Notes: a model not told the origin generated them from the letters alone. DNA of 64,000 bases from Sulfodiicoccus acidiphilus (GCF_003967175.1 NZ_AP018553.1:1847982-1911981), one strand, 5' to 3'; positions 1 through 64,000 are shown, numbered from the stretch's first letter. Translations and numbers: made by a program.

Positions 1-686
1 GGCCTGTCGGTGAGCGTAGCGATGGTGAACCAGGCGACCCAGCCCTGGTCCTCCACCCCGAACTGGTGGTCTCCGTAAACGCAGCTCATCCTGAAAACGC
101 CGGTCTTCAGGCCGTAAGTGTGGTGGTAGTCCTGAGCGTAGAGGTCGGCGAGGAGTTTCGACGTTCCGTAGGGAGTGTGGCCGGTGAGGTCGACTCCGAA
201 GTCCTCCGGAACGCCGTTCCTGAAGCGGGAGTCGGCGAACTCGTACCTCGTGGGCTCCTCCCTCACCGGTATGGCGTTCACCCTCTCGCCGTACACCTTG
301 TTGGTCGAGGAGAGGACGAAGGAGGAGTCGTTGAGCCTAGCCGCCTCCAATACGTTCAGTGTACCCCTGGCGTTGACCTCGAAGTCGGTGACGGGATCGG
401 TCAGGGAAGTGGTTACTGCGACCTGTGCGGCGGTGTGGACTATTACGTCAGCCCCCTTGGTTGCCTCCAACACTGCAGACCTGTCCCTGACGTCTCCCTT
501 AAACAGGCGAACGGAGGGGAGGTGCTCTATCCTCCTCCAGTTGTACAACGGATCCCCCAAAGACTTCCCCAGGAGGGACCCCCTGCCGAAGTTGTCGAAG
601 ACGACAACCTCGAAGCCGTCCCTAGCGAGGGACTCGGCCACCCTAGAACCAATGAACCCGGCTCCGCCCGTTACTACTGCCTTCAT
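1..686 (-). CDS. NAD-dependent nucleotide-sugar epimerase, CDP-paratose/tyvelose 2-epimerase-like (3' end outside window)
   Basis: Reading the minus strand from the ATG at 686 gives 228 residues that run off the window edge. The N-terminus has the Rossmann nucleotide-binding motif TGGAGFIGS. The extended short-chain dehydrogenase active site is present as SSTNKVYGE followed by YGTSK (the YxxxK pair), and near the edge there is MSCVYGDHQFGVEDQGW. The TNKVYG and FGVEDQGWVAW-type motifs are those I know from the RfbE (CDP-tyvelose 2-epimerase) branch rather than from GalE. It would interconvert nucleotide sugars in the cytoplasm for glycans. It lies beside other sugar genes. The family is confident; the exact substrate is inference. 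Confidence 0.85.
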   Translation of the reverse strand, partial: MKAVVTGGAGFIGSRVAESLARDGFEVVVFDNFGRGSLLGKSLGDPLYNWRRIEHLPSVRLFKGDVRDRSAVLEATKGADVIVHTAAQVAVTTSLTDPVTDFEVNARGTLNVLEAARLNDSSFVLSSTNKVYGERVNAIPVREEPTRYEFADSRFRNGVPEDFGVDLTGHTPYGTSKLLADLYAQDYHHTYGLKTGVFRMSCVYGDHQFGVEDQGWVAWFTIATLTDR

Positions 687-1037
687 CTGTTTAACGAGCT
701 CTCTGAGGTATATATCCTTAGCGTGTCGCGAGAAGGCGATGTGCCTGAATGCTAAGCTGATGTCCTTCGCTAGACTCTAGACTACGTCGTTAAGGGCTCC
801 AAGGGGGAACTCAGTACGTCACTCACTCGTAGCTCACATAATCTCCCTACTGGTGGGAGACCTTACTCAGTCCGAAGTAAAGAAGCTCTCAACGGAAGTG
901 TTCTCACGTGGATCTACTTCGTCGTAGGTGCTGACGTTTAGTCCCAGCGTTGGATGGGGCCGAGGTCTGGTGTTGAGCTTTTCCGACCTGAAACCCGCGT
1001 TAAGCCGAACCTCCCGTAGACTAGCCCCAAGCTGTTC
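687..1037. other. Intergenic, no gene recognised
   Basis: The stretch between the epimerase start and the end of the broken methyltransferase has no ORF with recognisable motifs in either direction. It should hold the epimerase promoter on the minus strand: an AT-rich patch (TATATC) lies around 709-716, about 25 bp upstream of the ATG. Confidence 0.5.
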
Positions 1038-1727
1038 TACTGGTTCTGGATTACGTGGAGGGAGTAGCCGTTCATCTTGAGGTCCTCTAATACCTTCTCC
1101 CTAGAGTCGAACTTCCACTCCTCTAGCATCTCTGGTACTCCTCTGATTTGACCTCGCAGCCGTCGCAGTCCACCTTCGGGAGAAGGTCTGACCTGTACCT
1201 TTCAATTAAACTCGAGAGCGAGACGCTCCTCCCCCGTCTTCGAGGGACACTCCTCCCTCTACCACTTCGATGTTGTTCAGGCCGTTCTCCTTCAGGTTTA
1301 GCTCCATCAGCGCCACCTTCCTGCTCTTAACCTCTACGGCCACCAAGTTCTTCGCCCCCTTGAGAGAGAAGAAGAGTGCAGTCTCACCTATGGAGTCTCC
1401 CACGTCAAACACGGTTTTACCCCTGTCGTCGTAATCGTAGTCCCAGAACCCGTCTAACTAACCCAACCTCCAACCGTGGAATTTGAGGCGCTTGACGTAG
1501 TCGAACTCCAGGAGGTCGTCCTCTATGTTGGTAACCTTGAGTCTCTTCACCCTCTGGACCTCGTCCGGGGTCATGGTCCTCACGGCTCCGTTCCTGAACC
1601 TGCAGGTGATCCTAGGCCTTTCAAACAACATACCTAACATCACCGAAGGCCAGTTGGAGAAGGTCGTGGAGTACATCTTCTGAAGGGTCACCAACCTGGA
1701 CGGCGGGACGAAGTACATGAGGTGCAA
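1038..1727 (-). pseudogene. Broken FkbM-family SAM-dependent methyltransferase
   Basis: Minus-strand pieces read in order like one FkbM methyltransferase. An N-terminal part (1727-1458) ends in an in-frame TAG. The SAM-binding part follows in the same frame (FDVGDSIGETALFFSL, then KNLVAVE). After a frameshift near the C5 run at 1231-1235 comes LPKVDCDGCE, and after another shift LEEWKFDSREKVLEDL up to the stop at 1038. FkbM proteins commonly read DVGANIGDTALYF and LKVDCEGCE at these places. Three separate lesions make a dead gene more likely than sequencing error. It presumably once methylated a surface sugar, which fits its neighbours. Family assignment is good; former substrate is unknown. 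Confidence 0.75.
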
Positions 1728-1802
1728 CCTAACCTGTAGTTTATAAGTACCTCGTTCGTAGATACGGACCCGCCTGGAGTTACCCCGAATAGATCTGCAA
1801 AG

Positions 1803-2322
1803 TCAGCGTGCTGACCTCAGTTCCTCCAACACCTGCAGGGCCGCCTGGTACAGGTCCCTCTCGTCCATCCCCACCGTCACCGTCCTGCAGCCGGCGGCCT
1901 CCCCGGCGAGCCTGTCGGCCTCCTGGTCCCCCACCATGAAGCAGTCCTTGGCTCCGGTGGCTGACTTCACCATCTCCAACATCAGGGGAGAGGGCTTCCT
2001 GCACCCGCACCCCAAACAGGGACAGTAAACGACAACGTCGACCTCCCAGTCAATTAGCTCGAGCATCCTCCCCGTGAAGTTCAGCAGGTCTTCCCAGGTG
2101 AAGTACCCCCTCCCTACTCCCGACTGGTTCGACGCCACCGCCACGAAGAGCCCCTTCCCCTTCAGCACCTCCACCGCCTCCCTCGCCCTGTGGGTCAGGA
2201 CGCATTGGGCCTCCCTCCAGGCGTAGTGGAAGTCGTGACAGAGCGTCCCTGTCCAGGAACACCACCCTCTCCGCCCTGGGCAACCTGAGTTCCCTCGAGG
2301 TGGATGCGTCAACCACGGGCAC
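1803..2322 (-). pseudogene. gmhB: HAD phosphatase, D-glycero-D-manno-heptose 1,7-bisphosphate phosphatase-like, frameshifted in the catalytic motif
   Basis: The body (about 150 residues) has HAD IIIA features: VAVASNQSGVGRGYF, a Cys-rich CPCLGCGCRKPSPLM zinc loop typical of GmhB, and FMVGDQEADRLAG. The nucleophile motif sits in another frame as VVFLDRD and is broken immediately afterwards, near 2243-2248. Restoring a lost GGGAC unit would recreate FLDRDGTLCHDF, so contraction of a 5-bp tandem repeat is a simple explanation (inference). In the active state it would remove the 1-phosphate from heptose bisphosphate. A GTG start at 2322 overlaps the end of the gmhA remnant, as in an operon. It could be a true pseudogene or a consensus error. 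Confidence 0.75.
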
Positions 2323-2572
2323 CCTGGGCCAGTTCAGCCTCGACGAGCTCAGATACCACGTGGTACACCACCTCGTGGACCTCCTGTATCCTCGGAGTCG
2401 ACGTGGACGGTACCTTGACGCAGACGTCGCTCAACCCGCACATGAGGTCGCTCTTCGCTCCAGTGATCCCCACCACCTTCGCGCCGATCTCCCTGGCCGC
2501 CTTCATTCCGTTGAGCACGGACTTGCTCTTCCCACTGATGCTTATCGTGAACCACAGGGACCCCTCCCACCC
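2309..2572 (-). pseudogene. gmhA: C-terminal fragment of sedoheptulose-7-phosphate isomerase (SIS domain)
   Basis: From about 2572 down to the TGA at 2309 the minus strand encodes the second half of a SIS-domain phosphoheptose isomerase: FTISISGKSKSVLNGMKAA, KVVGITG, and the conserved VPSTSTPRIQEVHEVVYH stretch. The first half, including the first sugar-binding loop, is missing. The plus strand at the break is the start of a glycosyltransferase, so the isomerase was cut by a rearrangement at about 2540-2572. It reads straight into the gmhB remnant with a short overlap, as in heptose operons. Both pathway genes are therefore broken here. Confidence 0.75.
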
Positions 2573-3587
2573 GAGGGCGGGGGGAGCGGAGGACGGACTT
2601 CTGGAGACGGCCACGAGGTTAGTCAGGATGGGAGTGGAGGTGCACTGGCTCAGCGAGGACTTCGGTGGGAAGAGGGAGGAGGAACTGAGGGGGATCCACG
2701 TCGTCAGGAGGGGGAACTCCCTCACCTTACACCTCCACTCGCTCCTCCTTGCCAGGCACTACGACGTGGTGCTGGACAGCGTTGCGCACGCGGTGCCTTT
2801 CCTGTCCAACCTCACCAACCCTCGCACCGTGGCCAAGGTGCACCACGTCCACCAGGAAGTGCTCGCTTACGAACTCCCCCCTTACAAGGCGTGGCCGGTG
2901 AGGACGGCGGAGAAGTTCTGCAGGTTATACAGCAGGGTGGTGGTGCCATCCAACGCCACCAAGGAGGACGCGGAGAAGCTGCTGGGAGTGAGGGAGGAGG
3001 CGATCACCGTGATCCCAGACGGAATAGACCACAGCAAGTTCACCCCAGGGGAGAAGGGGGAGCCCCTCGTCGTCTGGCTCCACAGGTTGAAGAGGTACAA
3101 GAACCCCCTGGACGCCATAAAGGCCTACAGGAGGGCCAGGGAGATGGGTCTGAGGGCTCGCCTCGTGGTGGCGGGAGGGGGAGACCTGGAACGGGAGGTG
3201 AGGGAGGAGGTGGGCAGGACCGAAGGCGCCACCTACCTCGGCAGGGTGAGCGACGAGGAGAAGAGGGTGCTCCTGAGGAGGGCCTGGCTCTTCCTCTCCA
3301 CCTCGTTCGTGGAGGGGTGGGGTCTCTCGGTGCTGGAGGCGAACGCCTCTGGCACCCCTGCGCTAGTCTACTCCGTGGGCTCCCTTAAGGAGCTCGTGAA
3401 AGACGGGGTGAACGGGGTGAAAGTGAGCTACGGCGACGTGGAGGGCCTAGCTAGGGCCATGATCCACCTGTTCGAGGACGAGGTGAACCTGAGGAGGATG
3501 TGGGCCACGTCCAAGGAGGAGTCACTGAAGTACGACTGGGACATCACTGCGGAAAGGTACTACAACTACCTGAAGGGCTTGGCCTGA
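2538..3587 (+). CDS. GT4-family glycosyltransferase
   Basis: This is a cytoplasmic retaining glycosyltransferase of 349 residues in the GT-B fold. The ATG at 2538 gives MLIVNHRDPSHPRAGGAE, the usual N-terminus of this archaeal group; the longer open frame upstream is antisense to the gmhA remnant. HVHQEVLAYELPP and VVPSNATKEDAE lie in the first half. The sugar-nucleotide domain has IPDGIDHSKF, VVAGGGDLEREV and the E(x7)E signature in EGWGLSVLEANASGTPAL. It probably adds a hexose to surface or N-linked glycans (inference). It faces the heptose remnants head-on with about 30 bp of antisense overlap, which suggests the locus was rearranged. Confidence 0.9.
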   Translation: MLIVNHRDPSHPRAGGAEDGLLETATRLVRMGVEVHWLSEDFGGKREEELRGIHVVRRGNSLTLHLHSLLLARHYDVVLDSVAHAVPFLSNLTNPRTVAKVHHVHQEVLAYELPPYKAWPVRTAEKFCRLYSRVVVPSNATKEDAEKLLGVREEAITVIPDGIDHSKFTPGEKGEPLVVWLHRLKRYKNPLDAIKAYRRAREMGLRARLVVAGGGDLEREVREEVGRTEGATYLGRVSDEEKRVLLRRAWLFLSTSFVEGWGLSVLEANASGTPALVYSVGSLKELVKDGVNGVKVSYGDVEGLARAMIHLFEDEVNLRRMWATSKEESLKYDWDITAERYYNYLKGLA

Positions 3588-4030
3588 CGCTGAAGTGTTA
3601 GACCGCCCTCACACTCCTCGAGGCGAGATCGACCGATGCCGCGTCTCAATCTCGCGAGGACGTAGGCCTAACCGGAAAACAGGTGTCCTCCTCGAAACCA
3701 AGGAATACCCCGTTCGCGGTCTAGCCCCTCCATAGAGTCCATTGCAGTGGGTCCTCGAGGGTCCACATTATGAGTGCTCCCCTCACCGTGACCGACGTCC
3801 AGGTCTACAGTTTCCGACCACCGCGTCCCGTTCGCGTACTGAACGAACGAGATCTAGAACTGCGGACCGTCAAAGACCGAAGGTAATCGTCTCCCGTTAA
3901 AGCGACTGAATTTCCCCAAGCGCAACCTGTGGTAGTTTAGCGGCATCCTCCGAACGGAGGGGTCCCACCCGCTCGCTTCACTTCAGATCTTACCCCATAG
4001 TAGGAGTTCAAACAAGTAGGTAGTATAGAA
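3588..4030. other. Intergenic, no gene recognised
   Basis: About 440 bp separate the glycosyltransferase from the CRISPR operon. All frames are broken and I see no family motif. An imperfect inverted repeat occurs around 3617-3660 (gaggcgagatc ... aatctcgcgagg), which may be a terminator-like or degenerate element. Confidence 0.4.
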
Positions 4031-4032
4031 AT

Positions 4033-4042
4033 CTTTAAAAAT
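4033..4042 (+). promoter_or_regulatory. TATA box of the type III-like operon
   Basis: The sequence ctttaaaaat is centred 25 bp upstream of the ATG at 4062, the spacing expected for a leaderless archaeal transcript. The downstream genes are so tightly packed that this is probably the single promoter for 4062-9552. Confidence 0.65.
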
Positions 4043-4061
4043 TACTTCTAGATACCTATTT

Positions 4062-4337
4062 ATGGCTGGGCGAAAACAACCTAAGGAGGTCTCGGAGGTC
4101 CTCAGGACGCTCGCCTTGGACCTCGACGGCGTCGGTCTCGCCATCTTCTCGGGAAAGAGTAAGCCAGTAAACGAGGTTAGGAAGGTGGTTAGGAGTCTCA
4201 GGACGTTGAGCGAGGAGGGAGTGGAACTTAAGGACGTGTTCGAGTATTTAGAAGAGGGCAGACTGGACTTGGAGAACGTCGAGAAGGCGAGCGAACTCCT
4301 ACGCGAACGGGCTTACCTGCTCTCCAAAACGGGGTAA
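4062..4337 (+). CDS. Small helical protein, putative type III small subunit (Cas11-like)
   Basis: The product has 91 residues, is highly charged and predicted helical (EVSEVLRTLALDLDG, NEVRKVVRSLRTLSEEG, ENVEKASELLRERAYLL). It is the first gene of an operon with RAMP and Cas10-like genes, starts right after a TATA box and ends 4 bp before the large Cas7-like gene. Size, charge and position match the small subunit (Csm2/Cmr5/Cas11) that lines the inner filament of type III complexes. I found no diagnostic motif, so this rests on context. The 128-residue protein at 5387 is the rival candidate. Confidence 0.45.
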   Translation: MAGRKQPKEVSEVLRTLALDLDGVGLAIFSGKSKPVNEVRKVVRSLRTLSEEGVELKDVFEYLEEGRLDLENVEKASELLRERAYLLSKTG

Positions 4338-4341
4338 GACG

Positions 4342-5376
4342 ATGAAGGTAGTTCCAATAGCCCTGATCACTAAGTCCCCCCTCAGGGTGGGTGGAAGTTC
4401 TGTCTACTTCGACTACGTCTCAGCTGACCTACCACAGTCCAAACTGGTGCTCAACCTAGAGGGGAGGTCGTACGCGATCCCTTACATACCCGCGACTTCG
4501 TTCAAGGGGGTCCTCAGGAGCCAGGTGGAACTGAACGAGAGGAGGTCGGCCGGCAGGTGGTGCGAGCCCGACCTCCAAAAGAGGGTGGGGGATCTAGCCG
4601 AGATGAGCAGAGAAGCGTGGGAACTACTTAAGAGGCTGTTGAACGAGGAGGTGGACGTCCTCTCTGGGGCTGGACTTCTCAAGACGGGGAAACTCACCGA
4701 TAAGTCCCAGCTCCGGGAAGTTCTGGAGGCCTACTTGGACGTCACCGGTTGGAACGCGGCGGCGTCGTGTTACTCCACCTCCGACTTGGACAGGTGTGAG
4801 AACACGAGCGCCCTGGAGTCGCCGGAGAGGAGGGAACTGAGGGAGAAGTGGAACACGTTCACCGGTAGGAACGCGATCTGTCCCGTCTGCGCGCTTTACG
4901 GGACCGGGGGCCTGAGGTCGTCCGTCAGGTTCACTAACTTCTTTCCAATAGATCCCTTCCCCGTCATGCTCGACAGGATCTCCCACGTTTCCATAGATAG
5001 GAGGACGGGGGCGGCCGCGGAAAGTAAGTTGTTCAACGAGGAGGTAGTGTTTCCGAGGCAACTCTTCCTGGGTTTCGCCCTCCTTCTCAGGGACGAGTTG
5101 GAGACGAACTTCCTCTCCCACCTGAAACTGCTCAAGGACAAGGCAGCCTCCATGGAGGTGACTGTTGGAGCGAGGGGAAGTGCAGGGTACGGGGACTTCG
5201 AGTTGATGTACGGTAGCTTCGACGTGCAGCTCAGTGACTCCAGTCTCCTAGGGGGGCTCTCGGTGAGCTTCAAATCGAGCCAGCTTGTGCTGAAGGACCC
5301 AGATGAGTCGTTGAACAGACTGCGAGCGTTTTACCCGAGCTACCTCCTCAACGCGGTGGAGGTGAGGGGAAGTTAA
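4342..5376 (+). CDS. Cas7-like RAMP protein (Csm3/Csx7-type backbone subunit)
   Basis: This 344-residue protein has several RAMP hallmarks. Near the N-terminus are SPLRVGGSS and an Asp at residue 29 (SADLPQ) in the area of the Csm3 catalytic Asp. The IPYIPATSFKGVLR motif follows, matching the usual IPGSSLKGxLR. Residues 180-194 read CPVCALYGTGGLRSS, as in Csx7/Csm3 proteins. HVSIDRRTGAA comes next, and the glycine-rich loop GARGSAGYGD lies at 276-285. It would bind crRNA and perhaps cut target RNA. It is longer than ordinary Csm3, with an extra block of about 100 residues between 85 and 175. Whether D29 is catalytic is inference. Confidence 0.75.
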   Translation: MKVVPIALITKSPLRVGGSSVYFDYVSADLPQSKLVLNLEGRSYAIPYIPATSFKGVLRSQVELNERRSAGRWCEPDLQKRVGDLAEMSREAWELLKRLLNEEVDVLSGAGLLKTGKLTDKSQLREVLEAYLDVTGWNAAASCYSTSDLDRCENTSALESPERRELREKWNTFTGRNAICPVCALYGTGGLRSSVRFTNFFPIDPFPVMLDRISHVSIDRRTGAAAESKLFNEEVVFPRQLFLGFALLLRDELETNFLSHLKLLKDKAASMEVTVGARGSAGYGDFELMYGSFDVQLSDSSLLGGLSVSFKSSQLVLKDPDESLNRLRAFYPSYLLNAVEVRGS

Positions 5377-5386
5377 GCTGACCACC

Positions 5387-5773
5387 GTGAGGAACCTGAA
5401 CCTCGCGTTCGCGGACGAGGAACAACTGCTTCAGTTCCTCTGGCTAGTGAAGACTTACTTGAGGTGTGCGTACTCTCCCGACCCCGACGATAGGAGGGAG
5501 TGTTTCGGGTCGGCCAAGAAAGGACGAGCCCACATGTCCCGTGTCCTCTTCGTTCCGCAGGTCTCTCACAGAAATGGGGAGAATTACGTGTTGAAGTCAT
5601 TGGCCTTCTACGTCATAGGGGAGTGTCCACGACTCGAAGGGGTCCTGGAAAACGAAAAGGGTCTCAAGGGGCTCTACGACGAGTTCGAGAAGGTGAAAGA
5701 CAACTACCTAGCGGGTGAAAGTAAGTTGAAGGACTTTTACGCTCTCTTCCCCAACTGTGGGGGGTCGAAGTGA
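5387..5773 (+). CDS. Unrecognised 128-residue protein of the type III-like operon
   Basis: It starts at GTG 5387, ten bases after the Cas7-like stop, and its TGA overlaps the next start by 4 bp, so it is translated with its neighbours. The sequence is mostly helical with conserved-looking cysteines (YLRCAYSPDPDDRREC, VIGECPRLEG, FPNCGGSK). I do not recognise a family. A short helical protein inside a type III operon could be the small subunit (Cas11-like) or a subtype-specific protein; I recall a protein called Csx26 in the Sulfolobales-restricted subtype III-G, but cannot align it here. Function is unknown. Confidence 0.6.
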   Translation: MRNLNLAFADEEQLLQFLWLVKTYLRCAYSPDPDDRRECFGSAKKGRAHMSRVLFVPQVSHRNGENYVLKSLAFYVIGECPRLEGVLENEKGLKGLYDEFEKVKDNYLAGESKLKDFYALFPNCGGSK

Positions 5774-6342
5774 ATCGCCTCACGTTCCTACTCACCCCAG
5801 TGACCCCCTTCACAGTGCAGAGATCGGACACCGGCCTTCACGTGACGGCCTCCTCCGTGAAGGGGTTGTTGAGGACGGCCTCTACCCTTGGGATGGACGA
5901 GTTACTGGGGCCTGGGCACTCTTGCGAGAGCCTATCCACGTCGTGCTCCCTTGAGCGGCGGCCTTCCACGCTGAAGTCCTGGCCCTGCCTCATCTGCAGG
6001 ACTTACGGGTTCGAAGGAAGAAAGGGATCCGTTTTGAGGGTGAGGTACTTGGAGGGGAGGAGTTCCACCCTCCCTGGCGAGGATTACGAGTTCAAGTACA
6101 GGTTCCTGTACAGGAAAAACACATATCGTGTCCCGGTGTCGCGCAGCTCGATCGAGGTCACGGTGACGAGCGAGGACGTCTGTGCCCCAGTAGTAGTCGC
6201 GACAGGACTCCTCTACATCGATCAGGGGGTGGTGAGAATGGGGAAGTTCAGGTCCCGGGGACTTGGCATACTCAACGTCAAGTACAGAGAGGTCCCCAGG
6301 AAGTTAGGGGAGACAGGAGTCTCAAGGACGAAAGCAACTTGA
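5770..6342 (+). CDS. Short Cas7-like RAMP protein
   Basis: The GTG at 5770 overlaps the previous stop (AAGTGA). The 190-residue product opens with a beta strand (LTFLLTPVTPFTV), then TASSVKGLLRTAS at 26-38, equivalent to the RAMP SLKGxLR motif. PCLICRTYGFEGRKGSVLR at 72-90 is the second Cys-containing RAMP motif of this operon. A basic, glycine-containing loop GKFRSRGLGI lies at 158-167. It is short for Csm3 and lacks much of the middle. It probably forms a second type of backbone or end subunit. It ends 20 bp before the Cas10-like start. Confidence 0.65.
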   Translation: MNRLTFLLTPVTPFTVQRSDTGLHVTASSVKGLLRTASTLGMDELLGPGHSCESLSTSCSLERRPSTLKSWPCLICRTYGFEGRKGSVLRVRYLEGRSSTLPGEDYEFKYRFLYRKNTYRVPVSRSSIEVTVTSEDVCAPVVVATGLLYIDQGVVRMGKFRSRGLGILNVKYREVPRKLGETGVSRTKAT

Positions 6343-6361
6343 GGGAACTCCTCACCCTCAA

Positions 6362-8869
6362 GTGCCTCGGGGGGAGAGGTTGAGGCTGAGGGACTTCGTG
6401 AAAGGGCTGGGTTACGACCCAGACGACCTCATCGTGGCGGATAGGCTCTCTCACCTGGTCGACTTTAAGAGGAGGAAGGAGTTCGTGGAGGCTCTCAGGA
6501 CTGACGGTGACTTCCCGGAAGGGCTCGAGACGTCCGTAAACGGGCTAGCGTGTGACGACGGCGGGAAAGGACACGAGGACCTCCTCGCGAGGTACTTCTG
6601 CAGCAAGTTGAAGGAGCGTAGTGGGGAGGAGATCGCCAAACTGATCGCGGACTCCGTTCCCGTAGTCGTCTACCTGCACGACGTCTTCAAGGGAGTGTCG
6701 ATGCAGGGTGGGGGAGAAGGGAGCGTCGCTAAGGCGCTCAAGAGAGCTTACGGAATTTACGACAGGGTGGCCAGTATAGCGGAGGAAGCCCCGGAACTCA
6801 TACAGGTGAAGGAGAACCATAAGAAGGACAAATACCCGGCGAGCGTAGTATCGGCGATATTTCAGGATGTCAAGGAGTTGTTTCCCTCTAATGGGTTGAA
6901 GGATAAGTTGAAGGAGCTGAACAGGTGGGTGAGCACGAGGCTCCGCAGTGAGAAGCCGGCGCCCGCAGCTGAGGCACCCACGATAGACGAGACCACTGCT
7001 CTCAGCCTCCTGTACATGCCTCAGAGGAGCTGGTTCACCGGGAGCGACGTCCAGGTGATAGCACATATGAGGGGGGCCCTCTACGTCTATTTGTTGAAGG
7101 GAGGAGCGAAGCTCATCAGGTTGAAGAACCCCTTCTTTGATCCGACGACGCTCAAGGACATCAGAGGTGCGACGGAGATCCTCAAGGTCTTCTCCTTTCA
7201 CCTGAGCCGCGAAGTGTTCAGCCGCATGCGGGTTAGGGAAGACCTCCTCGAGGACGTTTACGCTCTGAGGAACAAGCGTCCGGAGTTGGCCACACCCTTC
7301 GTGTTCTACACTACCCTGGAGAGCCTGTACCTCCTCCTTCCAGGGGAGGTGGAGGTGGAAACTCTCGTGGAGAAGGCCTTGGACGATACCCTTAGGGAGG
7401 TGCTGGAACCTTTCGCGGAGGGAGGTGAGGAGGACAACGAGGAGGAAGTTGAGGTCTCGTACGAGGTGTTGGGGGAGATGAAGCTCGACCTCTCCCAAAC
7501 GACCGTGTGTGAGGCGGCTAAACAGGTCAACGAATTCTTCGGGAGAGTCGACGTACCGGAACGAAGCTTCGCTTTCACCGTATCCTACGAACCTGTCCTG
7601 AGGACGTCCAGGGAACTCTGCGATAAGTGCAAGGTGAGGTACGCCATAGAAGAGGATGTGCTCAGTGAGCTTGACTGGTTACACGTGAGGGGACAACTCC
7701 TCGGAAGGAAGGAGAGGTTGTGTAACGTCTGCCTCGCCGTGAGGTTGGCGTGGGTGAGATCGGGTGAGTCCACGGGGAGGAGCCTAGACGAACTCGGGGA
7801 AGACGTAGTGACGTTGGTTATGAAGATCGACCCCCACGTCCCTAAAGGGGCGAAGGTGGACTTCGCTAGATCAGTGGAGGCGAAGGTGGCTGAGGAGGCT
7901 AGCTCTATCGCCAAGGAGCTCTCCGAGCTGGTCGACGGGTGGACATCGGAGTGGGAGCGGAGGACTAAGAGCGAAACAAGCGAGAGGTTTAAACTGGGTA
8001 CCCTGTCACCTGGGGAATTCCTCCACCAACTCAAGGCGACTCTAGGAGGGGAGGCGTCGGAAAGGGACGTGGACGAGTTAGCGAAAGTCGTCGACTGTAG
8101 AAAGAATGTATGGGATCGAACGAAGCTGGCGTTCGCGCTCTACGGACTGAAGACCATCAGGAGACTGGACGCGTGGGGTGGAGAAGAAGTGGGTGAATTG
8201 TTGGGAAAGGTACTTAATCTCTACAAGCAGCTGAACCAGTCGCGCCGAACGACGGAAGGTTCCAAAGTGCCTTGGTTCGAGGAATTGGTTCGCATGATTT
8301 GTGATAAGGTCGAGACGGAACTCCGAGTGCAGGACTCGGTGGACAGGAGGTTGGCCCAAATGGTGGAGTTCTACCTTCTATCTACGGACTTGGTGAATAG
8401 GCTTGGAAAGTCGATCGATAGAGCAGACTGGATGGTCTTGGTTCCGCCATCTGTCTTCAGCAGTGTGACGGTACTCGCAGTGAGGCACGCCGCGATAAGG
8501 AAGTTACTCGAGGCCCTAACTCCCTTGAGGTTAGACCCCCTCCTCGAGTACGATAAGCCTCCCATTGTGACTTTCCTCGTTAGGATGAGGCCGGAGGTTC
8601 CTATCAGGAACGTGTGGAACTTGGTGAGTGGAGGAGGAATCCCGTACTGCAGGGGGTGCGCGATCGCCCTGCTTCCGCTTTACGTGGGGAGGGGAGTTAT
8701 GGGCGTCCGGGAGCGGGTGCTCCTCTCGGAATGGACGGAAGACTCCATTCGAGATGCACTAAAGATAGTAGACGAGCTGTCCGAGGAGCACTACCTAGTG
8801 CGGAGTAGGTTTAGGACCGAACCCGAGTTGGACGGAGCGGTACTAGCCACGGGGAGGTTGTTGAAGTGA
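6362..8869 (+). CDS. Divergent Cas10-like large subunit without the GGDD cyclase motif
   Basis: The 835-residue protein starts at GTG 6362. An HD-like motif YLHDVFKG lies at 104-111 (compare HDxGK), with a later KENHKKDKYP. A four-Cys zinc site CDKC (420-423) and CNVC (454-457) sits where Cas10 has its treble-clef finger. In the second palm-like half, IDRADWMVLVPP (685-696) occupies the place of the usual GGDD, followed by a PPIVTFLVRM strand and a second CRGC. The catalytic GGDD is therefore absent and cyclic oligoadenylate synthesis is not expected. HD nuclease activity is possible but not assured. Its place between RAMP and Cas5-like genes supports the call. It is highly diverged, so exact subtype is uncertain. 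Confidence 0.7.
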   Translation: MPRGERLRLRDFVKGLGYDPDDLIVADRLSHLVDFKRRKEFVEALRTDGDFPEGLETSVNGLACDDGGKGHEDLLARYFCSKLKERSGEEIAKLIADSVPVVVYLHDVFKGVSMQGGGEGSVAKALKRAYGIYDRVASIAEEAPELIQVKENHKKDKYPASVVSAIFQDVKELFPSNGLKDKLKELNRWVSTRLRSEKPAPAAEAPTIDETTALSLLYMPQRSWFTGSDVQVIAHMRGALYVYLLKGGAKLIRLKNPFFDPTTLKDIRGATEILKVFSFHLSREVFSRMRVREDLLEDVYALRNKRPELATPFVFYTTLESLYLLLPGEVEVETLVEKALDDTLREVLEPFAEGGEEDNEEEVEVSYEVLGEMKLDLSQTTVCEAAKQVNEFFGRVDVPERSFAFTVSYEPVLRTSRELCDKCKVRYAIEEDVLSELDWLHVRGQLLGRKERLCNVCLAVRLAWVRSGESTGRSLDELGEDVVTLVMKIDPHVPKGAKVDFARSVEAKVAEEASSIAKELSELVDGWTSEWERRTKSETSERFKLGTLSPGEFLHQLKATLGGEASERDVDELAKVVDCRKNVWDRTKLAFALYGLKTIRRLDAWGGEEVGELLGKVLNLYKQLNQSRRTTEGSKVPWFEELVRMICDKVETELRVQDSVDRRLAQMVEFYLLSTDLVNRLGKSIDRADWMVLVPPSVFSSVTVLAVRHAAIRKLLEALTPLRLDPLLEYDKPPIVTFLVRMRPEVPIRNVWNLVSGGGIPYCRGCAIALLPLYVGRGVMGVRERVLLSEWTEDSIRDALKIVDELSEEHYLVRSRFRTEPELDGAVLATGRLLK

Positions 8870-9552
8870 GGTACCTTAAGGTCAAGCTGAGGGTCTACTA
8901 CGGAGGGAGGACGGAGTCCTTGCCCTCCACTACGTTGGGAGGTGCACTGACTTACTACTCGATCTTCGACAATAAGCCGTCCTTGAACGGTGGGTTCGGC
9001 TTCTCGGACTTCTTTCTCATAGAGGGAAGCCCCTACTACGTGACCAGGAACGCGGTCAACAGGTTGACGGCCCAGTCCTTCCCTCACCACTCTTCGGTGA
9101 AGTTAACTAGGGACTCAGCCTACGGGCTCTACGAGGGGTGTGTCGTGGGAGACCTCAAAGAGGGAAGGCAGGCGCTGAAGGGACTGATTCTCCTTAACTT
9201 CTCGGAAGTTCAGGAAGTCTCTGAGGAAGTGGGAGGGGGTCCGTTCTACGCGCTCTCGCTGCCCGTCTCCACGATGGAGGAGGCGTCGGCTTTCGGGGAA
9301 GTGGTGAGGGTGAGGTTCCTGAAGTTCCACGGTTTCAACAGCGAACTGTGTACGAGGCACCCTATCTACGTGCTGGACGGTGGGAAATTGAGGGAGATCA
9401 GGAAGAGCAGAGTCACATTGGTCGACGTTAAGTTGAACGGGGACTTCGACTTCAACGTCTTGCCCATCGAACAGATCACCGACCCCCTGGCGAAACTTTA
9501 CGTAAGCACTTCCCACGGCGTGGTAGTACCACGTCAGTGCTACGTCCCCTAA
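8866..9552 (+). CDS. Cas5-group RAMP protein (Csm4-like)
   Basis: The GTG at 8866 overlaps the Cas10-like stop by 4 bp, making it the last gene of the operon. The 228-residue product begins with a beta strand and LPSTTLGGALTYY (19-31), matching the Csm4/Cmr3 motif in which a helix follows SDTLxxAL. FGFSDFFLIEG follows. In type III complexes the Cas5 subunit holds the crRNA 5' handle and contacts Cas10, and Cas10-Cas5 adjacency is usual. I do not see a strong C-terminal glycine-rich loop. Confidence rests on the motif and on gene order. No cas6, cas1 or cas2 follows. Confidence 0.6.
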   Translation: MRYLKVKLRVYYGGRTESLPSTTLGGALTYYSIFDNKPSLNGGFGFSDFFLIEGSPYYVTRNAVNRLTAQSFPHHSSVKLTRDSAYGLYEGCVVGDLKEGRQALKGLILLNFSEVQEVSEEVGGGPFYALSLPVSTMEEASAFGEVVRVRFLKFHGFNSELCTRHPIYVLDGGKLREIRKSRVTLVDVKLNGDFDFNVLPIEQITDPLAKLYVSTSHGVVVPRQCYVP

Positions 9553-10740
9553 GTTACGAATGAGGATAGCGATAGGTGAGCGATCTAGGGACGTAACCCT
9601 TTTTCACTGTGAGAATCGGATGGATCCCCGAGGTGCGGACTCGAAGGGCAGTCCACTTGGGTCGATTCACGTCGTTATGGTGGGCACGGAGGTGCGACCT
9701 GGAACCCTAAACCCTCCGAACGTCTGAGTTGGGCGCCCCGACCTCCATTAAGTCTAGTTTAGTTGGCGGTCTACCAGGTGAAGAGTTGCGTAGCCTGTGA
9801 CGTCAGTGGTTGGCAGACGGGTCGTCACTCGAGACAACTTCAGATGGACGTACTCACTCAGTTCGCTCACGTGACGTACCCTGAGCTCGCGTAAGGAAAG
9901 GAGTGACTTCCTCCCCGTCAATTGGTCACTACACCTCTGGTCTAAGGTGAATGTGGAGAGTGTCTATGAACACCTTGTGAGTGGATCCCTAGCGCTTTAG
10001 GAAGAGCCTGCCCAGGGAGCACCTCACTGAGATCGACTAGGACAACGACTTCACGACCGTCCTCGTAACCGCGGTGTCACCTGAACCAACGATAGAAACG
10101 TATCTTTGCCGCGTTTAGGGCATGTCAGGGACGTGCACTCGGGCTCCTTCGGAGACCTAGCCGGTCCAAGGACTTCCACCTCGTAACGGCGACCAGCAGC
10201 CCGTGAACACACCCAATGCTCTACATCCTGCCTCCTCACGCCAAATGCGAGTCGCCGTAGCTCGTTTCTGGCCAGTCTCCCTCTCGAGGAAGTAGTCACA
10301 GAAGGGGACAGTACATGTAGCACCGACTTCAACCGAGCCTTCAGCGTTAGGGTGAGCCCTGAAACCCCAGTAGTCATCGAGAGTTTTTCCCAACGCTTCA
10401 TGTCAAAAAGTTCCTACAAGGGGAACCATTGGTCCTAAAAAGGGTACGCCCTTTTCTCCCCTACCGTGAGCCCGCCCTCGTACCCGGCCAGCACGGTCGC
10501 AAACTCCTCCAGTCTCCTCTCAGAATGTGAAGGTCCTACTTACCACCAAACAGTACCCCTGCATTAGGGAAGGAGCTGCTTGGACGGGCCTCTCGGGGTA
10601 AGGGAGGTAAGTTCGAACTGCTCTAAAGCCGTAACATCGGAGGGACCCTAATCCCCCTGGGAGTACACGGGTGAGTGATCTCTGCTCGTTAAGGCTTGAG
10701 GGGTGGAGCTCTGAAGTACCTCGCTCTAACCTCTTCCCTC
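9553..10740. other. Long non-coding or decayed stretch
   Basis: About 1.2 kb after the CRISPR operon has only short overlapping ORFs in competing frames and no recognised family. On the minus strand around 10440-10530 one frame reads SERRLEEFATVLAGYEGG, and around 10300-10395 another reads TLDDYWGFRAHPNAEG; both look like scraps of decayed genes. No CRISPR repeats were seen. Confidence 0.4.
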
Positions 10741-11215
10741 CCCACTTGATAATACTAATTTAGTATTACAGTAACCGGGAAAACTCGTCTCCTCTCCCCA
10801 CTTCCGCACATAATTCAGTCTTTTTTACCTATTCTATTGAAATTAAACTAATCTCTCCAACTCAAGCAGAGACACACGCGTGTTTAAGAAATTTCTTCCC
10901 CGTAAGTAAAATTGGTGGCGTAACACTGCGTTATCAAGTACAAAACTTCATAACAGTCGATTGTTTCCTGCTGGGGAATAACGTAATAATCCTCTCGCCA
11001 CACGTCTGGGTGAAAAGTATGACAAGATATAAGTCGTTGAGGCTGAGTTTTTCGCAATAACTTTCTTCATTATTAAACTTTTTAGTAAATGTTTTCTCAT
11101 TATTACAGAATTTATCAATGACTCTCCTCATTTCACCTATTATTTCTACCCCGTAAATTCCAACTCTTGTTCCCTAAGTCTTAGCCTCTCTTCAGTGTGT
11201 TTAGTGAATAAGCAT
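10740..11215. other. AT-rich island without a convincing gene
   Basis: Base composition drops clearly here compared with the flanks. One minus-strand ORF of 65 codons (10934-11131) is lysine- and asparagine-rich but has no recognisable motif and no clear promoter. The composition suggests acquired DNA. Confidence 0.4.
10748..10766. repeat. Perfect short palindrome in an AT-rich patch
   Basis: AATACTAA and TTAGTATT form perfect 8-bp arms around a single central base. It marks the start of an AT-rich block (about 10740-11300) that contrasts with the GC-rich surroundings. It could be a regulator site; nothing ties it to a gene. Confidence 0.35.
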
Positions 11216-11600
11216 TTAATACGAAACCACCGTCGATATGATTACGCACGGTGAGCCGAAAGAATCTCCGTATTCGGGATAAATTGAGATGTTCGTAACG
11301 TTTATTAGAATATCGAAAACTCTCTCATTCACTTTCACAGCAATCTTTGGTTCGTCTAAAACTTCGATTTTCCTTATCTTCGCCGACCTAGAATTCGCGG
11401 TGTTACTGGAACAGATCGGGCCAAACCTGGGCTTATCCGTATTTACGGATGGAACGCTCTGGACTACGAAGGAAAACTTATCGTCCCTCTTGAAAATTTT
11501 TAATATGGTGAAGAATCAACTCGATGTTCTCTTCCTCGGTCTCTACCTTGTACTTACCTTCGTGAATGTCCTGTAAGGTGTAATCTAGGACTTCACTCAT
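11216..11600 (-). pseudogene. Unrecognised small gene, second of a pair, with one frameshift
   Basis: An ATG at 11600 overlaps the end of the upstream gene. It gives MSEVLDYTLQDIHEGKYKV and a charged helix, then hits TAA at 11478. In the next frame the protein continues smoothly (DDKFSFVVQSVPSVN ... EVLDEPKIAVKVNERVFDIL ... ISIYPEYGDSFGSP) to a stop at 11216. Adding one base to the GGG of QEG (plus-strand ccc at 11485-11487) joins the frames into about 128 residues. It may therefore be an intact gene with a consensus error. I do not recognise the family. Confidence 0.5.
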
Positions 11601-11859
11601 TCTTGATCCTCTTTACTCCCTCTTTCAGATCGGGGTCTAGGGGCTCTATGGAAATGTACGACACTCTTCCCCTATCGTCGATTCCTATAGTCACGAACGC
11701 TTCCCCTTCTAAACTTCTCTCCACACCCCTTTGAAACTCCACAATGAGGTTGCCGAATTCGCCGTCCACTAGTACCTGGAAGGAAGTGGTAGGAAAGGGA
11801 GAGGACGGATAGTTAGAGGAAACCTGAAGTCCAGACCTACTGTACTCCCATTCTTCCAT
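11593..11859 (-). CDS. Unrecognised small protein, first of a pair
   Basis: The ATG at 11859 (MEEWEYSRSGLQV) is preceded by an AAGATTTAATAC TATA-like element near 11882-11893, right for a leaderless start; the longer open frame upstream is therefore not used. The 88-residue product reads SFQVLVDGEFGNLIVEFQRG, then EAFVTIGIDDRGRVSYISIE, which suggests a small beta-rich domain. The stop at 11593 overlaps the start of the second gene, so the two are co-translated. A two-gene unit of small proteins in an acquired-looking region could be a toxin-antitoxin pair, but I see no motif to support that. Confidence 0.55.
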   Translation of the reverse strand: MEEWEYSRSGLQVSSNYPSSPFPTTSFQVLVDGEFGNLIVEFQRGVERSLEGEAFVTIGIDDRGRVSYISIEPLDPDLKEGVKRIKNE

Positions 11860-12234
11860 GATGTAGCTGGTTCCCTTCAGAGTATTAAATCTTTCACGAA
11901 TTTTCAACGACTGAGACTTCAATGCAGGGAACACTCGAGTGTACCCGGAGACGCCGATTTGTCGACAGTCCAGGTGCCTTCGCCCGTTCTTCGACAACTC
12001 CAAACGACCGGTGAAGTGCGCGTTCTATGCCAATTCCAGCGCACGCCCTTAAGTCCCACCCCTGGTGCGGACGTCCCCTCCACATGGATCCCCGTCCTGG
12101 AGGCGCTCCCACTCACTCGAGGCGCCGCGTAGGAGAGTGGTTAGACTTCCTCGACTTCAGGGCGTTCGCGTGTGATTTTGTGGTCCCTCGTCCATACAGC
12201 AGGTCTTAAAGTCCAAGGGAGTACGACCAACGTG

Positions 12235-12470
12235 ACGATGGACGAAGCAATTTCTGTCGAAGGCAGTTAGAGATCCGGGTTTTAGGAACGTCTTCTTCAC
12301 GCTCTTCCAGGAGAGGTCGGGTACCCCAAACGGCCACTTCCTAGGGACCGAGGAATACATCGAGCTGTTCGAGGAAGTACTTGGGGAAATGAGGGAGATA
12401 ACCGGGCGTTCGAGGTATTTGAGACGGCCTAGCGGACTTTTGACCAGGTGTCCTCCGACAAACTGAGGGA
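12235..12470 (+). pseudogene. Decayed coding scrap, unknown
   Basis: One plus-strand frame reads continuously as DPGFRNVFFTLFQERSGTPN, then GHFLGTEEYIELFEEVLGE, then MREITGRSRYLRR. This looks like real protein (amphipathic helix with the house codon use), but it has no start and is interrupted at both ends. It may belong with the integrase remnant that follows; the family is not recognised. Confidence 0.4.
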
Positions 12471-12554
12471 AACATCCCGGAGTTAGTAGAGTAGAAAAGA
12501 AAAGCGGAACACGTTGGGAGGCCTCGAAGTCGTCCTTCGAGGAGGTCGTCGAGG

Positions 12555-12870
12555 CTCTCGGCTCGCTTGAGGGAGTCCTACGGTCAGTTGAGCGTTCCTG
12601 GAGGCAAGACCGTTTACGGGCAGACTAGTCCCGACCTAGACACAGCTGAACTACTCGTTACAATCGACGACGCGGGAGAAAAAGGGTTCTTCCTCGCCTT
12701 AGCCGAAACTGGGCTGAGGCGCCGCCCCTGAAGGAGCGGACCTGAAACACAGGGTCGTCCGTGAGATGTGTCAATCGAAGGGAGCTTACGTTAGTTTTCT
12801 TCGCGAAGAGACTTCAAAGTGGTCGAAGGAGGCGTACTCACCTTACCTTAGAGACTTCGTAAGGGGATAG
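12555..12870 (+). pseudogene. Remnant of a tyrosine recombinase/integrase
   Basis: Scraps in the plus strand resemble the catalytic domain of an archaeal tyrosine integrase. TAELLVTIDDAGEKGFFLAL runs into AETGLRR at about 12648-12712, like the ALxxTGLRxxE segment with the first catalytic Arg. After a stop, SKGAYVSFLREETSKWSKEA and YLRDFVRG follow at 12770-12868, like the KRAYVxFxxxET segment before the H-x-x-R motif. The H-R-Y part is not found. Stops and shifts make it non-functional. It suggests that the poorly coding 9.6-16 kb stretch was once an integrated element. No att site or tRNA was located. Confidence 0.45.
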
Positions 12871-14029
12871 GAGGAAGGTTTGAGGAGATCGACCGGAGCT
12901 AACTCAGACCAGCGGATAGACCCATATTGGAGGGGGATACTGTTTACTCTCAGAGACGATTCCTTACGTCTTGACATTAAGGAAGGAACGAAGAGGGTTC
13001 CAGGTGGTTTCGCTTCTAGGCCTACGTTAATTGTCCTTTCCCTACGCGATTAGGGGGGTTTCGACGATTGTAGTAGGCTTGCCTCAAGGGCTTGTCGCTC
13101 CCAAACGGTTCGCGGTATTACGAAACCATCAAATTGCGGGAGGAAAATTAGGGAATTTGTCCTCAACCACCATGAGATCGTAATCGCGTATATTTGGTTG
13201 TTCCCTCTAGCCCTGGAACCTAACGACATTACAGTGTAGCTCTCACAGCTCAAACAGTACACTTAGTCGTTCAATTGTCCCTCTTCCTCCTTGCCGATTT
13301 CGGGGGAAACGTGAAAGTGGATCCTCGCCCTTCAGGGCAGGGACGCCGATTTAAATATTTTTATGCAAAACTAATTCGATGAGTAGGAGGGCGAAGCGAT
13401 GAGAGCTACTTCGATGGAGATCCCCCTCCTAGACCTCGACAACAACTATAAACATAGATCCTGAGGTCTCTACTATCTCACTTCGACGGTTTACAGGTAG
13501 ATCCTCATTGGAGAGTGGACTGAAGACCGTACGGGAGAGGGCAAAGTAGTTCATAAGGGGGAGCAACTTTGAACGCTGAGGTCTACATGTAGCTGTAGAC
13601 TCGAAGGTCCTCACGACGTGTTCACGTTCCCGACTAACGACTCTAGTGGGCCGATTCGAGCCGCTTACGTGCGCGTTTCGTACTGAAACGAAGGGGGGTC
13701 TAGGAAAGTGTACCTCGGCCCCGGACTGTGACGAGCGAATTGAGGCTATTCAGGGCGGTGAATTTAGGGCAAAGTGCTCAGGGAAGACACTGACGTCGAG
13801 CGAAAGTGCCACAGTCTTAAGAGTCCACACTTCGTTTCAGTACGATCGCGACTGAGGGTGGAGACTCGTCCGCGGCACGTAGATCGCGCGACCGCTCGAC
13901 GGCCTAGAGCTCTCGTCTCCACCGTTCCCACCTTTTTCGCACGGCCCACGCCGGTGTGGAAATTTCGTCGACGAAATTCCACGTAAATCGGTACGAGAAA
14001 AGTCCTGTCGATGTGGGAAGGGATTCGGC
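12871..14029. other. Decayed stretch with one IS605-like end
   Basis: No supportable gene in about 1.1 kb; several 60-70 codon ORFs are in conflicting frames. The only structured item is an IS605-like terminal hairpin at 13323-13346, listed separately. Confidence 0.4.
13323..13346 (+). repeat. IS200/IS605-like terminal hairpin, degenerate solo end
   Basis: The sequence cctcgcccttcagggcaggg matches the plus-strand sense of the right-end hairpin seen at 46400-46430, with the complementary arms GCCCT and AGGGC. No transposase gene remains upstream, so this is an isolated relic. Confidence 0.45.
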
Positions 14030-14860
14030 TCACCTCCTGGTTCTTATCACGTGTCCGGCGATCACTGTGATACCCTCCTTCCTGGCCTGTCTCCTGATCG
14101 CTTCCTCGATCGAGTTGGACACGAGGAAGAGCTTCACCTCCTTGGGCGTCTGGGAGCCCAGGACCTTCCTCCTGATCAGGAGCTGCTCTATGGCCCCCTC
14201 GTCGGCCAAGTTCTTCACCTCGAAGACGTAAACGTAGTCGTCGGTCTCGTAGAAGTCCACCTCGTACTTTCTGCCCTTCTCTATCACCCCCGCAATGTCC
14301 TCGACGACGCCGTGCTTCACGTTGGACGGATCCACCCCGTGGAGCTTTAGGGCCTCCCGGTAGAGCTCCATGATCGTTTTCTGGGCGTGTATTCCGGCCC
14401 TGGAGGTGAAGCTGTCTATTGAGACCTTGAGCTGTTTGAAGGAGAAGACCAACTCCTCTATCACTTTGGAGTGGCGCTCTATCACCTTCGAGTGTTCCTC
14501 CACGGCCCTCTGGAGGCCCTGGATAGCCTCTGAGTGTTGTTGTATCACCTTCGAGTGTTCCTCCAGGACCTTCGAGTGTTCCTCCACGGCCCTCTGGAGG
14601 CCCTGGATAGCCTCTGAGTGCCTGGCCTCCTCCCTCTGCAGCTCTAGTATGGCCTTGTCGTTTTCCTCCAACCTCTCCCAAACCAACTTGATCTGGTCGC
14701 TGTTGTCCTGCACTGCCTTAACGAGGGAGTTCACAGCCCTCTGAAGCTCGTCTACCTTCGACACAATCAAGTCCGCCCTGACCCTCTCCTCCACGGCACT
14801 AACTATGGTGTTGAGGAGCCTCTGGTCCTTCAGTATCCTCTCGACCACGTCCTCGCCCAC
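14030..14860 (-). CDS. Coiled-coil protein with C-terminal PD-(D/E)XK nuclease-like domain (DUF3782-like)
   Basis: The 276-residue product has a long heptad-type coiled coil (about 20-140), in which the block EAIQGLQRAVEEHSKV occurs twice through an 84-bp DNA repeat (copies near 14498 and 14582 on the plus strand). The C-terminal domain contains KYEVDFYETDDYVYVFEVKN; the D-(x)n-E-V-K pattern is that of the PD-(D/E)XK fold. A second, larger member of the same architecture is at 43296-44666. Such proteins are common in Sulfolobales and annotated DUF3782; their biological role is not known to me. The start is probably the GTG at 14860 (the next Met is at LLNT). Confidence 0.75.
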   Translation of the reverse strand: MGEDVVERILKDQRLLNTIVSAVEERVRADLIVSKVDELQRAVNSLVKAVQDNSDQIKLVWERLEENDKAILELQREEARHSEAIQGLQRAVEEHSKVLEEHSKVIQQHSEAIQGLQRAVEEHSKVIERHSKVIEELVFSFKQLKVSIDSFTSRAGIHAQKTIMELYREALKLHGVDPSNVKHGVVEDIAGVIEKGRKYEVDFYETDDYVYVFEVKNLADEGAIEQLLIRRKVLGSQTPKEVKLFLVSNSIEEAIRRQARKEGITVIAGHVIRTRR

Positions 14861-15117
14861 GCTAGCTCACACCTGATCTTCCTCATCTAGTTTATTAAAA
14901 GGTGCTGAGGTGACGCTAAACTTCCCTCTGGGGAGTGGAAATCGAACTGTGCGTCAAGTGCCGTGTGGGCGCGTTGCCTGGACGCGTCGTGCTTCACCTC
15001 CATCCCTCACTCCCGTTCCTTCGCCTCCACGGAGTCCGTCAACCCGCGGTGGGGGCACTCGAACTGTGAACTTTTCCCCGGCCCCGTCGTTAAGGGGTTG
15101 CCCAATCACGGCCCCAC

Positions 15118-15441
15118 TTAGAGTGACTCCACATGGATGTAGTCCTTCGCAGGCGTGAAGTCCTTGTCTCTCGTGAGCGGTCTCTTCCCACGCGTCCTCG
15201 CCGTTGAGGCCATCACCGGGTCCGAGACGAGCCTCCCCTTCCTCTTGAGTTCGTAGTACGAGTCGTCGTACTCCCCTGCCGCCACCTCGTTCGCAGGACG
15301 AACTACCTACGCTCCTATAGCCCTCGTAGTTCCTCCATCCTCTCCGGCGGCCCGAGGACCTCCGCGACTGAGGGCGAGTCGCAGACACGGTACACCTTTG
15401 AGTACCTCCATCACGACGGAGGTGTCTATTAAGGTCGCAGT
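15118..15441 (-). pseudogene. vapC: Broken VapC toxin (PIN domain)
   Basis: Directly after vapB, pieces of a PIN-domain RNase are readable in three frames: LIDTSVVMEVLKG with the first catalytic Asp, SVAEVLGPPERMEELRG, and the C-terminal half VRPANEVAAGEYDDSYYEL, then GRLVSDPVMASTARTRG, then PLTRDKDF up to the TAA at 15118. At least two shifts and a missing middle segment make it inactive. A decayed toxin beside an intact antitoxin is a typical end state for a vapBC pair. Confidence 0.7.
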
Positions 15442-15653
15442 TTGAACTCCTCGTGCACTTCCCTCTGGCCCTCCTCTAGGGCCTTAGAGTCCTCCTCGCT
15501 CAGGACCTCTCTGAGCATCCTGAGTACCTCCTCCGAGCTCCTCTCCTCCTCGAGTAAAGTTAGGAGGAACTCGTCCCAGCTCCTATCGCCCTTCTCTCTC
15601 TCCAGTTTCCGTTTGGTGTCCTCGGAGACCGAGATCTTAGATACCTTAACCAT
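15429..15653 (-). CDS. vapB: VapB-type antitoxin
   Basis: The 74-residue protein begins MVKVSKISVSEDTKRKLERE, a short strand plus helix typical of ribbon-helix-helix antitoxins that bind their own promoter. The acidic C-terminal half (SSEEVLRMLREVLSEEDSKA) would wrap the toxin. The ATG at 15653 lies about 25 bp from a TATA box (ttatatac, complement of 15673-15683), so it is leaderless. It overlaps the start of the broken vapC, so only the antitoxin remains usable. Confidence 0.75.
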   Translation of the reverse strand: MVKVSKISVSEDTKRKLEREKGDRSWDEFLLTLLEEERSSEEVLRMLREVLSEEDSKALEEGQREVHEEFKLRP

Positions 15654-16095
15654 AATTAATATTATGACAAGGTGTATATAAACCTTCCAACCGTTCAGCC
15701 GCTTTCGACGTTTTAGTGAATCGTTGAGCGAGCCGGGTTGGATGCCAACGTCGTGGAGGGCGATCGAGTGCGTGGACGAGTAGTCGAGGGAGTTCCGCGG
15801 CGAACTCCACTATCGCGGAGTTCAACGTCGGATAGGTGAGGAAGCGTGGTCCACCCGAGCACGTCCCTACCTCCCGTTCCCCTCCTGAGTCCGGAGACGA
15901 GGGAAGTCGCCCGCAGAGACTTCCGGTGTCGTTAGCGCAGTTCCCAGAAGCACCGTAACCTAGTCGCGGCCGCGAACTCGAAAGGGATCTCGAACCGTGA
16001 CCGCCCTTCGTACGACGGATGTGACCCCAGTGAGGGGCACCGACGTTGGGGAGGTCAGGATGCCGGTAGAAAAGTATAGACAATTCACTAGAAAA
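15654..16095. other. Intergenic, no supportable gene
   Basis: A 145-codon minus-strand ORF exists here but has low-complexity, Arg/Pro-rich translation and no start signal, so I reject it. One segment (SAIVEFAAELPRLLVHALDR) could be a scrap of a toxin-antitoxin gene. Confidence 0.4.
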
Positions 16096-16138
16096 GTTAT
16101 ATAAAATTGTCCTTCAATGTTAAACAACCTTTTTATAG
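16096..16138 (+). promoter_or_regulatory. Promoter region of the SlaA-like gene, two TATA-like boxes
   Basis: gttatataaa (16096-16105) and ctttttatag (16129-16138) are both good archaeal TATA boxes. The second would place transcription start near 16160 and give a short leader before the GTG at 16179. Confidence 0.5.
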
Positions 16139-16178
16139 CTCTCCCCTTTCTCAGGTTCTCAATGAAGAGTGAAGAGCC

Positions 16179-19100
16179 GTGAGAGGAGGGGGGCGTTACT
16201 CCGAGCCTCTCGGCAATGTCATTCTAACCCTTTTCCTGTTAAGTTCAGTTGTGGGGTTACCGGCTGGTGCACAGACCTCCCAACTTAACGGCGGATCGTC
16301 CATATCGTCTAACGTGCAGTACCTCTCCCCGGGACAGGTGGTCTTGGTCGCCGTGACCGACCCGGGACTTGTGAACGCGTTCGGTGTTGAGACGAACGGG
16401 GTGGTGAACGCGACGGGGTTGAGGGACGCCGCAGAGTACGTGCTTAACAACACGTACGTGAGCTGGAGGACCGCATCGGAGTCCCTTTTTCAAGTCCTTA
16501 CAGCCGCGGGAGGGACGAACCCCTCCAACTACGTCACCTTCGTGAAGGGAACCGACACCTTCTGGATCTTCTTGACTAACACGAGCGAGGAGGGAAGGGT
16601 AGAGACGGTGAACGGAAAGGACTTGACCGTCACCGTGAGCGCCTACTGCACCATCCTAGTCCTCTTCACGAACACCTCCTCCGCCACGTTCACGAACCCG
16701 AACCTGAAGTTAAACGGTTCGGGGAACCTGGTCTACGTGTTACCCTCGGTGGAGCCTGTGTTGTACCAGGGCTCCACTCCTCTGCGAGGTGGGAGCGAGG
16801 TGGGGGTGTTCGACCTTAACGACGTAATAAACGGCAGCCCCCAAGTCAACTTGACTTACGTCAGTACTAGCGGCCCTGTATCGACGACCCTCTACTACTT
16901 CACGTCCGAGCACGTGGGGGTGTCCTCCTCCCAAGTCACTGTTCCACTCAACTCCACTTGGACGGCAACAGTCTACGACCAGGGAGCCCTCGTCGACCCG
17001 TTGAGGGGGACCACCTTCACTTACACGGTCAACGCCACCACGGACACGGAAGTGAACCCGTTCGGGGAGAGGATAGCCTACTACGGCATACCCTACTCGG
17101 AGCAGGAGGTGCTAGTCAACACCTCCGCCTCGATCCCCCTCCCTCCCTCTTACTACTCGGCATTGGGACTGAGCCCTACCCTGCAGGTGTACAACGGCAC
17201 TTTCACGGTCTACTTGGACTCCGTCCCGACGGACCCTTCGTACTCGGGCAGGATAGGTACGGGGTACCAGGACAGGCTGGCTTCGAAGGTGAACGCCTCG
17301 CAATACGACGAACTGATATCCGTTCACCTCTTCCAACAGTTGACTCCAATCTACGTCAATCTCTCTGACGCCCTCGGGATGCAGTCGTCGTTGAATTTAA
17401 CTGGGGTGATCAGTCCAACGACTGTTACGGAGACCCCAGTGAGTACGACCCACTCGGGCGACATCGCGGTGAAGGCGTTCGACAACGTGTCCAACTTCAG
17501 TGCAGCGTTGAATTTACCCGTTAACGTTAGCGTGACCTTGGGGGGAACAACCATCGCCTCGAAGGTCGTTTACCTGTCGGAGGACGGGATCGGATCTTTC
17601 CAAGCCCCAGTGAACGTGACCTTGGGGCCCACCAGCGTCACCCAGGTGGGGGAGTACGTGCTGATCACGTTGACGCCCTCCGAGCTCAGGCAGGTGGATA
17701 TAGAGGCCACAGTCGCCACGGACTACGGGAACGTCCTCTACGGCTTCAACTCGGGCACCGTGAGTTACGCGGAGGGGGTGACGGTGCGGCCCTCTTCACT
17801 CGTCCCCTTGCTACCGTCGGCTCCGTCCATCCCCAACGCGACCAAATACATAGTGGTGTCAGTCCCCAACAACACCACTAACTACACCGTGATGTACGTG
17901 GAGCCGAACCTCCCCCCAACCTCGTTGGTGGGTTCACCCAATTGATAATTAAAGGGGACCAGTTAATCTACAACGGAATGGAGGTGGCCACGTTCGTGGT
18001 GGTGGTGTCGATCCCCGGAAGGCAGAGTTTGACCCTAAACCTGAACCAACTGGGTTACAGGGAATACCTATCGTACAACGACACCTTCACTGTTCCGGTG
18101 ACGAATTCCCAGCTCAACTCGTCCACCTTACCTCCCGGCACGACCATCCAGTTCGAGGTGAACGACCTGTTAAGCCCAGCCCCTAACGTTACCTACGTCC
18201 TCACCGCACCTCCCGTTAAGCCACCCCCCGTTGAGAAGGTGTCGTCGTTGGAGACTCTCCTCGAGGCCCCCACTAATCGCACCTTCTCCTCATCGGTTAC
18301 GGCCTACTTACCGTCCACTTCGGGAACCTTCGACCAGCACACCTTACTCGTTTACGTGCGGGACGAGGCCCTCGCCTCGAAATACCCTTCAACTTCCCTC
18401 AACCCAACGGCCTACCTTTACCTCAAACTAGCTGACGGTTCCTACTACCAGTTCCTGAAGGGGGTGGACTTCGCCCTCCTGACTCTGAATGAGACCTACC
18501 CCGACTCGGGTAACTTCACGGGGTCGATCGACTACTACCTCAGCGGAGGGTACGTGGTGCTCGACGGCCACTACGTGCCTGCTGACGAAATGGTCGGCGC
18601 CCAGCTGACCGTTTCCTACTCCTCCCTGGCTTCCCTGAACTCGTCCAACGCCACGGTGACGTTTGAGGGAGCCAACATGTCGGTGAACGTCAGCTCCTCG
18701 GACGCCTCGCCCGGGGCGCCGGTGAACGTCACCTTGTACGCCCCAGGGCTAGTGAAGTCGAGCTACGAGACCTTGAACTCCTCCGACGTGCTGTTCGTCG
18801 ACTTCGTCGCGTGGAACGGTGGTCCCTTCCCGGCGATCGTGGAAGGCTATAACTTGTCACTCGTTGAGGAGTCTGCGGGAAGTCCGTACTTCTTGGCTAG
18901 GGTCTACCTAGGAAACGCTTCGGCCGCGGACTTGGTGGGGGACAACTCCCTCACTGCTCACCTCGGTATTTTCAGGGGTGCCCCGGGGAGTCCCAGTTTC
19001 TCGCCCATGCCCACGTTAACTGTAGCCCCCGGTAGTACGGTGATGTTCTACTCCCTGGACCAGGTGAGCGACCTGAGTTCCTCCTCAGGCGTAGTGCCTG

Positions 19101-20554
19101 TAAACTTCTACACGACGGTGCGAGTAAAAGACGTCACCCCTACGGTTAAAATACTGAACTCCGACCCATCCACTCCCTACGACGTCCTAAGCATTTCACT
19201 GAACTATTCGGTACTATCGCTTTTAGATCTCAAACCGGTACTCTCTAACTCACCGTGTGCCCCTACGTCTGGTGCCCCTACGTCTGGTTTCGTCGCCTCG
19301 GGTTACGTGAAGGCCTCAGTGTCGGGAGAAACGATCAACTTGTGTTTTGTCCCTCGCGTCTCCCTTAATTTACCAGGTGGCGGAGGTGGAACGGCGGAGC
19401 CTGGCTCCATCTACTATTTGAGCTTGCCCATGACCCTCTGGAACGGGACACCTAACTCGTACAGCCCAGCGGGACTGAACGTGAACGCTACGGACTCGGT
19501 GAGCGTGACTGTCGTGGAATATCAGTTTACGAACAAGGTCTCGCCCTCCGGTGGAATCACTGACCTTCAGAGATCGGATGAATTGTTGAATGGAGCCTCA
19601 GTCAACGTGAGCGCTTTCATCTCGCCCGTGGTGGAGGAGTTCTGGTCAACTCAGAACCTAACCGACTCCCTGAATAACACGGTACCAATACCTCAACATC
19701 CTCAATGTTCCGAAAACGTTAACGTAACTGTTTGGGCTCCCGAGGCAGTGAACAACCCCAACTTGCCCGACCACGGTAGGTCGTTCAACGTAACTGTGAC
19801 CAACAACTATACCAACATCTACACTATTCAGTCTTCGCCTAGCATCGTCACTTGTGGGTATTCGACTAAGGTTTTGACCCTCTACGAGATAGGAAATAGT
19901 GACTATTACACTGCGAACCTCGTTGTTTTACCTTATTCTTTTCCTGGAGGCTCTCCTCCTAATACACCACCTGGAGAGTTACCTGTGTTTATTGATTCTA
20001 TAAACAGGGTATCAGTGAAAGCGGACATTGTGGTCGGCGAGATACCCCACTTAGTAGTACTCTACTATTTTCCTCTTCTTGAGAACTCAACCATTTTCGC
20101 AAACGGTAGTAGCTTCTTCTACGTCGGGAGTCTCCCCGACCCGAGCGTGACCTCGATCAGCATAAAAGGCCAGCAATCGAACAATGTGTTGACGGTGGGA
20201 AACACCTACAGCGTAAACATTGAAGTGACCAACTTAGGGACTGGTACTGGCCCTGTAAACATCATAACGGAGATCCAGTATAACCACGTCACGATCACTT
20301 CACCCGAGACATCTGCCTCCACCCTATATAGTAAACAGACCATAACCATAACTATGACGTTCACGCCCTCAATTTCAGGGACATACACGGTAACGACCAT
20401 TTTCTACCAGAACCAGGAGCTATCGGAACCCTACCCGATTTCACCAATCTTTACCATTTCGATCAACGCTGTAGGAAGTGGAGGGGCAGGAGCGACCTTC
20501 GTTTCCAACCGACCGGTGATGTACCAAGATGGCCTCTTGGGGGTAGACCGTTAG
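16179..20554 (+). pseudogene. SlaA-like S-layer protein, split into two overlapping reading frames (588 + 870 codons)
   Basis: A signal peptide (VILTLFLLSSVVGLPAGAQ) is followed by a very large Ser/Thr/Asn-rich extracellular beta protein with dozens of NxS/T sequons. Total length (about 1,450) matches SlaA of Sulfolobales, and the repeated YDPDA-like element appears as VYDQGALVDP and LYAPGLV. The first frame ends at TGA 17945 and the second opens at 17942. Adding one C to the C6 run at 17912-17917 would read through as PNLPPNLVGGFTQLIIKGDQ, so a consensus error is likely. A CARDB-like domain (NIEVTNLGTGTGPVNI) lies near the C-terminus, where composition becomes AT-richer. No SlaB-like stalk gene follows, unlike the usual slaAB order. 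Confidence 0.6.
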
Positions 20555-20654
20555 AGTTCGGTAGGGGAAGAGGAGTGGGCCCTTAGGAAATACCACCTCG
20601 GCGACACTAAAGCTTAAACCTGACGCGTCAAAGAAGAGTGCTGGTGTTGGCGTC

Positions 20655-21881
20655 TTGGGGTCGGAGAGGACGTTGCTGGAGGAGTTCAGTGAGGTGACCT
20701 TGAGGTACCTAAGGGAGGCCGACTTGAGGCACAGGAAGTCGCTGGGCCAGTTCTTCACTCCCAGACACCTCAGGGAGGAGGTGCTAAGTCACATACCTCG
20801 GTTGACGAGACCACGAGTGCTGGACCCGGCGTGTGGCACGGGGGAGTTCCTCGCATCCGCGAGGGAGCACTTCGTCGACCCGGAGCTCCACTGTTGGGAG
20901 GTGGACTCGAAGCTGGCTCAGCTGGCCAGGGAGCTGGTCCCCGAGGCCAGGGTAGAGGTGGTGGACAGCCTCTCTAGGCCTTTCCGGGAGGAATTCGACG
21001 TGGTGCTTGGGAACCCCCCTTACTTCCAGGTTCCCAGGGCCCCCCTGGACCCCAGGTACGCCGGAGTGACGAGTGGCAGGCCAAACGTGTACGCGCTCTT
21101 CATCTACCTGGGCCTCAGGCTCCTCAGGAGGGACGGTTACCTCGGCTTCGTTGTGTCCTCCTCCATGAACAACGGCGCGTACTTCTCGGGACTCAGGAGG
21201 TACTTGGTGGAGAACTCTGAGGTGGTGTACCTGAGGACGTTGCCGGACTCGAAGGCCTTCGTGGACGCAAACCACACGTTCCAGGTGCTCGTCCTCAGGA
21301 AGGGCTCGCCCTCGACCGAGAGGTACGTGTTCAGGAAGGGAGGGAGGGTGATACTGACGGAGAGGGCGGAGGAGCTCAGGAAGGCGTGGGAGGGCGCCTC
21401 AAGCCTTAGGGAGGCTGGGTACTCCGTCAGGACAGGTAAGGTGGTGTGGAACCAGGTGAGGGACAGGCTGACCGACGATCCGTCGAAGGGAGTCCTCTTG
21501 GTCTGGGCAACCAACATAGGAGAGGGGGAGCTCAGGTTGCACAACACCTCTAGGCCGCAGTACGTGAGGTGGGGAGAACCAGACAAGGGGCCCGCGATAG
21601 TGGTGAACAGGGTGGTGGGACATCCCAGCAGGCCCAGGTTGAGGGCCGCCGTCATTGAAGGCGAGTTCGTGGCGGAGAACCACGTTAACGTGGTGTACCC
21701 TCCTTCTGGGACGTCGATGGAGGAGCTCAAGGAGCTCGCAGGACAGCTCAACGATCCCGACACAGCCAAGTACGTGTCGATGGTGACGGGAAACACCCAG
21801 GTGTCGGCGAGGGAGCTGGAGGAACTCGTGCCGGTGAGGCTTAAAAGGCGTGGGGCTACGCTAGAGTCTTTCCTGAGTTAG
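20655..21881 (+). CDS. N6-adenine DNA methyltransferase (restriction-modification)
   Basis: The 408-residue protein carries SAM motif I as DPACGTGEFL (57-66) and catalytic motif IV as NPPYF (120-124), the signature of gamma-class adenine methyltransferases. FFTPRHLREEVLSHIP before motif I is typical of these enzymes. The region beyond about residue 230 (NVVYPPSGTS, MVTGNTQVSARELEELVPV) is the target-recognition part. Start is GTG 20655. It converges on the gene at 21861-22850 and their 3' ends overlap by about 20 bp, giving a compact methylase/nuclease pair. The target sequence cannot be read from the protein. Confidence 0.85.
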   Translation: MGSERTLLEEFSEVTLRYLREADLRHRKSLGQFFTPRHLREEVLSHIPRLTRPRVLDPACGTGEFLASAREHFVDPELHCWEVDSKLAQLARELVPEARVEVVDSLSRPFREEFDVVLGNPPYFQVPRAPLDPRYAGVTSGRPNVYALFIYLGLRLLRRDGYLGFVVSSSMNNGAYFSGLRRYLVENSEVVYLRTLPDSKAFVDANHTFQVLVLRKGSPSTERYVFRKGGRVILTERAEELRKAWEGASSLREAGYSVRTGKVVWNQVRDRLTDDPSKGVLLVWATNIGEGELRLHNTSRPQYVRWGEPDKGPAIVVNRVVGHPSRPRLRAAVIEGEFVAENHVNVVYPPSGTSMEELKELAGQLNDPDTAKYVSMVTGNTQVSARELEELVPVRLKRRGATLESFLS

Positions 21882-22850
21882 GAGGAACTCCTCGTCGAAC
21901 ACGTTGAGACACGGTGTCTTAATTCCCTGGAACAGGTTCTTCCAGTGCAGGACCACCCTCAGGACGGGCACCTCCCTTCCTCGGTCGACGAACCCCAGCG
22001 CCACGTTCGTCTCGCCGTCGCGGAAGAGGACTCGCATTTCCCTGCCCAATAGGTCGAGCACCTTCTCAGAGAGGTTCTCACTGACCACCTTCTCCGTACC
22101 CTTGTAGGCGTAGTAGACCCTGTAGTTCCTCAGGGCCCCGATCAATTGGTCGAAGTTCCTCCAGGCGATCCCCATGGCCCTGCGAGAGTGGTAGCCCGCG
22201 AGGATCGCCACTGTGAACTTCCTCACGTTCTCCGGCACCTGTCTTCTACCCCTCAAGTAGGAGAGGTACTGGAGCTTCACCTCCCTGTCGAACTCCACCA
22301 CCTCGTTCACCACCTCCGCCGCCCGTTGAGCTCCACCGTGCAGGCGTCTGGCGGCCTTCTCGACGCTCTCTCCCGGAAGCGGGCCGACGAGCTCCTTCAG
22401 TTGGGAGGCCATGCAGACCAACCTTTGGGAGGTACTTCCGTCGCACCTGGATGGGTAGCTGCCGTAGCTCTCAAGGATCTGGAGGACCCTCTCCTGGTGC
22501 CCCCTCGTCCCCCTGAAGGCGCTCCAGCTAAGCGTCCCCTCCTCGAAGAGGCCCCACTCTGTGAGGGAGTCTTGTCCCAAGTTCGCCCTCGTTCCCTTCC
22601 CTGAGGACACCACCTTTATCTCCAGAAAGGCGTGAGCGCCGTCGTTGAGGGTCAACCTGACGTCTCCAGGCTCCGCGTACCTGTTCCCTATGTGTTCCGC
22701 CCCAGACACGTCTGGGTAATCCTCCCTCACCTTCTCGTAGATCGACCGAGCGATCCTAGTTAGGTCGTCTTCCTCTACCATTTCCCCCCTCAGGAGGGAG
22801 ACGACCCTCCTCTCCACCTTCTCCGCGTCCCCCCTCTCGTATTTGCCCAC
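21861..22850 (-). CDS. Putative type II restriction endonuclease partner (PD-(D/E)XK-like)
   Basis: With a GTG start at 22850 the product has 329 residues. The TATA-like ttttaag at 22874-22880 is 27 bp upstream, so the further-upstream in-frame codons (including the TTG at 22868) are unlikely starts. The core GDVRLTLNDGAHAFLEIKVV has D...E-x-K (E77, K79) with the spacing of PD-(D/E)XK nucleases. The following SGKGTRANLGQDSLTEWGLF is Ser/Gly/Arg-rich. The C-terminal half (RVYYAYKG, RVVLHWKNLFQGIKTPCLNV) is unrecognised. Pairing with a convergent adenine methyltransferase is the main reason for calling it a restriction enzyme; the nuclease motif supports this. Confidence 0.6.
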   Translation of the reverse strand: MGKYERGDAEKVERRVVSLLRGEMVEEDDLTRIARSIYEKVREDYPDVSGAEHIGNRYAEPGDVRLTLNDGAHAFLEIKVVSSGKGTRANLGQDSLTEWGLFEEGTLSWSAFRGTRGHQERVLQILESYGSYPSRCDGSTSQRLVCMASQLKELVGPLPGESVEKAARRLHGGAQRAAEVVNEVVEFDREVKLQYLSYLRGRRQVPENVRKFTVAILAGYHSRRAMGIAWRNFDQLIGALRNYRVYYAYKGTEKVVSENLSEKVLDLLGREMRVLFRDGETNVALGFVDRGREVPVLRVVLHWKNLFQGIKTPCLNVFDEEFLLTQERL

Positions 22851-22880
22851 CGTGAAAGGGGTGTTCAACCCCCTTTTAAG

Positions 22881-23179
22881 TTCTCTCGATCGACGACTCT
22901 CACGGTGTCCCGGCGTGAGGGCCCGCGCTCTAAAGGTGGGCGTTCTCGGGGTGGGCACTTTCGGGCCGGAAATCGCGGTGGTGAGGGATCCTCCGCTCGC
23001 GTCCTCTTCGCGTGATCTAGGCAACAATCGTTCGTACCCTCAAATGTCCGCTGGACGGTAGAGATCGCACACCAATTCTTCGAGCCCCACCACTTACGAA
23101 GTCCCAACACCATTGGGATCGATTCGACGAAGTACGTGTTACGAAATCTCCATTCGAATCCCGAGTTTCGTACAGCTAA
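22881..23179. other. Intergenic
   Basis: No gene seen. The stretch separates the divergent promoters of the endonuclease gene and the secreted protein gene; the TATA box of the latter (atttaaaacc, 23181-23190) lies 25-30 bp before the GTG at 23211. Confidence 0.5.
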
Positions 23180-23210
23180 GATTTAAAACCAGAAAAATCG
23201 TTCGTAATTT

Positions 23211-24611
23211 GTGCTAAAGAGGTCGATATGGGTCAGCCTCCTACTGGCCCTCTTCTGCGTCGGTCCGTTCGTGACCCTATCCCAGATTCCGACGTCCTAC
23301 GCGCCTCCGATCGCGCTCCACCCGATTTACGTTGGACAGGTGAGGTGGTTCCCACCTGGGCAGACTACCCTATACTGGAACTCTTCCACTCCGGTGCTCC
23401 AGCTCGTCGGAAACAACCAGTTTTCGGCTGGGGAAATCCTCTTCGACCAGAACTACTCCGGCGGCACCATCTCGTTCTCGATCTTAGGTACGTTCTCCTC
23501 CTCATCGAGCGGTACTCCAGCAGACGGGTTCACCCTGATCATGTTCGCCTCGAACTCCAACCTCCCCAACGACAGTCCCTCCGACGCCACGGAACTGTCC
23601 GTACTCTCTGTCATGGGAGACGTCCTTTTCCCGAACTCGACTACGCCTTACCTCGCCGTGCAGTGGGACCCGTACTGGACCGTGTACGGGAGGGGGGAGT
23701 TCAACGCCTTGTTCGCCAACCCTCAAGGGGGAAGGGTTAGCTCTAACGACCTGTCCGTCCTCGCTTCCGGAGAGGGAAACGGATCGTTCGTTCCAGGACC
23801 GGATCAGTTGATCAACTTCACCGTAACCTACGGTGACGGCAAGTTGGAGGCGACGGCCGTTGACCTGAACACGGGCGAAGAAGCGCAACTCTCCATCGGC
23901 TTCAACTACACGTTCCTCCCCGGGAGCTACAAGTTCGGGGTCAACGCTGGCACAGGAAGCTACTGGGCCAACTGGGGCCTCCTGGGCGTCTCGGTCTCCC
24001 AGTCCGTACCCAAGGAGTACTCACTGACTTTCGAGTCCGTGGGCTTACCCCAAGGACTGACCTGGGGAGTGCGAGTTCAGAGCGAGGAGGTGAACTCCTC
24101 CTCCCAGTCCATCCAGCTCAACCTCCCGGCGGGGACTTACTCGTTCGAGGTGTTACCCCCAGGTGGGATGTCTCCGTCTCCGACTAACGGGACCCTCCAC
24201 TTAGAGGGCGACACAACTGTGGTAGTGAGGTGGTCCGTGCTCTACCACCTCGTCAACGTGACTTTCTACGGTCTCCCGCCAGGCCTGGGGGTCAACGTCG
24301 AGGTGGGGAACCGGACGTTCCTGAACTACAGCTACGTGTTCAACGTCACCTCTGGCCACCTCCCCCTCGAAGTTCCCGACCAGGTGTCGATTCCCTTCCC
24401 CGGGACGTTCTACGGGAGTTACGTGGTGAGCGGGGTCAACGCGTCGGGGGCGGTGGCGAACCTAAGGGACGGTGAGGTGGTGATCAACTCCACCTCCCCC
24501 CAGGTCCACGTGAGGCTCAGCTTCTCGAGGTCGAGCGGGGGTGACGCCTGGCTCCTACTTCCGGCAGTCCTAGCGGTCGTGGCGCTCGTGAGGATGAGGA
24601 GAGAGCTGTGA
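23211..24611 (+). CDS. Secreted, membrane-anchored surface protein with a lectin-like N-terminal domain
   Basis: The 466-residue protein has a signal peptide (IWVSLLLALFCVGPFVTL) and a C-terminal anchor (WLLLPAVLAVVALVRMRREL), so it is displayed outside the cell. Residues 35-270 resemble the concanavalin-like fold of legume-lectin-type domains (DGFTLIMFA, YLAVQWDPYW, NFTVTYGDGKLEATAVD). They are followed by two PEGA-like repeats (LTFESVGLPQGLTWGVRV and NVTFYGLPPGLGVNVEV). Many NxS/T sites fit glycosylation. It probably binds carbohydrate or stabilises the envelope, but no enzyme motif is visible. The N-terminal design is similar to the amino-terminal part of the GH12 protein at 27056-28768. 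Confidence 0.65.
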   Translation: MLKRSIWVSLLLALFCVGPFVTLSQIPTSYAPPIALHPIYVGQVRWFPPGQTTLYWNSSTPVLQLVGNNQFSAGEILFDQNYSGGTISFSILGTFSSSSSGTPADGFTLIMFASNSNLPNDSPSDATELSVLSVMGDVLFPNSTTPYLAVQWDPYWTVYGRGEFNALFANPQGGRVSSNDLSVLASGEGNGSFVPGPDQLINFTVTYGDGKLEATAVDLNTGEEAQLSIGFNYTFLPGSYKFGVNAGTGSYWANWGLLGVSVSQSVPKEYSLTFESVGLPQGLTWGVRVQSEEVNSSSQSIQLNLPAGTYSFEVLPPGGMSPSPTNGTLHLEGDTTVVVRWSVLYHLVNVTFYGLPPGLGVNVEVGNRTFLNYSYVFNVTSGHLPLEVPDQVSIPFPGTFYGSYVVSGVNASGAVANLRDGEVVINSTSPQVHVRLSFSRSSGGDAWLLLPAVLAVVALVRMRREL

Positions 24612-24613
24612 GG

Positions 24614-25798
24614 TCAACCCTCCTCCAGCTCGTAGTACACCTTATCCCCTTCCCTCACGACGTTCGCCACCACGTAGACGACGTTGGACACGACCACCAG
24701 GTCACCCTTCCCGGAGGGGGCAGCCTGGACTTTCTCCACCGTCTGCCTCCTCACCGTCCTCATCACGCCGTACGCGGTCATGGAGCCTCCCACCAGGACG
24801 CTCGTTCCAGCAGCCAGCACGACCAGCTTAGACAGGGAGTCCACGGCCAGTCCCACCCCCCACGACGTTAACCCGATCGCCATTGCGTAGAACGCTACCT
24901 TCGACGCTCCCTCGGAGGCCCATCCAACCCCGTAGAGCACCGCCCCCACTAACATGGCCAGCGCCGACAAGTTAGGGTAGGAGAAAGCGAAAGCGAAGGG
25001 GAGGATGGAGAGGGACAGGGCCCACGTAGGCAATACGCGCCTCCCCTCATTCACCGAGGCTAGGGAAGGAGTGAGGGACATGAGCCCCCAGCCCCACGGA
25101 GCGAAGCTCGCGGCGACGAGAGCCCAGGAGGAGGGGGTAAGTCCCAAGGCCCTGGCCGAGACGGAGAACCAGGAGGGGATGCCGGTGGGAACGGTGAGCG
25201 CCGGGCCTGTGGAGATCCACCGGAGCGTCATTACCGTCCCGAGGATCAGCGCCGCTGCGGACGCGTACACCCTAGTCCTCTTCAGAAGTATGAGGACTAG
25301 CGCCGCGCCCAGGAAGACTGCCGAGTACACTGCTCCGCTGACGGCCTCTCCCTCGAGGCCGAGCGAGAGGGCCGGAATCCAGATCAGGGCGGAGAACGCC
25401 CCCAAGGCCGCCAGAACGGACCTCACCTCGCGGGCGGTGAGGCACCCGACGAACAACGCGACCAGAGAGACGGCCCCCACCTGAGCCACGGCGGTGGACG
25501 CAGTCGTCCCGGCGACTTGGTAAGCAGCTAACATCTCCCCAGGGAAGGCGCTTAGGGCGCTTAAGAAAGCCAAGGCGCCGATTCCCTTCCTGTGGAGTCC
25601 CCCACTGAAAGGTAGCCACAGGACGAGGACCACCGCCGACCCCACCAGGAGGACCGCGTACGTCCAGAAAGGTAGATAGAGGGCCGTCAAGAAGCGCTGG
25701 GCGAACTTCAGGGTGGACAAGGCCAGGAGCAAGATGTACCCGGTAGTGACGGCGTCGCGCGTAACGTCGAGTCCAACCTTGATAGCTCTCGTTTCCAT
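24614..25798 (-). CDS. Polytopic membrane protein with a small C-terminal cytoplasmic domain, function unknown
   Basis: About ten to eleven hydrophobic helices cover residues 15-345 of 394. A short soluble tail follows, ending GDLVVVSNVVYVVANVV then REGDKVYYELEEG. The same tail motif recurs in a fragment at 45912 (GGLVLVSNVVHVLVNVI). The ATG at 25798 has a TATA box (ggtatttaacc, complement of 25822-25832) at leaderless spacing. It converges on the secreted protein gene with stops 3 bp apart. I recognise no transporter family, and no charged residues suggest a pump. It might be a Sulfolobales-specific membrane family. Confidence 0.65.
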   Translation of the reverse strand: METRAIKVGLDVTRDAVTTGYILLLALSTLKFAQRFLTALYLPFWTYAVLLVGSAVVLVLWLPFSGGLHRKGIGALAFLSALSAFPGEMLAAYQVAGTTASTAVAQVGAVSLVALFVGCLTAREVRSVLAALGAFSALIWIPALSLGLEGEAVSGAVYSAVFLGAALVLILLKRTRVYASAAALILGTVMTLRWISTGPALTVPTGIPSWFSVSARALGLTPSSWALVAASFAPWGWGLMSLTPSLASVNEGRRVLPTWALSLSILPFAFAFSYPNLSALAMLVGAVLYGVGWASEGASKVAFYAMAIGLTSWGVGLAVDSLSKLVVLAAGTSVLVGGSMTAYGVMRTVRRQTVEKVQAAPSGKGDLVVVSNVVYVVANVVREGDKVYYELEEG

Positions 25799-26061
25799 TG
25801 GAGTTCACTCGAGTCGAAGCGGTTAAATACCTTACTCAATCCAAATACCTTCTAGAGGGCGGAGGTGTGGACGGACTTTCACGGAATGTCAAGGAGAGAT
25901 CTACGAACCCTTCCAGTTCCTTGATCTCCAAACGAGTTAAAGGGAGTCGAGAGTTCGGGAGGCAAGGGTCAGGGATCCTCTAGAGGAAGGCCGGCGGCGT
26001 TTCATCCTATCGTCACCAGGTGCGTGGCCTTCGGAGCGGCACCTTCGGGATCCAGGGAGCC

Positions 26062-26865
26062 TCAATCATCGGGGGGTCTCCACGCTACGAAGTACATCCC
26101 CCGCGGTGGGTTCCACGTCTCTAGCGTGGCGCTCCTCTCGCCCTCCACCAGCCTGTGTTCGCACTTAATGGGTTCGAACTCGTGGGGACCGGAGTTAGTT
26201 ACAACTGCAGCCCTCACTGCCCTGAGATCCCTCGGCCTCCAAGGAAACTGGACTTCCAGTTCGACGTGCAGGGCTGGCTGTCCCACTGCGATACCCTCCA
26301 TACTGCTGTCCATGTTGTACCTCTCCCTGAGCTCCCTCACTGTGAGCGGAAAGTACCCCATGTCCCACGTGTTGAGTCCGTAGCTCACGACCTCCCCAAC
26401 TTTCAAGGGAGGCTCGAAGACAGCGGCCAGTCTGACGAGTTTGGGACCTCTCTCTCTCACTTCCCACTTCGCCCCGCCTTTCCTTGCGGGGTCGGTGGGG
26501 TCGAACCTCCTTATCGCGGTAGGGCGAACTACTTTGGCCCCGTCCTTGGCGTGGAACCTGGCCGACTCGACTAACCTCTCCGAGAGGCCGTCCGAGAGGC
26601 TCACTGCCACATGTCTGACACTCAGCGCTCTATCCCCCCTCTCCGAGACGCTGCACCTCTTCCTGAGCTCGAGGTGGAGCAGTTCGGGTTTGTAGTCCAG
26701 CCTCCCCTTGCGAATGTAAGATCCTTGTTTGACCACAAGTCCCACGTTAATCAGCATGTTCACAGCTTCGATTGCACCTCTACGATGAGGTACCTCCACG
26801 CTCTTCTCGTTTCCCCACACCTCCTTTAGGAGGGCGGAGGTCCACCGTAGGGTTGATGATATCAT
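26062..26865 (-). CDS. Unrecognised 267-residue protein with possible N-terminal winged helix
   Basis: The N-terminus (STLRWTSALLKEVWGNEKSV, then RRGAIEAVNMLINVGLVVKQ) looks like a winged helix-turn-helix. The rest is a mixed alpha/beta domain with a Trp/Pro-rich segment (SYGLNTWDMGYFPLTVREL, ALHVELEVQFPWRPRD) and ends WNPPRGMYFVAWRPPDD. I do not recognise the family. A TATA box (tttttatattg, complement of 26884-26894) lies about 25 bp upstream of the ATG at 26865, so it is transcribed alone. Transcription regulator is the guess from the N-terminus only. Confidence 0.5.
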   Translation of the reverse strand: MISSTLRWTSALLKEVWGNEKSVEVPHRRGAIEAVNMLINVGLVVKQGSYIRKGRLDYKPELLHLELRKRCSVSERGDRALSVRHVAVSLSDGLSERLVESARFHAKDGAKVVRPTAIRRFDPTDPARKGGAKWEVRERGPKLVRLAAVFEPPLKVGEVVSYGLNTWDMGYFPLTVRELRERYNMDSSMEGIAVGQPALHVELEVQFPWRPRDLRAVRAAVVTNSGPHEFEPIKCEHRLVEGERSATLETWNPPRGMYFVAWRPPDD

Positions 26866-27055
26866 ATGGGAAATAAACGAGACAATATAAAAATGTTTCA
26901 GATCCCCGTAGATCGGAAGCCTTTTTTAGGAGGTCGGGACCTTGACCTGCCCCTTTACACTCCAAACTCTACCCAGATCTACATAGATCCGAAATGGGAA
27001 TTCCCAGTGCACCACCTCGGAGAAACTGAGGTGAAATGGGCTCTCCCACATACAG

Positions 27056-28768
27056 TCAAAGGGTTCTGATACGGTTCCAGAGAGTACTTACGTCCTGTTT
27101 AATGCCGTTCCAGAGAGTACTTACGTCCTGTTTAATGCCGTTCCAGAGAGTACTTACGTCCTGTTTAATGCCACGCACGAAAGATTTCAGCACATGCAGT
27201 ACGCTAGTTCCCGCCCCTGCACCGCATCCGCTGGGAGTAACAGGAACCAGTCCCCTTCCCTCAATTACTTGAACCGAGGAAGTGGCGTTGGAGAGTGTTA
27301 ACTGAAAGAGGTTCCACTCCCACTGGATTTCGTGGTAAGTGTTCACCCTGATCTCCGACCCGAGCTGCACGTCTACGACTTCGTAATCGTCCGGGTTAAA
27401 AGGTAGTCCTGCGTCCCTCATCATCCTAGACAGGTTGACCTGCACCAACGTAGGTCCAGATCCTAGGTTGGCCGCCCATATGTAAAGTGGAAAGCCGGAA
27501 CCTCCGTGAGGCAGAGTATAGAGGGTCCACGACACCTCTTGGACGGAACCGTTAATTACAGTAGGAATGGATTCGCTCTTCACAAAAGTCCCCATGTAGA
27601 TCTCGGTGTGCGAGAGCCAGACCATAACTTCTGCGCCGTTCCAGTCTTCGGAGGGAGTTGAGTTGGAGATCCAAATGTCGAAGGCGAAGTCGTACGGAGC
27701 GGTGGACTTACTGAGAACGTATCCCACTGTGGCCTCGTAATCTCCGGACTCGAAGTTTGAAAGCCTGACTGGGAAAGTTAAGTTCTCTTGAGGAGAGCCG
27801 GGGTGTATCCATGTCCCGCCCTGATTGTAGAAGAGCTCTCCGTAGTCGACCTCGGGGTAGCCCACAACTCCTCCCTCGTTCGCCCCCTGGAAGGCCTCGC
27901 ACAACTCCACTTGCGTCGTCAGACCGGAGGAATTCACGTACATGGAAACTTCCCCGCGGGAGTTGGGAGCCAAGTTCCAGAGGTTGGTCCCAACGTAGGC
28001 TGTCGAGGTGTTGAGCGCTTGGAACGGTTCAGAAGGAGTTCCCACGATCTCTGCCGTCGTCTGTTGCGGAGCGACTGAAGGATACGCTCCATTCGCCGCC
28101 AGATACACCCTTTGGCCGTCGACACAGATGGGGCTCCAGAGCGACTCCTCTGGACCAACCTGTGCGTAGGGAAGGCCTGTCCTTTGTCCGAGGACTAAGT
28201 AGAACTCTCCAGAACCGAGGTAAAAGGTGTAGCTGGCCAGGTTCGTCCCACCTCGGCTCAGGTTGACCGTGGCCTCACCGTTCACTCCCACCGACACGTT
28301 GAAGGTGTAGGCCACGTCAAAGGTGGGAGAACCGTAGATCTCGACTCCTTCAGAGCTGTACGGAACTCCGGACCCGTCGTAGTTGACCCAAACCCCGTAA
28401 TAGGGACCGTTCTCTGGGTTGGCCTCTAGTAAAACGGTGAGGAACTTAGAGAGATTAGGTGTAACTAGGAAGAGCTCGGCCTGTCCCGAGGGACCAGACA
28501 ACGCCTCCACAGTGAACTTCACGTCTATCGGCGGGACGAGAGGCTCGTCGTAGAGGACGCCCGTGGCCTGATAGGTTGAGTTGACACCTGCCATGAGGGT
28601 CCAGTTACCTTCGGGAACTAGCGTCGGGGGCACGACCTCGCTGGGCGGGGAGGAGGAGTTGGCGAGCACCTCCGCGAGGAGGCCGCCTCCTTGACTCCAT
28701 TGGGCTGCGACAGCGGTGGCAGCGACTAACGTCGCTAGGACCAACAGCGACAACGACGCGAACTTCAC
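27056..28768 (-). CDS. Secreted GH12-type glycoside hydrolase with extra N-terminal domain and tandem-repeat tail
   Basis: This 570-residue protein has a signal peptide (ASLSLLVLATLVAATAVAAQ), a lectin-like domain (about 60-210) and then a GH12 domain. VGTNLWNLAPNS and VGYPEVDYGE open it. FAFDIWISNSTPSEDWNGAE then VMVWL contains the EVMVWL motif, with E380 as candidate nucleophile. Acid/base would be E472 in DVQLGSEIRVN; the 92-residue spacing is close to known GH12 enzymes. GH12 proteins of Sulfolobales are extracellular acid endo-beta-glucanases/xylanases. The C-terminus is unusual: three copies of GIKQDVSTLWN, encoded by three identical 33-bp repeats. The GTG start at 28768 follows a TATA-like aagattaatag. 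Confidence 0.7.
   Translation of the reverse strand: MKFASLSLLVLATLVAATAVAAQWSQGGGLLAEVLANSSSPPSEVVPPTLVPEGNWTLMAGVNSTYQATGVLYDEPLVPPIDVKFTVEALSGPSGQAELFLVTPNLSKFLTVLLEANPENGPYYGVWVNYDGSGVPYSSEGVEIYGSPTFDVAYTFNVSVGVNGEATVNLSRGGTNLASYTFYLGSGEFYLVLGQRTGLPYAQVGPEESLWSPICVDGQRVYLAANGAYPSVAPQQTTAEIVGTPSEPFQALNTSTAYVGTNLWNLAPNSRGEVSMYVNSSGLTTQVELCEAFQGANEGGVVGYPEVDYGELFYNQGGTWIHPGSPQENLTFPVRLSNFESGDYEATVGYVLSKSTAPYDFAFDIWISNSTPSEDWNGAEVMVWLSHTEIYMGTFVKSESIPTVINGSVQEVSWTLYTLPHGGSGFPLYIWAANLGSGPTLVQVNLSRMMRDAGLPFNPDDYEVVDVQLGSEIRVNTYHEIQWEWNLFQLTLSNATSSVQVIEGRGLVPVTPSGCGAGAGTSVLHVLKSFVRGIKQDVSTLWNGIKQDVSTLWNGIKQDVSTLWNRIRTL
27074..27172. repeat. Three identical tandem 33-bp repeats
   Basis: Units at 27074-27106, 27107-27139 and 27140-27172 are identical and in frame with the GH12 gene, encoding an 11-residue amphipathic unit. 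Identity at DNA level indicates recent slippage and likely copy-number variation between strains. Confidence 0.9.
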
Positions 28769-29146
28769 AGTCGATTTACATTGAGTCGACTATTAATCTT
28801 TTCAGGGCCTCGATCGGGCACGACGCGAGTGGCTCCCCCAAAAAGGCGAGGTCTCCCACTTCTTCCTCCACCTCGCCTGTAGCGTGAAGAAGGGGATAAC
28901 GTACACTTAGTAGGTTGGGTCCGAAACGCGTCGCGGTTCAAGGTCACACAACTCGGCGACGGTAACTGGGAAGAATCAGGACGCGTCCGTTAAGCTAGGT
29001 CCTAGTAGGAAGTCGACGTACGCTTTCACCGACTACTTCCAGAACTCCCCGTTAGGCAGCTCGTCCCTGAACTCTCTGGAGTTCCATGCCCCCAGTGCCA
29101 CGGACGCAAGGGAAGTCCCTCCGTTTCTAAAGCACCACCAAAGTGT
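28769..29146. other. Intergenic
   Basis: Nothing beyond the GH12 promoter (aagattaatag, complement of about 28790-28800) was recognised. The rest has no coherent frame. Confidence 0.45.
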
Positions 29147-30898
29147 CTACCTCCTTTCCTTCTCCCTTCTAGTTCGCCCGTTCGCCCCACCCGCACTTAC
29201 GCTCCTCGTCAGTGGCCTTCTCAAGGACGCCGCTAGGAACACTGCCAGGCCCAGGTTCACAGCCAAGTCCACCCAGAGGGACGACTCCATGAGTGGGGCG
29301 GCCGTGAACGTGGTGACTCCTCTGCCGTGCTTCATGGGAATTACAGTGAAGGTTCCCTGCCCTATGATCGTGGGAACTAGGGGTGTTGTACCGTTAGGAA
29401 GAGTGCCGTTCCAGAAGGGAGAGTATCTCACCAGGACGAAGGCCCGGCTCGAGTTCCCCCACACCACTATAGAGTAGGGTGAGAGGGTGATGTTCAGCGG
29501 ATCCCCCGACGCGGAGAACGCGATCGATCTGAAGTCCCTGTTGAGGTAAACGTAGTAGGGAGGCGCGGCGTACTGCAAGGTGAGGCCGGGCTCGTTTACC
29601 TCTCCGGTGGTCACCAAGTACTGTACACCGTACGAGCCAAGCTCCTCGGCCGAGAGCCCTCCCTGAGTCACCCTTACACCCATGGGTACTAGGTTGGCCA
29701 TGGCCAATTCCTTGGATATCTGCACGTTGTTGGAGAGGGAAGTGAACCAGTCGGTGTAGTAGACACCCACGTACCCTGACGTCCTCCCATCTAGGTAGTG
29801 GGCCACGTCGTAGAGGGAGTGGGACACCTCGTACTGAGACATGGGGAACGTGGCTAGAGCCGCAACGCCTGTGACGGAACCCAGGACCAGGACGGCGAAC
29901 ACGAAGGCAGTGAGAGGACGCGCCTTCACGTAGGAGAGGGCCAGGGCTAGGAGGACGAAGGCCAGCTCACCCACCTTGGAGGAGAAGCCGGTGAAGAGTG
30001 CCACTATCGCCCCTATCAGGGGAGGGTAGACACCTCCCCGAGAGGCCACGAGCCAGAAGCCGATCAGGAAAGCTAGCGCTACTTCCAAATAGAGGAACTC
30101 TGGAGTCCTCCTCCACCTCCTAGAGAGGAAGTAGAGGGAGGACAGGAGTAGGGCGAAGAGGGGCAACAGAACTACGTCGAGGGAGAAGGCCCTGACCTTC
30201 GCACTCAAGACCACCGACGGAACCGCTGCCGGGTAGGCGAAGAGGTACGCTGAGAGTTCTGCGCTCAGCTCGGAAAGGAAGGCGAGGCCGAGAGAGGTGA
30301 GGGCGGACCCGAGGAACTTTACCGACCTCGACTTCAGCAAAGGAGGGAGAAGCACGAAGGCAGAGAAGACGAAGGACTGGTAGAAGAAGAACTGGGCGAT
30401 AGCGAGAGTGCTCGTGAGCATGAGGAAGTCCCTTAAGTTCCCTCTGGACGCCAACCTGTCCCCGAAGTGGTAAACCAGAGGCAAGAAACTCATACCCATG
30501 AGTACTCCTGGTCCGTCACCCTCCCTGATTATGTACGAGGCGTAAGGGTTGAAGCCGAAGAGGAGGGGAAGAACGTAAAGAGGCCACCCCCTGACTCCCC
30601 TAGTCCTCATGACGAAGTAGAGGCCCAAGGTGCCAACCACGCACGGCGCCACCGTCGAGAACTTGACGAAAGCCAGATATCCTCCAATAAAGGTCAGGTA
30701 GTAAATCAGGTAGTTGAGCAGCCCGACGACGACGCCACCTCCATACCCGGAGTAAGTCCAGAAGGTGGGTGGCGTGGGTGAAGTTGGAGGGGGTTCAGTG
30801 TCCACCACCTGGTACGGTCCCGCGGTGACGAAGGAGTGCAGGAGTAGGACGTAGACAGCGACCACGAAGGCGATGTAGTAACCGTCCTCCCTCCTCAT
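29147..30898 (-). CDS. Large polytopic membrane protein, GT-C-like
   Basis: Of 583 residues, roughly the first 360 form about ten to twelve transmembrane helices. An extracytoplasmic domain (about 365-545) follows (YEVSHSLYDVAHYLDGRTSG, GSYGVQYLVTTGEVNEPG, YYVYLNRDFRSIAFS), then a last helix and a basic tail. This layout, with a short YxxxxxREGDGPG loop between early helices, resembles GT-C glycosyltransferase-like proteins of Sulfolobales, but no diagnostic catalytic motif was confirmed. It could glycosylate lipids or S-layer proteins. A strong TATA box (cttatatatac, complement of 30920-30932) precedes the ATG at 30898. Confidence 0.6.
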   Translation of the reverse strand: MRREDGYYIAFVVAVYVLLLHSFVTAGPYQVVDTEPPPTSPTPPTFWTYSGYGGGVVVGLLNYLIYYLTFIGGYLAFVKFSTVAPCVVGTLGLYFVMRTRGVRGWPLYVLPLLFGFNPYASYIIREGDGPGVLMGMSFLPLVYHFGDRLASRGNLRDFLMLTSTLAIAQFFFYQSFVFSAFVLLPPLLKSRSVKFLGSALTSLGLAFLSELSAELSAYLFAYPAAVPSVVLSAKVRAFSLDVVLLPLFALLLSSLYFLSRRWRRTPEFLYLEVALAFLIGFWLVASRGGVYPPLIGAIVALFTGFSSKVGELAFVLLALALSYVKARPLTAFVFAVLVLGSVTGVAALATFPMSQYEVSHSLYDVAHYLDGRTSGYVGVYYTDWFTSLSNNVQISKELAMANLVPMGVRVTQGGLSAEELGSYGVQYLVTTGEVNEPGLTLQYAAPPYYVYLNRDFRSIAFSASGDPLNITLSPYSIVVWGNSSRAFVLVRYSPFWNGTLPNGTTPLVPTIIGQGTFTVIPMKHGRGVTTFTAAPLMESSLWVDLAVNLGLAVFLAASLRRPLTRSVSAGGANGRTRREKERR

Positions 30899-30967
30899 TG
30901 CCTTAAACTAGACGTCCATTGTATATATAAGTGTCGCCGAGGGGCAAAACCCCTCATCCTTGAGATC

Positions 30968-31501
30968 CTATGGGGACCCGAGCTCCTTCCGGAAAATCCG
31001 ACTGAAGACCTCGAATCCTTCATCGGTGTATATACAGACCACTATCCTGAGGCCGGCCTCCCTGAACTCCCTCAACACCCTCGCCGTGAGGAGTGCACAC
31101 CTCTCGTATGGGTAGCCGTAAGCACCCGTAGATATCGCTGGAAGGGCGACGCTCTTTGCTCCAAGTTCCATGGCCTTAAGGATCGAGTTCCTCACCGCGG
31201 ACTCCAGCTTGTCGTCCCCCTCAACTCCGTAGATGGGACCCACAGCGTGGACTACGTATTTGGCCCTCAGCCTGCCCGCACTTGTGACGGCTACGCTGCC
31301 GGCTGGAACGGGCCCGTGTTTCCTCACGTACTCCGTGCTCTCCCTCTGTATCCTAGGTCCTCCCTTCTCCGATATCGCCAAGGCCACCCCTCCTCCGTGC
31401 TCCAGGTAAGAGTTGGCGGCGTTAACTATGACGTCGACTTCAAGCGCGGTTATGTCTCCCTTCATGAGGACGACTGTGGTAGAACCTAAGCTGAACTCCA
31501 C
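30968..31501 (-). CDS. Macro-domain protein (ADP-ribose / O-acetyl-ADP-ribose hydrolase type)
   Basis: The 177-residue product is a single macro domain: [35 protein letters not shown] with the glycine-rich loop, [22 protein letters not shown], and [13 protein letters not shown], the second phosphate loop. Members bind ADP-ribose and often remove it from O-acetyl-ADP-ribose or from modified macromolecules. I choose the GTG at 31501 ([12 protein letters not shown]), because a TATA box (tttatatc, complement of 31526-31533) lies 25 bp upstream. An upstream in-frame start at 31543 would precede that box. Confidence 0.85.
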
Positions 31502-32300
31502 GCGTAGGTCACCTTTACTTCTTCGATATAAACGTTGTTCCAAATTGGTCGTACAAAGGGTGAGGATACGGCCACTCGACCTCCACGCGTTCGTCGATCC
31601 GGTTGAACCCGATCGAGAACACGCCCACTCGCGAAATTTTACAAATCGACGAAAGCCTAGCCATTCTGTACGGAGAGTCGGCCAATTTCACTTTCGACGG
31701 ACCCAACGAAAACGAGTGGTACCCATTTACTTTATTACAATAAATCACGAGCTTACCCTGGAGGTCTTCGTTGCCTTTTAACCGGTTGAACCACGATTCG
31801 TGTTCTAACACGTTTTCTGTTCCGAGAAGTCCCTATGCCGTATCTAAAGTTGAACCACGATTCGTGTTCTAACCACCCAACATTCTTCGAAATACTCGCC
31901 ACGAATTCCTCTAGCGCTTAGGACTATTCGTCCCTTTGGAATGGTCGACTTGACACGTCTTCAAACGTGGGGGCCGAAGTACGGGAGAGTCCCCACAAGT
32001 GTACACGAAGCGGGTCCTCGGCTGACCCCAGGTTCCAATCCGAGTCCAATCGAATTTCGTCTCACTCGCGGACGTAGGGTATCACTTGTCCTCGCTGCTG
32101 CTCGAGGAACCACAGGGAACCGAATTATTGTACGGGTTCCGGAAAGAAGATTGAGAGTTACCGTTTCGTGTGAGGATCGATCTGTTAGAGTAGGAACTTC
32201 ACCTTACATCGCTTCGAATCATTCCCGACGAAGTGGATAGTCAAGTTCTCCACTAGATATAGAAGAGATACACTTTTAAGTAGAAACCTGACATTCTCCC
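31502..32300. other. Intergenic with a repeat pair and a doubtful small ORF
   Basis: A 98-codon minus-strand frame (31515-31811) reads protein-like ([40 protein letters not shown]) but has no promoter. It covers the macro-gene promoter and may be a decayed gene. Two identical 25-bp repeats lie at 31785-31873 (separate entry). The GT2 gene has its own TATA box (cttttaag, about 32273-32280). Confidence 0.4.
31785..31873. repeat. Two identical 25-bp palindromic repeats separated by 39 bp
   Basis: Copies at 31785-31809 and 31849-31873 are identical and carry a perfect CACGA-T-TCGTG stem within a longer imperfect palindrome. Repeat length 25 and spacing 39 fall inside the range of Sulfolobales CRISPR arrays, but there are only two copies, no leader was identified and no cas adaptation genes are nearby. 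Alternatives are an operator pair or a small duplication. Confidence 0.6.
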
Positions 32301-33031
32301 GTGCTCACCGTCGTAGTTCCAGCGTACAACGAAGGGGAGAGAATAAGGGAGACCCTCTCCCAACTGACGTCGAGTTTGAGGGACGTTGAAGTCATCGTCG
32401 TCTTCGATGGAGACGACCACACCCCTGACGTGGTACGGAATTACCCTGTGAAGCTAGTGGTGAGCAAGGAGAGGCTAGGGAAGGGGGAGCGATAAAGGAG
32501 GGGATCAGGAGGAGCCAAGGGGACCTCATAGCCTTCCTAGACGCTGACATGCCAGTCACCCTTCAGGAGTTGGTGGAGGTAGTGAGCGCTACGAAAGGGG
32601 CGGACCTGGTTGTAGCCAACAGGAAGTTCGTCGGTTTTCCCAATTTGAGGAAGTTCCTTCACCACGCGTTTATAGTAACTACGAAGGCTTTCTTCCCGTC
32701 CTTGATGGACTTCAGCGATTTCCAGGCCGGGCTGAAGGTGATGAAGAGCTCCAAGGCCCTGGAGGTACTGGACGAACTGGTGATAAACGACTGGCTTTTC
32801 GACGTGAACTTGATCTACTCGTTCGTGAGGAGAGGTTACAAAGTGGTGGAAGTACCAGTCACCTGGGTCCACAAGGACGGAGGGAAAGTTTCCGGAAGGG
32901 TTGTAAAGACGGCCACCATGATGTTCCTGTCTCTGGTGAAGTTGAGGACCTATTACTCCCCAGCCAGGTGGGTGCTTCGAACCAGGCTATACAGGAGGGC
33001 CGAGGCCTGGCTGCAGAGGGTACTCCGTTGA
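32301..33031 (+). pseudogene. GT2-family glycosyltransferase (dolichol-phosphate sugar synthase-like), one frameshift
   Basis: The first frame gives LTVVVPAYNEGERIRETLSQ and EVIVVFDGDDHT, the GT-A nucleotide-binding start, and ends at a TAA near 32495. The next frame continues with GGAIKEGIRRSQGDLIAFLD then ADMPVT, containing the DAD metal-binding motif, and runs to 33031. One extra G in the G5 run at 32483-32487 restores a 243-residue protein. It would transfer a sugar to a polyprenyl phosphate or glycan at the membrane's inner face. There is a TATA box upstream and a T7 run after the stop. The clean join favours a consensus error over decay. Confidence 0.75.
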
Positions 33032-33033
33032 GC

Positions 33034-33040
33034 TTTTTTT
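33034..33040 (+). terminator. T-run terminator after the GT2 gene
   Basis: Seven T residues directly follow the TGA at 33031. Poly-T alone is sufficient for termination in crenarchaea. Confidence 0.5.
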
Positions 33041-33063
33041 GTTGGGAGGTGGAGGCCGTCTAA

Positions 33064-33753
33064 ATGAAAGCTGTCATACTGGCTGGGGGGCAGGGGAAAC
33101 GTCTCAGACCCTTCACTGAGGACAAGCCGAAGCCGTTGATTGAACTGGCTGGGAGACCGATAATAGAGTGGCAAATACTCTGGCTCAGAGAGCAGGGAAT
33201 AAGGTCGTTCGTAGTGCTGGCGGGCTACAGGAGGGAGAGGCTGATAGAGTACTTGGGCGGAGGGAAGAGATTGGGAGTGAGTGTCGCGTTTTCGGTGGAG
33301 GACGAACCCCTGGGGACGGCGGGAGCCCTGAAGAACGCCGCTCACCTCCTGAACGAGGAGTTCCTGGTGGTGAACGGTGACGTGATCACCGACGTAAAAG
33401 TGGCGTCTATGTCTCTGAACGGCGAAGTGGCGTCCATGGTTCTAGTCCCCCTGAGGAGCCCCTACGGTGTGGTCTACACTAAGGACGATCACGTGGTTAG
33501 GTTCGAGGAGAAACCTCTTCTGGGCGACTACTGGATAAACGCCGGAGTTTACCTCATGAGTCCGCGGGTGGTGGAGTACCTGCCCGACAAGGGGGACTTG
33601 GAGAAGACCACGTTCCCTGAACTGGCCTCTAAGGGTCTCCTCAGGGCAGTGAAGACACACTCCTACTGGAGGTCCATAGACTCGGTTAAGGACGTTGAGG
33701 AAGTTAGTAGGGACCTAGAGGAAGGGAAGGTCCTCAACTTGAGGAGTCCCTAG
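33064..33753 (+). CDS. Sugar-1-phosphate nucleotidyltransferase
   Basis: A 229-residue enzyme of the RmlA/mannose-1-phosphate guanylyltransferase/HddC type. It has the signature [18 protein letters not shown], then [29 protein letters not shown] and the metal-binding [14 protein letters not shown] and [12 protein letters not shown] are also conserved. It would form an activated sugar nucleotide (GDP or NDP) in the cytoplasm for glycans, fitting the nearby glycosyltransferases. There is no left-handed beta-helix extension, so it is the short form. A ggaggtgg ribosome site lies about 14 nt before the ATG, unlike the leaderless genes around it. The substrate cannot be told from sequence alone. 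Confidence 0.85.
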
Positions 33754-33937
33754 ACACTCCGACCAATATTACGCCGCCCAACAGCAGGAAGAAAGTGTAG
33801 GTCGAAGTCAGGTTAGACAGCCCTTGGTTGGTGAAGTATTGTATGGCGGAAATTACCATTAAGATCAGGGCCGTGGCGACGAGGCTCCTCCCAAGGTTGA
33901 CCAGGAGTTCCACAGTTTCCTTCAGTTTGGGAACCAT
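33734..33937 (-). CDS. Small two-helix membrane protein
   Basis: The 67-residue product has two hydrophobic segments ([18 protein letters not shown] and [15 protein letters not shown]) separated by a short polar loop. Its 3' end overlaps the nucleotidyltransferase by 20 bp on the opposite strand. No family is recognised; the clean membrane topology suggests it is real. Confidence 0.5.
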
Positions 33938-34442
33938 AGATTTCTTTCTCCCGATCGGGGGGTGATACCTCCGTCCTCCTTGCTTTCGATAATACTAGAC
34001 GCGAGAGTGACTCGGAAGTCGATTTATCAACTGGACCTCAAACGCGAGATCAAGTTCACTCCTCCCAGGCAGAGTAAATGGAACTTCCATCGCTCTCTCA
34101 CAACTCCAGGCCACGGAAAGACTCCTCCAGGGCAGTTCCTCCTCGGCTTGGAGTCAGGTCCCTCTGTGGACGCTGAAGGGTCTTTTCCCTAGTTCGAACA
34201 GCGGTGGATCCTTCGAACCTCCTTCACCTAGGTGAGGGTGACGACGGTGTCGGCTTCAACCGTAACTCGATCTGGGCGGGCGGAGATCGTTCAGACGAGG
34301 AATAGCCGCAGAGGGAGCAACCTCGACGGACCTATGTTGAAAAAGTGAGGAGCCCTACACGTTATCCCCGAACGGAGGAGTTCCCACCGGTAGTCGAGAG
34401 AGGGAAGCCACGGTATACACGAGGAGACCGCACAAATAGAGA
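33938..34442. other. Intergenic, no gene seen
   Basis: About 500 bp without a coherent frame. Short ORFs here have no motif or promoter. Confidence 0.4.
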
Positions 34443-34859
34443 TCACACCCCAGCCCCAAGATCGAGGTTACGGGAGTCACTCACAACTTTCCCTAGGAAA
34501 CCGTCGAACCACCTCCTCACGAAGAAAATTCCAGAGACATTTTCCATCCATCCAGAGTACTGAAACTCTAGGAGAACTCGTCGGTCAGCGAACTTAATGA
34601 GCAGTTCCCCTGAACCTTCCTTCCCTCCTGTAGTGAGGACGAAGTGGTACGCCACCTCGTCCCCTCGAACCTCCCTGTATATGTTGAGCACGAAACTAGA
34701 GCCTATGAACTTCCCGTCACCTCTGAAGGAACCTCCGACCTGGTGCACCTGTTTCACTGGAGGGAAAAGCCTCGGGAACACGTAGTTTGGATCCGACAGC
34801 GCCCTCCAGAGCGGATCCTTCCCGCTTGGATGGAGGTCTATTGACCTGGAAACCCTCAC
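34443..34859 (-). CDS. Small SRPBCC/START-like protein
   Basis: The 138-residue product (HPSGKDPLWRALSDPNYVFP, SFVLNIYREVRGDEVAYHFV, SGELLIKFADRRVLLEFQYS) has the strand pattern and ALSDPxxV-type element of the ligand-binding helix-grip fold. Its start overlaps the stop of the upstream gene by 4 bp, so the two form one translation unit. The ligand is unknown. Fold assignment is by eye only. Confidence 0.5.
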   Translation of the reverse strand: MRVSRSIDLHPSGKDPLWRALSDPNYVFPRLFPPVKQVHQVGGSFRGDGKFIGSSFVLNIYREVRGDEVAYHFVLTTGGKEGSGELLIKFADRRVLLEFQYSGWMENVSGIFFVRRWFDGFLGKVVSDSRNLDLGAGV

Positions 34860-35644
34860 CTTCTCACCTTCCTGTGTTCCAGGAGGTCGAGGAGCGGTAT
34901 CTCCAGGCCCACTACTTCGACTTCGCCTTCCAGGAAGACCAGCTTACTGAGGACCTCCTCCCCGTTCAGGACCTCCCCTTTGGAGTGGAGCCTGTAATTC
35001 CTGATTTCACCGTCGCACACTGTGACGAGGAGCGCGAAATCCCCTCCTCTAACTACCACACCTCCCATCGCGATCTGCTTAGCGATTTCCCTAACCTTCT
35101 GCAGGGCCATTTCGAGACTCCCCTGGAACTTACCTACCTCCGTTAGGTTGGGCCCTCGAGACTCCCTGAAGTACGTGGTGAAGTAAGAGGTCAGTCTCTC
35201 AACCGCGATCCTTCCCACGTCGGTCTTGTTTCTTGCCAACAATTTATCGAACCCTCCACCTTGCATCGAAACGTCCACCACTACCTTGAGGGCGATCTCT
35301 CCCGCGTGCTCTCGGATGTAAGTCGTTAGTCGCCAATTGAACTTACCGTCGTCCGACCAGCCTGAAACCTCCGTCGCCCCGGCAGTGAGGTAGGGGCCCT
35401 TCATGATACCCGCGAAGGCGATCGGTTTGGAGTCAGGTGACCATAAACAGTACACGACCCTGAAGTCGTCCGCTACGCCCTCTGAAGAGTCGCTCAGCGA
35501 TACGTACATCTTCTTCTCCCGATCGTACACTCCAATCAACTGCACGAAACCGAGGACTCCAGCCAACTTGAAGGGGTCGAGAAGCTGAGCCAGTACGGCA
35601 GCCCTGTTGCCCTTGATTCTCACCTCACCGTCATACAACACCAT
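34856..35644 (-). CDS. SRPBCC/CoxG-like protein with an extra C-terminal domain
   Basis: This 262-residue protein opens YDGEVRIKGNRAAVLAQLLD then PFKLAGVL, like the first strand and helices of CoxG-type SRPBCC domains. It continues with strand-rich sequence up to about 150 (KFNWRLTTYIREHAGEIALK). The last 80 residues (GSLEMALQKVREIAKQIAMG, DFALLVTVCDGEIRNYRL) are a separate small domain I do not recognise. It pairs with another SRPBCC-like protein. There is no Mo-hydroxylase gene nearby, so a classical CO-dehydrogenase maturation role is not supported. Start is ATG 35644. Confidence 0.5.
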   Translation of the reverse strand: MVLYDGEVRIKGNRAAVLAQLLDPFKLAGVLGFVQLIGVYDREKKMYVSLSDSSEGVADDFRVVYCLWSPDSKPIAFAGIMKGPYLTAGATEVSGWSDDGKFNWRLTTYIREHAGEIALKVVVDVSMQGGGFDKLLARNKTDVGRIAVERLTSYFTTYFRESRGPNLTEVGKFQGSLEMALQKVREIAKQIAMGGVVVRGGDFALLVTVCDGEIRNYRLHSKGEVLNGEEVLSKLVFLEGEVEVVGLEIPLLDLLEHRKVRR

Positions 35645-35789
35645 GACTGATTGATGATCGGGGGAATTTGTCTATAAAAGATTTGTTACCGTTGAACGGG
35701 ACCCCGGAAAACGACTCAGCCGCGTTGTGACTAGTTGTTAAACGTTTTCCTTGGATTTCGACGACTCAGCCACCCCTCCCCGGAGTCCC

Positions 35790-36911
35790 TCAGCTGTGCC
35801 CCACTTCCTCGAGCGACTTGAGCCTCGGGACGAAGGCTACTCCCACTGCCAATAAAGCGGAGCTCGCGATCATGGGTACGGAGTAGTGAATCCAGACGCC
35901 GGAAAGGAGAGGAAAGGCTCCGAGGGGGATCGCGACTCCTCCCAAGTTCCCGAAGAACCACACCGCTGAGTTCACTACTCCAGCTTGCTTCGGGTCTATG
36001 GATGCGGCCAGGTCTATGAGCACAGGGAACGCCCCCACCATGAGGAACCCCAGAGCTACGTTCACGACTACCTGAGCGTATAGGCTAGAGACCAACGCGT
36101 AGATGGCGGAGAGCACTACAACGGCCGGCAAGACGGCGAGTAGGAGTCTGACCTTCCCTGTCCTATAGGTTACGGCAGGTAGGATCACGCTCCCTATCAT
36201 TCCCCCCAACACCAAGGAAGTTCCCACCAATCCCACCTGTGCGTCGGAGAACTGAGCCAGGATCTGGCTTATCCACGTGAGGACCCCTATGAATAGCCCC
36301 ATGCCCACCCCCACAACGTAGTAGACCGGCCAGAGTTCCCTTAAGTGAACTGATCCCCTCCCCTTTAACACGACGAAGGGGTACTTCGTTGAGGGAAGGG
36401 ACAACGCTGTGAAGACGAGGCTAGTCACGGCAGAAGCCAGCAGAAAGTAGAGGAAATCCCCCAGTACCAGGGGAGGGACACCTAGGCCCAAAGCTATGCC
36501 CACGAAGACCGCCGCCGTCTCCGCCCCGATGATTAGGGACGCCCTACTTGGATACAACGACTCTGCGAACTTCGCTGTGCTGTTCAATAGGAAGGGCTGA
36601 GCCACAGCTATTCCCAACTGTCCAATCACAAGTGGGAATAGTCCGTGAGCCAGCCTAACGAAAGAGGAGACAGTCATCAACGCTCCTCCCAAAGTCACGG
36701 ATAGGTAGGGTCCCTTGGAGTCTATGAACCACCCGACTGGCAGAGAAGTGAGTATGTAGACGAGTGGGAAAAGTATGACGAAGAGTCCCACGTCGAAGGC
36801 GGAGACGTGGTAGGTAGCCGCCACGAAGTTGGTTATGGACGAGAACTCTATCCAGGAGAGCTGGTTCACCGCAACCAGAGCCAGGAAAGAGACCAACGCG
36901 ATGGACTTCAC
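35790..36911 (-). CDS. Major facilitator superfamily transporter
   Basis: The 373-residue protein has about 11-12 transmembrane helices with the MFS loop 2-3 motif as LPVGWFIDSKGPYLSVTLGG and the helix-5 region VFVGIALGLGVPPLVLG. It overlaps the upstream dehydrogenase by 4 bp on the same strand, so the two are co-translated. A transporter fused in an operon to an amino-acid dehydrogenase suggests import or export of an amino acid or its 2-oxo acid (inference). No substrate signature is visible. Confidence 0.8.
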   Translation of the reverse strand: MKSIALVSFLALVAVNQLSWIEFSSITNFVAATYHVSAFDVGLFVILFPLVYILTSLPVGWFIDSKGPYLSVTLGGALMTVSSFVRLAHGLFPLVIGQLGIAVAQPFLLNSTAKFAESLYPSRASLIIGAETAAVFVGIALGLGVPPLVLGDFLYFLLASAVTSLVFTALSLPSTKYPFVVLKGRGSVHLRELWPVYYVVGVGMGLFIGVLTWISQILAQFSDAQVGLVGTSLVLGGMIGSVILPAVTYRTGKVRLLLAVLPAVVVLSAIYALVSSLYAQVVVNVALGFLMVGAFPVLIDLAASIDPKQAGVVNSAVWFFGNLGGVAIPLGAFPLLSGVWIHYSVPMIASSALLAVGVAFVPRLKSLEEVGHS

Positions 36912-38059
36912 TTACCGAACCTCCTCTCCAGTTCCCTGACTGGGTCAGTCACGCTCGTAGGTGTCAACAACTTCCTCCTGGCCTCCTCGATTAAGGCTAA
37001 TCTGGGTGGCCTCCCCACCGAGAGGGAGTCCCTCACCTTCGACGATATAGTCTGCTCTAGGAACTTGAATATAGCTGACTCGTCGTTGACTCCCACCGCC
37101 CTGGCCATGACCTCAGACAACACCCCGCCAGCGTTAGCCACGAGGTCAGGCACAACGAGGATTCCCCTCCTGAAGGCGAGTTCCTCCGCTTCTTCGGTCA
37201 GTGGCTCGTTGGCGGCCTCGACTATGACTTTGGCTCTCACGGAGCGGAGTCTCGCCCCGTCTATGACGTGCATCCTAGCCCCTGGAACGAGCACGTCCAC
37301 GTCAAGCGAGTAGAGGTCCTCCCTCCTTAGAGGAGGTAGACCGTAGTGCAGGACCAGGGAATCCCCGTACTCCCTCCTCATGGACTCCAGCTTCTGCACG
37401 TCGAGCCCGTCGGGGGAATATAGGGTACCTTCAACGGTGGACACCGCCACAACCTTAGCTCCCATCCTGTGGATGGCCCTCACCACTCCTCTTCCCACCT
37501 TGCCGTACCCCTCCACCGCGACCTTAGCTCCATTCAGTTCCATCCCCGCCAACTCGAGAGCTGTCCTGGCTGAGACGGCTACGCCAAACCCAGTGAACTG
37601 ATCCTCCAGTGGTAGCCCGTCCACCACCTTCGTCGCCAGGGGAGATGGAGAGAAGTCCTTAACTCCGGCGGCGTCGTAGATCTGCGCCAAGTCCTCGGCG
37701 TTGGTCCCCATGTCCTCACCTGGGACGTAGAGCCCCGTCTTCAGTAGGGAAGCCGCTGACCTGCCGAAGGACCTCAGTGCAGCTCTCCTCCTCCCGTCCC
37801 TGGGATCCAGAAGTACGCCAGCCTTGGCTCCCCCTATAGGAATGTCGAAGGTGGCGAACTTGTAGCTCATTACCCTCGCCAGTTGGGCGACCTCCTTAAC
37901 CGTGACGTCACCCAGCATCCTCACCCCTCCGGCCGCGACGCCGTGGGGGGCGGTGTCAACCACAACTACCGAATCTAGGTTTAGGGACGGGTCCCTGAAC
38001 TTGAACACTCCTAGCGGACCCAGGTCGTCCGGGACTATCCCGTCGGCTTCCAGGAACAC
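36908..38059 (-). CDS. Glu/Leu/Phe/Val dehydrogenase family enzyme
   Basis: The 383-residue oxidoreductase has the family core: YKFATFDIPIGGAKAGVLLD with the substrate-binding Lys region, VPGEDMGTNAEDLAQIYDAA, the NAD(P) fold VEGYGKVGRGVVRAIHRMGA, EAANEPLTEEAEE and PDLVANAGGVLSE. It would interconvert an L-amino acid and its 2-oxo acid with NAD(P). Instead of the glutamate-dehydrogenase PAPDxGT it has PGEDMGT, closer to the AEDxGT of Leu/Phe dehydrogenases, so specificity is open. It is about 30 residues shorter at the N-terminus than classical GDH. GTG 38059 is the chosen start. Confidence 0.85.
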   Translation of the reverse strand: MFLEADGIVPDDLGPLGVFKFRDPSLNLDSVVVVDTAPHGVAAGGVRMLGDVTVKEVAQLARVMSYKFATFDIPIGGAKAGVLLDPRDGRRRAALRSFGRSAASLLKTGLYVPGEDMGTNAEDLAQIYDAAGVKDFSPSPLATKVVDGLPLEDQFTGFGVAVSARTALELAGMELNGAKVAVEGYGKVGRGVVRAIHRMGAKVVAVSTVEGTLYSPDGLDVQKLESMRREYGDSLVLHYGLPPLRREDLYSLDVDVLVPGARMHVIDGARLRSVRAKVIVEAANEPLTEEAEELAFRRGILVVPDLVANAGGVLSEVMARAVGVNDESAIFKFLEQTISSKVRDSLSVGRPPRLALIEEARRKLLTPTSVTDPVRELERRFGK

Positions 38060-38515
38060 ATTAAAAGCGAGGAAAGGAAAGATAATAGCTTTACCCTCGA
38101 TCTCTCGCCCACGTTTTCCTCACATGGTTTGCGAAGCTCCTCGCTTGTAGTTTGAGACCGGCCCAGTGTGACAGGGAAGCCAAAGAATAGTGCTAAGTTA
38201 AAGCGGCGAGTCTCGGTGACGTGAAGGGGGTGAATGGATTGCTTGAGAGAGCAACCGAGGTGAACGTCAAAGATGATGGGGAGCAGGCCTACAAGAACCA
38301 GGGCGTTGGCGAGCGTACCACAAACGACGAAGGGAGTAAAGTGGGCAAGGTGGGGTCGCCAAGTTCGGAAGGCGGGGACCTAGTGGTGGTAAAGGAGCCA
38401 TACTTCGTGGTGGGGACTCGAACTCAAGGATGGGAGATGTTCGTGTAGATGATCAAGTGACGATTTCAGCTCGCCTGCGGGTCTTCCACAGGGACTACCG
38501 GTCTGGTGTCTATGA
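38060..38515. other. Intergenic with one doubtful small ORF
   Basis: A GTG-started 75-codon plus-strand ORF (38221-38448) follows a TATA-like agttaaag at leaderless distance. It is hydrophilic and ends EGGDLVVVKEPYFVVGTRTQ. It faintly recalls the tail of the membrane protein at 24614, but I cannot support a call. Confidence 0.4.
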
Positions 38516-38518
38516 GTG

Positions 38519-38579
38519 CCGACTTCCTCCCCGTCACGAACGGCAGGGCTTTCCGCCACCTCTACCCCCTATTTTGTGA
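38519..38579 (-). mobile_element. Abutted left and right ends of an IS200/IS605-type element
   Basis: Read on the minus strand, a left-end-like sequence (CACAAAATAGGGGGTAGAGG, GGCGGAAAGCC) runs directly into a right-end-like sequence (CGTGACGGGGAGGAAGTC). The same two ends frame the 346-bp copy at 39347-39692, where they are about 290 bp apart. This looks like an element reduced to its two ends. Confidence 0.45.
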
Positions 38580-39346
38580 CAATCTTAGACGCAGCCCACT
38601 TTGAGTCCTACCTTCGTGGAGATGCTGTTGGATTCGTTAGCGCTCGATGGAGAGTGGGTAGGGACCCTCTTCAAGGGCGAGGGCCTTCGTTCGTGGAAAA
38701 TGTTGTCCTCGTCGTTGATACCCCATCTCTCGAGGAGGAACGGGGTGAAGTCTTGGGGTTAGTAAGAGCTTTGACGTTATCATCCAAAACCGTCCATATC
38801 GGGGTCCAAGAGGCCAGTAGATGAGTTCCAGGATCTGCATCGCTCCACAACGTATTAGATTTTCCCGTCCCTCACTTCCACGCCCGTCGCGGCGCATGTT
38901 TGCTCCTTCGACCAGGACCAAGTCCCCGTTTCTGAACTGGGTTCAACGTTAGACCTACCTGTGACATTAGCGTCACCCCTCGTACCACCGGAACGGCTCA
39001 ACTCACGGGACTACTGGGAAGTCTCGATCGAACTGGTCCTCTCTTCCCTCTCACTACTGGTTTTCGACGTCTGAGGTGGAGGACTCGCTTTTGGAACTTG
39101 CTCTTCTTCGGTCTTGGCGGGCGTTGACTCCGTGAACACCCCTTAACTAAATAATAGATTAACGGTCCACTAGACGATACCGCCCAAGCTACCGAAGGAT
39201 CCCACCACGCTTTACCACGTATTCGCAACCAGAGAAAAGCGCTTCTAAGGCGGAAAAGACTAAAGCCCATCGAAGCGTGAGTGTTGTCCCTAAAATAAGG
39301 AAGAACATTGCGGTCATAAGTACAGAGTAGTTCACGTCTTTAGCCG
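38580..39346. other. Decayed stretch
   Basis: A plus-strand frame up to 38824 (SFVENVVLVVDTPSLEEERG, EVLGLVRALTLSSKTVHIGV) reads like protein but lacks a start. Minus-strand sequence 39189-39346 encodes a hydrophobic segment (SVLMTAMFFLILGTTLTLRW) just outside the inserted element at 39347, perhaps part of an interrupted membrane protein. Confidence 0.35.
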
Positions 39347-39692
39347 CTGACTTCCTCCCCGCCCTGGAAGGGCGATGGTTCCCTCCCAGAGGGATCGTCG
39401 TTCCCACCATCGGTTCGGGTTTACATCCCTCGTTTGGTGGGCAGTCGAGTGGATCAGAGGTCCACTCCCATTTGAAGAGGAGGGGACTTTCATCGCAAAG
39501 CTCTAGTCCCTTAAGGGAGAAGAGAGACGATGGTTGCTCCTCCCACAGTCCCATTAAACCTTCGATCGAGCTGGGGAGGAGCGTCGTTAGTACCACTAAG
39601 AGAAATTTCACAAAGAAGTATAAATATGAGGGGGCTGTTCACCCCCGTGAAGGGCGAGGCTTTCCGCCCCCTCAACCCCCGAATTTTGTAAA
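39347..39692 (-). mobile_element. Short non-autonomous IS200/IS605-like element, copy 1
   Basis: This 346-bp unit is nearly identical to 44712-45059. On the minus strand it begins TTTACAAAATTCGGGGGTTG with a left hairpin (GGCGGAAAGCC/CGCCC), has a TATA-like tatttata, and ends in the right hairpin CGCCCTTCCAGGGCGGGGAG followed by GAAGTCAG, a type of right end known from archaeal IS605 elements. A 90-codon minus-strand frame inside (LWEEQPSSLFSLKGLELCDE, PPNEGCKPEPMVGTTIPLGG) resembles the Pro-rich tail of TnpB, so it is probably an internal-deletion derivative. No transposase core is present. Immediately upstream (39694-39716) lies another right-end-like hairpin, indicating nested insertion. 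Confidence 0.6.
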
Positions 39693-39693
39693 C

Positions 39694-39716
39694 TACCCCG
39701 CCCTCACGGACGGGGT
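39694..39716 (-). repeat. Second IS605-like right-end hairpin abutting copy 1
   Basis: taccccgccctcacggacgg reads on the minus strand as CCGTCCGTGAGGGCGGGG, the same class of end as at 47495-47525. The element at 39347-39692 begins directly next to it. Confidence 0.4.
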
Positions 39717-39819
39717 CTCTGGCGATGAGGACGAAGAATCCCGCCATGAGCTCGAAGAATAGAATCATGGCCGCTAAGCTAACGTCTCCCCGATGGCCAT
39801 CTATATCGTCCTCATTCAC

Positions 39820-40270
39820 AGACCTTGCCTCTTAATTTTGAAAATTTTTATTAGCTACGTGCTCGGCGCATCGACGATGTGGCCTCAAGACGGTGAGTTC
39901 ATCCGGGAGGCCTAGGCCCCCAAGGGCGTGCTCTCTCAAGCAGTGTGGTTCGAGGAGTACGGTCTGTTTTACCGTTACTAGTTAACAGGTAACATCGAAA
40001 AGTCGATGGACCTTATACATCATTTCGTCTTCTACTCCAACTAAATTGACAGTAAATAGCGAGGTTATCGTGGGAGTTCACCAGATTCCCCTACGTCCTT
40101 GGACCAGTTCCTACTTACTTCAACGAATTTCACGTTGAAGGCCAATGGAGCGATTGAGCCCCTAGCGCTTACAACGGAACGTTCGGGAGACCGCGGAAGT
40201 TCCATTGAGTTAAGTCTGGGACTTAGTAGGATCAGATCGATCCGCATAATAGCATTTAGTGCATAATAAA
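39820..40270. other. Intergenic, mostly without genes
   Basis: A TATA-like aatttttattag (39843) precedes a short frame MWPQDGEFIREA that stops at once and resumes as APKGVLSQAVWFEEYGLFYR; this may be a dead gene start. The remainder is AT-rich and empty. The next gene's TATA box (cttttaaaaag) is at about 40273-40283. Confidence 0.4.
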
Positions 40271-40304
40271 AACTTTTAAAAAGGCTTAAATCATTCTTTA
40301 TTTA

Positions 40305-41540
40305 ATGAGAAAGCTCACTGTTGCGGCCGCCATGACAGGAACACTGATAGAGTGGTACGACGTTTTCATTTTCACCTCCGGAGCAGTATACGTAGGAGAG
40401 GAGCTTTTTCCTAGCACAAACAGGCTAGCTGCTGTACTGGGCGTGCTTCTGGTCTTCGCCCTAGGGTTCGTCACGAGGCCGGTGGGAGCACTACTCTTCG
40501 GCCACTACGGTGATCTCAAGGGAAGGAGGTATTCCCTGGTCTTCACCCTAGTCCTCTCCGGGGTTTCGAGCGGGCTGATAGGGATCCTCCCCACCTATAG
40601 GGAGGCGGGGGCGGTAACCATAGGCCTCTTAGTACTGTTGAGGCTGATCCTCGGACTCGGGCTCGGGGGAGTGGGGAGGGGCAGTTCTCCTCACCGTGGA
40701 GGAGGCGGGGTCGAGGAGGTCTTTCTACAGCTCTTTCGTTCAGTCGACCGTGGGAATCGGGCTGATGCTGGGAAGCGTAGTCTTCCTGGCCCTCACCTCC
40801 GTCCTCCCACAGAGTGCCATGCTGAGTTACGGGTGGAGGATACCGTTTCTCCTCTCGTTCCTCATGGTGGCCGTGGGTCTAGCCCTCCGACTCAAAGTCG
40901 ACGAGACCCCTCTCTTCAGGAAGGCCAAGGAGAGAGGCCTGTTGGTGGCGGTACCGTCCAGGGATACCTTCAGGAAGTACTGGAGGGAGGTGCTGTTGGG
41001 CACAGTAATAGCGGGCTCCCTCGGGACGATCTTCTACGTCGGTGCGGTGCTTCTACCCACATACTACTCCCTGTTGGGGCTTAGTCCCTCCTCGGTGTTC
41101 TTGGGGGCCTTCGCTTTCGCCGCCTCCGAGGTGACCTTCGTGTTCGTTGGTGGAGCCCTAGGAGATGCGGCCGGAAGGAAACCCGTCCTCCTAATAGCGA
41201 ACGGTCTTCCGCTCCTCGCGGTTTACCCAGTTTTCCTTTTCCACTCCGTTGCGACGTTCTTCGCGGCTATGGTCCTGTTCGGTTTCTTCCACGGGGTGGG
41301 TTACTCTCCCCTCGCGGCCCTGATAGCAGAGATATTTCCCACAAACGTCAGGTACACCGGTTCGTCCTCAGCCTATCAGTTCGGCAACGCCTTCCTGGGG
41401 GACCGGCGAGCTACGTTTCAGCAGATCTAGGTTCATTGTCGGTCCTCCTATATCCGTTATATATGATAGTTCTTTCGGTGATCACGTTGGGCTTCATACT
41501 CAGGGCCAGGGAGTCTAAGGAGGTATCAATGGAGGGCTGA
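40305..41540 (+). pseudogene. MFS transporter, metabolite:H+ symporter type, two frameshifts
   Basis: The first frame (MRKLTVAAAMTGTLIEWYDV, FVTRPVGALLFGHYGDLKGR) has the GxxIEWYDF and RPxGxxxFGHxGDxxGRR motifs of the MHS family (citrate, proline/betaine, dicarboxylates). After LGLGLGG it shifts at the G5 run 40665-40669. Restoring two Gs gives GGEWGGAVLLTVEEAGSRR, the usual continuation. The second frame runs to the G5 run at 41397-41401, where one more G restores the last helix and the end at 41540 (ARESKEVSMEG). With both repaired it is a normal 12-helix transporter of about 412 residues. Confidence 0.75.
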
Positions 41541-41572
41541 CTCGTACCGTGGGGTCGTTTTAGTCCACTGGT

Positions 41573-42490
41573 CTATACCAGTTCCTTCGAGCGTAAGTCT
41601 AGCCACACTTTGGTTGAAATAGACTCAAGCGACTGGATGGCGTCGAGCGGCGTCTCTCTGAAGCCGACGTTCTCTTCTAGGTGCTTCTGTTTAGTCGTGT
41701 TGAATACAGGGAACACTAGCTCCTTTGATGTCAACCAGCCTAGGAGGACCTGTGCTGGCGTGAGCCCCAATCTCTCTGCCGTCTTCCTCACTTCCTCCAC
41801 TAGGGGAGCGAGGGCCTCGACTACTCCGTCCTTAGCGAGGAAGTACCACCTGTACTCGTCCCTAATCTCCCTCCTTCCTACCAGGTAGCCTAAGCCGAGG
41901 GGATCGTAGGCCAGAATCGGAATCCCCTCCCTACTAGCGTAAGGGTAGACCTCTTCCTCGATTGCCCTGAACAGTAGGTTGTAATGCACTTCGTCTGCCG
42001 CCACGTCCGTCCTCGACAGGTGTTCCCTGAACTCCCTCAGGAGGGGGAGGGAGAAGTTGCTCACTCCCACGTACCTCACCTTCCCGTCGTTAACTAACTT
42101 CTCCATGGCCTTCGCCGTCTCCCTGAGGGGGACGTAGTGGTTAGGCCAGTGGACTAGGTAGAGGTCGATGTAGGAGACGTCTAGCCTCCTCATGCTCCTC
42201 TCCGCAGACTTGAGGACGTCGTCGTACCTTAGGTGTTCCGGGGAAACCTTGGTGATGAGGAACACCTCGTCCCTTTTCACCCCCTTTATCACCTTGCCCA
42301 ACACCCTCTCGGACTCTCCTTTGCCGTAGGACTCCGCAGTGTCGAACGCGTTGATCCCCAGCTCTATGGCCCTGTTCAGGAGCTTCACTGCCTCCTCCTC
42401 ACTGACGAGGGTTCTCACGCCGTGTTCGAATGTGCCGAGTATTAGGGGAGAAATCTCCTCCCCGGTCCAACCCAACTTCTTCCTTTCCAC
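41573..42490 (-). CDS. Aldo/keto reductase
   Basis: The 305-residue TIM-barrel oxidoreductase has AKR motifs in order: ELGINAFDTAESYGKGESER (catalytic Asp and Tyr), VFLITKVSPEHLRYDDV (Lys), SYIDLYLVHWPNH (His), GKVRYVGVSNFSL, and the cofactor-binding VFPVFNTTKQKHLEENVGF. It would reduce an aldehyde or ketone using NADPH in the cytoplasm. Length and motifs are complete. It converges on the MFS gene with only 32 bp between stops. Substrate unknown. Confidence 0.9.
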   Translation of the reverse strand: MERKKLGWTGEEISPLILGTFEHGVRTLVSEEEAVKLLNRAIELGINAFDTAESYGKGESERVLGKVIKGVKRDEVFLITKVSPEHLRYDDVLKSAERSMRRLDVSYIDLYLVHWPNHYVPLRETAKAMEKLVNDGKVRYVGVSNFSLPLLREFREHLSRTDVAADEVHYNLLFRAIEEEVYPYASREGIPILAYDPLGLGYLVGRREIRDEYRWYFLAKDGVVEALAPLVEEVRKTAERLGLTPAQVLLGWLTSKELVFPVFNTTKQKHLEENVGFRETPLDAIQSLESISTKVWLDLRSKELV

Positions 42491-43260
42491 GAGTAAAGGC
42501 CTTCGCTCTACCTAAAATGTATGGGGTATGATCCGCAGAGGTGTGTGTTTCGTTTACTTGTCCATGAAAGCCAACAGCTAATTCGAGCATCTAAACGGCA
42601 TTACTCGATGCGCATCGTTTTACCTTGGTGAGGGTGAAAGGAAGACTTCTCCGGAAGGAAGGCCCCATTCAATAGGCGGTTCTCAAGAAATCTTACGAAT
42701 GATGGTCATTGATGGAGTACACCGAGAGAACATCGCAGGAGGAAGGTCGATCCGTTAAACTTCCACCCTAATTGGGAGAGTCTTTCGCCTGGCCTTAGTC
42801 GTAGAGGTCCGTGAAGTCCCCCATTCCTTTTTGAAAAATATTAGGTGTAACGGGGTGGAAAGCTCCATTAAAGCAACGTAGTTTACAATAGAGGGAGTTG
42901 AGGGGGATAACCTCCTCATTTAAGTATTAGCTTTGGTAAGATCTGTTTTAGTGATACTAGCGACATCCCTACTCAGCTCCGTTGAGGACTAAACTAGACT
43001 CAGGTGTGGGCAGCTGACATATCTCCCCTTAAGGGAGCTCGCCGACGAAAGTGCCCTTCTCTGGGGACGGTTCTCCGAGTCGCTCGACCGTCCCAGAGAG
43101 ATGTGACCCCCAACCAACGCTTAGAATATCCAACCCTTGGGGGGACCCTTCAAGGACAGGGAGGAAGCTAGGTAAAGGATACCAATCATAGACCATCTTG
43201 CGGATCACAAACGTACTTTCCAGTTGGGAATGTCCTATGGATTGAATGAAATTTTCACCG
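42491..43260. other. Intergenic with one IS605-like left end
   Basis: No supportable gene in about 770 bp. The plus strand at 42881-42930 (gtttacaata, gagggagttgagggggataa, cctcctcatttaagta) resembles the left end of the elements at 39692 and 45059 in the opposite orientation. No right end was found downstream. Confidence 0.4.
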
Positions 43261-43295
43261 ATAGGTTAAAATAGGGTCCAACGGATCCTGACCTG

Positions 43296-44666
43296 ATGAG
43301 CGTTAAAGAGGAGATATTGCGACTGTTGAAGGAAGACCCTGATTTCCGAAGAGAATTAAGTGATGTATTAGGGCTCACGGCATTTAGCCAGCTCAAGGAG
43401 GCTACAGAGCAGTTGTCTAAGGTAGTAGTCCAGTCCAGGGACTTAGCTGTCCGTTTAGAGGGCGTGGTGGAGAGGTTGGTGCAGAGGGTCGATCAACTGA
43501 CGCAGAGGGTCGACCAGTTGGCGGTCAGGATGGACCAGTTGGCGGAGGCCCAGAGGAAGACGGAGGAAGAACTCAAGCTGTTGGCGGAGGCCCAGAGGAA
43601 GACGGAGGAGAGGTTGAACCAACTGACGCAGAGGGTCGACCAGTTGGCGGTCAGGATGGACCAGTTGGCGGATGCTCAGAGGAAGACGGAGGAGAGGTTG
43701 AACCAACTGACGCAGAGGGTCGACCAGTTGGCGGATGCTCAGAGGAAGACGGAGGAGAGGTTGAACCAACTGACGCAGAGGGTCGACCAGTTGGCGGATG
43801 CTCAGAGGAAGACGGAGGAGAGGTTGAACCAACTGACGCAGAGGGTCGACCAGTTGGCGGATGCTCAGAGGAAGACGGAGGAGAGGTTGAACCAACTGAC
43901 GCAGAGGGTCGACCAGTTGGCGGTCAGGATGGACCAGTTGGCGGAGGCCCAGAGGAAGACGGAGGAGAGGTTGAACCAACTGACGCAGAGGGTCGACCAG
44001 TTGGCGGTCAGGATGGACCAGTTGGCGGATGCTCAGAGGAAGACGGAGGAGAGGTTGAACCAACTGACGCAGAGGGTCGACCAGTTGGCGGAGGCCCAGA
44101 GGAAGACGGAGGAAGAACTCAAGCTGTTGGCGGAGGCCCAGAGGAAGTTAGAGGAGTTCTTATTGGCTACAAGGAAGGAGTTCTCAGAGAGGTTCGATAG
44201 GTTGGAGAACAAAATAGGGATGCTAGACAAGACCATTAGTAGCCTCGGTCAAAGGTGGGGAGTCAGTTACGAGGAGCTGATAAGGGAGTTCTTCAAAGAG
44301 ATTGTCGAGAGTGAAGGGATAAACTTAGACTTCATAAACAGGTTCACCTACAAAGACCAACAGGGTAATTTCGGTGCTAAGGGAACTAGGTATGAAGTCG
44401 ATATATATGCTAAAGACGATAAGGTCTATCTCATGGAGGTCAAATCCTTCGCAGAGGGCGACGATGTGGAGTGGTTCAACACTAAGTGCGACGTCCTGAC
44501 TAGAGTATTAGGACTGAAGAACCCCATTAAGTTGTTCTTGGCAGTTACAGCTAGGGAGGACGCGGTGGAGAGTAGCAAGGCCCACGGAGTTAAGCTGATA
44601 TATGGAAATCTGGTGGAAGAACCCAAGAGGTCCAAAGGGAAGAGCGAGGAAGACCTCTCAGCGTAG
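43296..44666 (+). CDS. Coiled-coil protein with expanded tandem repeats and a PD-(D/E)XK nuclease-like C-terminus (DUF3782-like)
   Basis: This 456-residue protein has an N-terminal helical region (about 1-65) and then a long coiled coil (65-290) built from near-identical 21- or 28-residue units of the pattern AQRKTEERLNQLTQRVDQLA, with or without an inserted VRMDQLA. At DNA level the 63- and 84-bp units are almost perfect copies. After residue 290 comes the conserved domain: GVSYEELIREFFKEIVESEG, TRYEVDIYAKDDKVYLMEVK (D...E-V-K nuclease-like core) and LFLAVTAREDA. It is a longer paralog of 14030-14860. TATA box ggttaaaata (about 43264) precedes the ATG by leaderless spacing. The biological role is unknown. 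Confidence 0.8.
   Translation: MSVKEEILRLLKEDPDFRRELSDVLGLTAFSQLKEATEQLSKVVVQSRDLAVRLEGVVERLVQRVDQLTQRVDQLAVRMDQLAEAQRKTEEELKLLAEAQRKTEERLNQLTQRVDQLAVRMDQLADAQRKTEERLNQLTQRVDQLADAQRKTEERLNQLTQRVDQLADAQRKTEERLNQLTQRVDQLADAQRKTEERLNQLTQRVDQLAVRMDQLAEAQRKTEERLNQLTQRVDQLAVRMDQLADAQRKTEERLNQLTQRVDQLAEAQRKTEEELKLLAEAQRKLEEFLLATRKEFSERFDRLENKIGMLDKTISSLGQRWGVSYEELIREFFKEIVESEGINLDFINRFTYKDQQGNFGAKGTRYEVDIYAKDDKVYLMEVKSFAEGDDVEWFNTKCDVLTRVLGLKNPIKLFLAVTAREDAVESSKAHGVKLIYGNLVEEPKRSKGKSEEDLSA
43470..44140. repeat. Tandem 63/84-bp coding repeats
   Basis: About nine in-frame units built on gaggttgaaccaactgacgc and agagggtcgaccagttggcg, with or without the 21-bp insert gtcaggatggaccagttggcg. Near-perfect identity implies recent unequal recombination; the region is also a likely spot for assembly collapse. 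Confidence 0.9.
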
Positions 44667-44711
44667 GGAAATCCCTTCACTAATAGCGAACTGAGTTCGA
44701 AGTACATGGAA

Positions 44712-45059
44712 CTGACCTCCTCCCCGCCCTGGAAGGGCGATGGTTCCCTCCCAGAGGGATCGTCGTTCCCACCACCGGTTCGGGTTTACATGTCTCGTTT
44801 GGTGGGCAGTCGAGTGGATCAGAGGTCCACTCCCATTCGAAGAGGAGGGGACTTTCATCGCAAAGCTCTAGTCCCTTAAGGGAGAAGAGAGACGATGGTT
44901 GCTCCTCCCACAGTCCCATTAAACCTTCGATCGAGCTGGGGAGGAGCGTCGTTAGTACCACTAAGAGAAATTTCACAAAGAAGTATTTAAATACAAGGGA
45001 GCTGTTCACCCCCGTGAAGGGCGAGGCTTTCCGCCCCCTCAACCCCCGAATTTTGTAAA
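44712..45059 (-). mobile_element. Short non-autonomous IS200/IS605-like element, copy 2
   Basis: This 348-bp unit is the near-identical partner of 39347-39692, with a handful of base changes (for example tatttaaatac instead of tataaatatg next to the left end). The right end CCAGGGCGGGGAGGAGGTCAG faces the 3' end of the coiled-coil gene, 45 bp away. The internal minus-strand frame stays open in both copies, but the differences include amino-acid changes, so coding constraint is unclear. Two close copies 5 kb apart show that the element moved or was duplicated recently. Confidence 0.65.
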
Positions 45060-45911
45060 TTTAACCACCGCGTTTTCACTATCACCTCTTACTTGAGAAT
45101 CTCTTTACTTCAATATTCTGCGCATGGGACACCTAAGGATAACTTAGGGCACAAGGAAAGTGAGACTATCTCATCCCTTGTTAGACGGCCTCAAGTTCCT
45201 CTGGAAGTGAGACGGAGTCGGGAAAGGTGCATCCATCATCAAGGGGGATCGTCCTGAGGTCAAATGTTCATAGGTTACTACCTAGCTGTGGCATTCCCAG
45301 TACACGTCGTTGTGCACATCATCTCGTTGTCACTTTACCACATTGTATGCGACGAGAATGCCCTCCAGTCACCCAAATCGCCACGCCCGTTTTGGCCCGT
45401 CTCTATTTCAAAATGAGTGGAGGGAGACATCACTAAACGCGCCGTTCCTCGACGAGTTCCTCTGGGACGTCGGATATCTATACCTTGTCCTCGATGAGGG
45501 ACCGTGAGGTCAGGGTATTAGATCCTTAAGAGTCGCCCGTATGACAGTTGTATTGGCTAGGTAAAGTCTTCATGAACGATCTTCACTGTGATATGGTGGG
45601 TTTTGGCTTTTATTCTCATAGATTCAATTTATCGTCTCAGGGGTCATTTGGGCCGTCATATCGTAATTTATGCACTATTTTCTCGTGGGTCGCGACTCCC
45701 ATATGTAACCTCTAGACTTGAAACCTCTAGACTTCTGGAAAGCTGATCTTAGGGGCCACAACGGTTGAAGTGCAGCGGCCGTTGCCTTTTTCTTTCTTCC
45801 TAGACTTACCCCCTCAAAGGAAGAAGTATACGGGGACCCAGATCACAGGTCAAGAACTACCCACAGACAGGCCCCTCGGTATGGCCTGTTAGGGAGGAGT
45901 AGATTAGTGAC
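45060..45911. other. Intergenic, no gene seen
   Basis: About 850 bp without a coherent frame. A small tandem duplication (acctctagactt twice, about 45709-45735) is the only structure noted. Confidence 0.4.
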
Positions 45912-46274
45912 GTGGTGGCAGAGTTTCTACAGGAAACCGAACATAAGGACGGGGGGCTAGTGTTGGTGTCAAACGTCGTACACGTGCTCGTTAATGTTAT
46001 CGACGAAGACGGTAAGAGGTATTACGTAGGTGGAATAGAAGCTCGCGGTAAGTCCACGACTTCGGGGGATTTTTGGCTTCAGTATTATAAAAAAGGAAGT
46101 CGGTTTCGACAGTACATAGTCACTTCCATGTTTAGTGGAGTATTACCGACTGGAGGTAAATGTAACCGGCGCAATGGCTTACCTCCGTCTATTCACACAT
46201 GGAAGGAGGGGGGACTCGAGGTAGCGCCGAGGAGAGATGGACAGGGGAGCAAAGTGAGGTCTACACTTAACTGA
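45912..46274 (+). pseudogene. Fragment sharing the C-terminal domain of the membrane protein at 24614
   Basis: The plus strand reads EFLQETEHKDGGLVLVSNVV then HVLVNVIDEDGKRYYVGG, which aligns by eye with GDLVVVSNVVYVVANVVREG then DKVYYEL at the end of the 394-residue membrane protein. The transmembrane part is missing upstream, and after the match the frame becomes ordinary junk. It is probably a broken paralog, or a stand-alone copy of the small domain. Confidence 0.4.
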
Positions 46275-46727
46275 AAACTGGACGAACCCATAGTCCCTAC
46301 ACGTGCTTCTCCTGTTGCGGATTTACATCACTCCCCCTAAGAGGGCTGAAGTCGCTCGACGAGCCCCCGATTTACACCCAGCGACCATTTCCGATTCATC
46401 TGACCTCCTCCCCGCCCTGAAGGGCGAGGTTTGTCCTCTTTTTTATCACATTCCCTAATTCCCTATCGATGCGAAACTGGTCATGCAGAAATAAATCATT
46501 TTTTAGTATAAAAAATAGAAAATACTTTTAATAGCTTGTAAAACGAAATTTAACCTCCCCTGAATGATCGGTGGTCAGGACTCCTTTGCGACTTCTATTT
46601 GTCGATGAATGTACCGTAATTGTTCCTTTATCTGGGGAAAGGCCTCAGCCTTCGGTGCCTGGTGCCCCCTGAGGACAAAAGTCCAAAGGAACTAACCTAG
46701 GGACTCCGACCCTTTCGAACTCACGGT
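46275..46727. other. Intergenic with an IS605-like solo end and gene scraps
   Basis: Besides the hairpin at 46400-46430, an AT-rich block (46440-46560) carries no gene. Just downstream of the vWA gene the minus strand reads FVLRGHQAPKAEAFPQIKEQ then LRYIHRQIEVAKES and stops (about 46580-46690), which may be the remnant of a gene once following vWA. Confidence 0.4.
46400..46430 (-). repeat. IS200/IS605-like solo right end
   Basis: On the minus strand it reads CCTCGCCCTTCAGGGCGGGG then AGGAGGTCAG, a textbook-looking right-end hairpin with perfect GCCCT/AGGGC arms. No transposase or left end is visible nearby. Confidence 0.5.
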
Positions 46728-47339
46728 TTAGCTCAGGACAAACTCGGCTATCTCTCTCGAGAGATCTGGGATGCTCTTGTCCCTTGTGCTGTACTCTAAA
46801 TACCTCGCCTTAACTCCCCCGTTGTTAAGGCATTCTGTTAGCGCTCTTCCGCTCTTAACCTCTCCACAATCCAGTCCAGATCTGCTCAAAATTCCCGCGA
46901 CTTCACCGTAGTTGGGCTTCCACAGGACTACTGGTTCCAGTACAACTAGATAAGCCCTACCTCTAAGAGCACCTAAATCCACGGTCGTGACCCCCGTAGC
47001 TACGGTGTTCACGAAGTCGCTTAGGATTACCGCCTTTCCCCCGAAGGTGGCCGCCAGCCTCAGGGCCGGTCCCACGTCGGTGTTGCCGACTTCACCCCTG
47101 CAGACGTCTAGGACTTTAGTACTAGTGTAAGTTCTAGTGTCGAGGACCCCTAAGGACTGCATGCGAGATCCAGAACGCGGGAACGTGTAAACCCACATTG
47201 ATGGTAACTTTCGAGGCCCGGCCGTTGCTCTCAACCTGCCCAAGACCTGAGTGAGCAGCGACGACACGACCTCCCTGTTATGTGTGTTACAGATCGAACC
47301 GGAATTGTCGATGATCAGAGCGAAGTCCACAGGCATCAC
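46728..47339 (-). CDS. von Willebrand factor A (vWA) domain protein
   Basis: The 203-residue protein is a single vWA domain with an apparently complete metal-ion-dependent adhesion site: FALIIDNSGS (DxSxS), a Thr in GEVGNTDVGPALRLA, and an Asp in AVILSDFVNTV. There is no signal peptide or membrane helix, so it acts in the cytoplasm, as vWA proteins of NTPase-associated complexes do. It is divergent from the tubulin-like/GTPase cluster, from which a relic insertion sequence now separates it. vWA proteins occur in neighbourhoods of FtsZ-like and double-GTPase systems in other prokaryotes, so it likely belongs to the same machine. The start could be GTG 47339, ATG 47336 or GTG 47330. Confidence 0.75.
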   Translation of the reverse strand: MMPVDFALIIDNSGSICNTHNREVVSSLLTQVLGRLRATAGPRKLPSMWVYTFPRSGSRMQSLGVLDTRTYTSTKVLDVCRGEVGNTDVGPALRLAATFGGKAVILSDFVNTVATGVTTVDLGALRGRAYLVVLEPVVLWKPNYGEVAGILSRSGLDCGEVKSGRALTECLNNGGVKARYLEYSTRDKSIPDLSREIAEFVLS

Positions 47340-47494
47340 ACTCCATTGCTGTTTTTTAAGCTGAAATGTAGAATGGTTTGTCCCTAAGCGTCGCCCAAAT
47401 TTCTCAGCTTTAGTACCGACCTCAATCTGGGTTAACTCTTGGGCGATGGGAGGGGATCTGGCAACTATCTAAGCAACACCTTGTCACTACGTGA

Positions 47495-47773
47495 ACTGCC
47501 CCGCCCTCAGGGACGAGGCGTCCTCCCGGTGAGTCCCGCTCCTCGGAGGGACCTCGATCTCCTTACGTAACGGAGGTTCCGTGGGACCGTCCTGTGGAAG
47601 AGGGGTCACGGAGGGTTTCCTCTCCACGGGCGTGAGTTCCCCCAGTCCCGAGGGTGCGACCCAGCTCTTTCAGTTAGGTCTGGTAAATACTGGGTTTTTA
47701 TTACAATACGTTTCTATAATGGAGCCATCCGTCCTCACGGAAGGGGACTTCCGTCCCCTCGACCCCCGTAAAG
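47495..47773 (-). mobile_element. IS605-type relic with a TnpB C-terminal tail
   Basis: On the minus strand a left end (TTTACGGGGGTCGAGGGGAC, hairpin GGACGGAAGTCC) is followed by a frame reading KSWVAPSGLGELTPVERKPS, PLPQDGPTEPPLRKEIEVPP and REDASSLRAGQF. This is the Pro-rich, otherwise poorly conserved tail seen on archaeal TnpB proteins. The right end CCTCGTCCCTGAGGGCGGGG overlaps the final codons. The catalytic RuvC part is gone. It lies between the vWA gene and the tubulin-like gene. Confidence 0.5.
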
Positions 47774-47993
47774 TTAAATTGTGTACCCTGGTCGCTCGAT
47801 GTCCTGCCTTACGTACTGTTAAGGAGTTCTCGTCCAATTGAAACTACTGCGGAAGGAGTGCTAGTTCACGAAATTATGGAGGAATTCCTCTAGATCACAT
47901 GGTCATTCCACACACTCAGGAGTGATCTCGCCTATGTTTGTTATATATCGATTAGCTTCTCCTTCGATTAGCATAAAAAAGGTTGCTCCAAAA

Positions 47994-48004
47994 GGTTTAT
48001 ATTT
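47994..48004 (+). promoter_or_regulatory. TATA box of the tubulin-like/GTPase operon
   Basis: ggtttatattt is centred about 33 bp upstream of the TTG start at 48033, placing transcription start a few bases before it. The four genes to 54450 are close enough to be one transcript. Confidence 0.55.
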
Positions 48005-48032
48005 TTCCTAAGCGGACTTCCCTTGATTTGGG

Positions 48033-50978
48033 TTGCCAATTACTCTTTACGCAATAGGCCTTGGGAACGTAGGGACAACCATATTGGCCCAGTTCGACGG
48101 TGGAATAGGAATCAAGGGTTCCGGGGCGAAACTTCAGGCCATAGACATGCATTTGAGTGACCTGCCACAAATAGAGAGGAAAGTAGGATCCGCCTCGAGT
48201 AGGATAACTTTCGTTCAACTCTCGGCCGATGAAGCGTACTTCAGGCAGGACAGGTTAAGAAAAAACACCTTTGAAACACCCAACTTGGCCTACCCTCCAC
48301 TGAGGAGATATTGGGATCAATTAACGTCGATAATACAGTCCCTGGGAGTAGGCAAGGGAGTATCCAGGTATCGTCCGTTGGCGAGGTACTACCTAGGTGT
48401 CACCTCTGACAGGTTGGTGGGAGGGGTTAACAGCGCAGTGCAGGAGGTGTCCAGGGATAGACCAGGCAGACTTGGCGTCTTCTTCGTGCTCAATGGAGGC
48501 GGAGGGTTCGGCTCGGGGAGCTTCCTCGATGTGAGCAGCGTGGTGATGAACGCGCTTTCGACCTCTGGCATACCGTTCGAGTATCACCTCGTTCTCAACC
48601 TACCCGCAGGAGAGGGCAACGCTGTCACCTACTCCAAGGCAGACATGCCCCTGGGAGACCTACGGGACCTTCGGGCCGCGGCCGCCGCCTCGCTGGTCGA
48701 CCTCCTGTGGCTCTCGTACTTGACCAAACTGAACGGGAAGTACAAAGACAGGGTCACGGAGAACGTGAGGAACTCCCTTCACATCGAGGACTACGGGCTA
48801 GCCGCAGTCTGGGACGGAACTAGTGAGTCCTACCTGATACTTACTACCTATCATGGACCGACAGGGAGCCTGGAGACGAAGTACTCTTACCACGACGTCT
48901 CCATGGCCATCATGTTAGCTCTGGCAAAAGAGGAGTTCTCTAGGACTTCTACGGGGGTGGACATGAGACCCCACCTGATGAAGGACAACGGAGAGGCGAT
49001 GAGAGCTGGGATAATCAGGCAGAACCTCTCGGCCCTCTTAACTGAGTACCTAGGTAGAAAGGGGTGGTCCAGGACTGATCCAGACTTGCCCAACTTAACT
49101 TCGGTGCTCGCCCAACCGGTGATTATACCGACCATCTCGGCGTGGGTGGGTAGGATACCTGGGGAGAAGTTAGACGCCATAAGGAGATCGAACGAACAGG
49201 TGAAGCTGATCCAGTCCAGGCTGGAAAGCGAGAGGCCGAGGATCTCGGACATCGGTAAGAGGAAAAGCGAACTATCCAGTTCCGTTGACAGCGTCAACAA
49301 GCTCAAGGCGGAACTGTCCGCACTTAAGGAACAGTGTTCCGACCCGTCCAGAGAGGCGATCTGTGAGGGGATGTTGTCGGCAACAGCTAAGTTAACGGTT
49401 GACCCACTCAGGAACTGGATATCTAGCTTGAGCGAACTAGCAGGTGATCTCGCTGCTCAGAGGGCGGCCCTCCTACAGGAGTGCAAGACGTATGTAGACA
49501 GCGGAGAGAGGGGAGAAGTGTGCCTCAATCAGTTGACTCAATTGGGTAACGTGTTGGAACAGTCCACCACCTTCATGACCATACTGAGGGGGAGGGTGAT
49601 TCCGATATCTGATGACGAGGTGAACAGCATGTTGAGAGATGCGGTTCCTGCAGAGGGCAACGCTCCCGAGGAAGTGAAGTCTAAGTACGTATCTTTGCTA
49701 GTCCTCAACAAATTGCTCCTAGACCTAGGAAACCCGAAGAGCGGGGCCCTAGGTAAACTTAACTCCGAGATGAACAACTTGGCTGAGATGCTGAGCAGAG
49801 TGAGGTCTGCCGCCGACTCACACAAGGGTCCCCTAAACCTGTGGGGTAGGTTACACAAGAGAATACTGAACGAAGCTGGCGACACCCTCCAGGACATCAC
49901 CCAGGCTATGAAGGAGATCAACAAACAGGAGCTGTTCGGCGAGGCGGGGAGCTTCAACAAGTGGTTGAAGAGCATAGGTGAGGTCCAGAGCAAGGTCTTC
50001 TCTACGTTGGATCAACGACTAGGCACCGTGATGAACAGTCTAGGCAAGAGCGAGGAAGAGTACACTAGCGTGAGGACCACAATAAGCGACCTCGAGTCCA
50101 AGTTGGAACAGGCCACTGAGGAGTCGAGGAGGGCGGTCTCCGAGGGGTTGTCGGAGCTACTCAGGGACCTGTACACCTTGGACATGAGTGGGCTTCACGA
50201 CGACCTCAGGAGGGAGCTGGAAACCTACCTGCAAGACCCAGGAAACCTCCAGGCCCTCATGGAGCAGGCCACGAGTGGGGGGTTGGGCATAGGGGACGTC
50301 TTCGAAGTGATGAGACAGAGAAAGGGAGACGACTACAGGCAGTTCCTTAACTCGTTAGCACAGGGCATGGCGGACGGAGTGGTAAGGAAAGCATTCGCCA
50401 CAGTAGACGAGGGGGCGGTTAGGCACTACTTGGCGAGGCTTGGAGAGGATAAGGACATTAACGGCTACTACTACAGACCAGAGGGGTTCTACCTGGTCCA
50501 CAGCAGGGACAACCTGCAGTTGGCGAGGCAACTGAGGCCCATGCTGGCGGCTAAGGCAGGAGTTAAAGAGGAAAGCGTCTCTCTAGTGCAGGTGGATAGC
50601 TCCAACAGCCTCCTAGCGCTTGTGGGATTCTACGTTGTTCCGTTGCTCCTCGTAGAAGAGGTGAGGGAGCAGTTAATGCCGGCCTTCTTCGAGAAGGTGA
50701 ACCGCGTAGTGACGGGAGATTCCCCGAACAGCAGGAACTACGTTACTGAGGAGAGGGGGAAGCTCTACCTGTCCCTAGTTCAGACTCCATCAGCCTACGA
50801 CGACAATACCCTGAAGAAGTTCCTCAAGGCCATGAGGCTAGTCCTCGAAATACAAGATCCTCAGGAGACCGCTCCTCAGGTAGCTGCACCTCAAGCGACT
50901 AACGTACAACCTCAGGACGACTCCAACACTTCACTCCCCGTGAAACCCACCACAGTTAACACGCAGGAGGGAAGATGA
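48033..50978 (+). CDS. Tubulin/FtsZ-superfamily protein with a long central coiled coil
   Basis: The 981-residue protein starts at TTG 48033. LYAIGLGNVGTTILAQF (5-21) is the first nucleotide-binding loop, and LNGGGGFGSGSFLDV (153-167) is the tubulin signature GGGTGSG-type loop with Phe in place of Thr. Tubulin-like sequence continues to about 385 (SYHDVSMAIMLAL, AQPVIIPTISAWV). Residues 385-760 are mostly helical with coiled coils (ESERPRISDIGKRKSELSSS, ISDLESKLEQATEESRRAVS). A mixed domain follows and a Pro/Gln/Thr-rich tail ends it. This is not cell-division FtsZ but resembles the large FtsZ-like families described in operons with vWA and NTPase genes. It probably polymerises with GTP; filament function is unknown. 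Confidence 0.75.
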   Translation: MPITLYAIGLGNVGTTILAQFDGGIGIKGSGAKLQAIDMHLSDLPQIERKVGSASSRITFVQLSADEAYFRQDRLRKNTFETPNLAYPPLRRYWDQLTSIIQSLGVGKGVSRYRPLARYYLGVTSDRLVGGVNSAVQEVSRDRPGRLGVFFVLNGGGGFGSGSFLDVSSVVMNALSTSGIPFEYHLVLNLPAGEGNAVTYSKADMPLGDLRDLRAAAAASLVDLLWLSYLTKLNGKYKDRVTENVRNSLHIEDYGLAAVWDGTSESYLILTTYHGPTGSLETKYSYHDVSMAIMLALAKEEFSRTSTGVDMRPHLMKDNGEAMRAGIIRQNLSALLTEYLGRKGWSRTDPDLPNLTSVLAQPVIIPTISAWVGRIPGEKLDAIRRSNEQVKLIQSRLESERPRISDIGKRKSELSSSVDSVNKLKAELSALKEQCSDPSREAICEGMLSATAKLTVDPLRNWISSLSELAGDLAAQRAALLQECKTYVDSGERGEVCLNQLTQLGNVLEQSTTFMTILRGRVIPISDDEVNSMLRDAVPAEGNAPEEVKSKYVSLLVLNKLLLDLGNPKSGALGKLNSEMNNLAEMLSRVRSAADSHKGPLNLWGRLHKRILNEAGDTLQDITQAMKEINKQELFGEAGSFNKWLKSIGEVQSKVFSTLDQRLGTVMNSLGKSEEEYTSVRTTISDLESKLEQATEESRRAVSEGLSELLRDLYTLDMSGLHDDLRRELETYLQDPGNLQALMEQATSGGLGIGDVFEVMRQRKGDDYRQFLNSLAQGMADGVVRKAFATVDEGAVRHYLARLGEDKDINGYYYRPEGFYLVHSRDNLQLARQLRPMLAAKAGVKEESVSLVQVDSSNSLLALVGFYVVPLLLVEEVREQLMPAFFEKVNRVVTGDSPNSRNYVTEERGKLYLSLVQTPSAYDDNTLKKFLKAMRLVLEIQDPQETAPQVAAPQATNVQPQDDSNTSLPVKPTTVNTQEGR

Positions 50979-50982
50979 CCTA

Positions 50983-52002
50983 TTGTCCAAGAGAGTAGAA
51001 GAGGCTGAAGTCAGACCGTTCGACCCAGGAGAGATCCTAGCGGTGAAGGAGAGGGAGTACCACAGATCTCGGGTCGTCGCGGTCCTTGGGTACCCTGGGG
51101 CCGGGAAGACCGTCTTCCTGGCGGCTCTGACGTACTACTTCGACACCAACTACGACACTGGCATATCCTACCAAATCACGTACGGACAGGACTACTTGAT
51201 GGAGACTAGAGATAGACTCCTTAAGGACGAAGTTCCACGGGGGAAAAACCTTCCCGACATACCCTTCACCGCAGCCGGGAGGAACTTCCCCATCGGGGTG
51301 AAGTTGTGGAGGAAGGAGAAGAAGTTTATAGGAGAGAGGACGGTGGAGGTCAACCTGACCCTGAACGACGCCGGAGGAGAGACATTCGAGGCCATGACCA
51401 ACTACGTGAACAGGAAGCAGTTGGGTAAGTTCTACGCACATGTAACGGAGAAGGGAGAGGAGCTCAGGATCGACGATTCAGAAGCAGTTAGGCAGTACTT
51501 GAATCCGTTCGTGGCGAAGGTGACTAACTGCTTCACTGTTTCCGGTGGGGACTGTGTCAGGGGAGGCGCAGAGGAGCCGTTAGGCCCTCACACCCAGTTG
51601 CTCTACGCAGACAGGTACCTAGTGTTCATAGACGCCTCTAACCCAGAGCTATTTCACCCTGAGAAAGGAACGTCGTCAATGAGACAGTCCCAACTGCTCG
51701 ACCTAGTTTTCCTCTCTTGGGCGGCGCAACAGGCTGTCCTGAGGGGGAGAAGGAGGTTTCCGAAGGTCCCCATAAGCATAGTCTTCACAAAGACCGACTT
51801 GCTGGAGAGGGACGAGGCTCTCTCCAGGCTGTCGGGTTTAGAATTGATGAACAGATTGGGAGGAACCTTCAGGAACGTGGCCCACAGGTACTTCCAGTAC
51901 AGGGAGGACGACGTTCTCAAGATGTACGTGAGGCGGGACGGAGACGTCCTCGCAGCTCCCTTCCCCCAGATCAACAGGTTAGTAAATCAGTTGTTGGAGT
52001 GA
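50983..52002 (+). CDS. P-loop GTPase of the tubulin-like cluster
   Basis: The 339-residue protein has a P-loop GYPGAGKT (36-43), a DxxG-type switch in NLTLNDAGGETFEAM (D129), and the G4 specificity motif TKTD (269-272), so it is a TRAFAC-like GTPase. Between G3 and G4 is an insertion of about 100 residues with two Cys (TNCFTVSGGDCVRGG). No membrane segment is seen. It starts at TTG 50983, four bases after the tubulin-like stop, and its own stop overlaps the next gene. Related GTPases occur in the double-GTPase/GAP1 systems of other prokaryotes; here there is a single GTPase domain. Confidence 0.8.
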   Translation: MSKRVEEAEVRPFDPGEILAVKEREYHRSRVVAVLGYPGAGKTVFLAALTYYFDTNYDTGISYQITYGQDYLMETRDRLLKDEVPRGKNLPDIPFTAAGRNFPIGVKLWRKEKKFIGERTVEVNLTLNDAGGETFEAMTNYVNRKQLGKFYAHVTEKGEELRIDDSEAVRQYLNPFVAKVTNCFTVSGGDCVRGGAEEPLGPHTQLLYADRYLVFIDASNPELFHPEKGTSSMRQSQLLDLVFLSWAAQQAVLRGRRRFPKVPISIVFTKTDLLERDEALSRLSGLELMNRLGGTFRNVAHRYFQYREDDVLKMYVRRDGDVLAAPFPQINRLVNQLLE

Positions 52003-53645
52003 TGGGTTTGCCCATCCTTCAAATGGTGGAGATGCGGGTTCAGGGAAGAGGATATAGCGTAGCCGCTCGATCACCGGGCACGAAGTTACTGAAGCCGGAG
52101 AGCTTGGGTGGGATCTCTAGCACTGATGGGGTAAAGGATCGTAGGAGGGACTTCACGTCAATTAGGACTTCCTTCACAACGGAGTTAGGAAACGGACAGG
52201 ACTCAGGCATGTACGCCATTGTGACAGTGCTTAAGGGCATGAAGGAGTCTCCAGACGGAAGAGACAACGTGTTCGTCCACACTATGATCATTCCGGAGCC
52301 AGAGTACAGGGAGAGGAAGTACGATCCGTCTCCCCTCCTGAAGTTGACTGACGAACTTTACAGAATTAGGGAGGACCTGATGGTGGGGAAGGTGAAGGAA
52401 CTCGAGGAGCCAAAGATCCCTGAAGGAGATGGCCAGGTGAGTTGTGGCGAGGGGAAGGAGTTGGCCATGATCTGGGCTTACTCCGTCCTCAACGGAAACG
52501 TGGGTGGGACGGCGGAGACCAGTTGCGAACCCCACCAGGCTCTCCTAGCCATGATAAGGGCTCTCCCCCTCAACCTCAGGTTGAGCAACTTCGCCTCGAT
52601 CAGTGAGGCGGAGGAGTCTCCTAATCCAGCTAACCGCTCGTCGACGTTCTACGTGATGAAGGGGAGACCCGCCAGAGCTCCTAGCAGTAACGTACTAGAC
52701 CCTGTCGCCGAAGTCCTGGATCAGTTGAGGAGAGCGAAGAGGGAAGAGTTGGAGATGGAGGTAAGCCCAACGGGCCACCTTGATGTCGATCTCAAGTACT
52801 GGGCGTACATATCTCAGTGGAACGCTAAAGTCAGGGATCCTCGTCTACGTCGCTACATCTTAGAGAACTCGCCTCCAGACGACCTTAGCAAGTGGATTGA
52901 AGGGGTTGGGTTAGACGAGAAGGAAATTTCGCGGGCGCTCTCGGCTTACCTCACCAGAGGTAGAACGAGATCCCCTCTCCCTCCTAGGGAGGACAAGTGC
53001 AGTGCGTTGGCTAGGTCGCTCAACTCCCTCTCTGGCAAGCTCTCCCACGAGCTGGGAAGGGCGTTGGAAGAGAATTGCCCCAGGATCTTGAGCTCTCTGA
53101 GTCCGAAGCTTAAGGTGGAACTCGGATTGAGAGCGGAGACCTCGGAACTATCGGAACCGGATCTGGCTCTTGAGGCATTGCGTGACCCCGAGAACGGGAA
53201 GAGAGCAATTCAAGCCCTCTTTCAAGATGTCGAAAGATTGTTGGAGTCCAAGGTGTTCCAAAGCGGGTCATTTCCTTTCGGCAGGAGATCGGCTCCAACC
53301 GATCTGGAGGTTAAGGAATTCGTAAAGGAGGCGATAGTGTTAGACGGGAAAGTTTTCGCGTTCGGAGAGAGGCTTAGGGAGTTAGGGGAAGTTGGGAGAG
53401 ATAGGAGGGACCTATTCTCGAAAGTGAAGGGTGAACGAGACAAGTACTTGAGCAAACTCTACGAGCTAGTCCACGAGAGAAGGGGTGTTTGCAGTGATGT
53501 GTTGAAGGACGTCAAGAGGTCTGATGGTAAGGACGACCTTTACTACCACGTAGTTGAGCTCCTGTGTGAGCACCTCCCCTCCAGGGGAAGGAAGTTCAGG
53601 GAGGCCCTACTTGAGCTGCACAAGGAGCTGGTAGAGTTTGACTGA
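52002..53645 (+). CDS. Large protein resembling GTPase-associated protein 1 (GAP1)
   Basis: The ATG at 52002 overlaps the GTPase stop (GTGATG; GTG 51999 is also possible) and gives 547 residues. The N-terminal region (QMVEMRVQGRGYSVAARSPG, then SGMYAIVTVLKGMKESPDGR, DNVFVHTMIIPEPEYRER) has the pattern of a Q-x-x-x-GY-x-V-x-A-x-SPG strand followed by GRxxxFVHTL. That is how I remember GAP1 N-terminal domains. From 240 on it is helical and charged, with scattered Cys (KCSALARSLNSLSGKL, GVCSDVLKDVK). It probably binds the GTPase or links it to the tubulin-like filament. The family match is from memory and needs a profile search. Confidence 0.5.
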   Translation: MGLPILQMVEMRVQGRGYSVAARSPGTKLLKPESLGGISSTDGVKDRRRDFTSIRTSFTTELGNGQDSGMYAIVTVLKGMKESPDGRDNVFVHTMIIPEPEYRERKYDPSPLLKLTDELYRIREDLMVGKVKELEEPKIPEGDGQVSCGEGKELAMIWAYSVLNGNVGGTAETSCEPHQALLAMIRALPLNLRLSNFASISEAEESPNPANRSSTFYVMKGRPARAPSSNVLDPVAEVLDQLRRAKREELEMEVSPTGHLDVDLKYWAYISQWNAKVRDPRLRRYILENSPPDDLSKWIEGVGLDEKEISRALSAYLTRGRTRSPLPPREDKCSALARSLNSLSGKLSHELGRALEENCPRILSSLSPKLKVELGLRAETSELSEPDLALEALRDPENGKRAIQALFQDVERLLESKVFQSGSFPFGRRSAPTDLEVKEFVKEAIVLDGKVFAFGERLRELGEVGRDRRDLFSKVKGERDKYLSKLYELVHERRGVCSDVLKDVKRSDGKDDLYYHVVELLCEHLPSRGRKFREALLELHKELVEFD

Positions 53646-54450
53646 GTGTGGAGAAGTTTACCGTCGAGCGGCAAAGGCCTTAGTTGAGAGGAACTTGGGG
53701 GTGCTCAGGTCCGCGGTGAGGGAGATGGAGGAGTGCAGTACTACCTCATTTAGGGCCCTCTCCGACGCCCTAAACTCCTGCACAAAGAACGAGGTGTCCT
53801 GCGAGAGGAAGCTCGGCGTAGGGGCTGTTCAACTATCCGAAGAGAAGGGACTTCTCCCATCTGAGGTGTGTTCACTACTCGCTGCGGCTGAGCAACTCCT
53901 GTCAAGCTCCGACATGGAATACGACGGGTGGCTCATGGCCGCCAGGAACAAGTCAGTCATCCTAGGTTGTGAGAGAGATCCGTTGATGAACTGCGTGGGT
54001 GACAGGGTAGCGGTTCCCGCACTAGTCGTGGACTGGAGGGAGTTCGCGAGGTCATTGAAGGAAAGGGGAGGCACGGAGTGTCAAGACACGGTCAACTTCC
54101 AAGAGTTCTCGGTCGTGAAGGGAGACAGACTTAGGGGTCGGGACTACATGAAGACGTCGAGTAACGTAATAGTGGAGTTGGACATCGCTGGCAGAGACAA
54201 CGTCGCACGAGACGGAGAACTGCGGAGCGGACTCTCCAAGCTCAGGTTCGAGAGGGTGATGCTCTTACTGAAGAACTGGGGAGACTTCACCTACGCTCCG
54301 GAGCTGTTGGGGTACTACACTGACCCCGAGGGGGCCTTGAGGAAGTACCTGTCCTCAAGGTGGCCATTATTGTGGAGGACGATAAGGGGAAAGAGGGTCT
54401 CACGGCTAGAGTTGGACGAGGTTATACGGGAACTCGAGGGTGAGGAATAG
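53638..54450 (+). CDS. Unrecognised helical protein, last gene of the tubulin-like cluster
   Basis: The TTG at 53638 overlaps the previous gene by 8 bp. The 270-residue product is helical and Cys-containing at the N-terminus (ECGEVYRRAAKALVERNLGV, AVREMEECSTTSF, SCTKNEVSCERKLG). The middle is strand-rich (VNFQEFSVVKGDRLRGRDYM, NVIVELDIAGRD), and the end is helical (SKLRFERVMLLLKNWGDFTY, RLELDEVIRELEGEE). No family recognised. Strict co-translation with the GTPase and GAP1-like genes says it belongs to the same complex. Confidence 0.6.
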   Translation: MTECGEVYRRAAKALVERNLGVLRSAVREMEECSTTSFRALSDALNSCTKNEVSCERKLGVGAVQLSEEKGLLPSEVCSLLAAAEQLLSSSDMEYDGWLMAARNKSVILGCERDPLMNCVGDRVAVPALVVDWREFARSLKERGGTECQDTVNFQEFSVVKGDRLRGRDYMKTSSNVIVELDIAGRDNVARDGELRSGLSKLRFERVMLLLKNWGDFTYAPELLGYYTDPEGALRKYLSSRWPLLWRTIRGKRVSRLELDEVIRELEGEE

Positions 54451-54585
54451 ATCGGGGGTTCAGCGAAACTTCGAACTTCAGGCTTTCTGTGGAACCACTA
54501 GGCCGCAGCTGAGGCGAAGGCCATAGCACAGCTCCACCTCCAGATTTGGACGCGGGTGTCCCTTACTTGGCCATAAGGTCGTTCT

Positions 54586-55335
54586 TCAACTCGTGACGGT
54601 GGCGTACACGGTGGAACCGTTCTCTAGGAGTAGCCTCAGCTTGTACTCCGTTCCCTGCACCACGGCCGGCGGAACGTAAGAGAACGTAATCTCGACCCTA
54701 TTCTCACCGGGTTTGAGGGAGGATGGTTGTATGGCCACCGCCGTCGAGGCCAACCCCTCTATCGTAGCTGAGGTCAGGCCGATCGGCAAATTGGAGTAAA
54801 GCGTCAAAGTGGCGACGTTTCCCCTCAAGCTCCCCTGTCCCACCTGGTACACCTGTGCGGGTTGCTGGACCTGGGGGGTCTGGGGAGTCAGTGAAGCTGG
54901 GACCTGATAGAGGATGTTCCCTAGTCCAACGTAGGAGACGATGAACCCTATGAAAGATATGAACCCTATGGGTATGGCGGTGAGTATCCCCCCGACTTTG
55001 GTGGTTCCGTTGTTGTACTTCTCCCCCACGAAGTATAGTGCTAACCCTACTAGTATGACTCCGATCAGATCAAGGATCGGTATGACGAGGAGTATTGAAC
55101 CTATCCTACCTAGGTTCGCGTTCGGGACGTACGGCGTCAACATCTTGAACCCCCTGTAGAGCCTGATTAAGGCCAGTATCCCTAGGATTAGGGCCACCAC
55201 CAGCAACACTCCGGCTAGCACAGGGCCACCGACGAAGGAGATTATCCCTATGAACCCCACCAGGATGGAGATCATCCCGAACACCATCCCGCCCCTGATC
55301 CGTTCGATCCCGTCCCGTTCCTGTTGCGAGGACAT
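54586..55335 (-). CDS. DUF973-type membrane protein
   Basis: The ATG at 55335 (MSSQQERDGIERIRGGMVFG) is 26 bp from the TATA box ctatttatac (55357-55366), fixing a leaderless start; an upstream in-frame ATG would lie inside the promoter. The 249-residue protein has five or six helices and closes with a Gln/Pro linker and a small beta domain (TLTLYSNLPIGLTSATIEGL, EYKLRLLLENGSTVYATV). The RIRxG start and glycine-rich helices are those of the Sulfolobales DUF973 family, of unknown role. It converges on the tubulin-like cluster; functional linkage is not implied. Confidence 0.75.
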   Translation of the reverse strand: MSSQQERDGIERIRGGMVFGMISILVGFIGIISFVGGPVLAGVLLVVALILGILALIRLYRGFKMLTPYVPNANLGRIGSILLVIPILDLIGVILVGLALYFVGEKYNNGTTKVGGILTAIPIGFISFIGFIVSYVGLGNILYQVPASLTPQTPQVQQPAQVYQVGQGSLRGNVATLTLYSNLPIGLTSATIEGLASTAVAIQPSSLKPGENRVEITFSYVPPAVVQGTEYKLRLLLENGSTVYATVTS

Positions 55336-55366
55336 AATGCATAACGGCAAGTCCACCTATTTATAC

Positions 55367-56160
55367 TTTCTTCACAGAGAACAGTCCATGGCTTTACAGT
55401 CGCTCCAAAGATGTATCGCCACCGTCTGTCGGCGTAAAGCGCGTCATCACGTATCAGCTAAGGTTGGGATCCCCATTCAATGCGGATTTATCTCTCGCTG
55501 TTATAACTGTTTCTCCGATCTAACAGGGATGGGACGCCACTTTCTTGGAGCCCTGAAGTGGGTTGAGGTTGGATAGTGGTGGAGAGACCAGCTGCACAAC
55601 ACGAGGGGCAAACGGGGTCAATTCATCCCAAAACTTAGAGGGCACGTCCATGGGAGGTGAGCTCCATCGGAAGGTTCAACGAGTTTTACCGTAGAGCGGG
55701 AAACATATCGGGTCACGTGAGTGAACTTCGCGTGAGCGAACGGAGGACGCCGCGACCTCGTGACTTAACTGTGAGGGTGTCACAGACACACTAAGGATAT
55801 GGTCGGCGTCAACAGTCCAAAGGCCCCTCATCAGCGCAAACCCTTCGATGCCACTAGGAGATCCTCCAGATAGAAGTGTGCTTAAACGGAGCGAAGCGCG
55901 GCCCTTCCACTTTACCGCGATTCAACTGAACTTCGTGGACCACAGCTCGATCTGCCGACGAGGTGGCTGCTTTTGAATTACTTCAGTGAGTCGTTAGAAC
56001 AACCTTAAGATTCAACGTGGGTTCCTCAGGTCCGCCCAACTTCCCACAGAGCGAGACATGTAGCGAACAGGCTGTGGGAGAACCTGGTATGGGGACTAAA
56101 GAGGGAAAGTCGGCTGAGCTCGTCCATTAACTATTAATTTCGTCCTACACATGAAGCCTC
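55367..56160. other. Intergenic, no gene seen
   Basis: About 800 bp with only short conflicting frames. A TATA-like ttaactattaat near 56126-56137 probably serves the ggt gene. Confidence 0.45.
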
Positions 56161-57724
56161 ATGTTTGCCGTAGCGACCGACCACGAGCTCTCCACCGGGG
56201 CCGCGGTCGAAGTTCTAATGAAGGGAGGAAACGCGGTGGATGCGGCCATCGCCGCGTCCGTGGCACTGAGCGTCGTCGACCCATACATGTCTGGGTTGGG
56301 AGGGTTCGGGGTGGCCATAGTGAAGAGAGACAAAGTTTACGGACTCAACTTCGTCGGTACCGCCCCTCGCGAGCTCAGGGCAGAGCTCCTCACTCGGGAA
56401 GATCCTTGGGAGGAGTACAGGCCCTCGTTCGATGGTCCACTGTCTGTGCTAGTTCCAGGTTCCGTAGCAGGTTGGGGTGAACTGCACGCCAAGTTCGGTA
56501 CCTTGGACTGGAAGGAGGTGGTACTCCCTGCGATTAGGTTGGCCAGAGGACACGTAGTCACGGAGAGGATTTGGAAGTTCTACGAGGGAATAAAGGGAAG
56601 GGCGGGGCAGTTTCACGCAAACTACGAGACTTTCTACAAGGACGGCAGGTTTCCGCTACCTGGGGAAACGTTGAGACAGCCGGACCTCGCGAGTACTCTC
56701 GAGACCTTGGCAGACGAGGGATGGAGGTCCTTCTACTCCGGGACACTAGCCAAGAAGACGGTGGAAGCTGTCAGGGAACAGGGAGGACTCATGGACGATG
56801 AGGACCTTAGGAACTACTCCCCGGTGTGGGTAGACCCGATCGAGGTGAGCCACGGTAACTACGTAGTTTACTCCCTCCCTCAGGGAACCTCAGGGCCAAC
56901 TGTGCTGGAGTGGTTGAACGTAGTAGAGGAGCTAGATCCGCGGGGGACTGGAGATCGGGGGAGTTCGCCCATCTCTTCCTCGAAGCAGGGAAGTTGGCGC
57001 TCAGGGACGACGACATTTGGAACACTGGAAAGGACTACTACAGGGTGCCCCTAGACTTCCTCCTGAGCAGACAGAGGGCTAAGTCGCTCGCTGGGAAGGT
57101 CTCTAACGAGGCTAAGTTCTACCCCAAGGTTGGGAGGAGCGTGTACGGCGAACACACGACTAGCCTATCAGTGGTCGACGACGACGTTTCGGTCACCATC
57201 ACGATGACCCAGATGTACGGCTTCGAAAGGAACGGACTTCTGAGGGGCCTGGGGTTCAACTTGAACGACGGAGCGTGTTACTTCAGCCTCGACCCCGCGG
57301 ACAAGGAGAGGGTGGAGCCTGGCCAGAGGCCACGCTTCCCGCTCTCTCCAGTGGTGGCCGTGAGCGAAGAAAGGACGGTGACCATGGGGGCCGCCGGAGG
57401 TTGGACGATCCCACAGACCGTGACCCTCACCCTACTCAAGTCCCTGAGGTTCGGGGCTGCAGTGAACGACGCTGTCAACTCGCCACGCTACCTCATGAGA
57501 TACAGGACAAACTCCATCCCTTACCCTCCCGGGACGGAGGTCGAGGTTGAGGAAGGGATACCCTCGGATACCATCAATTACCTGAGGGCGAGAGGACACG
57601 TTTTGGCCAGACACACTCCACTGGGAGGGGTTCCTTCGGGGCCCTCAACGGGGTGGAGGTGCGCGGAGGGAGGCCCGTTCCAGGAGCGGACGGGAGGAGG
57701 AAGGGGTCTGGCGCTGTGGGCTGA
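56161..57724 (+). pseudogene. ggt: Gamma-glutamyltranspeptidase, two apparent frameshifts
   Basis: The N-terminal frame has AVEVLMKGGNAVDAAIAAS, DPYMSGLGGFGVAIVK and VPGSVAGWGELHAKFGTLDW, all GGT landmarks. At the G5 run 56942-56946 the frame shifts; one added G continues DPRGDWRSGEFAHLFLEAGK. The autoprocessing and catalytic Thr lies in YGEHTTSLSVVDD. A second shift at 57627-57630 is healed by one G, giving GGGSFGALNGVEVRGGRPVP and the end at 57724. Repaired, the enzyme has about 520 residues and no obvious signal peptide. It would cleave gamma-glutamyl bonds (glutathione, gamma-glutamyl peptides). Neighbours are a pyroglutamyl peptidase and a peptide importer. Confidence 0.85.
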
Positions 57725-57754
57725 ACTTTTTACCCGGCTCAAGTAACACAGCTC

Positions 57755-58375
57755 GTGATAGTCGTATTCGGTTTCGAGGAGTTCCAGGAGTACAGGGAGA
57801 ACCCAGCTAGGTTGGTGGCGGAATCCCTGGACGGAAGAGAGGTGGGAGGCCACAGGATCAAGGGTGTAGTCCTCCCAGTGCAGTACGACAGAGTCCCGGG
57901 GCTCATATCTGCTGAGCTACGGGCAACGAGACCTGCCCTGGCCCTCGGAGTGGGGGTGGCACCGGGAAGGGCGAAGATCACGCCAGAGAAGGTGGCGATA
58001 AACTACAAGTTCTCCAGGGAACCGGACAACGCGGGACTGGTAGCTAAGGGAGAGAGGATAGACGACGGTCCAGATGGGCTGTTCGCCGACATCCCGGTTG
58101 AGGACTTGGTGGATCACCTGAACTCCGTTGGGATCCCGGCGGAGTTGAGCCTGTCGGCCGGAAGTTACCTCTGCAACACAGCCATGTACGTCATACTCAG
58201 GGAAGTTAGGATGTATGGGGGTCTGGGCGGTTTCATTCACGTGCCTTGTCACGAGAAGTGTGCGGCCTCGATCTCCAGGCCCATTCCATCCATGAGCTTG
58301 GAGACCATAGTCAAGGGTGTGAGGGAGTCGATAGAGTTCGTCCTAGCGAGGGCGATCACGCCAAGAAGCACCTGA
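57755..58375 (+). CDS. pcp: Pyrrolidone-carboxylate (pyroglutamyl) peptidase
   Basis: The 206-residue cysteine peptidase removes N-terminal pyroglutamate from peptides. The catalytic triad is in place: E78 in [12 protein letters not shown]140 in [13 protein letters not shown] and H162 in [10 protein letters not shown]. The N-terminus [20 protein letters not shown] matches the family's substrate loop. It starts at GTG 57755, 30 bp after ggt, and its 3' end overlaps the convergent oppF gene by about 20 bp. With ggt and the peptide importer it forms a likely peptide-salvage unit. Confidence 0.9.
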
Positions 58376-59275
58376 CCTTCTCTCCATCCACTTCCCTCAC
58401 CTGCGGATCCTCTGTCTTGCACTTGTCGACTCTGATTGGGCACCTGGAGTAAAACGGACATCCCCTACCATCACCCAAGTCGTCTGACCTGGCTAGGAGC
58501 CTGATCTCCCCCTCCAATCTCGGCACAGCAGATATGAGGGTCTGTGTGTATGGGTGGAGGGGGACTTGAGGACCTTCCTAGTGGGACCTTCCTCCACCAC
58601 CCTCCCCCTGTACATCACTATCACCCTATCGGAGATTAACGGAGCCACGCTGAAGTCGTGTGTCACAGTTATCAGGTTCATCCTATACTTGGAGGAGAGG
58701 TCCAGGAAGAGCTTCAGCACCTCCGCCTTCAAGGAGGCGTCTATCATAGTCGTGGGCTCGTCGGCTATAAGCACTTTTGGCCTGTATATCACCGCCCTCG
58801 CGATGGCGACCCTCTGCCTCTGGCCTCCCGAGAGCTGCGTGGGGTACTTCGACCCGAAGAGCTCGGGTGGGACTAGCTTTACCTCCCTCAGGGCCGAGTA
58901 GACGGCCTCCCTTATCGAGTCGGGTCTCTCTCCCCTCACACTAAGTGGGAAGCCCACTATGTCGAAGACCTTCTTCGCCGGGTTCAGGGACTCGTATGGG
59001 TCCTGGAACACTACTGAGAACTTCCTCCTCGTCTCGACGTCCATCCTCGTGGACTTGTCCAACACCTTCCTTCCCTCGAAGTGGACTTCTCCCGCGTCAG
59101 GCACCTCCAGCCCCATCAACAACCTGGCCAGAGTCGTCTTCCCGGAGCCCGACTCCCCCACGACCGCCAGCCTCTCCCCCTCCTCGAGTGAGAACGAAAC
59201 GTCGTCGAGGGCCCTCACAAGGGTTTTCCCCCTCCTGAACGTCTTACTCAGAGACCTGGCCTCTAGGAGCTTCAA
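58356..59275 (-). pseudogene. oppF: Peptide ABC transporter ATPase (OppF type), one frameshift near the C-terminus
   Basis: The TTG at 59275 overlaps the oppD stop. The ATPase has Walker A GESGSGKTT, Q-loop VFQDPYESLNP, signature LSGGQRQRVAIARA, Walker B VLIADEPTT and H-loop THD. The frame changes at the C5 run (plus-strand G5 58559-58563). One restored base continues KSPLHPYTQTLISAVPRLEG and the Cys-containing oligopeptide-transporter tail GCPFYSRCPIRVDKCKTEDP to the stop at 58356. As it stands it lacks only the tail; a consensus error is likely. It forms the ATPase dimer with OppD. Confidence 0.85.
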
Positions 59276-60216
59276 CTCTCCCCACCCCTCACGAAGCACC
59301 TGACTTCAACCTTACCTTTCTCCCTCCTTGAGGGGAACTCCCTGTAGCACCTGTCCACTGCGTCAGGGCACCTGCTCAGGAAGGGACATCCCCCGGTGAC
59401 CTCCCTCTTGACGTCCTCAAGCTCTAGCCTACCCTCCTCCAGCCCCCTGAGGGTCTTGATGAGCCTCTCGGTGTACGGGTGCGCCGGCCTCGACAGCACC
59501 TCCCGCAGAGGGCCCTGCTCCATATCCGTCCCACCGTACATCACCATGACCCTGTCGCAAAGGGACGCCACAAGTCCTACGTCGTGTGTTATGAAGAGCA
59601 GGGTGAGCCCCCTCTCCTTTACCACCTTCCTTATGAGGAGGAGTATTTCGGCCTGGGTCACCACGTCCAAGGCCGTGGTGGGTTCGTCAGCCAAGAGGAG
59701 CTCGGGCTCCAGCAGGAGTGACGCCGCTATCACCACCCTCTGCTTCATGCCACCTGAGAGTTCGTGAGGGTACATGTCCATCACCGAGGGGGCCAAGTTC
59801 ACCGTGCTTAAGGTCTCTATGGCCCTGTTCACTGCCTCTTCCTTCCTAGCCCCCCTGTTGTGATAAGTGTAAAGCTCCACCAACTGGTTCCCGACCTTCC
59901 TAACTGGGTCTAAGGCGTTCTGGGACGCCTGAAAGATCATGGACATCCTCCTCCACCTTATCCTCCTGAGCTCCTCCTTCCCTAGGCTCAGTAAGCTCAC
60001 TCCGTCGAAGACCACGTCCCCCCTCTTAACCCTGGCCTCCTTGGGGAGGAGTCCCATCAGCGTCATGGCCAGAGTCGTCTTCCCGGAGCCCGACTCCCCC
60101 ACGACCGCCAGGGACTCGCCCTTCTCCACTGAGAAACTCAGGTCCCTCACCGCCTCCACTTCCCTCCCGTCGCTTACGTACGCGACCGTGAGCTCCCTCA
60201 CGTCGAGTAGTGGCAT
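59272..60216 (-). CDS. oppD: Peptide ABC transporter ATPase (OppD type)
   Basis: From the ATG at 60216 (MPLLDVRELTVAYVSDG) there are 314 residues; the longer open frame upstream overlaps the permease and is not used. Motifs: GESGSGKTTLAMTLMGLLP (Walker A), MIFQASQNALDPVRKV, LSGGMKQRVVIAASLLL (signature), LLLADEPTTALDV (Walker B), FITHD (H-loop). The C-terminal tail HPYTERLIKTLRGLEEG then GCPFLSRCPDAVDRC is the oligopeptide-family extension. TGATG overlap couples it to the permease gene upstream. Confidence 0.92.
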   Translation of the reverse strand: MPLLDVRELTVAYVSDGREVEAVRDLSFSVEKGESLAVVGESGSGKTTLAMTLMGLLPKEARVKRGDVVFDGVSLLSLGKEELRRIRWRRMSMIFQASQNALDPVRKVGNQLVELYTYHNRGARKEEAVNRAIETLSTVNLAPSVMDMYPHELSGGMKQRVVIAASLLLEPELLLADEPTTALDVVTQAEILLLIRKVVKERGLTLLFITHDVGLVASLCDRVMVMYGGTDMEQGPLREVLSRPAHPYTERLIKTLRGLEEGRLELEDVKREVTGGCPFLSRCPDAVDRCYREFPSRREKGKVEVRCFVRGGES

Positions 60217-61067
60217 CACCTCACCTCCAGTCCTAGGATCTCCTCTATCCTCAGGAAGAGGAGAGAGAAGGCGAAGGCCACCGTCAGGATCCCCAGCCCC
60301 GGAGGGACGACCCACCACCACTCCCCGCTCGCTATTGCCCCAGACTGCTCAGCGTAGTACAACATGTTACCCCACCCAGGTTGAGTGGGGACGCCGAGTC
60401 CCAAGAACGAAATGGCCGTCTGGAAGAGTATGGCGAATATTATCACCAGGACGCTGTTGGAGATGATAAGGTTCACCACGTTTGGAAGTACCTCCCCGAA
60501 CATAACCCTCCCGTCTGACGCTCCCAGGGCCTTGGCGCTGAGCACGAACCCCCTCTCCTTCAGACTTATCACCTGTGAGGCGACCACCCTGGCCGGGAAA
60601 GGCCAGGAAATGAGGGTGAGGACCAGGACCTGATTGAGGAGGCTTGGCCCGAGGTAGACTCCTAGGAGTATGATCAGGGGAAGCGACGGTATGATCAGGA
60701 ACACGTCAGTTATCAGGGTCAGGAGCCTGCCCAACTTCTCGGAGTAGTACCCAGCTGGAACTCCTATTAGCACGACTAGAAGGGAGGTGAAGACGCCTGT
60801 CAGGACCCCCACCTCTACGGGGACTAGTCCACCAGCGAGGAACTGACTGAACACGTCCTGGCCTAGGCTCGTGGTCCCCAGCAGGTGGGCGTGGGAGGGA
60901 GGCTGGTTCGGTGCCCCCACTCCCACCGCCAACGGAGGGTACTTGGTGAGGAGTGGCCTAAGGAAGGGCAGCACGGTGAAGGCTAGTATTATGCCGACTC
61001 CAGCTCCTCCCTTAGGGTCCGCCACCACCCTCTTCACTAGGCCTCCGTACCTCGAGCCGACCTCCAT
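60216..61067 (-). CDS. oppC: Peptide ABC transporter permease (OppC/DppC type)
   Basis: A 283-residue inner-membrane permease with the expected N-terminal helix, a periplasm-facing loop (HLLGTTSLGQDVFSQFLAGG, equivalent to the HLLGTDxxGRDxxSR motif) and the EAA loop RERGFVLSAKALGASDGRVM contacting the ATPases. The GWGNMLYYAEQS segment is typical of DppC. It overlaps oppB by one base and oppD by a few, so it is strictly co-translated. Confidence 0.92.
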   Translation of the reverse strand: MEVGSRYGGLVKRVVADPKGGAGVGIILAFTVLPFLRPLLTKYPPLAVGVGAPNQPPSHAHLLGTTSLGQDVFSQFLAGGLVPVEVGVLTGVFTSLLVVLIGVPAGYYSEKLGRLLTLITDVFLIIPSLPLIILLGVYLGPSLLNQVLVLTLISWPFPARVVASQVISLKERGFVLSAKALGASDGRVMFGEVLPNVVNLIISNSVLVIIFAILFQTAISFLGLGVPTQPGWGNMLYYAEQSGAIASGEWWWVVPPGLGILTVAFAFSLLFLRIEEILGLEVR

Positions 61068-62041
61068 TACCTCCTCACCCGCGGATCTAGGACACCGTAG
61101 AGTAAGTCCACGATCAGCAATGCGACTAACGTCGTTACCGTGAGCACGAAGAACGCTCCCTGGAGGGTAGGGTAGTCCCTGGCGAGCACCGCCTGGTACA
61201 CGAGTAACCCCATTCCAGGGTAGGAGAAGACCGTCTCCACCAACACCGCCCCACTAACTATGTAACCCATCTGGATTCCTATGTTGGTTAACATGGGAAG
61301 CGAAGCGTTCCTCAGGACGTGTCCGTAGAGGATCCTCCGGTCGTCGTAACCGAACGCCCTCATTGTAGTTACGTAGTCCTCCTTCAAGGTGCTCAGGGTA
61401 GACGCCCTCATAATCAGGAGGTTCCCTCCCACTAGGTAGGCCATCAACGTCACGATGGGAAGGAAGGAGTGGTAGAGGAGGCTCTGCACGAAGGCCGGTA
61501 CCCCGCCTCCTGACACCAGGAGTGAGGTGGAGAAGTAACCTGAAGTGGGGAAGACCTTCAGCGTCACTCCGAACAATATGAGCAAAACGAGGCCGAGCCA
61601 GAAGGTGGGAGTGGACCTCAGGACGAGGGAGGAGAACACCGAGGCCGAGTCCACCTTCCCCCTGTGCCAGGCGGCCAAGAGGCCTAGGGCCATTCCCAAG
61701 AGGGCCGCCAATACAGTGGCGGTACCGGTTAGGAAGAGCGTCCACGGGAGTCTCTGGGCTATTAGGGTCGACACTGGAGTGGGGTAGTAAAGGAAGGATA
61801 TGCCGAAGTTACCCGTGAAGACGCCCCTGAGGTAGAGCAGGAACTGCACGTAAAGTGGCTTAGTTAACCCGAACTGCTCGAGTATCTGACGCTGCGCCTG
61901 AGGTGACATGAGGGGGTTGACGAACCTTGATACCGGGTTACCTGGCATCAACCTGGGAATGAGGAAATTGAGCACGAGGAGAATCACAAAGGAGTAGAGG
62001 AAAAATGTGAGCCTCTTAACTACGTAGCTCCTCCACGCCAC
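61067..62041 (-). CDS. oppB: Peptide ABC transporter permease (OppB/DppB type)
   Basis: The 324-residue permease has the start VKRLTFFLYSFVILLVLNFL then IPRLMPGNPVSRFV, the QFGLTKPLYVQFLLYLRGVF segment, the EAA loop DYVTTMRAFGYDDRRILYGH and the C-terminal DLLYGVLDPRVRR. These are standard DppB/OppB landmarks. It lies between the binding protein (7 bp upstream) and oppC in the same orientation. Confidence 0.92.
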   Translation of the reverse strand: MAWRSYVVKRLTFFLYSFVILLVLNFLIPRLMPGNPVSRFVNPLMSPQAQRQILEQFGLTKPLYVQFLLYLRGVFTGNFGISFLYYPTPVSTLIAQRLPWTLFLTGTATVLAALLGMALGLLAAWHRGKVDSASVFSSLVLRSTPTFWLGLVLLILFGVTLKVFPTSGYFSTSLLVSGGGVPAFVQSLLYHSFLPIVTLMAYLVGGNLLIMRASTLSTLKEDYVTTMRAFGYDDRRILYGHVLRNASLPMLTNIGIQMGYIVSGAVLVETVFSYPGMGLLVYQAVLARDYPTLQGAFFVLTVTTLVALLIVDLLYGVLDPRVRR

Positions 62042-62047
62042 CTTCCA

Positions 62048-63724
62048 TCATCCTGTGGGGGTCATACTGAGGAAGTTGGTGTAGTACCAGAGTCCGTACC
62101 TCGGGACTCCCTGCCAGTTACTGTATCCCTGTACTGCCCATATGTCCTGCCCGTAGGCCAACATTATCCACGGGACCTGCTGGTTCACCGCGTACTGTAT
62201 CTGGTCGACGTATGTCCTCTCCGTGGCGAGTGAGGGTGAGTATATTGCCTGGTTTATGAGGTTGTCCACCGTGGAGTTCTTGAAGACGGCGAAGTTCAAT
62301 CCGTTTGGTCCAGTCTCGTTGGAATCGAAGGAGGGTTCCAGGAAGAGCATTGGATCGAAGTAGAGCCTCCACGATCCCAGGGTCATTTGGTAATTGTGGG
62401 TGCCTATCACTGTGGACTCCCAGGTCGTGGGGTCCACTGCCTGCACGTTCACCGTAATACCTATCTGTCCTAACTCCTGCTGTATGATGGTCGCCATCTC
62501 TATCCAAGGTGCCTCGTTGGGGATGAGGAGGTTGAAGGCGAGTTGCTCTCCCTGCGAATTGACCCACTTTCCACTGGAGTTAGTGAAGCCCGCCTTCTCG
62601 AGGAGCTGCACTGCGGTAGATGGACTGTAAGTGTAGTTGGGCACGTCAGGGTTGTACCAGTAGGATAGGGCCGGGGATATCACCGAGTTAGCCACCTGCC
62701 CCTGTCCCAGGAAGGCCAGGTCAAGTATGGCGGTCTTGTTGATGGCGTAAGCTACGGCCTGCCTGACGAGCGTGTTGTTGAACGGGAAGGTCTGTGTGTT
62801 CATCGAGATGTAGTATATCATGGTGCTTGGAGTGGTAACTATGTGAATCGATGGGTAGGCCGACAACGCCGACAGGCTCGTGCCCTCTGGGAGCTCCAGC
62901 ATGTTGAGGCTACCAGACTCAAGGGCCGCCAGCGCTGAGTCGACCGAGCTGAATATCTTTATCACGAGGTACTTGAAGTGTGGCTCGCCCAGGAAGTAGT
63001 GGGGGTTAGCCTTCAACACTATGTCCACTCCCGGTGTCCTGGAGACGAACTCGAACGGACCATCGCCTATGAGGTTGGATTGATTGAATGGGTTAGTTAT
63101 GTTCTGCCATATGTGTTGGGGTATTATCATCCCTAGGTCTGCCAGGTCCAGTAGGAACCCTGCGTCTGGGTGCACCAGCGTCACCTGTACCGTGTAGTTG
63201 TTTATGGCAGTCGCGTTCTCTATTAGGGCCGCCAGGGTCGCGTAGTAAGGGAAGTGGTACTTCTTCCAGTAGTTGAACGTGAAGACGACGTCCTTGGCCG
63301 TCACTGGGACGCCGTCCTGCCACGTGGCGTTGTGGTAAAGGTAGAACGTGTAGACCTGACCGTTGTCGGAGACAGTCCAGCTCTGAGCCAGGCCGGGAGC
63401 GGGTAGACCAGAGGCGTTCACTTCAACGAGGGTGTTGAAGATCAGTTGCAGTACGTCCAAGTCAGATATGGTGAACCAGTTGACCGGACTCAGAGAAGTC
63501 ACGTCCTCGAAGAAGCCTGTGGTCAGTGTAGCGTTTGAGGTGGTTGTTGTGGTCACTGAGGTGGTGTTAGTCACCCTCGTGGTGTTAGATGGAGGAGAGG
63601 TGGAAGGGACCGTGGGCTTGCTGTGGTTGGTAGTTAAAAGAACCCCAGCCACAGCTGCTACCACGACCACGATTACCACCACCGCAACTATGACCGATTT
63701 ACCAATTCCTTTCCTACTCTTCAC
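62048..63724 (-). CDS. oppA: Peptide-binding lipoprotein-like subunit (SBP family 5), membrane-anchored
   Basis: The 558-residue protein is the first gene of the importer operon. An N-terminal helix (SVIVAVVVIVVVVAAVAGVL) acts as anchor or class III-like signal. A Ser/Thr-rich linker (about 35-70), likely heavily glycosylated, follows, as in Sulfolobales binding proteins. The SBP_bac_5 domain then shows LAQSWTVSDNGQVYTFYL, WQDGVPVTAKDVVFTFNYW, GDGPFEFVSRTPGVDIVLKA and RQAVAYAINKTAILDLAFL. It captures oligopeptides or oligosaccharides outside the cell; the ggt/pcp neighbours favour peptides. GTG start at 63724 follows a TATA-like aagcttatta (complement of 63750-63759). Confidence 0.9.
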   Translation of the reverse strand: MKSRKGIGKSVIVAVVVIVVVVAAVAGVLLTTNHSKPTVPSTSPPSNTTRVTNTTSVTTTTTSNATLTTGFFEDVTSLSPVNWFTISDLDVLQLIFNTLVEVNASGLPAPGLAQSWTVSDNGQVYTFYLYHNATWQDGVPVTAKDVVFTFNYWKKYHFPYYATLAALIENATAINNYTVQVTLVHPDAGFLLDLADLGMIIPQHIWQNITNPFNQSNLIGDGPFEFVSRTPGVDIVLKANPHYFLGEPHFKYLVIKIFSSVDSALAALESGSLNMLELPEGTSLSALSAYPSIHIVTTPSTMIYYISMNTQTFPFNNTLVRQAVAYAINKTAILDLAFLGQGQVANSVISPALSYWYNPDVPNYTYSPSTAVQLLEKAGFTNSSGKWVNSQGEQLAFNLLIPNEAPWIEMATIIQQELGQIGITVNVQAVDPTTWESTVIGTHNYQMTLGSWRLYFDPMLFLEPSFDSNETGPNGLNFAVFKNSTVDNLINQAIYSPSLATERTYVDQIQYAVNQQVPWIMLAYGQDIWAVQGYSNWQGVPRYGLWYYTNFLSMTPTG

Positions 63725-63749
63725 AATTACGGCTAGGTTCCTAGTCTAG

Positions 63750-63759
63750 TAATAAGCTT
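63750..63759 (-). promoter_or_regulatory. TATA box of the opp operon
   Basis: AAGCTTATTA on the minus strand is centred about 30 bp before the GTG at 63724, the only strong promoter-like element upstream of the five tightly packed genes. Beyond it, 63780-64000 contains no recognisable gene. Confidence 0.5.
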
Positions 63760-64000
63760 TGTCCTGTAATTTCTTGAAAATCGTCCATTTGCTGTTGCCT
63801 TACGGCGAAAACTGTTTCTGAAACCCGAGAGGGGCCTAAGGAGATGAGAAAGAACTATCATCGAATTCTACACTCTCCCATTGAGTATTGTTTAAACAGG
63901 CGTCTGGGCGAGTTCGGACGAGACTAGACGTTTTCAGGTTCACCCCAGGTAACACGGCCTATTGAGTTGGGATGGGGGGCTCTTTACGACACAGACTTAT

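What the first reader, a model, noticed from the sequence alone, without database searches (positions are those of the whole stretch)
46728..54450. Tubulin-like filament protein, GTPase, GAP1-like protein and vWA protein in one archaeal locus
Seen: a 981-residue protein with tubulin-superfamily loops (GLGNVGTT; NGGGGFGSGS) and a huge coiled coil is coupled within 4-8 bp to a P-loop GTPase, a 547-residue protein and a 270-residue protein. A cytoplasmic vWA protein is divergent. Known: FtsZ-like families in operons with vWA or NTPase genes, proposed for membrane remodelling, and GTPase/GAP1/vWA conflict systems have been described comparatively. Inference: this is a self-contained GTP-driven assembly, perhaps for defence or membrane remodelling, that combines parts of both in a Sulfolobales-like host.
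Basis: partly seen in the sequence, partly recalled or inferred. Interest (0 to 1): 0.85.

Follow-up and report, generated by a model that had tools for sequence, protein, structure and literature searches.

The report
Archaeal tubulin-like filament and GTPase operon
A heat-loving archaeon (Sulfodiicoccus acidiphilus) carries a tightly packed operon in which a filament-type tubulin relative is paired with a GTP switch, the switch's partner protein and a neighbouring vWA protein; it is a very divergent archaeal version of a toolkit already predicted from bacterial genomes but never tested.

Summary
At 46728-54450 lie a small vWA protein (divergent strand) and a four-gene operon: a 981-aa tubulin/FtsZ-like protein with coiled coil, a P-loop GTPase, a 547-aa protein and a 270-aa protein. 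The host is Sulfodiicoccus acidiphilus HS-1 (assembly exactly 2,353,189 bp). The tubulin-like gene belongs to FtsZ-like 1/Tubulin_2 and forms a rare crenarchaeal subfamily with two others, each with a small vWA gene next door. The GTPase is a DO-GTPase: Pfam's two best families, and E 1.3e-8 to a profile of archaeal DO-GTPases that sit beside GAP1 genes. The 547-aa protein shares the ordered GAP1-N2 motifs and ranks first of 162 proteins against that domain, though Pfam's own models miss it. So this is the tubulin theme of DO-GTPase/GAP1-N2 systems (Kaur 2020, described as restricted to Firmicutes and Actinobacteria), in a stripped crenarchaeal form without FNIII, zinc-ribbon or membrane parts. 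The combination is therefore not new. Function (regulated filament assembly, probably in conflict with invaders) is inferred. Lead: vWA-tubulin genes sit beside brxL in Thermales plasmids. AlphaFold of the tubulin part failed (shallow alignment). Among archaeal loci examined, all four parts occur together only here.

The parts
46728..47339 (-). vWA-domain protein (203 aa), MIDAS DxSxS at residues 11-15 and SD at 107-108, no transmembrane segment
   Evidence: ORF; MIDAS positions conserved with relatives; AF2 model low confidence (pLDDT 44.9, pTM 0.51) but Foldseek and VIA-align lists are almost all vWA/I-domains; no Pfam hit
47490..47780 (.). dispersed ~290-bp repeat lying between the divergent genes (not part of the system; separates it)
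   Evidence: at least 41 copies in the genome, about 73-85% identity for most; alignment
47997..48005 (+). TATA-like box (TTTATATTT), centre about 32 bp before the TTG start; predicted near-leaderless promoter of the operon
   Evidence: sequence read directly; inference from archaeal promoter architecture
48033..50978 (+). Tubulin/FtsZ-like protein (981 aa): nucleotide-binding N-domain (about 1-370), long coiled coil, C-terminal globular domain (about 750-930)
50983..52002 (+). DO-GTPase-like protein (339 aa): P-loop GYPGAGKT, Walker B/G3 NDAGGE, G4 TKTD
   Evidence: Pfam DO-GTPase2 E 1.2e-4 then DO-GTPase1 E 0.0023, both below cut-off; E 1.3e-8 to archaeal DO-GTPase profile; alignment
52002..53645 (+). 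GAP1-like protein (547 aa): GAP1-N2-type motifs in residues 14-200
   Evidence: immediately downstream of the GTPase; no Pfam GAP1 hit
53638..54450 (+). 270-aa protein without known relatives, last gene of the operon; predicted soluble
   Evidence: ORF; no family hit; overlaps the GAP1-like gene by 8 nt; hydropathy

Best explanation
A crenarchaeal, strongly diverged DO-GTPase/GAP1 system of the tubulin theme. Shown here by sequence: a tubulin-superfamily protein with coiled coil, a DO-GTPase, a GAP1-like protein directly behind it and a vWA protein beside the operon. Inferred: the tubulin-like protein polymerises with GTP into a coiled-coil-decorated filament or lattice; the DO-GTPase with GAP1 acts as the switch that licenses assembly after a trigger; the vWA protein binds a ligand or partner through Mg2+ and feeds the trigger or tethers the filament; the 270-aa protein is an accessory subunit. 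No part has a clear membrane segment, so the assembly is most likely cytoplasmic. Its role is most likely a conflict (anti-invader) response rather than cell division.
For: Tubulin superfamily. DO-GTPase: Pfam's top two families and E 1.3e-8 with all other P-loop ORFs of 483 at E >= 0.2, apart from a second DO-GTPase-like gene. GAP1: collinear hhalign over residues 14-200; first of 162 proteins, score 26.6 over 91 columns against 21.4 over 14 for the next unrelated protein; the three-motif pattern occurs in 1504 ORFs only in Pfam-positive GAP1-N2 genes and here, 0 of 20,000 shuffles. Gene order DO-GTPase then GAP1 is the published one. vWA-tubulin pairing in all three members of the subfamily. 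Patchy distribution, 15 of 229 genomes of the class, and broken copies fit a dispensable accessory system. No clear TM segment.
Against: Pfam GAP1-N2 and GAP1-M models do not hit; with the full-length GAP1 profile one unrelated decoy scores higher, over fewer columns, and the motif regex was written after seeing the alignment. No FNIII protein, no zinc ribbon, only one vWA gene, so several typical parts are missing. No defence gene was recognised beside the locus (Pfam on some neighbours, PADLOC on the five proteins only). No T7-type catalytic motif (NxDxx[DE]) found in the tubulin domain, so GTP hydrolysis on assembly is doubtful. No experiment exists.
Confidence: 0.65

Rival explanations
1. 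Membrane-remodelling or cytoskeletal machine of the FtsZ-like 1 type (Makarova & Koonin): the tubulin-like filament shapes membranes or vesicles, with vWA and GTPase as partners, and no role in defence.
For: FtsZl1 operons with vWA and GTPase genes were proposed for this (PMC2875224). Other crenarchaeal FtsZl1 loci do carry membrane proteins: a signal-peptide/TM protein in front of the tubulin gene and a multi-TM coiled-coil protein behind it.
Against: None of the five proteins here has a clear TM segment; the maximum hydropathy is 1.96 in a globular part of the tubulin-like protein.
Confidence: 0.25
2. Two unrelated units side by side: a tubulin-vWA pair and a separate DO-GTPase/GAP1-like pair that became neighbours by chance or recombination.
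For: In all other archaeal loci examined the two occur apart: GTPase plus a 563-aa GAP1 candidate without tubulin in another Sulfolobaceae genome (L104), tubulin-vWA without GTPase in Acidilobaceae and Desulfurococcales.
Against: 4-bp spacing and 1- and 8-nt overlaps indicate one transcript and translational coupling; the same combination recurs in Firmicutes and Actinobacteria; the two relatives' contigs are only 5 and 8.6 kb long.
Confidence: 0.15
3. A decaying remnant, no longer functional, in a genome with many pseudogenes.
For: The second tubulin-like gene of this genome is split by a frameshift (L031), a Saccharolobus-type copy is split by an insertion (L034), the nearby GGT gene is split and 244 pseudogenes are reported.
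Against: All five genes here are intact long frames with a TATA-like box; T1, T4, P-loop, Walker B, TKxD and MIDAS residues are all kept.
Confidence: 0.07

Closest known systems
DO-GTPase/GAP1-N2 systems, tubulin theme (Kaur, Burroughs, Iyer & Aravind 2020, PMC7159879)
   Same: DO-GTPase followed by GAP1, tubulin-domain protein with C-terminal coiled coil, vWA protein, one neighbourhood.
   Different: Sulfolobales instead of Firmicutes/Actinobacteria; no FNIII protein, no zinc ribbon on the GTPase, no TM parts, single tubulin gene with a single small divergent vWA gene; extra 270-aa orphan; GAP1 so diverged that Pfam misses it.
FtsZ-like 1 (FtsZl1) family and its vWA/GTPase operons (Makarova & Koonin 2010, PMC2875224); Pfam Tubulin_2 PF13809
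   Same: N-terminal FtsZ/tubulin-like domain, long coiled coil, C-terminal domain; vWA and GTPase gene partners; a crenarchaeal member (SSO1376) was noted, disrupted by a transposon.
   Different: T4 loop GGGFGSGS instead of GGGTGSG; a separate crenarchaeal subfamily (support 100/99) not with the Saccharolobus-type genes; intact.
Thermales plasmid operon vWA - tubulin-like - ~680-aa protein - BrxL (Allomeiothermus silvanus, Thermus oshimai, Meiothermus taiwanensis; seen here)
   Same: vWA gene next to a Tubulin_2 protein of similar length with a further partner gene.
   Different: BrxL instead of DO-GTPase; the 680-aa protein is not GAP1-like in our test.
Second Tubulin_2 locus of the same genome (G000 C1:1433561, L031)
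   Same: Same protein family in the same cell.
   Different: Different subfamily, with membrane proteins and a zinc-finger-type gene, no vWA or GTPase, tubulin gene frameshifted.

Membership tests
FtsZl1 / Tubulin_2 (PF13809) | N-terminal tubulin/FtsZ nucleotide-binding domain with T1 and glycine-rich T4 loop | tested here: met
   E 4e-5 but 23.5 bits, below the 27-bit cut-off; E 1e-6 to a profile without its own subfamily; loops aligned; PDB profile hits
FtsZl1 / Tubulin_2 (PF13809) | extended coiled coil after the domain, then a C-terminal domain | tested here: met
   Coiled-coil-type library matches at about 380-730; C-terminal part conserved with L005, residues 585-898; no coiled-coil predictor was run
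FtsZl1 / Tubulin_2 (PF13809) | tubulin fold in a structure model | tested here: inconclusive
   AF2 with 3 sequences pLDDT 34.5
DO-GTPase/GAP1-N2 system | TRAFAC GTPase of the DO-GTPase family with conserved Glu in Walker B | tested here: met
   NDAGGE aligned with DISGED and DMSGEN of archaeal DO-GTPases; profile E 1.3e-8; Pfam best families but below cut-off
DO-GTPase/GAP1-N2 system | GAP1 gene directly downstream of the GTPase | tested here: inconclusive
   Gene position met. Homology: for, hhalign, ordered motifs and rank 1 of 162; against, no Pfam hit to GAP1-N2 or GAP1-M
DO-GTPase/GAP1-N2 system, tubulin theme | tubulin-domain protein with C-terminal coiled coil in the neighbourhood | tested here: met
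   4-bp spacing
DO-GTPase/GAP1-N2 system, tubulin theme | vWA gene(s) in the neighbourhood | tested here: met
   One divergent vWA gene, fold support moderate
DO-GTPase/GAP1-N2 system | FNIII-repeat protein | tested here: not met
   No FNIII match in the five proteins; an unrecognisable version is not excluded
DO-GTPase/GAP1-N2 system | N-terminal zinc ribbons on the GTPase (common, not universal) | tested here: not met
   No CxxC in the GTPase
Known anti-phage defence system | recognised defence proteins in the operon, or measured protection | tested here: inconclusive
   PADLOC only weak coiled-coil and P-loop matches; protection cannot be measured here

The most novel reading that the evidence does not exclude
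A complete tubulin-filament immune system in Crenarchaeota, cells that divide by ESCRT-III without FtsZ: a GTPase switch triggers a tubulin-superfamily lattice that sequesters or walls off invaders. The vWA-tubulin pair would then be a portable defence module, also plugged into BrxL islands of Thermales.
Probability: 0.3. Interest if true: 0.8.

Novelty: new variant of a known kind. Interest (0 to 1): 0.52.

Why it matters
Tubulin-theme DO-GTPase systems are a common predicted but, as far as the papers read here show, untested class of conflict systems, described only for Firmicutes and Actinobacteria. This locus gives an intact, five-gene, apparently membrane-free version in a cultured thermophile whose proteins should be stable, in a lineage without FtsZ-based division, so filament assembly and GTPase control could be tested without confusion with cell division. 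It also extends the DO-GTPase/GAP1 pair to Sulfolobaceae.

Tried and rejected
AlphaFold of the vWA protein: low confidence, used only as support. Close relatives of the GTPase in 84,980 species by peptide patterns, in plasmids and in viral contigs: none. 547-aa protein in viral contigs and in 229 genomes of the class: no convincing hit. Viral or plasmid origin: no match for the tubulin in viral contigs or of its domain in phages. Pfam DO-GTPase2 in the class gave only P-loop-sized chance hits below cut-off. 680-aa Thermales protein as GAP1: rejected. Empty site in the same-genus genome: synteny differs and the contigs are short, cannot tell. The PADLOC mad8 and LmuB matches look like generic P-loop and coiled-coil similarity.

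Full report
WHAT IS THERE. The window is 1847982-1911981 of a single-contig genome of 2,353,189 bases, the exact length published for Sulfodiicoccus acidiphilus HS-1. The five ORFs of the finding are confirmed. The four plus-strand genes are separated by +4, -1 and -8 nt and share one TATA-like box at 47997-48005, so they are very probably one operon (inference). The vWA gene is divergent; 291 of the 693 bp between them are a dispersed repeat found at least 41 times in the genome.

TUBULIN-LIKE PROTEIN. Pfam's best family is Tubulin_2, E 4e-5 but below its cut-off. A class-wide search found Tubulin_2 in 15 of 229 genomes, 13 above cut-off, including a second locus in this genome. Alignment shows T1 (GLGNVGT), a conserved GVxRxRPL motif and T4 (GGGFGSGS, where most members have GGGTGSG). 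A profile of 21 other members finds the window protein at E 1e-6, decoys at E 4 or worse. A profile of the crenarchaeal set, window protein included, finds CetZ/FtsZ, TubZ and Asgard tubulins in PDB (best E 1.4e-8). The tree joins the window protein with one Acidilobaceae and one Desulfurococcales protein (100/99) and apart from the second copy of the same genome. AlphaFold on three sequences failed.

vWA PROTEIN. Only the MIDAS motif was visible; Pfam gives nothing. Both subfamily relatives have a small vWA-type gene beside the tubulin gene: convergent in L005/L066 (VWA_CoxE E 2e-5, below cut-off), divergent in L038/L067 (MIDAS only). MIDAS residues D11, S13, S15 and S107-D108 are invariant. 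The three-sequence model has low confidence (pLDDT 44.9), yet nearly all Foldseek and VIA-align matches are vWA/I-domains. I accept vWA at about 0.85.

GTPASE. Pfam's two best families are DO-GTPase2 and DO-GTPase1, below cut-off. DO-GTPases standing beside Pfam-positive GAP1-N2 genes were taken from three archaeal genomes of the phylum. Their profile hits the window GTPase at E 1.3e-8; the only other hit below 0.2 among 483 ORFs is a GTPase in another Sulfolobaceae genome (L104), whose best Pfam family is DO-GTPase1, although weak. The Walker B Glu typical of DO-GTPases is present (NDAGGE).

547-AA PROTEIN. Pfam finds no GAP1 domain. Aligned to three archaeal GAP1-N2 proteins it shows, in order, GYSVAARSPG / GYQIIAQSEG, DGRDNVFVHTMII / DGRRGTLYNHTFI and LPLNLRLSNFAS / LPESLRLVSFSS. 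Against the N-terminal 205 residues of GAP1 it ranks first of 162 proteins, 26.6 over 91 columns versus 21.4 over 14; against full-length GAP1 one decoy scores higher but over fewer columns. Together with its place directly behind the DO-GTPase this makes GAP1 likely (about 0.75), not proven.

270-AA PROTEIN. No relative found in the libraries searched; soluble by hydropathy.

NEIGHBOURHOODS. Other crenarchaeal loci fall into types: a signal-peptide/TM protein, tubulin and a multi-TM protein; tubulin with two helical proteins; and the vWA-tubulin subfamily of the window. No other crenarchaeal tubulin locus examined holds the GTPase. In three Thermales plasmids a conserved vWA - tubulin-like - ~680 aa - BrxL run lies, in two of them, among further restriction or defence-type genes, a lead for a defence role.

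KNOWN OR NEW. FtsZl1 with vWA and GTPase partners was described in 2010, including a disrupted Sulfolobus copy. Kaur 2020 described DO-GTPase/GAP1-N2 systems, 52% of them with tubulin genes, stated to be restricted to Firmicutes and Actinobacteria, with vWA genes. The window is therefore a new, strongly reduced crenarchaeal variant of a known kind, not a new combination.

MECHANISM. Shown by sequence: the parts and their order. Inferred: vWA senses or tethers, DO-GTPase/GAP1 switches, the tubulin-like protein assembles; no T7-type catalytic motif was found, so nucleotide-driven disassembly may rely on the GTPase partner. Defence is favoured over membrane remodelling because no part has a clear membrane segment, but neither has been tested.

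Noticed in passing
window 47490-47780 and at least 40 other places in the genome (L110-L119): A ~290-bp dispersed repeat, mostly 73-85% identical, with a palindromic GTGAACTACCCCGCCCTCACGGACGGGGCGTCC end and a strongly folded body; it resembles (from memory) the ends of IS200/IS605-type elements. No Rfam hit in the window. Could be a non-autonomous element or a structured RNA family.
   Followed up: partly
L072, L075, L076 (plasmids of Allomeiothermus silvanus, Thermus oshimai, Meiothermus taiwanensis): Conserved vWA - tubulin-like - ~680-aa - BrxL gene run; beside it a DISARM/BREX-like helicase and methyltransferase in Allomeiothermus, and helicase, DUF1156 and HEPN genes in Meiothermus. The one full-text search made found no description of it.
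   Followed up: partly
L104 9146-11808 (Saccharolobus-like genome G028): A DO-GTPase-like gene overlapping a 563-aa gene (possible GAP1, not confirmed), followed by a small TM protein and a 703-aa secreted/TM protein, without any tubulin gene.
   Followed up: partly
L031 9513-12169 (same genome, C1:1433561 region): Second Tubulin_2 gene of the host, of another subfamily, split into 417- and 454-aa frames; a Saccharolobus-type copy (L034) is split with a 319-aa ORF between its halves.
   Followed up: partly
window 56161-57746: Gamma-glutamyltranspeptidase gene split into two overlapping frames (297 and 278 aa), while the same-genus genome has one 518-aa frame (L120).
   Followed up: partly
window 43296-44666: DUF3782 protein with many near-identical tandem coiled-coil repeats (QLTQRVDQLAxx) before a C-terminal part that looks like a PD-(D/E)XK nuclease.
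   Followed up: no
L071 and L074 (Rhodococcus and Agrobacterium plasmids): Tubulin-like genes in metabolic clusters with an aliphatic amidase; in Agrobacterium also MoxR-type (CbbQ) ATPases, VWA proteins and CbtA/CbtB: a non-defence context for the same family.
   Followed up: no
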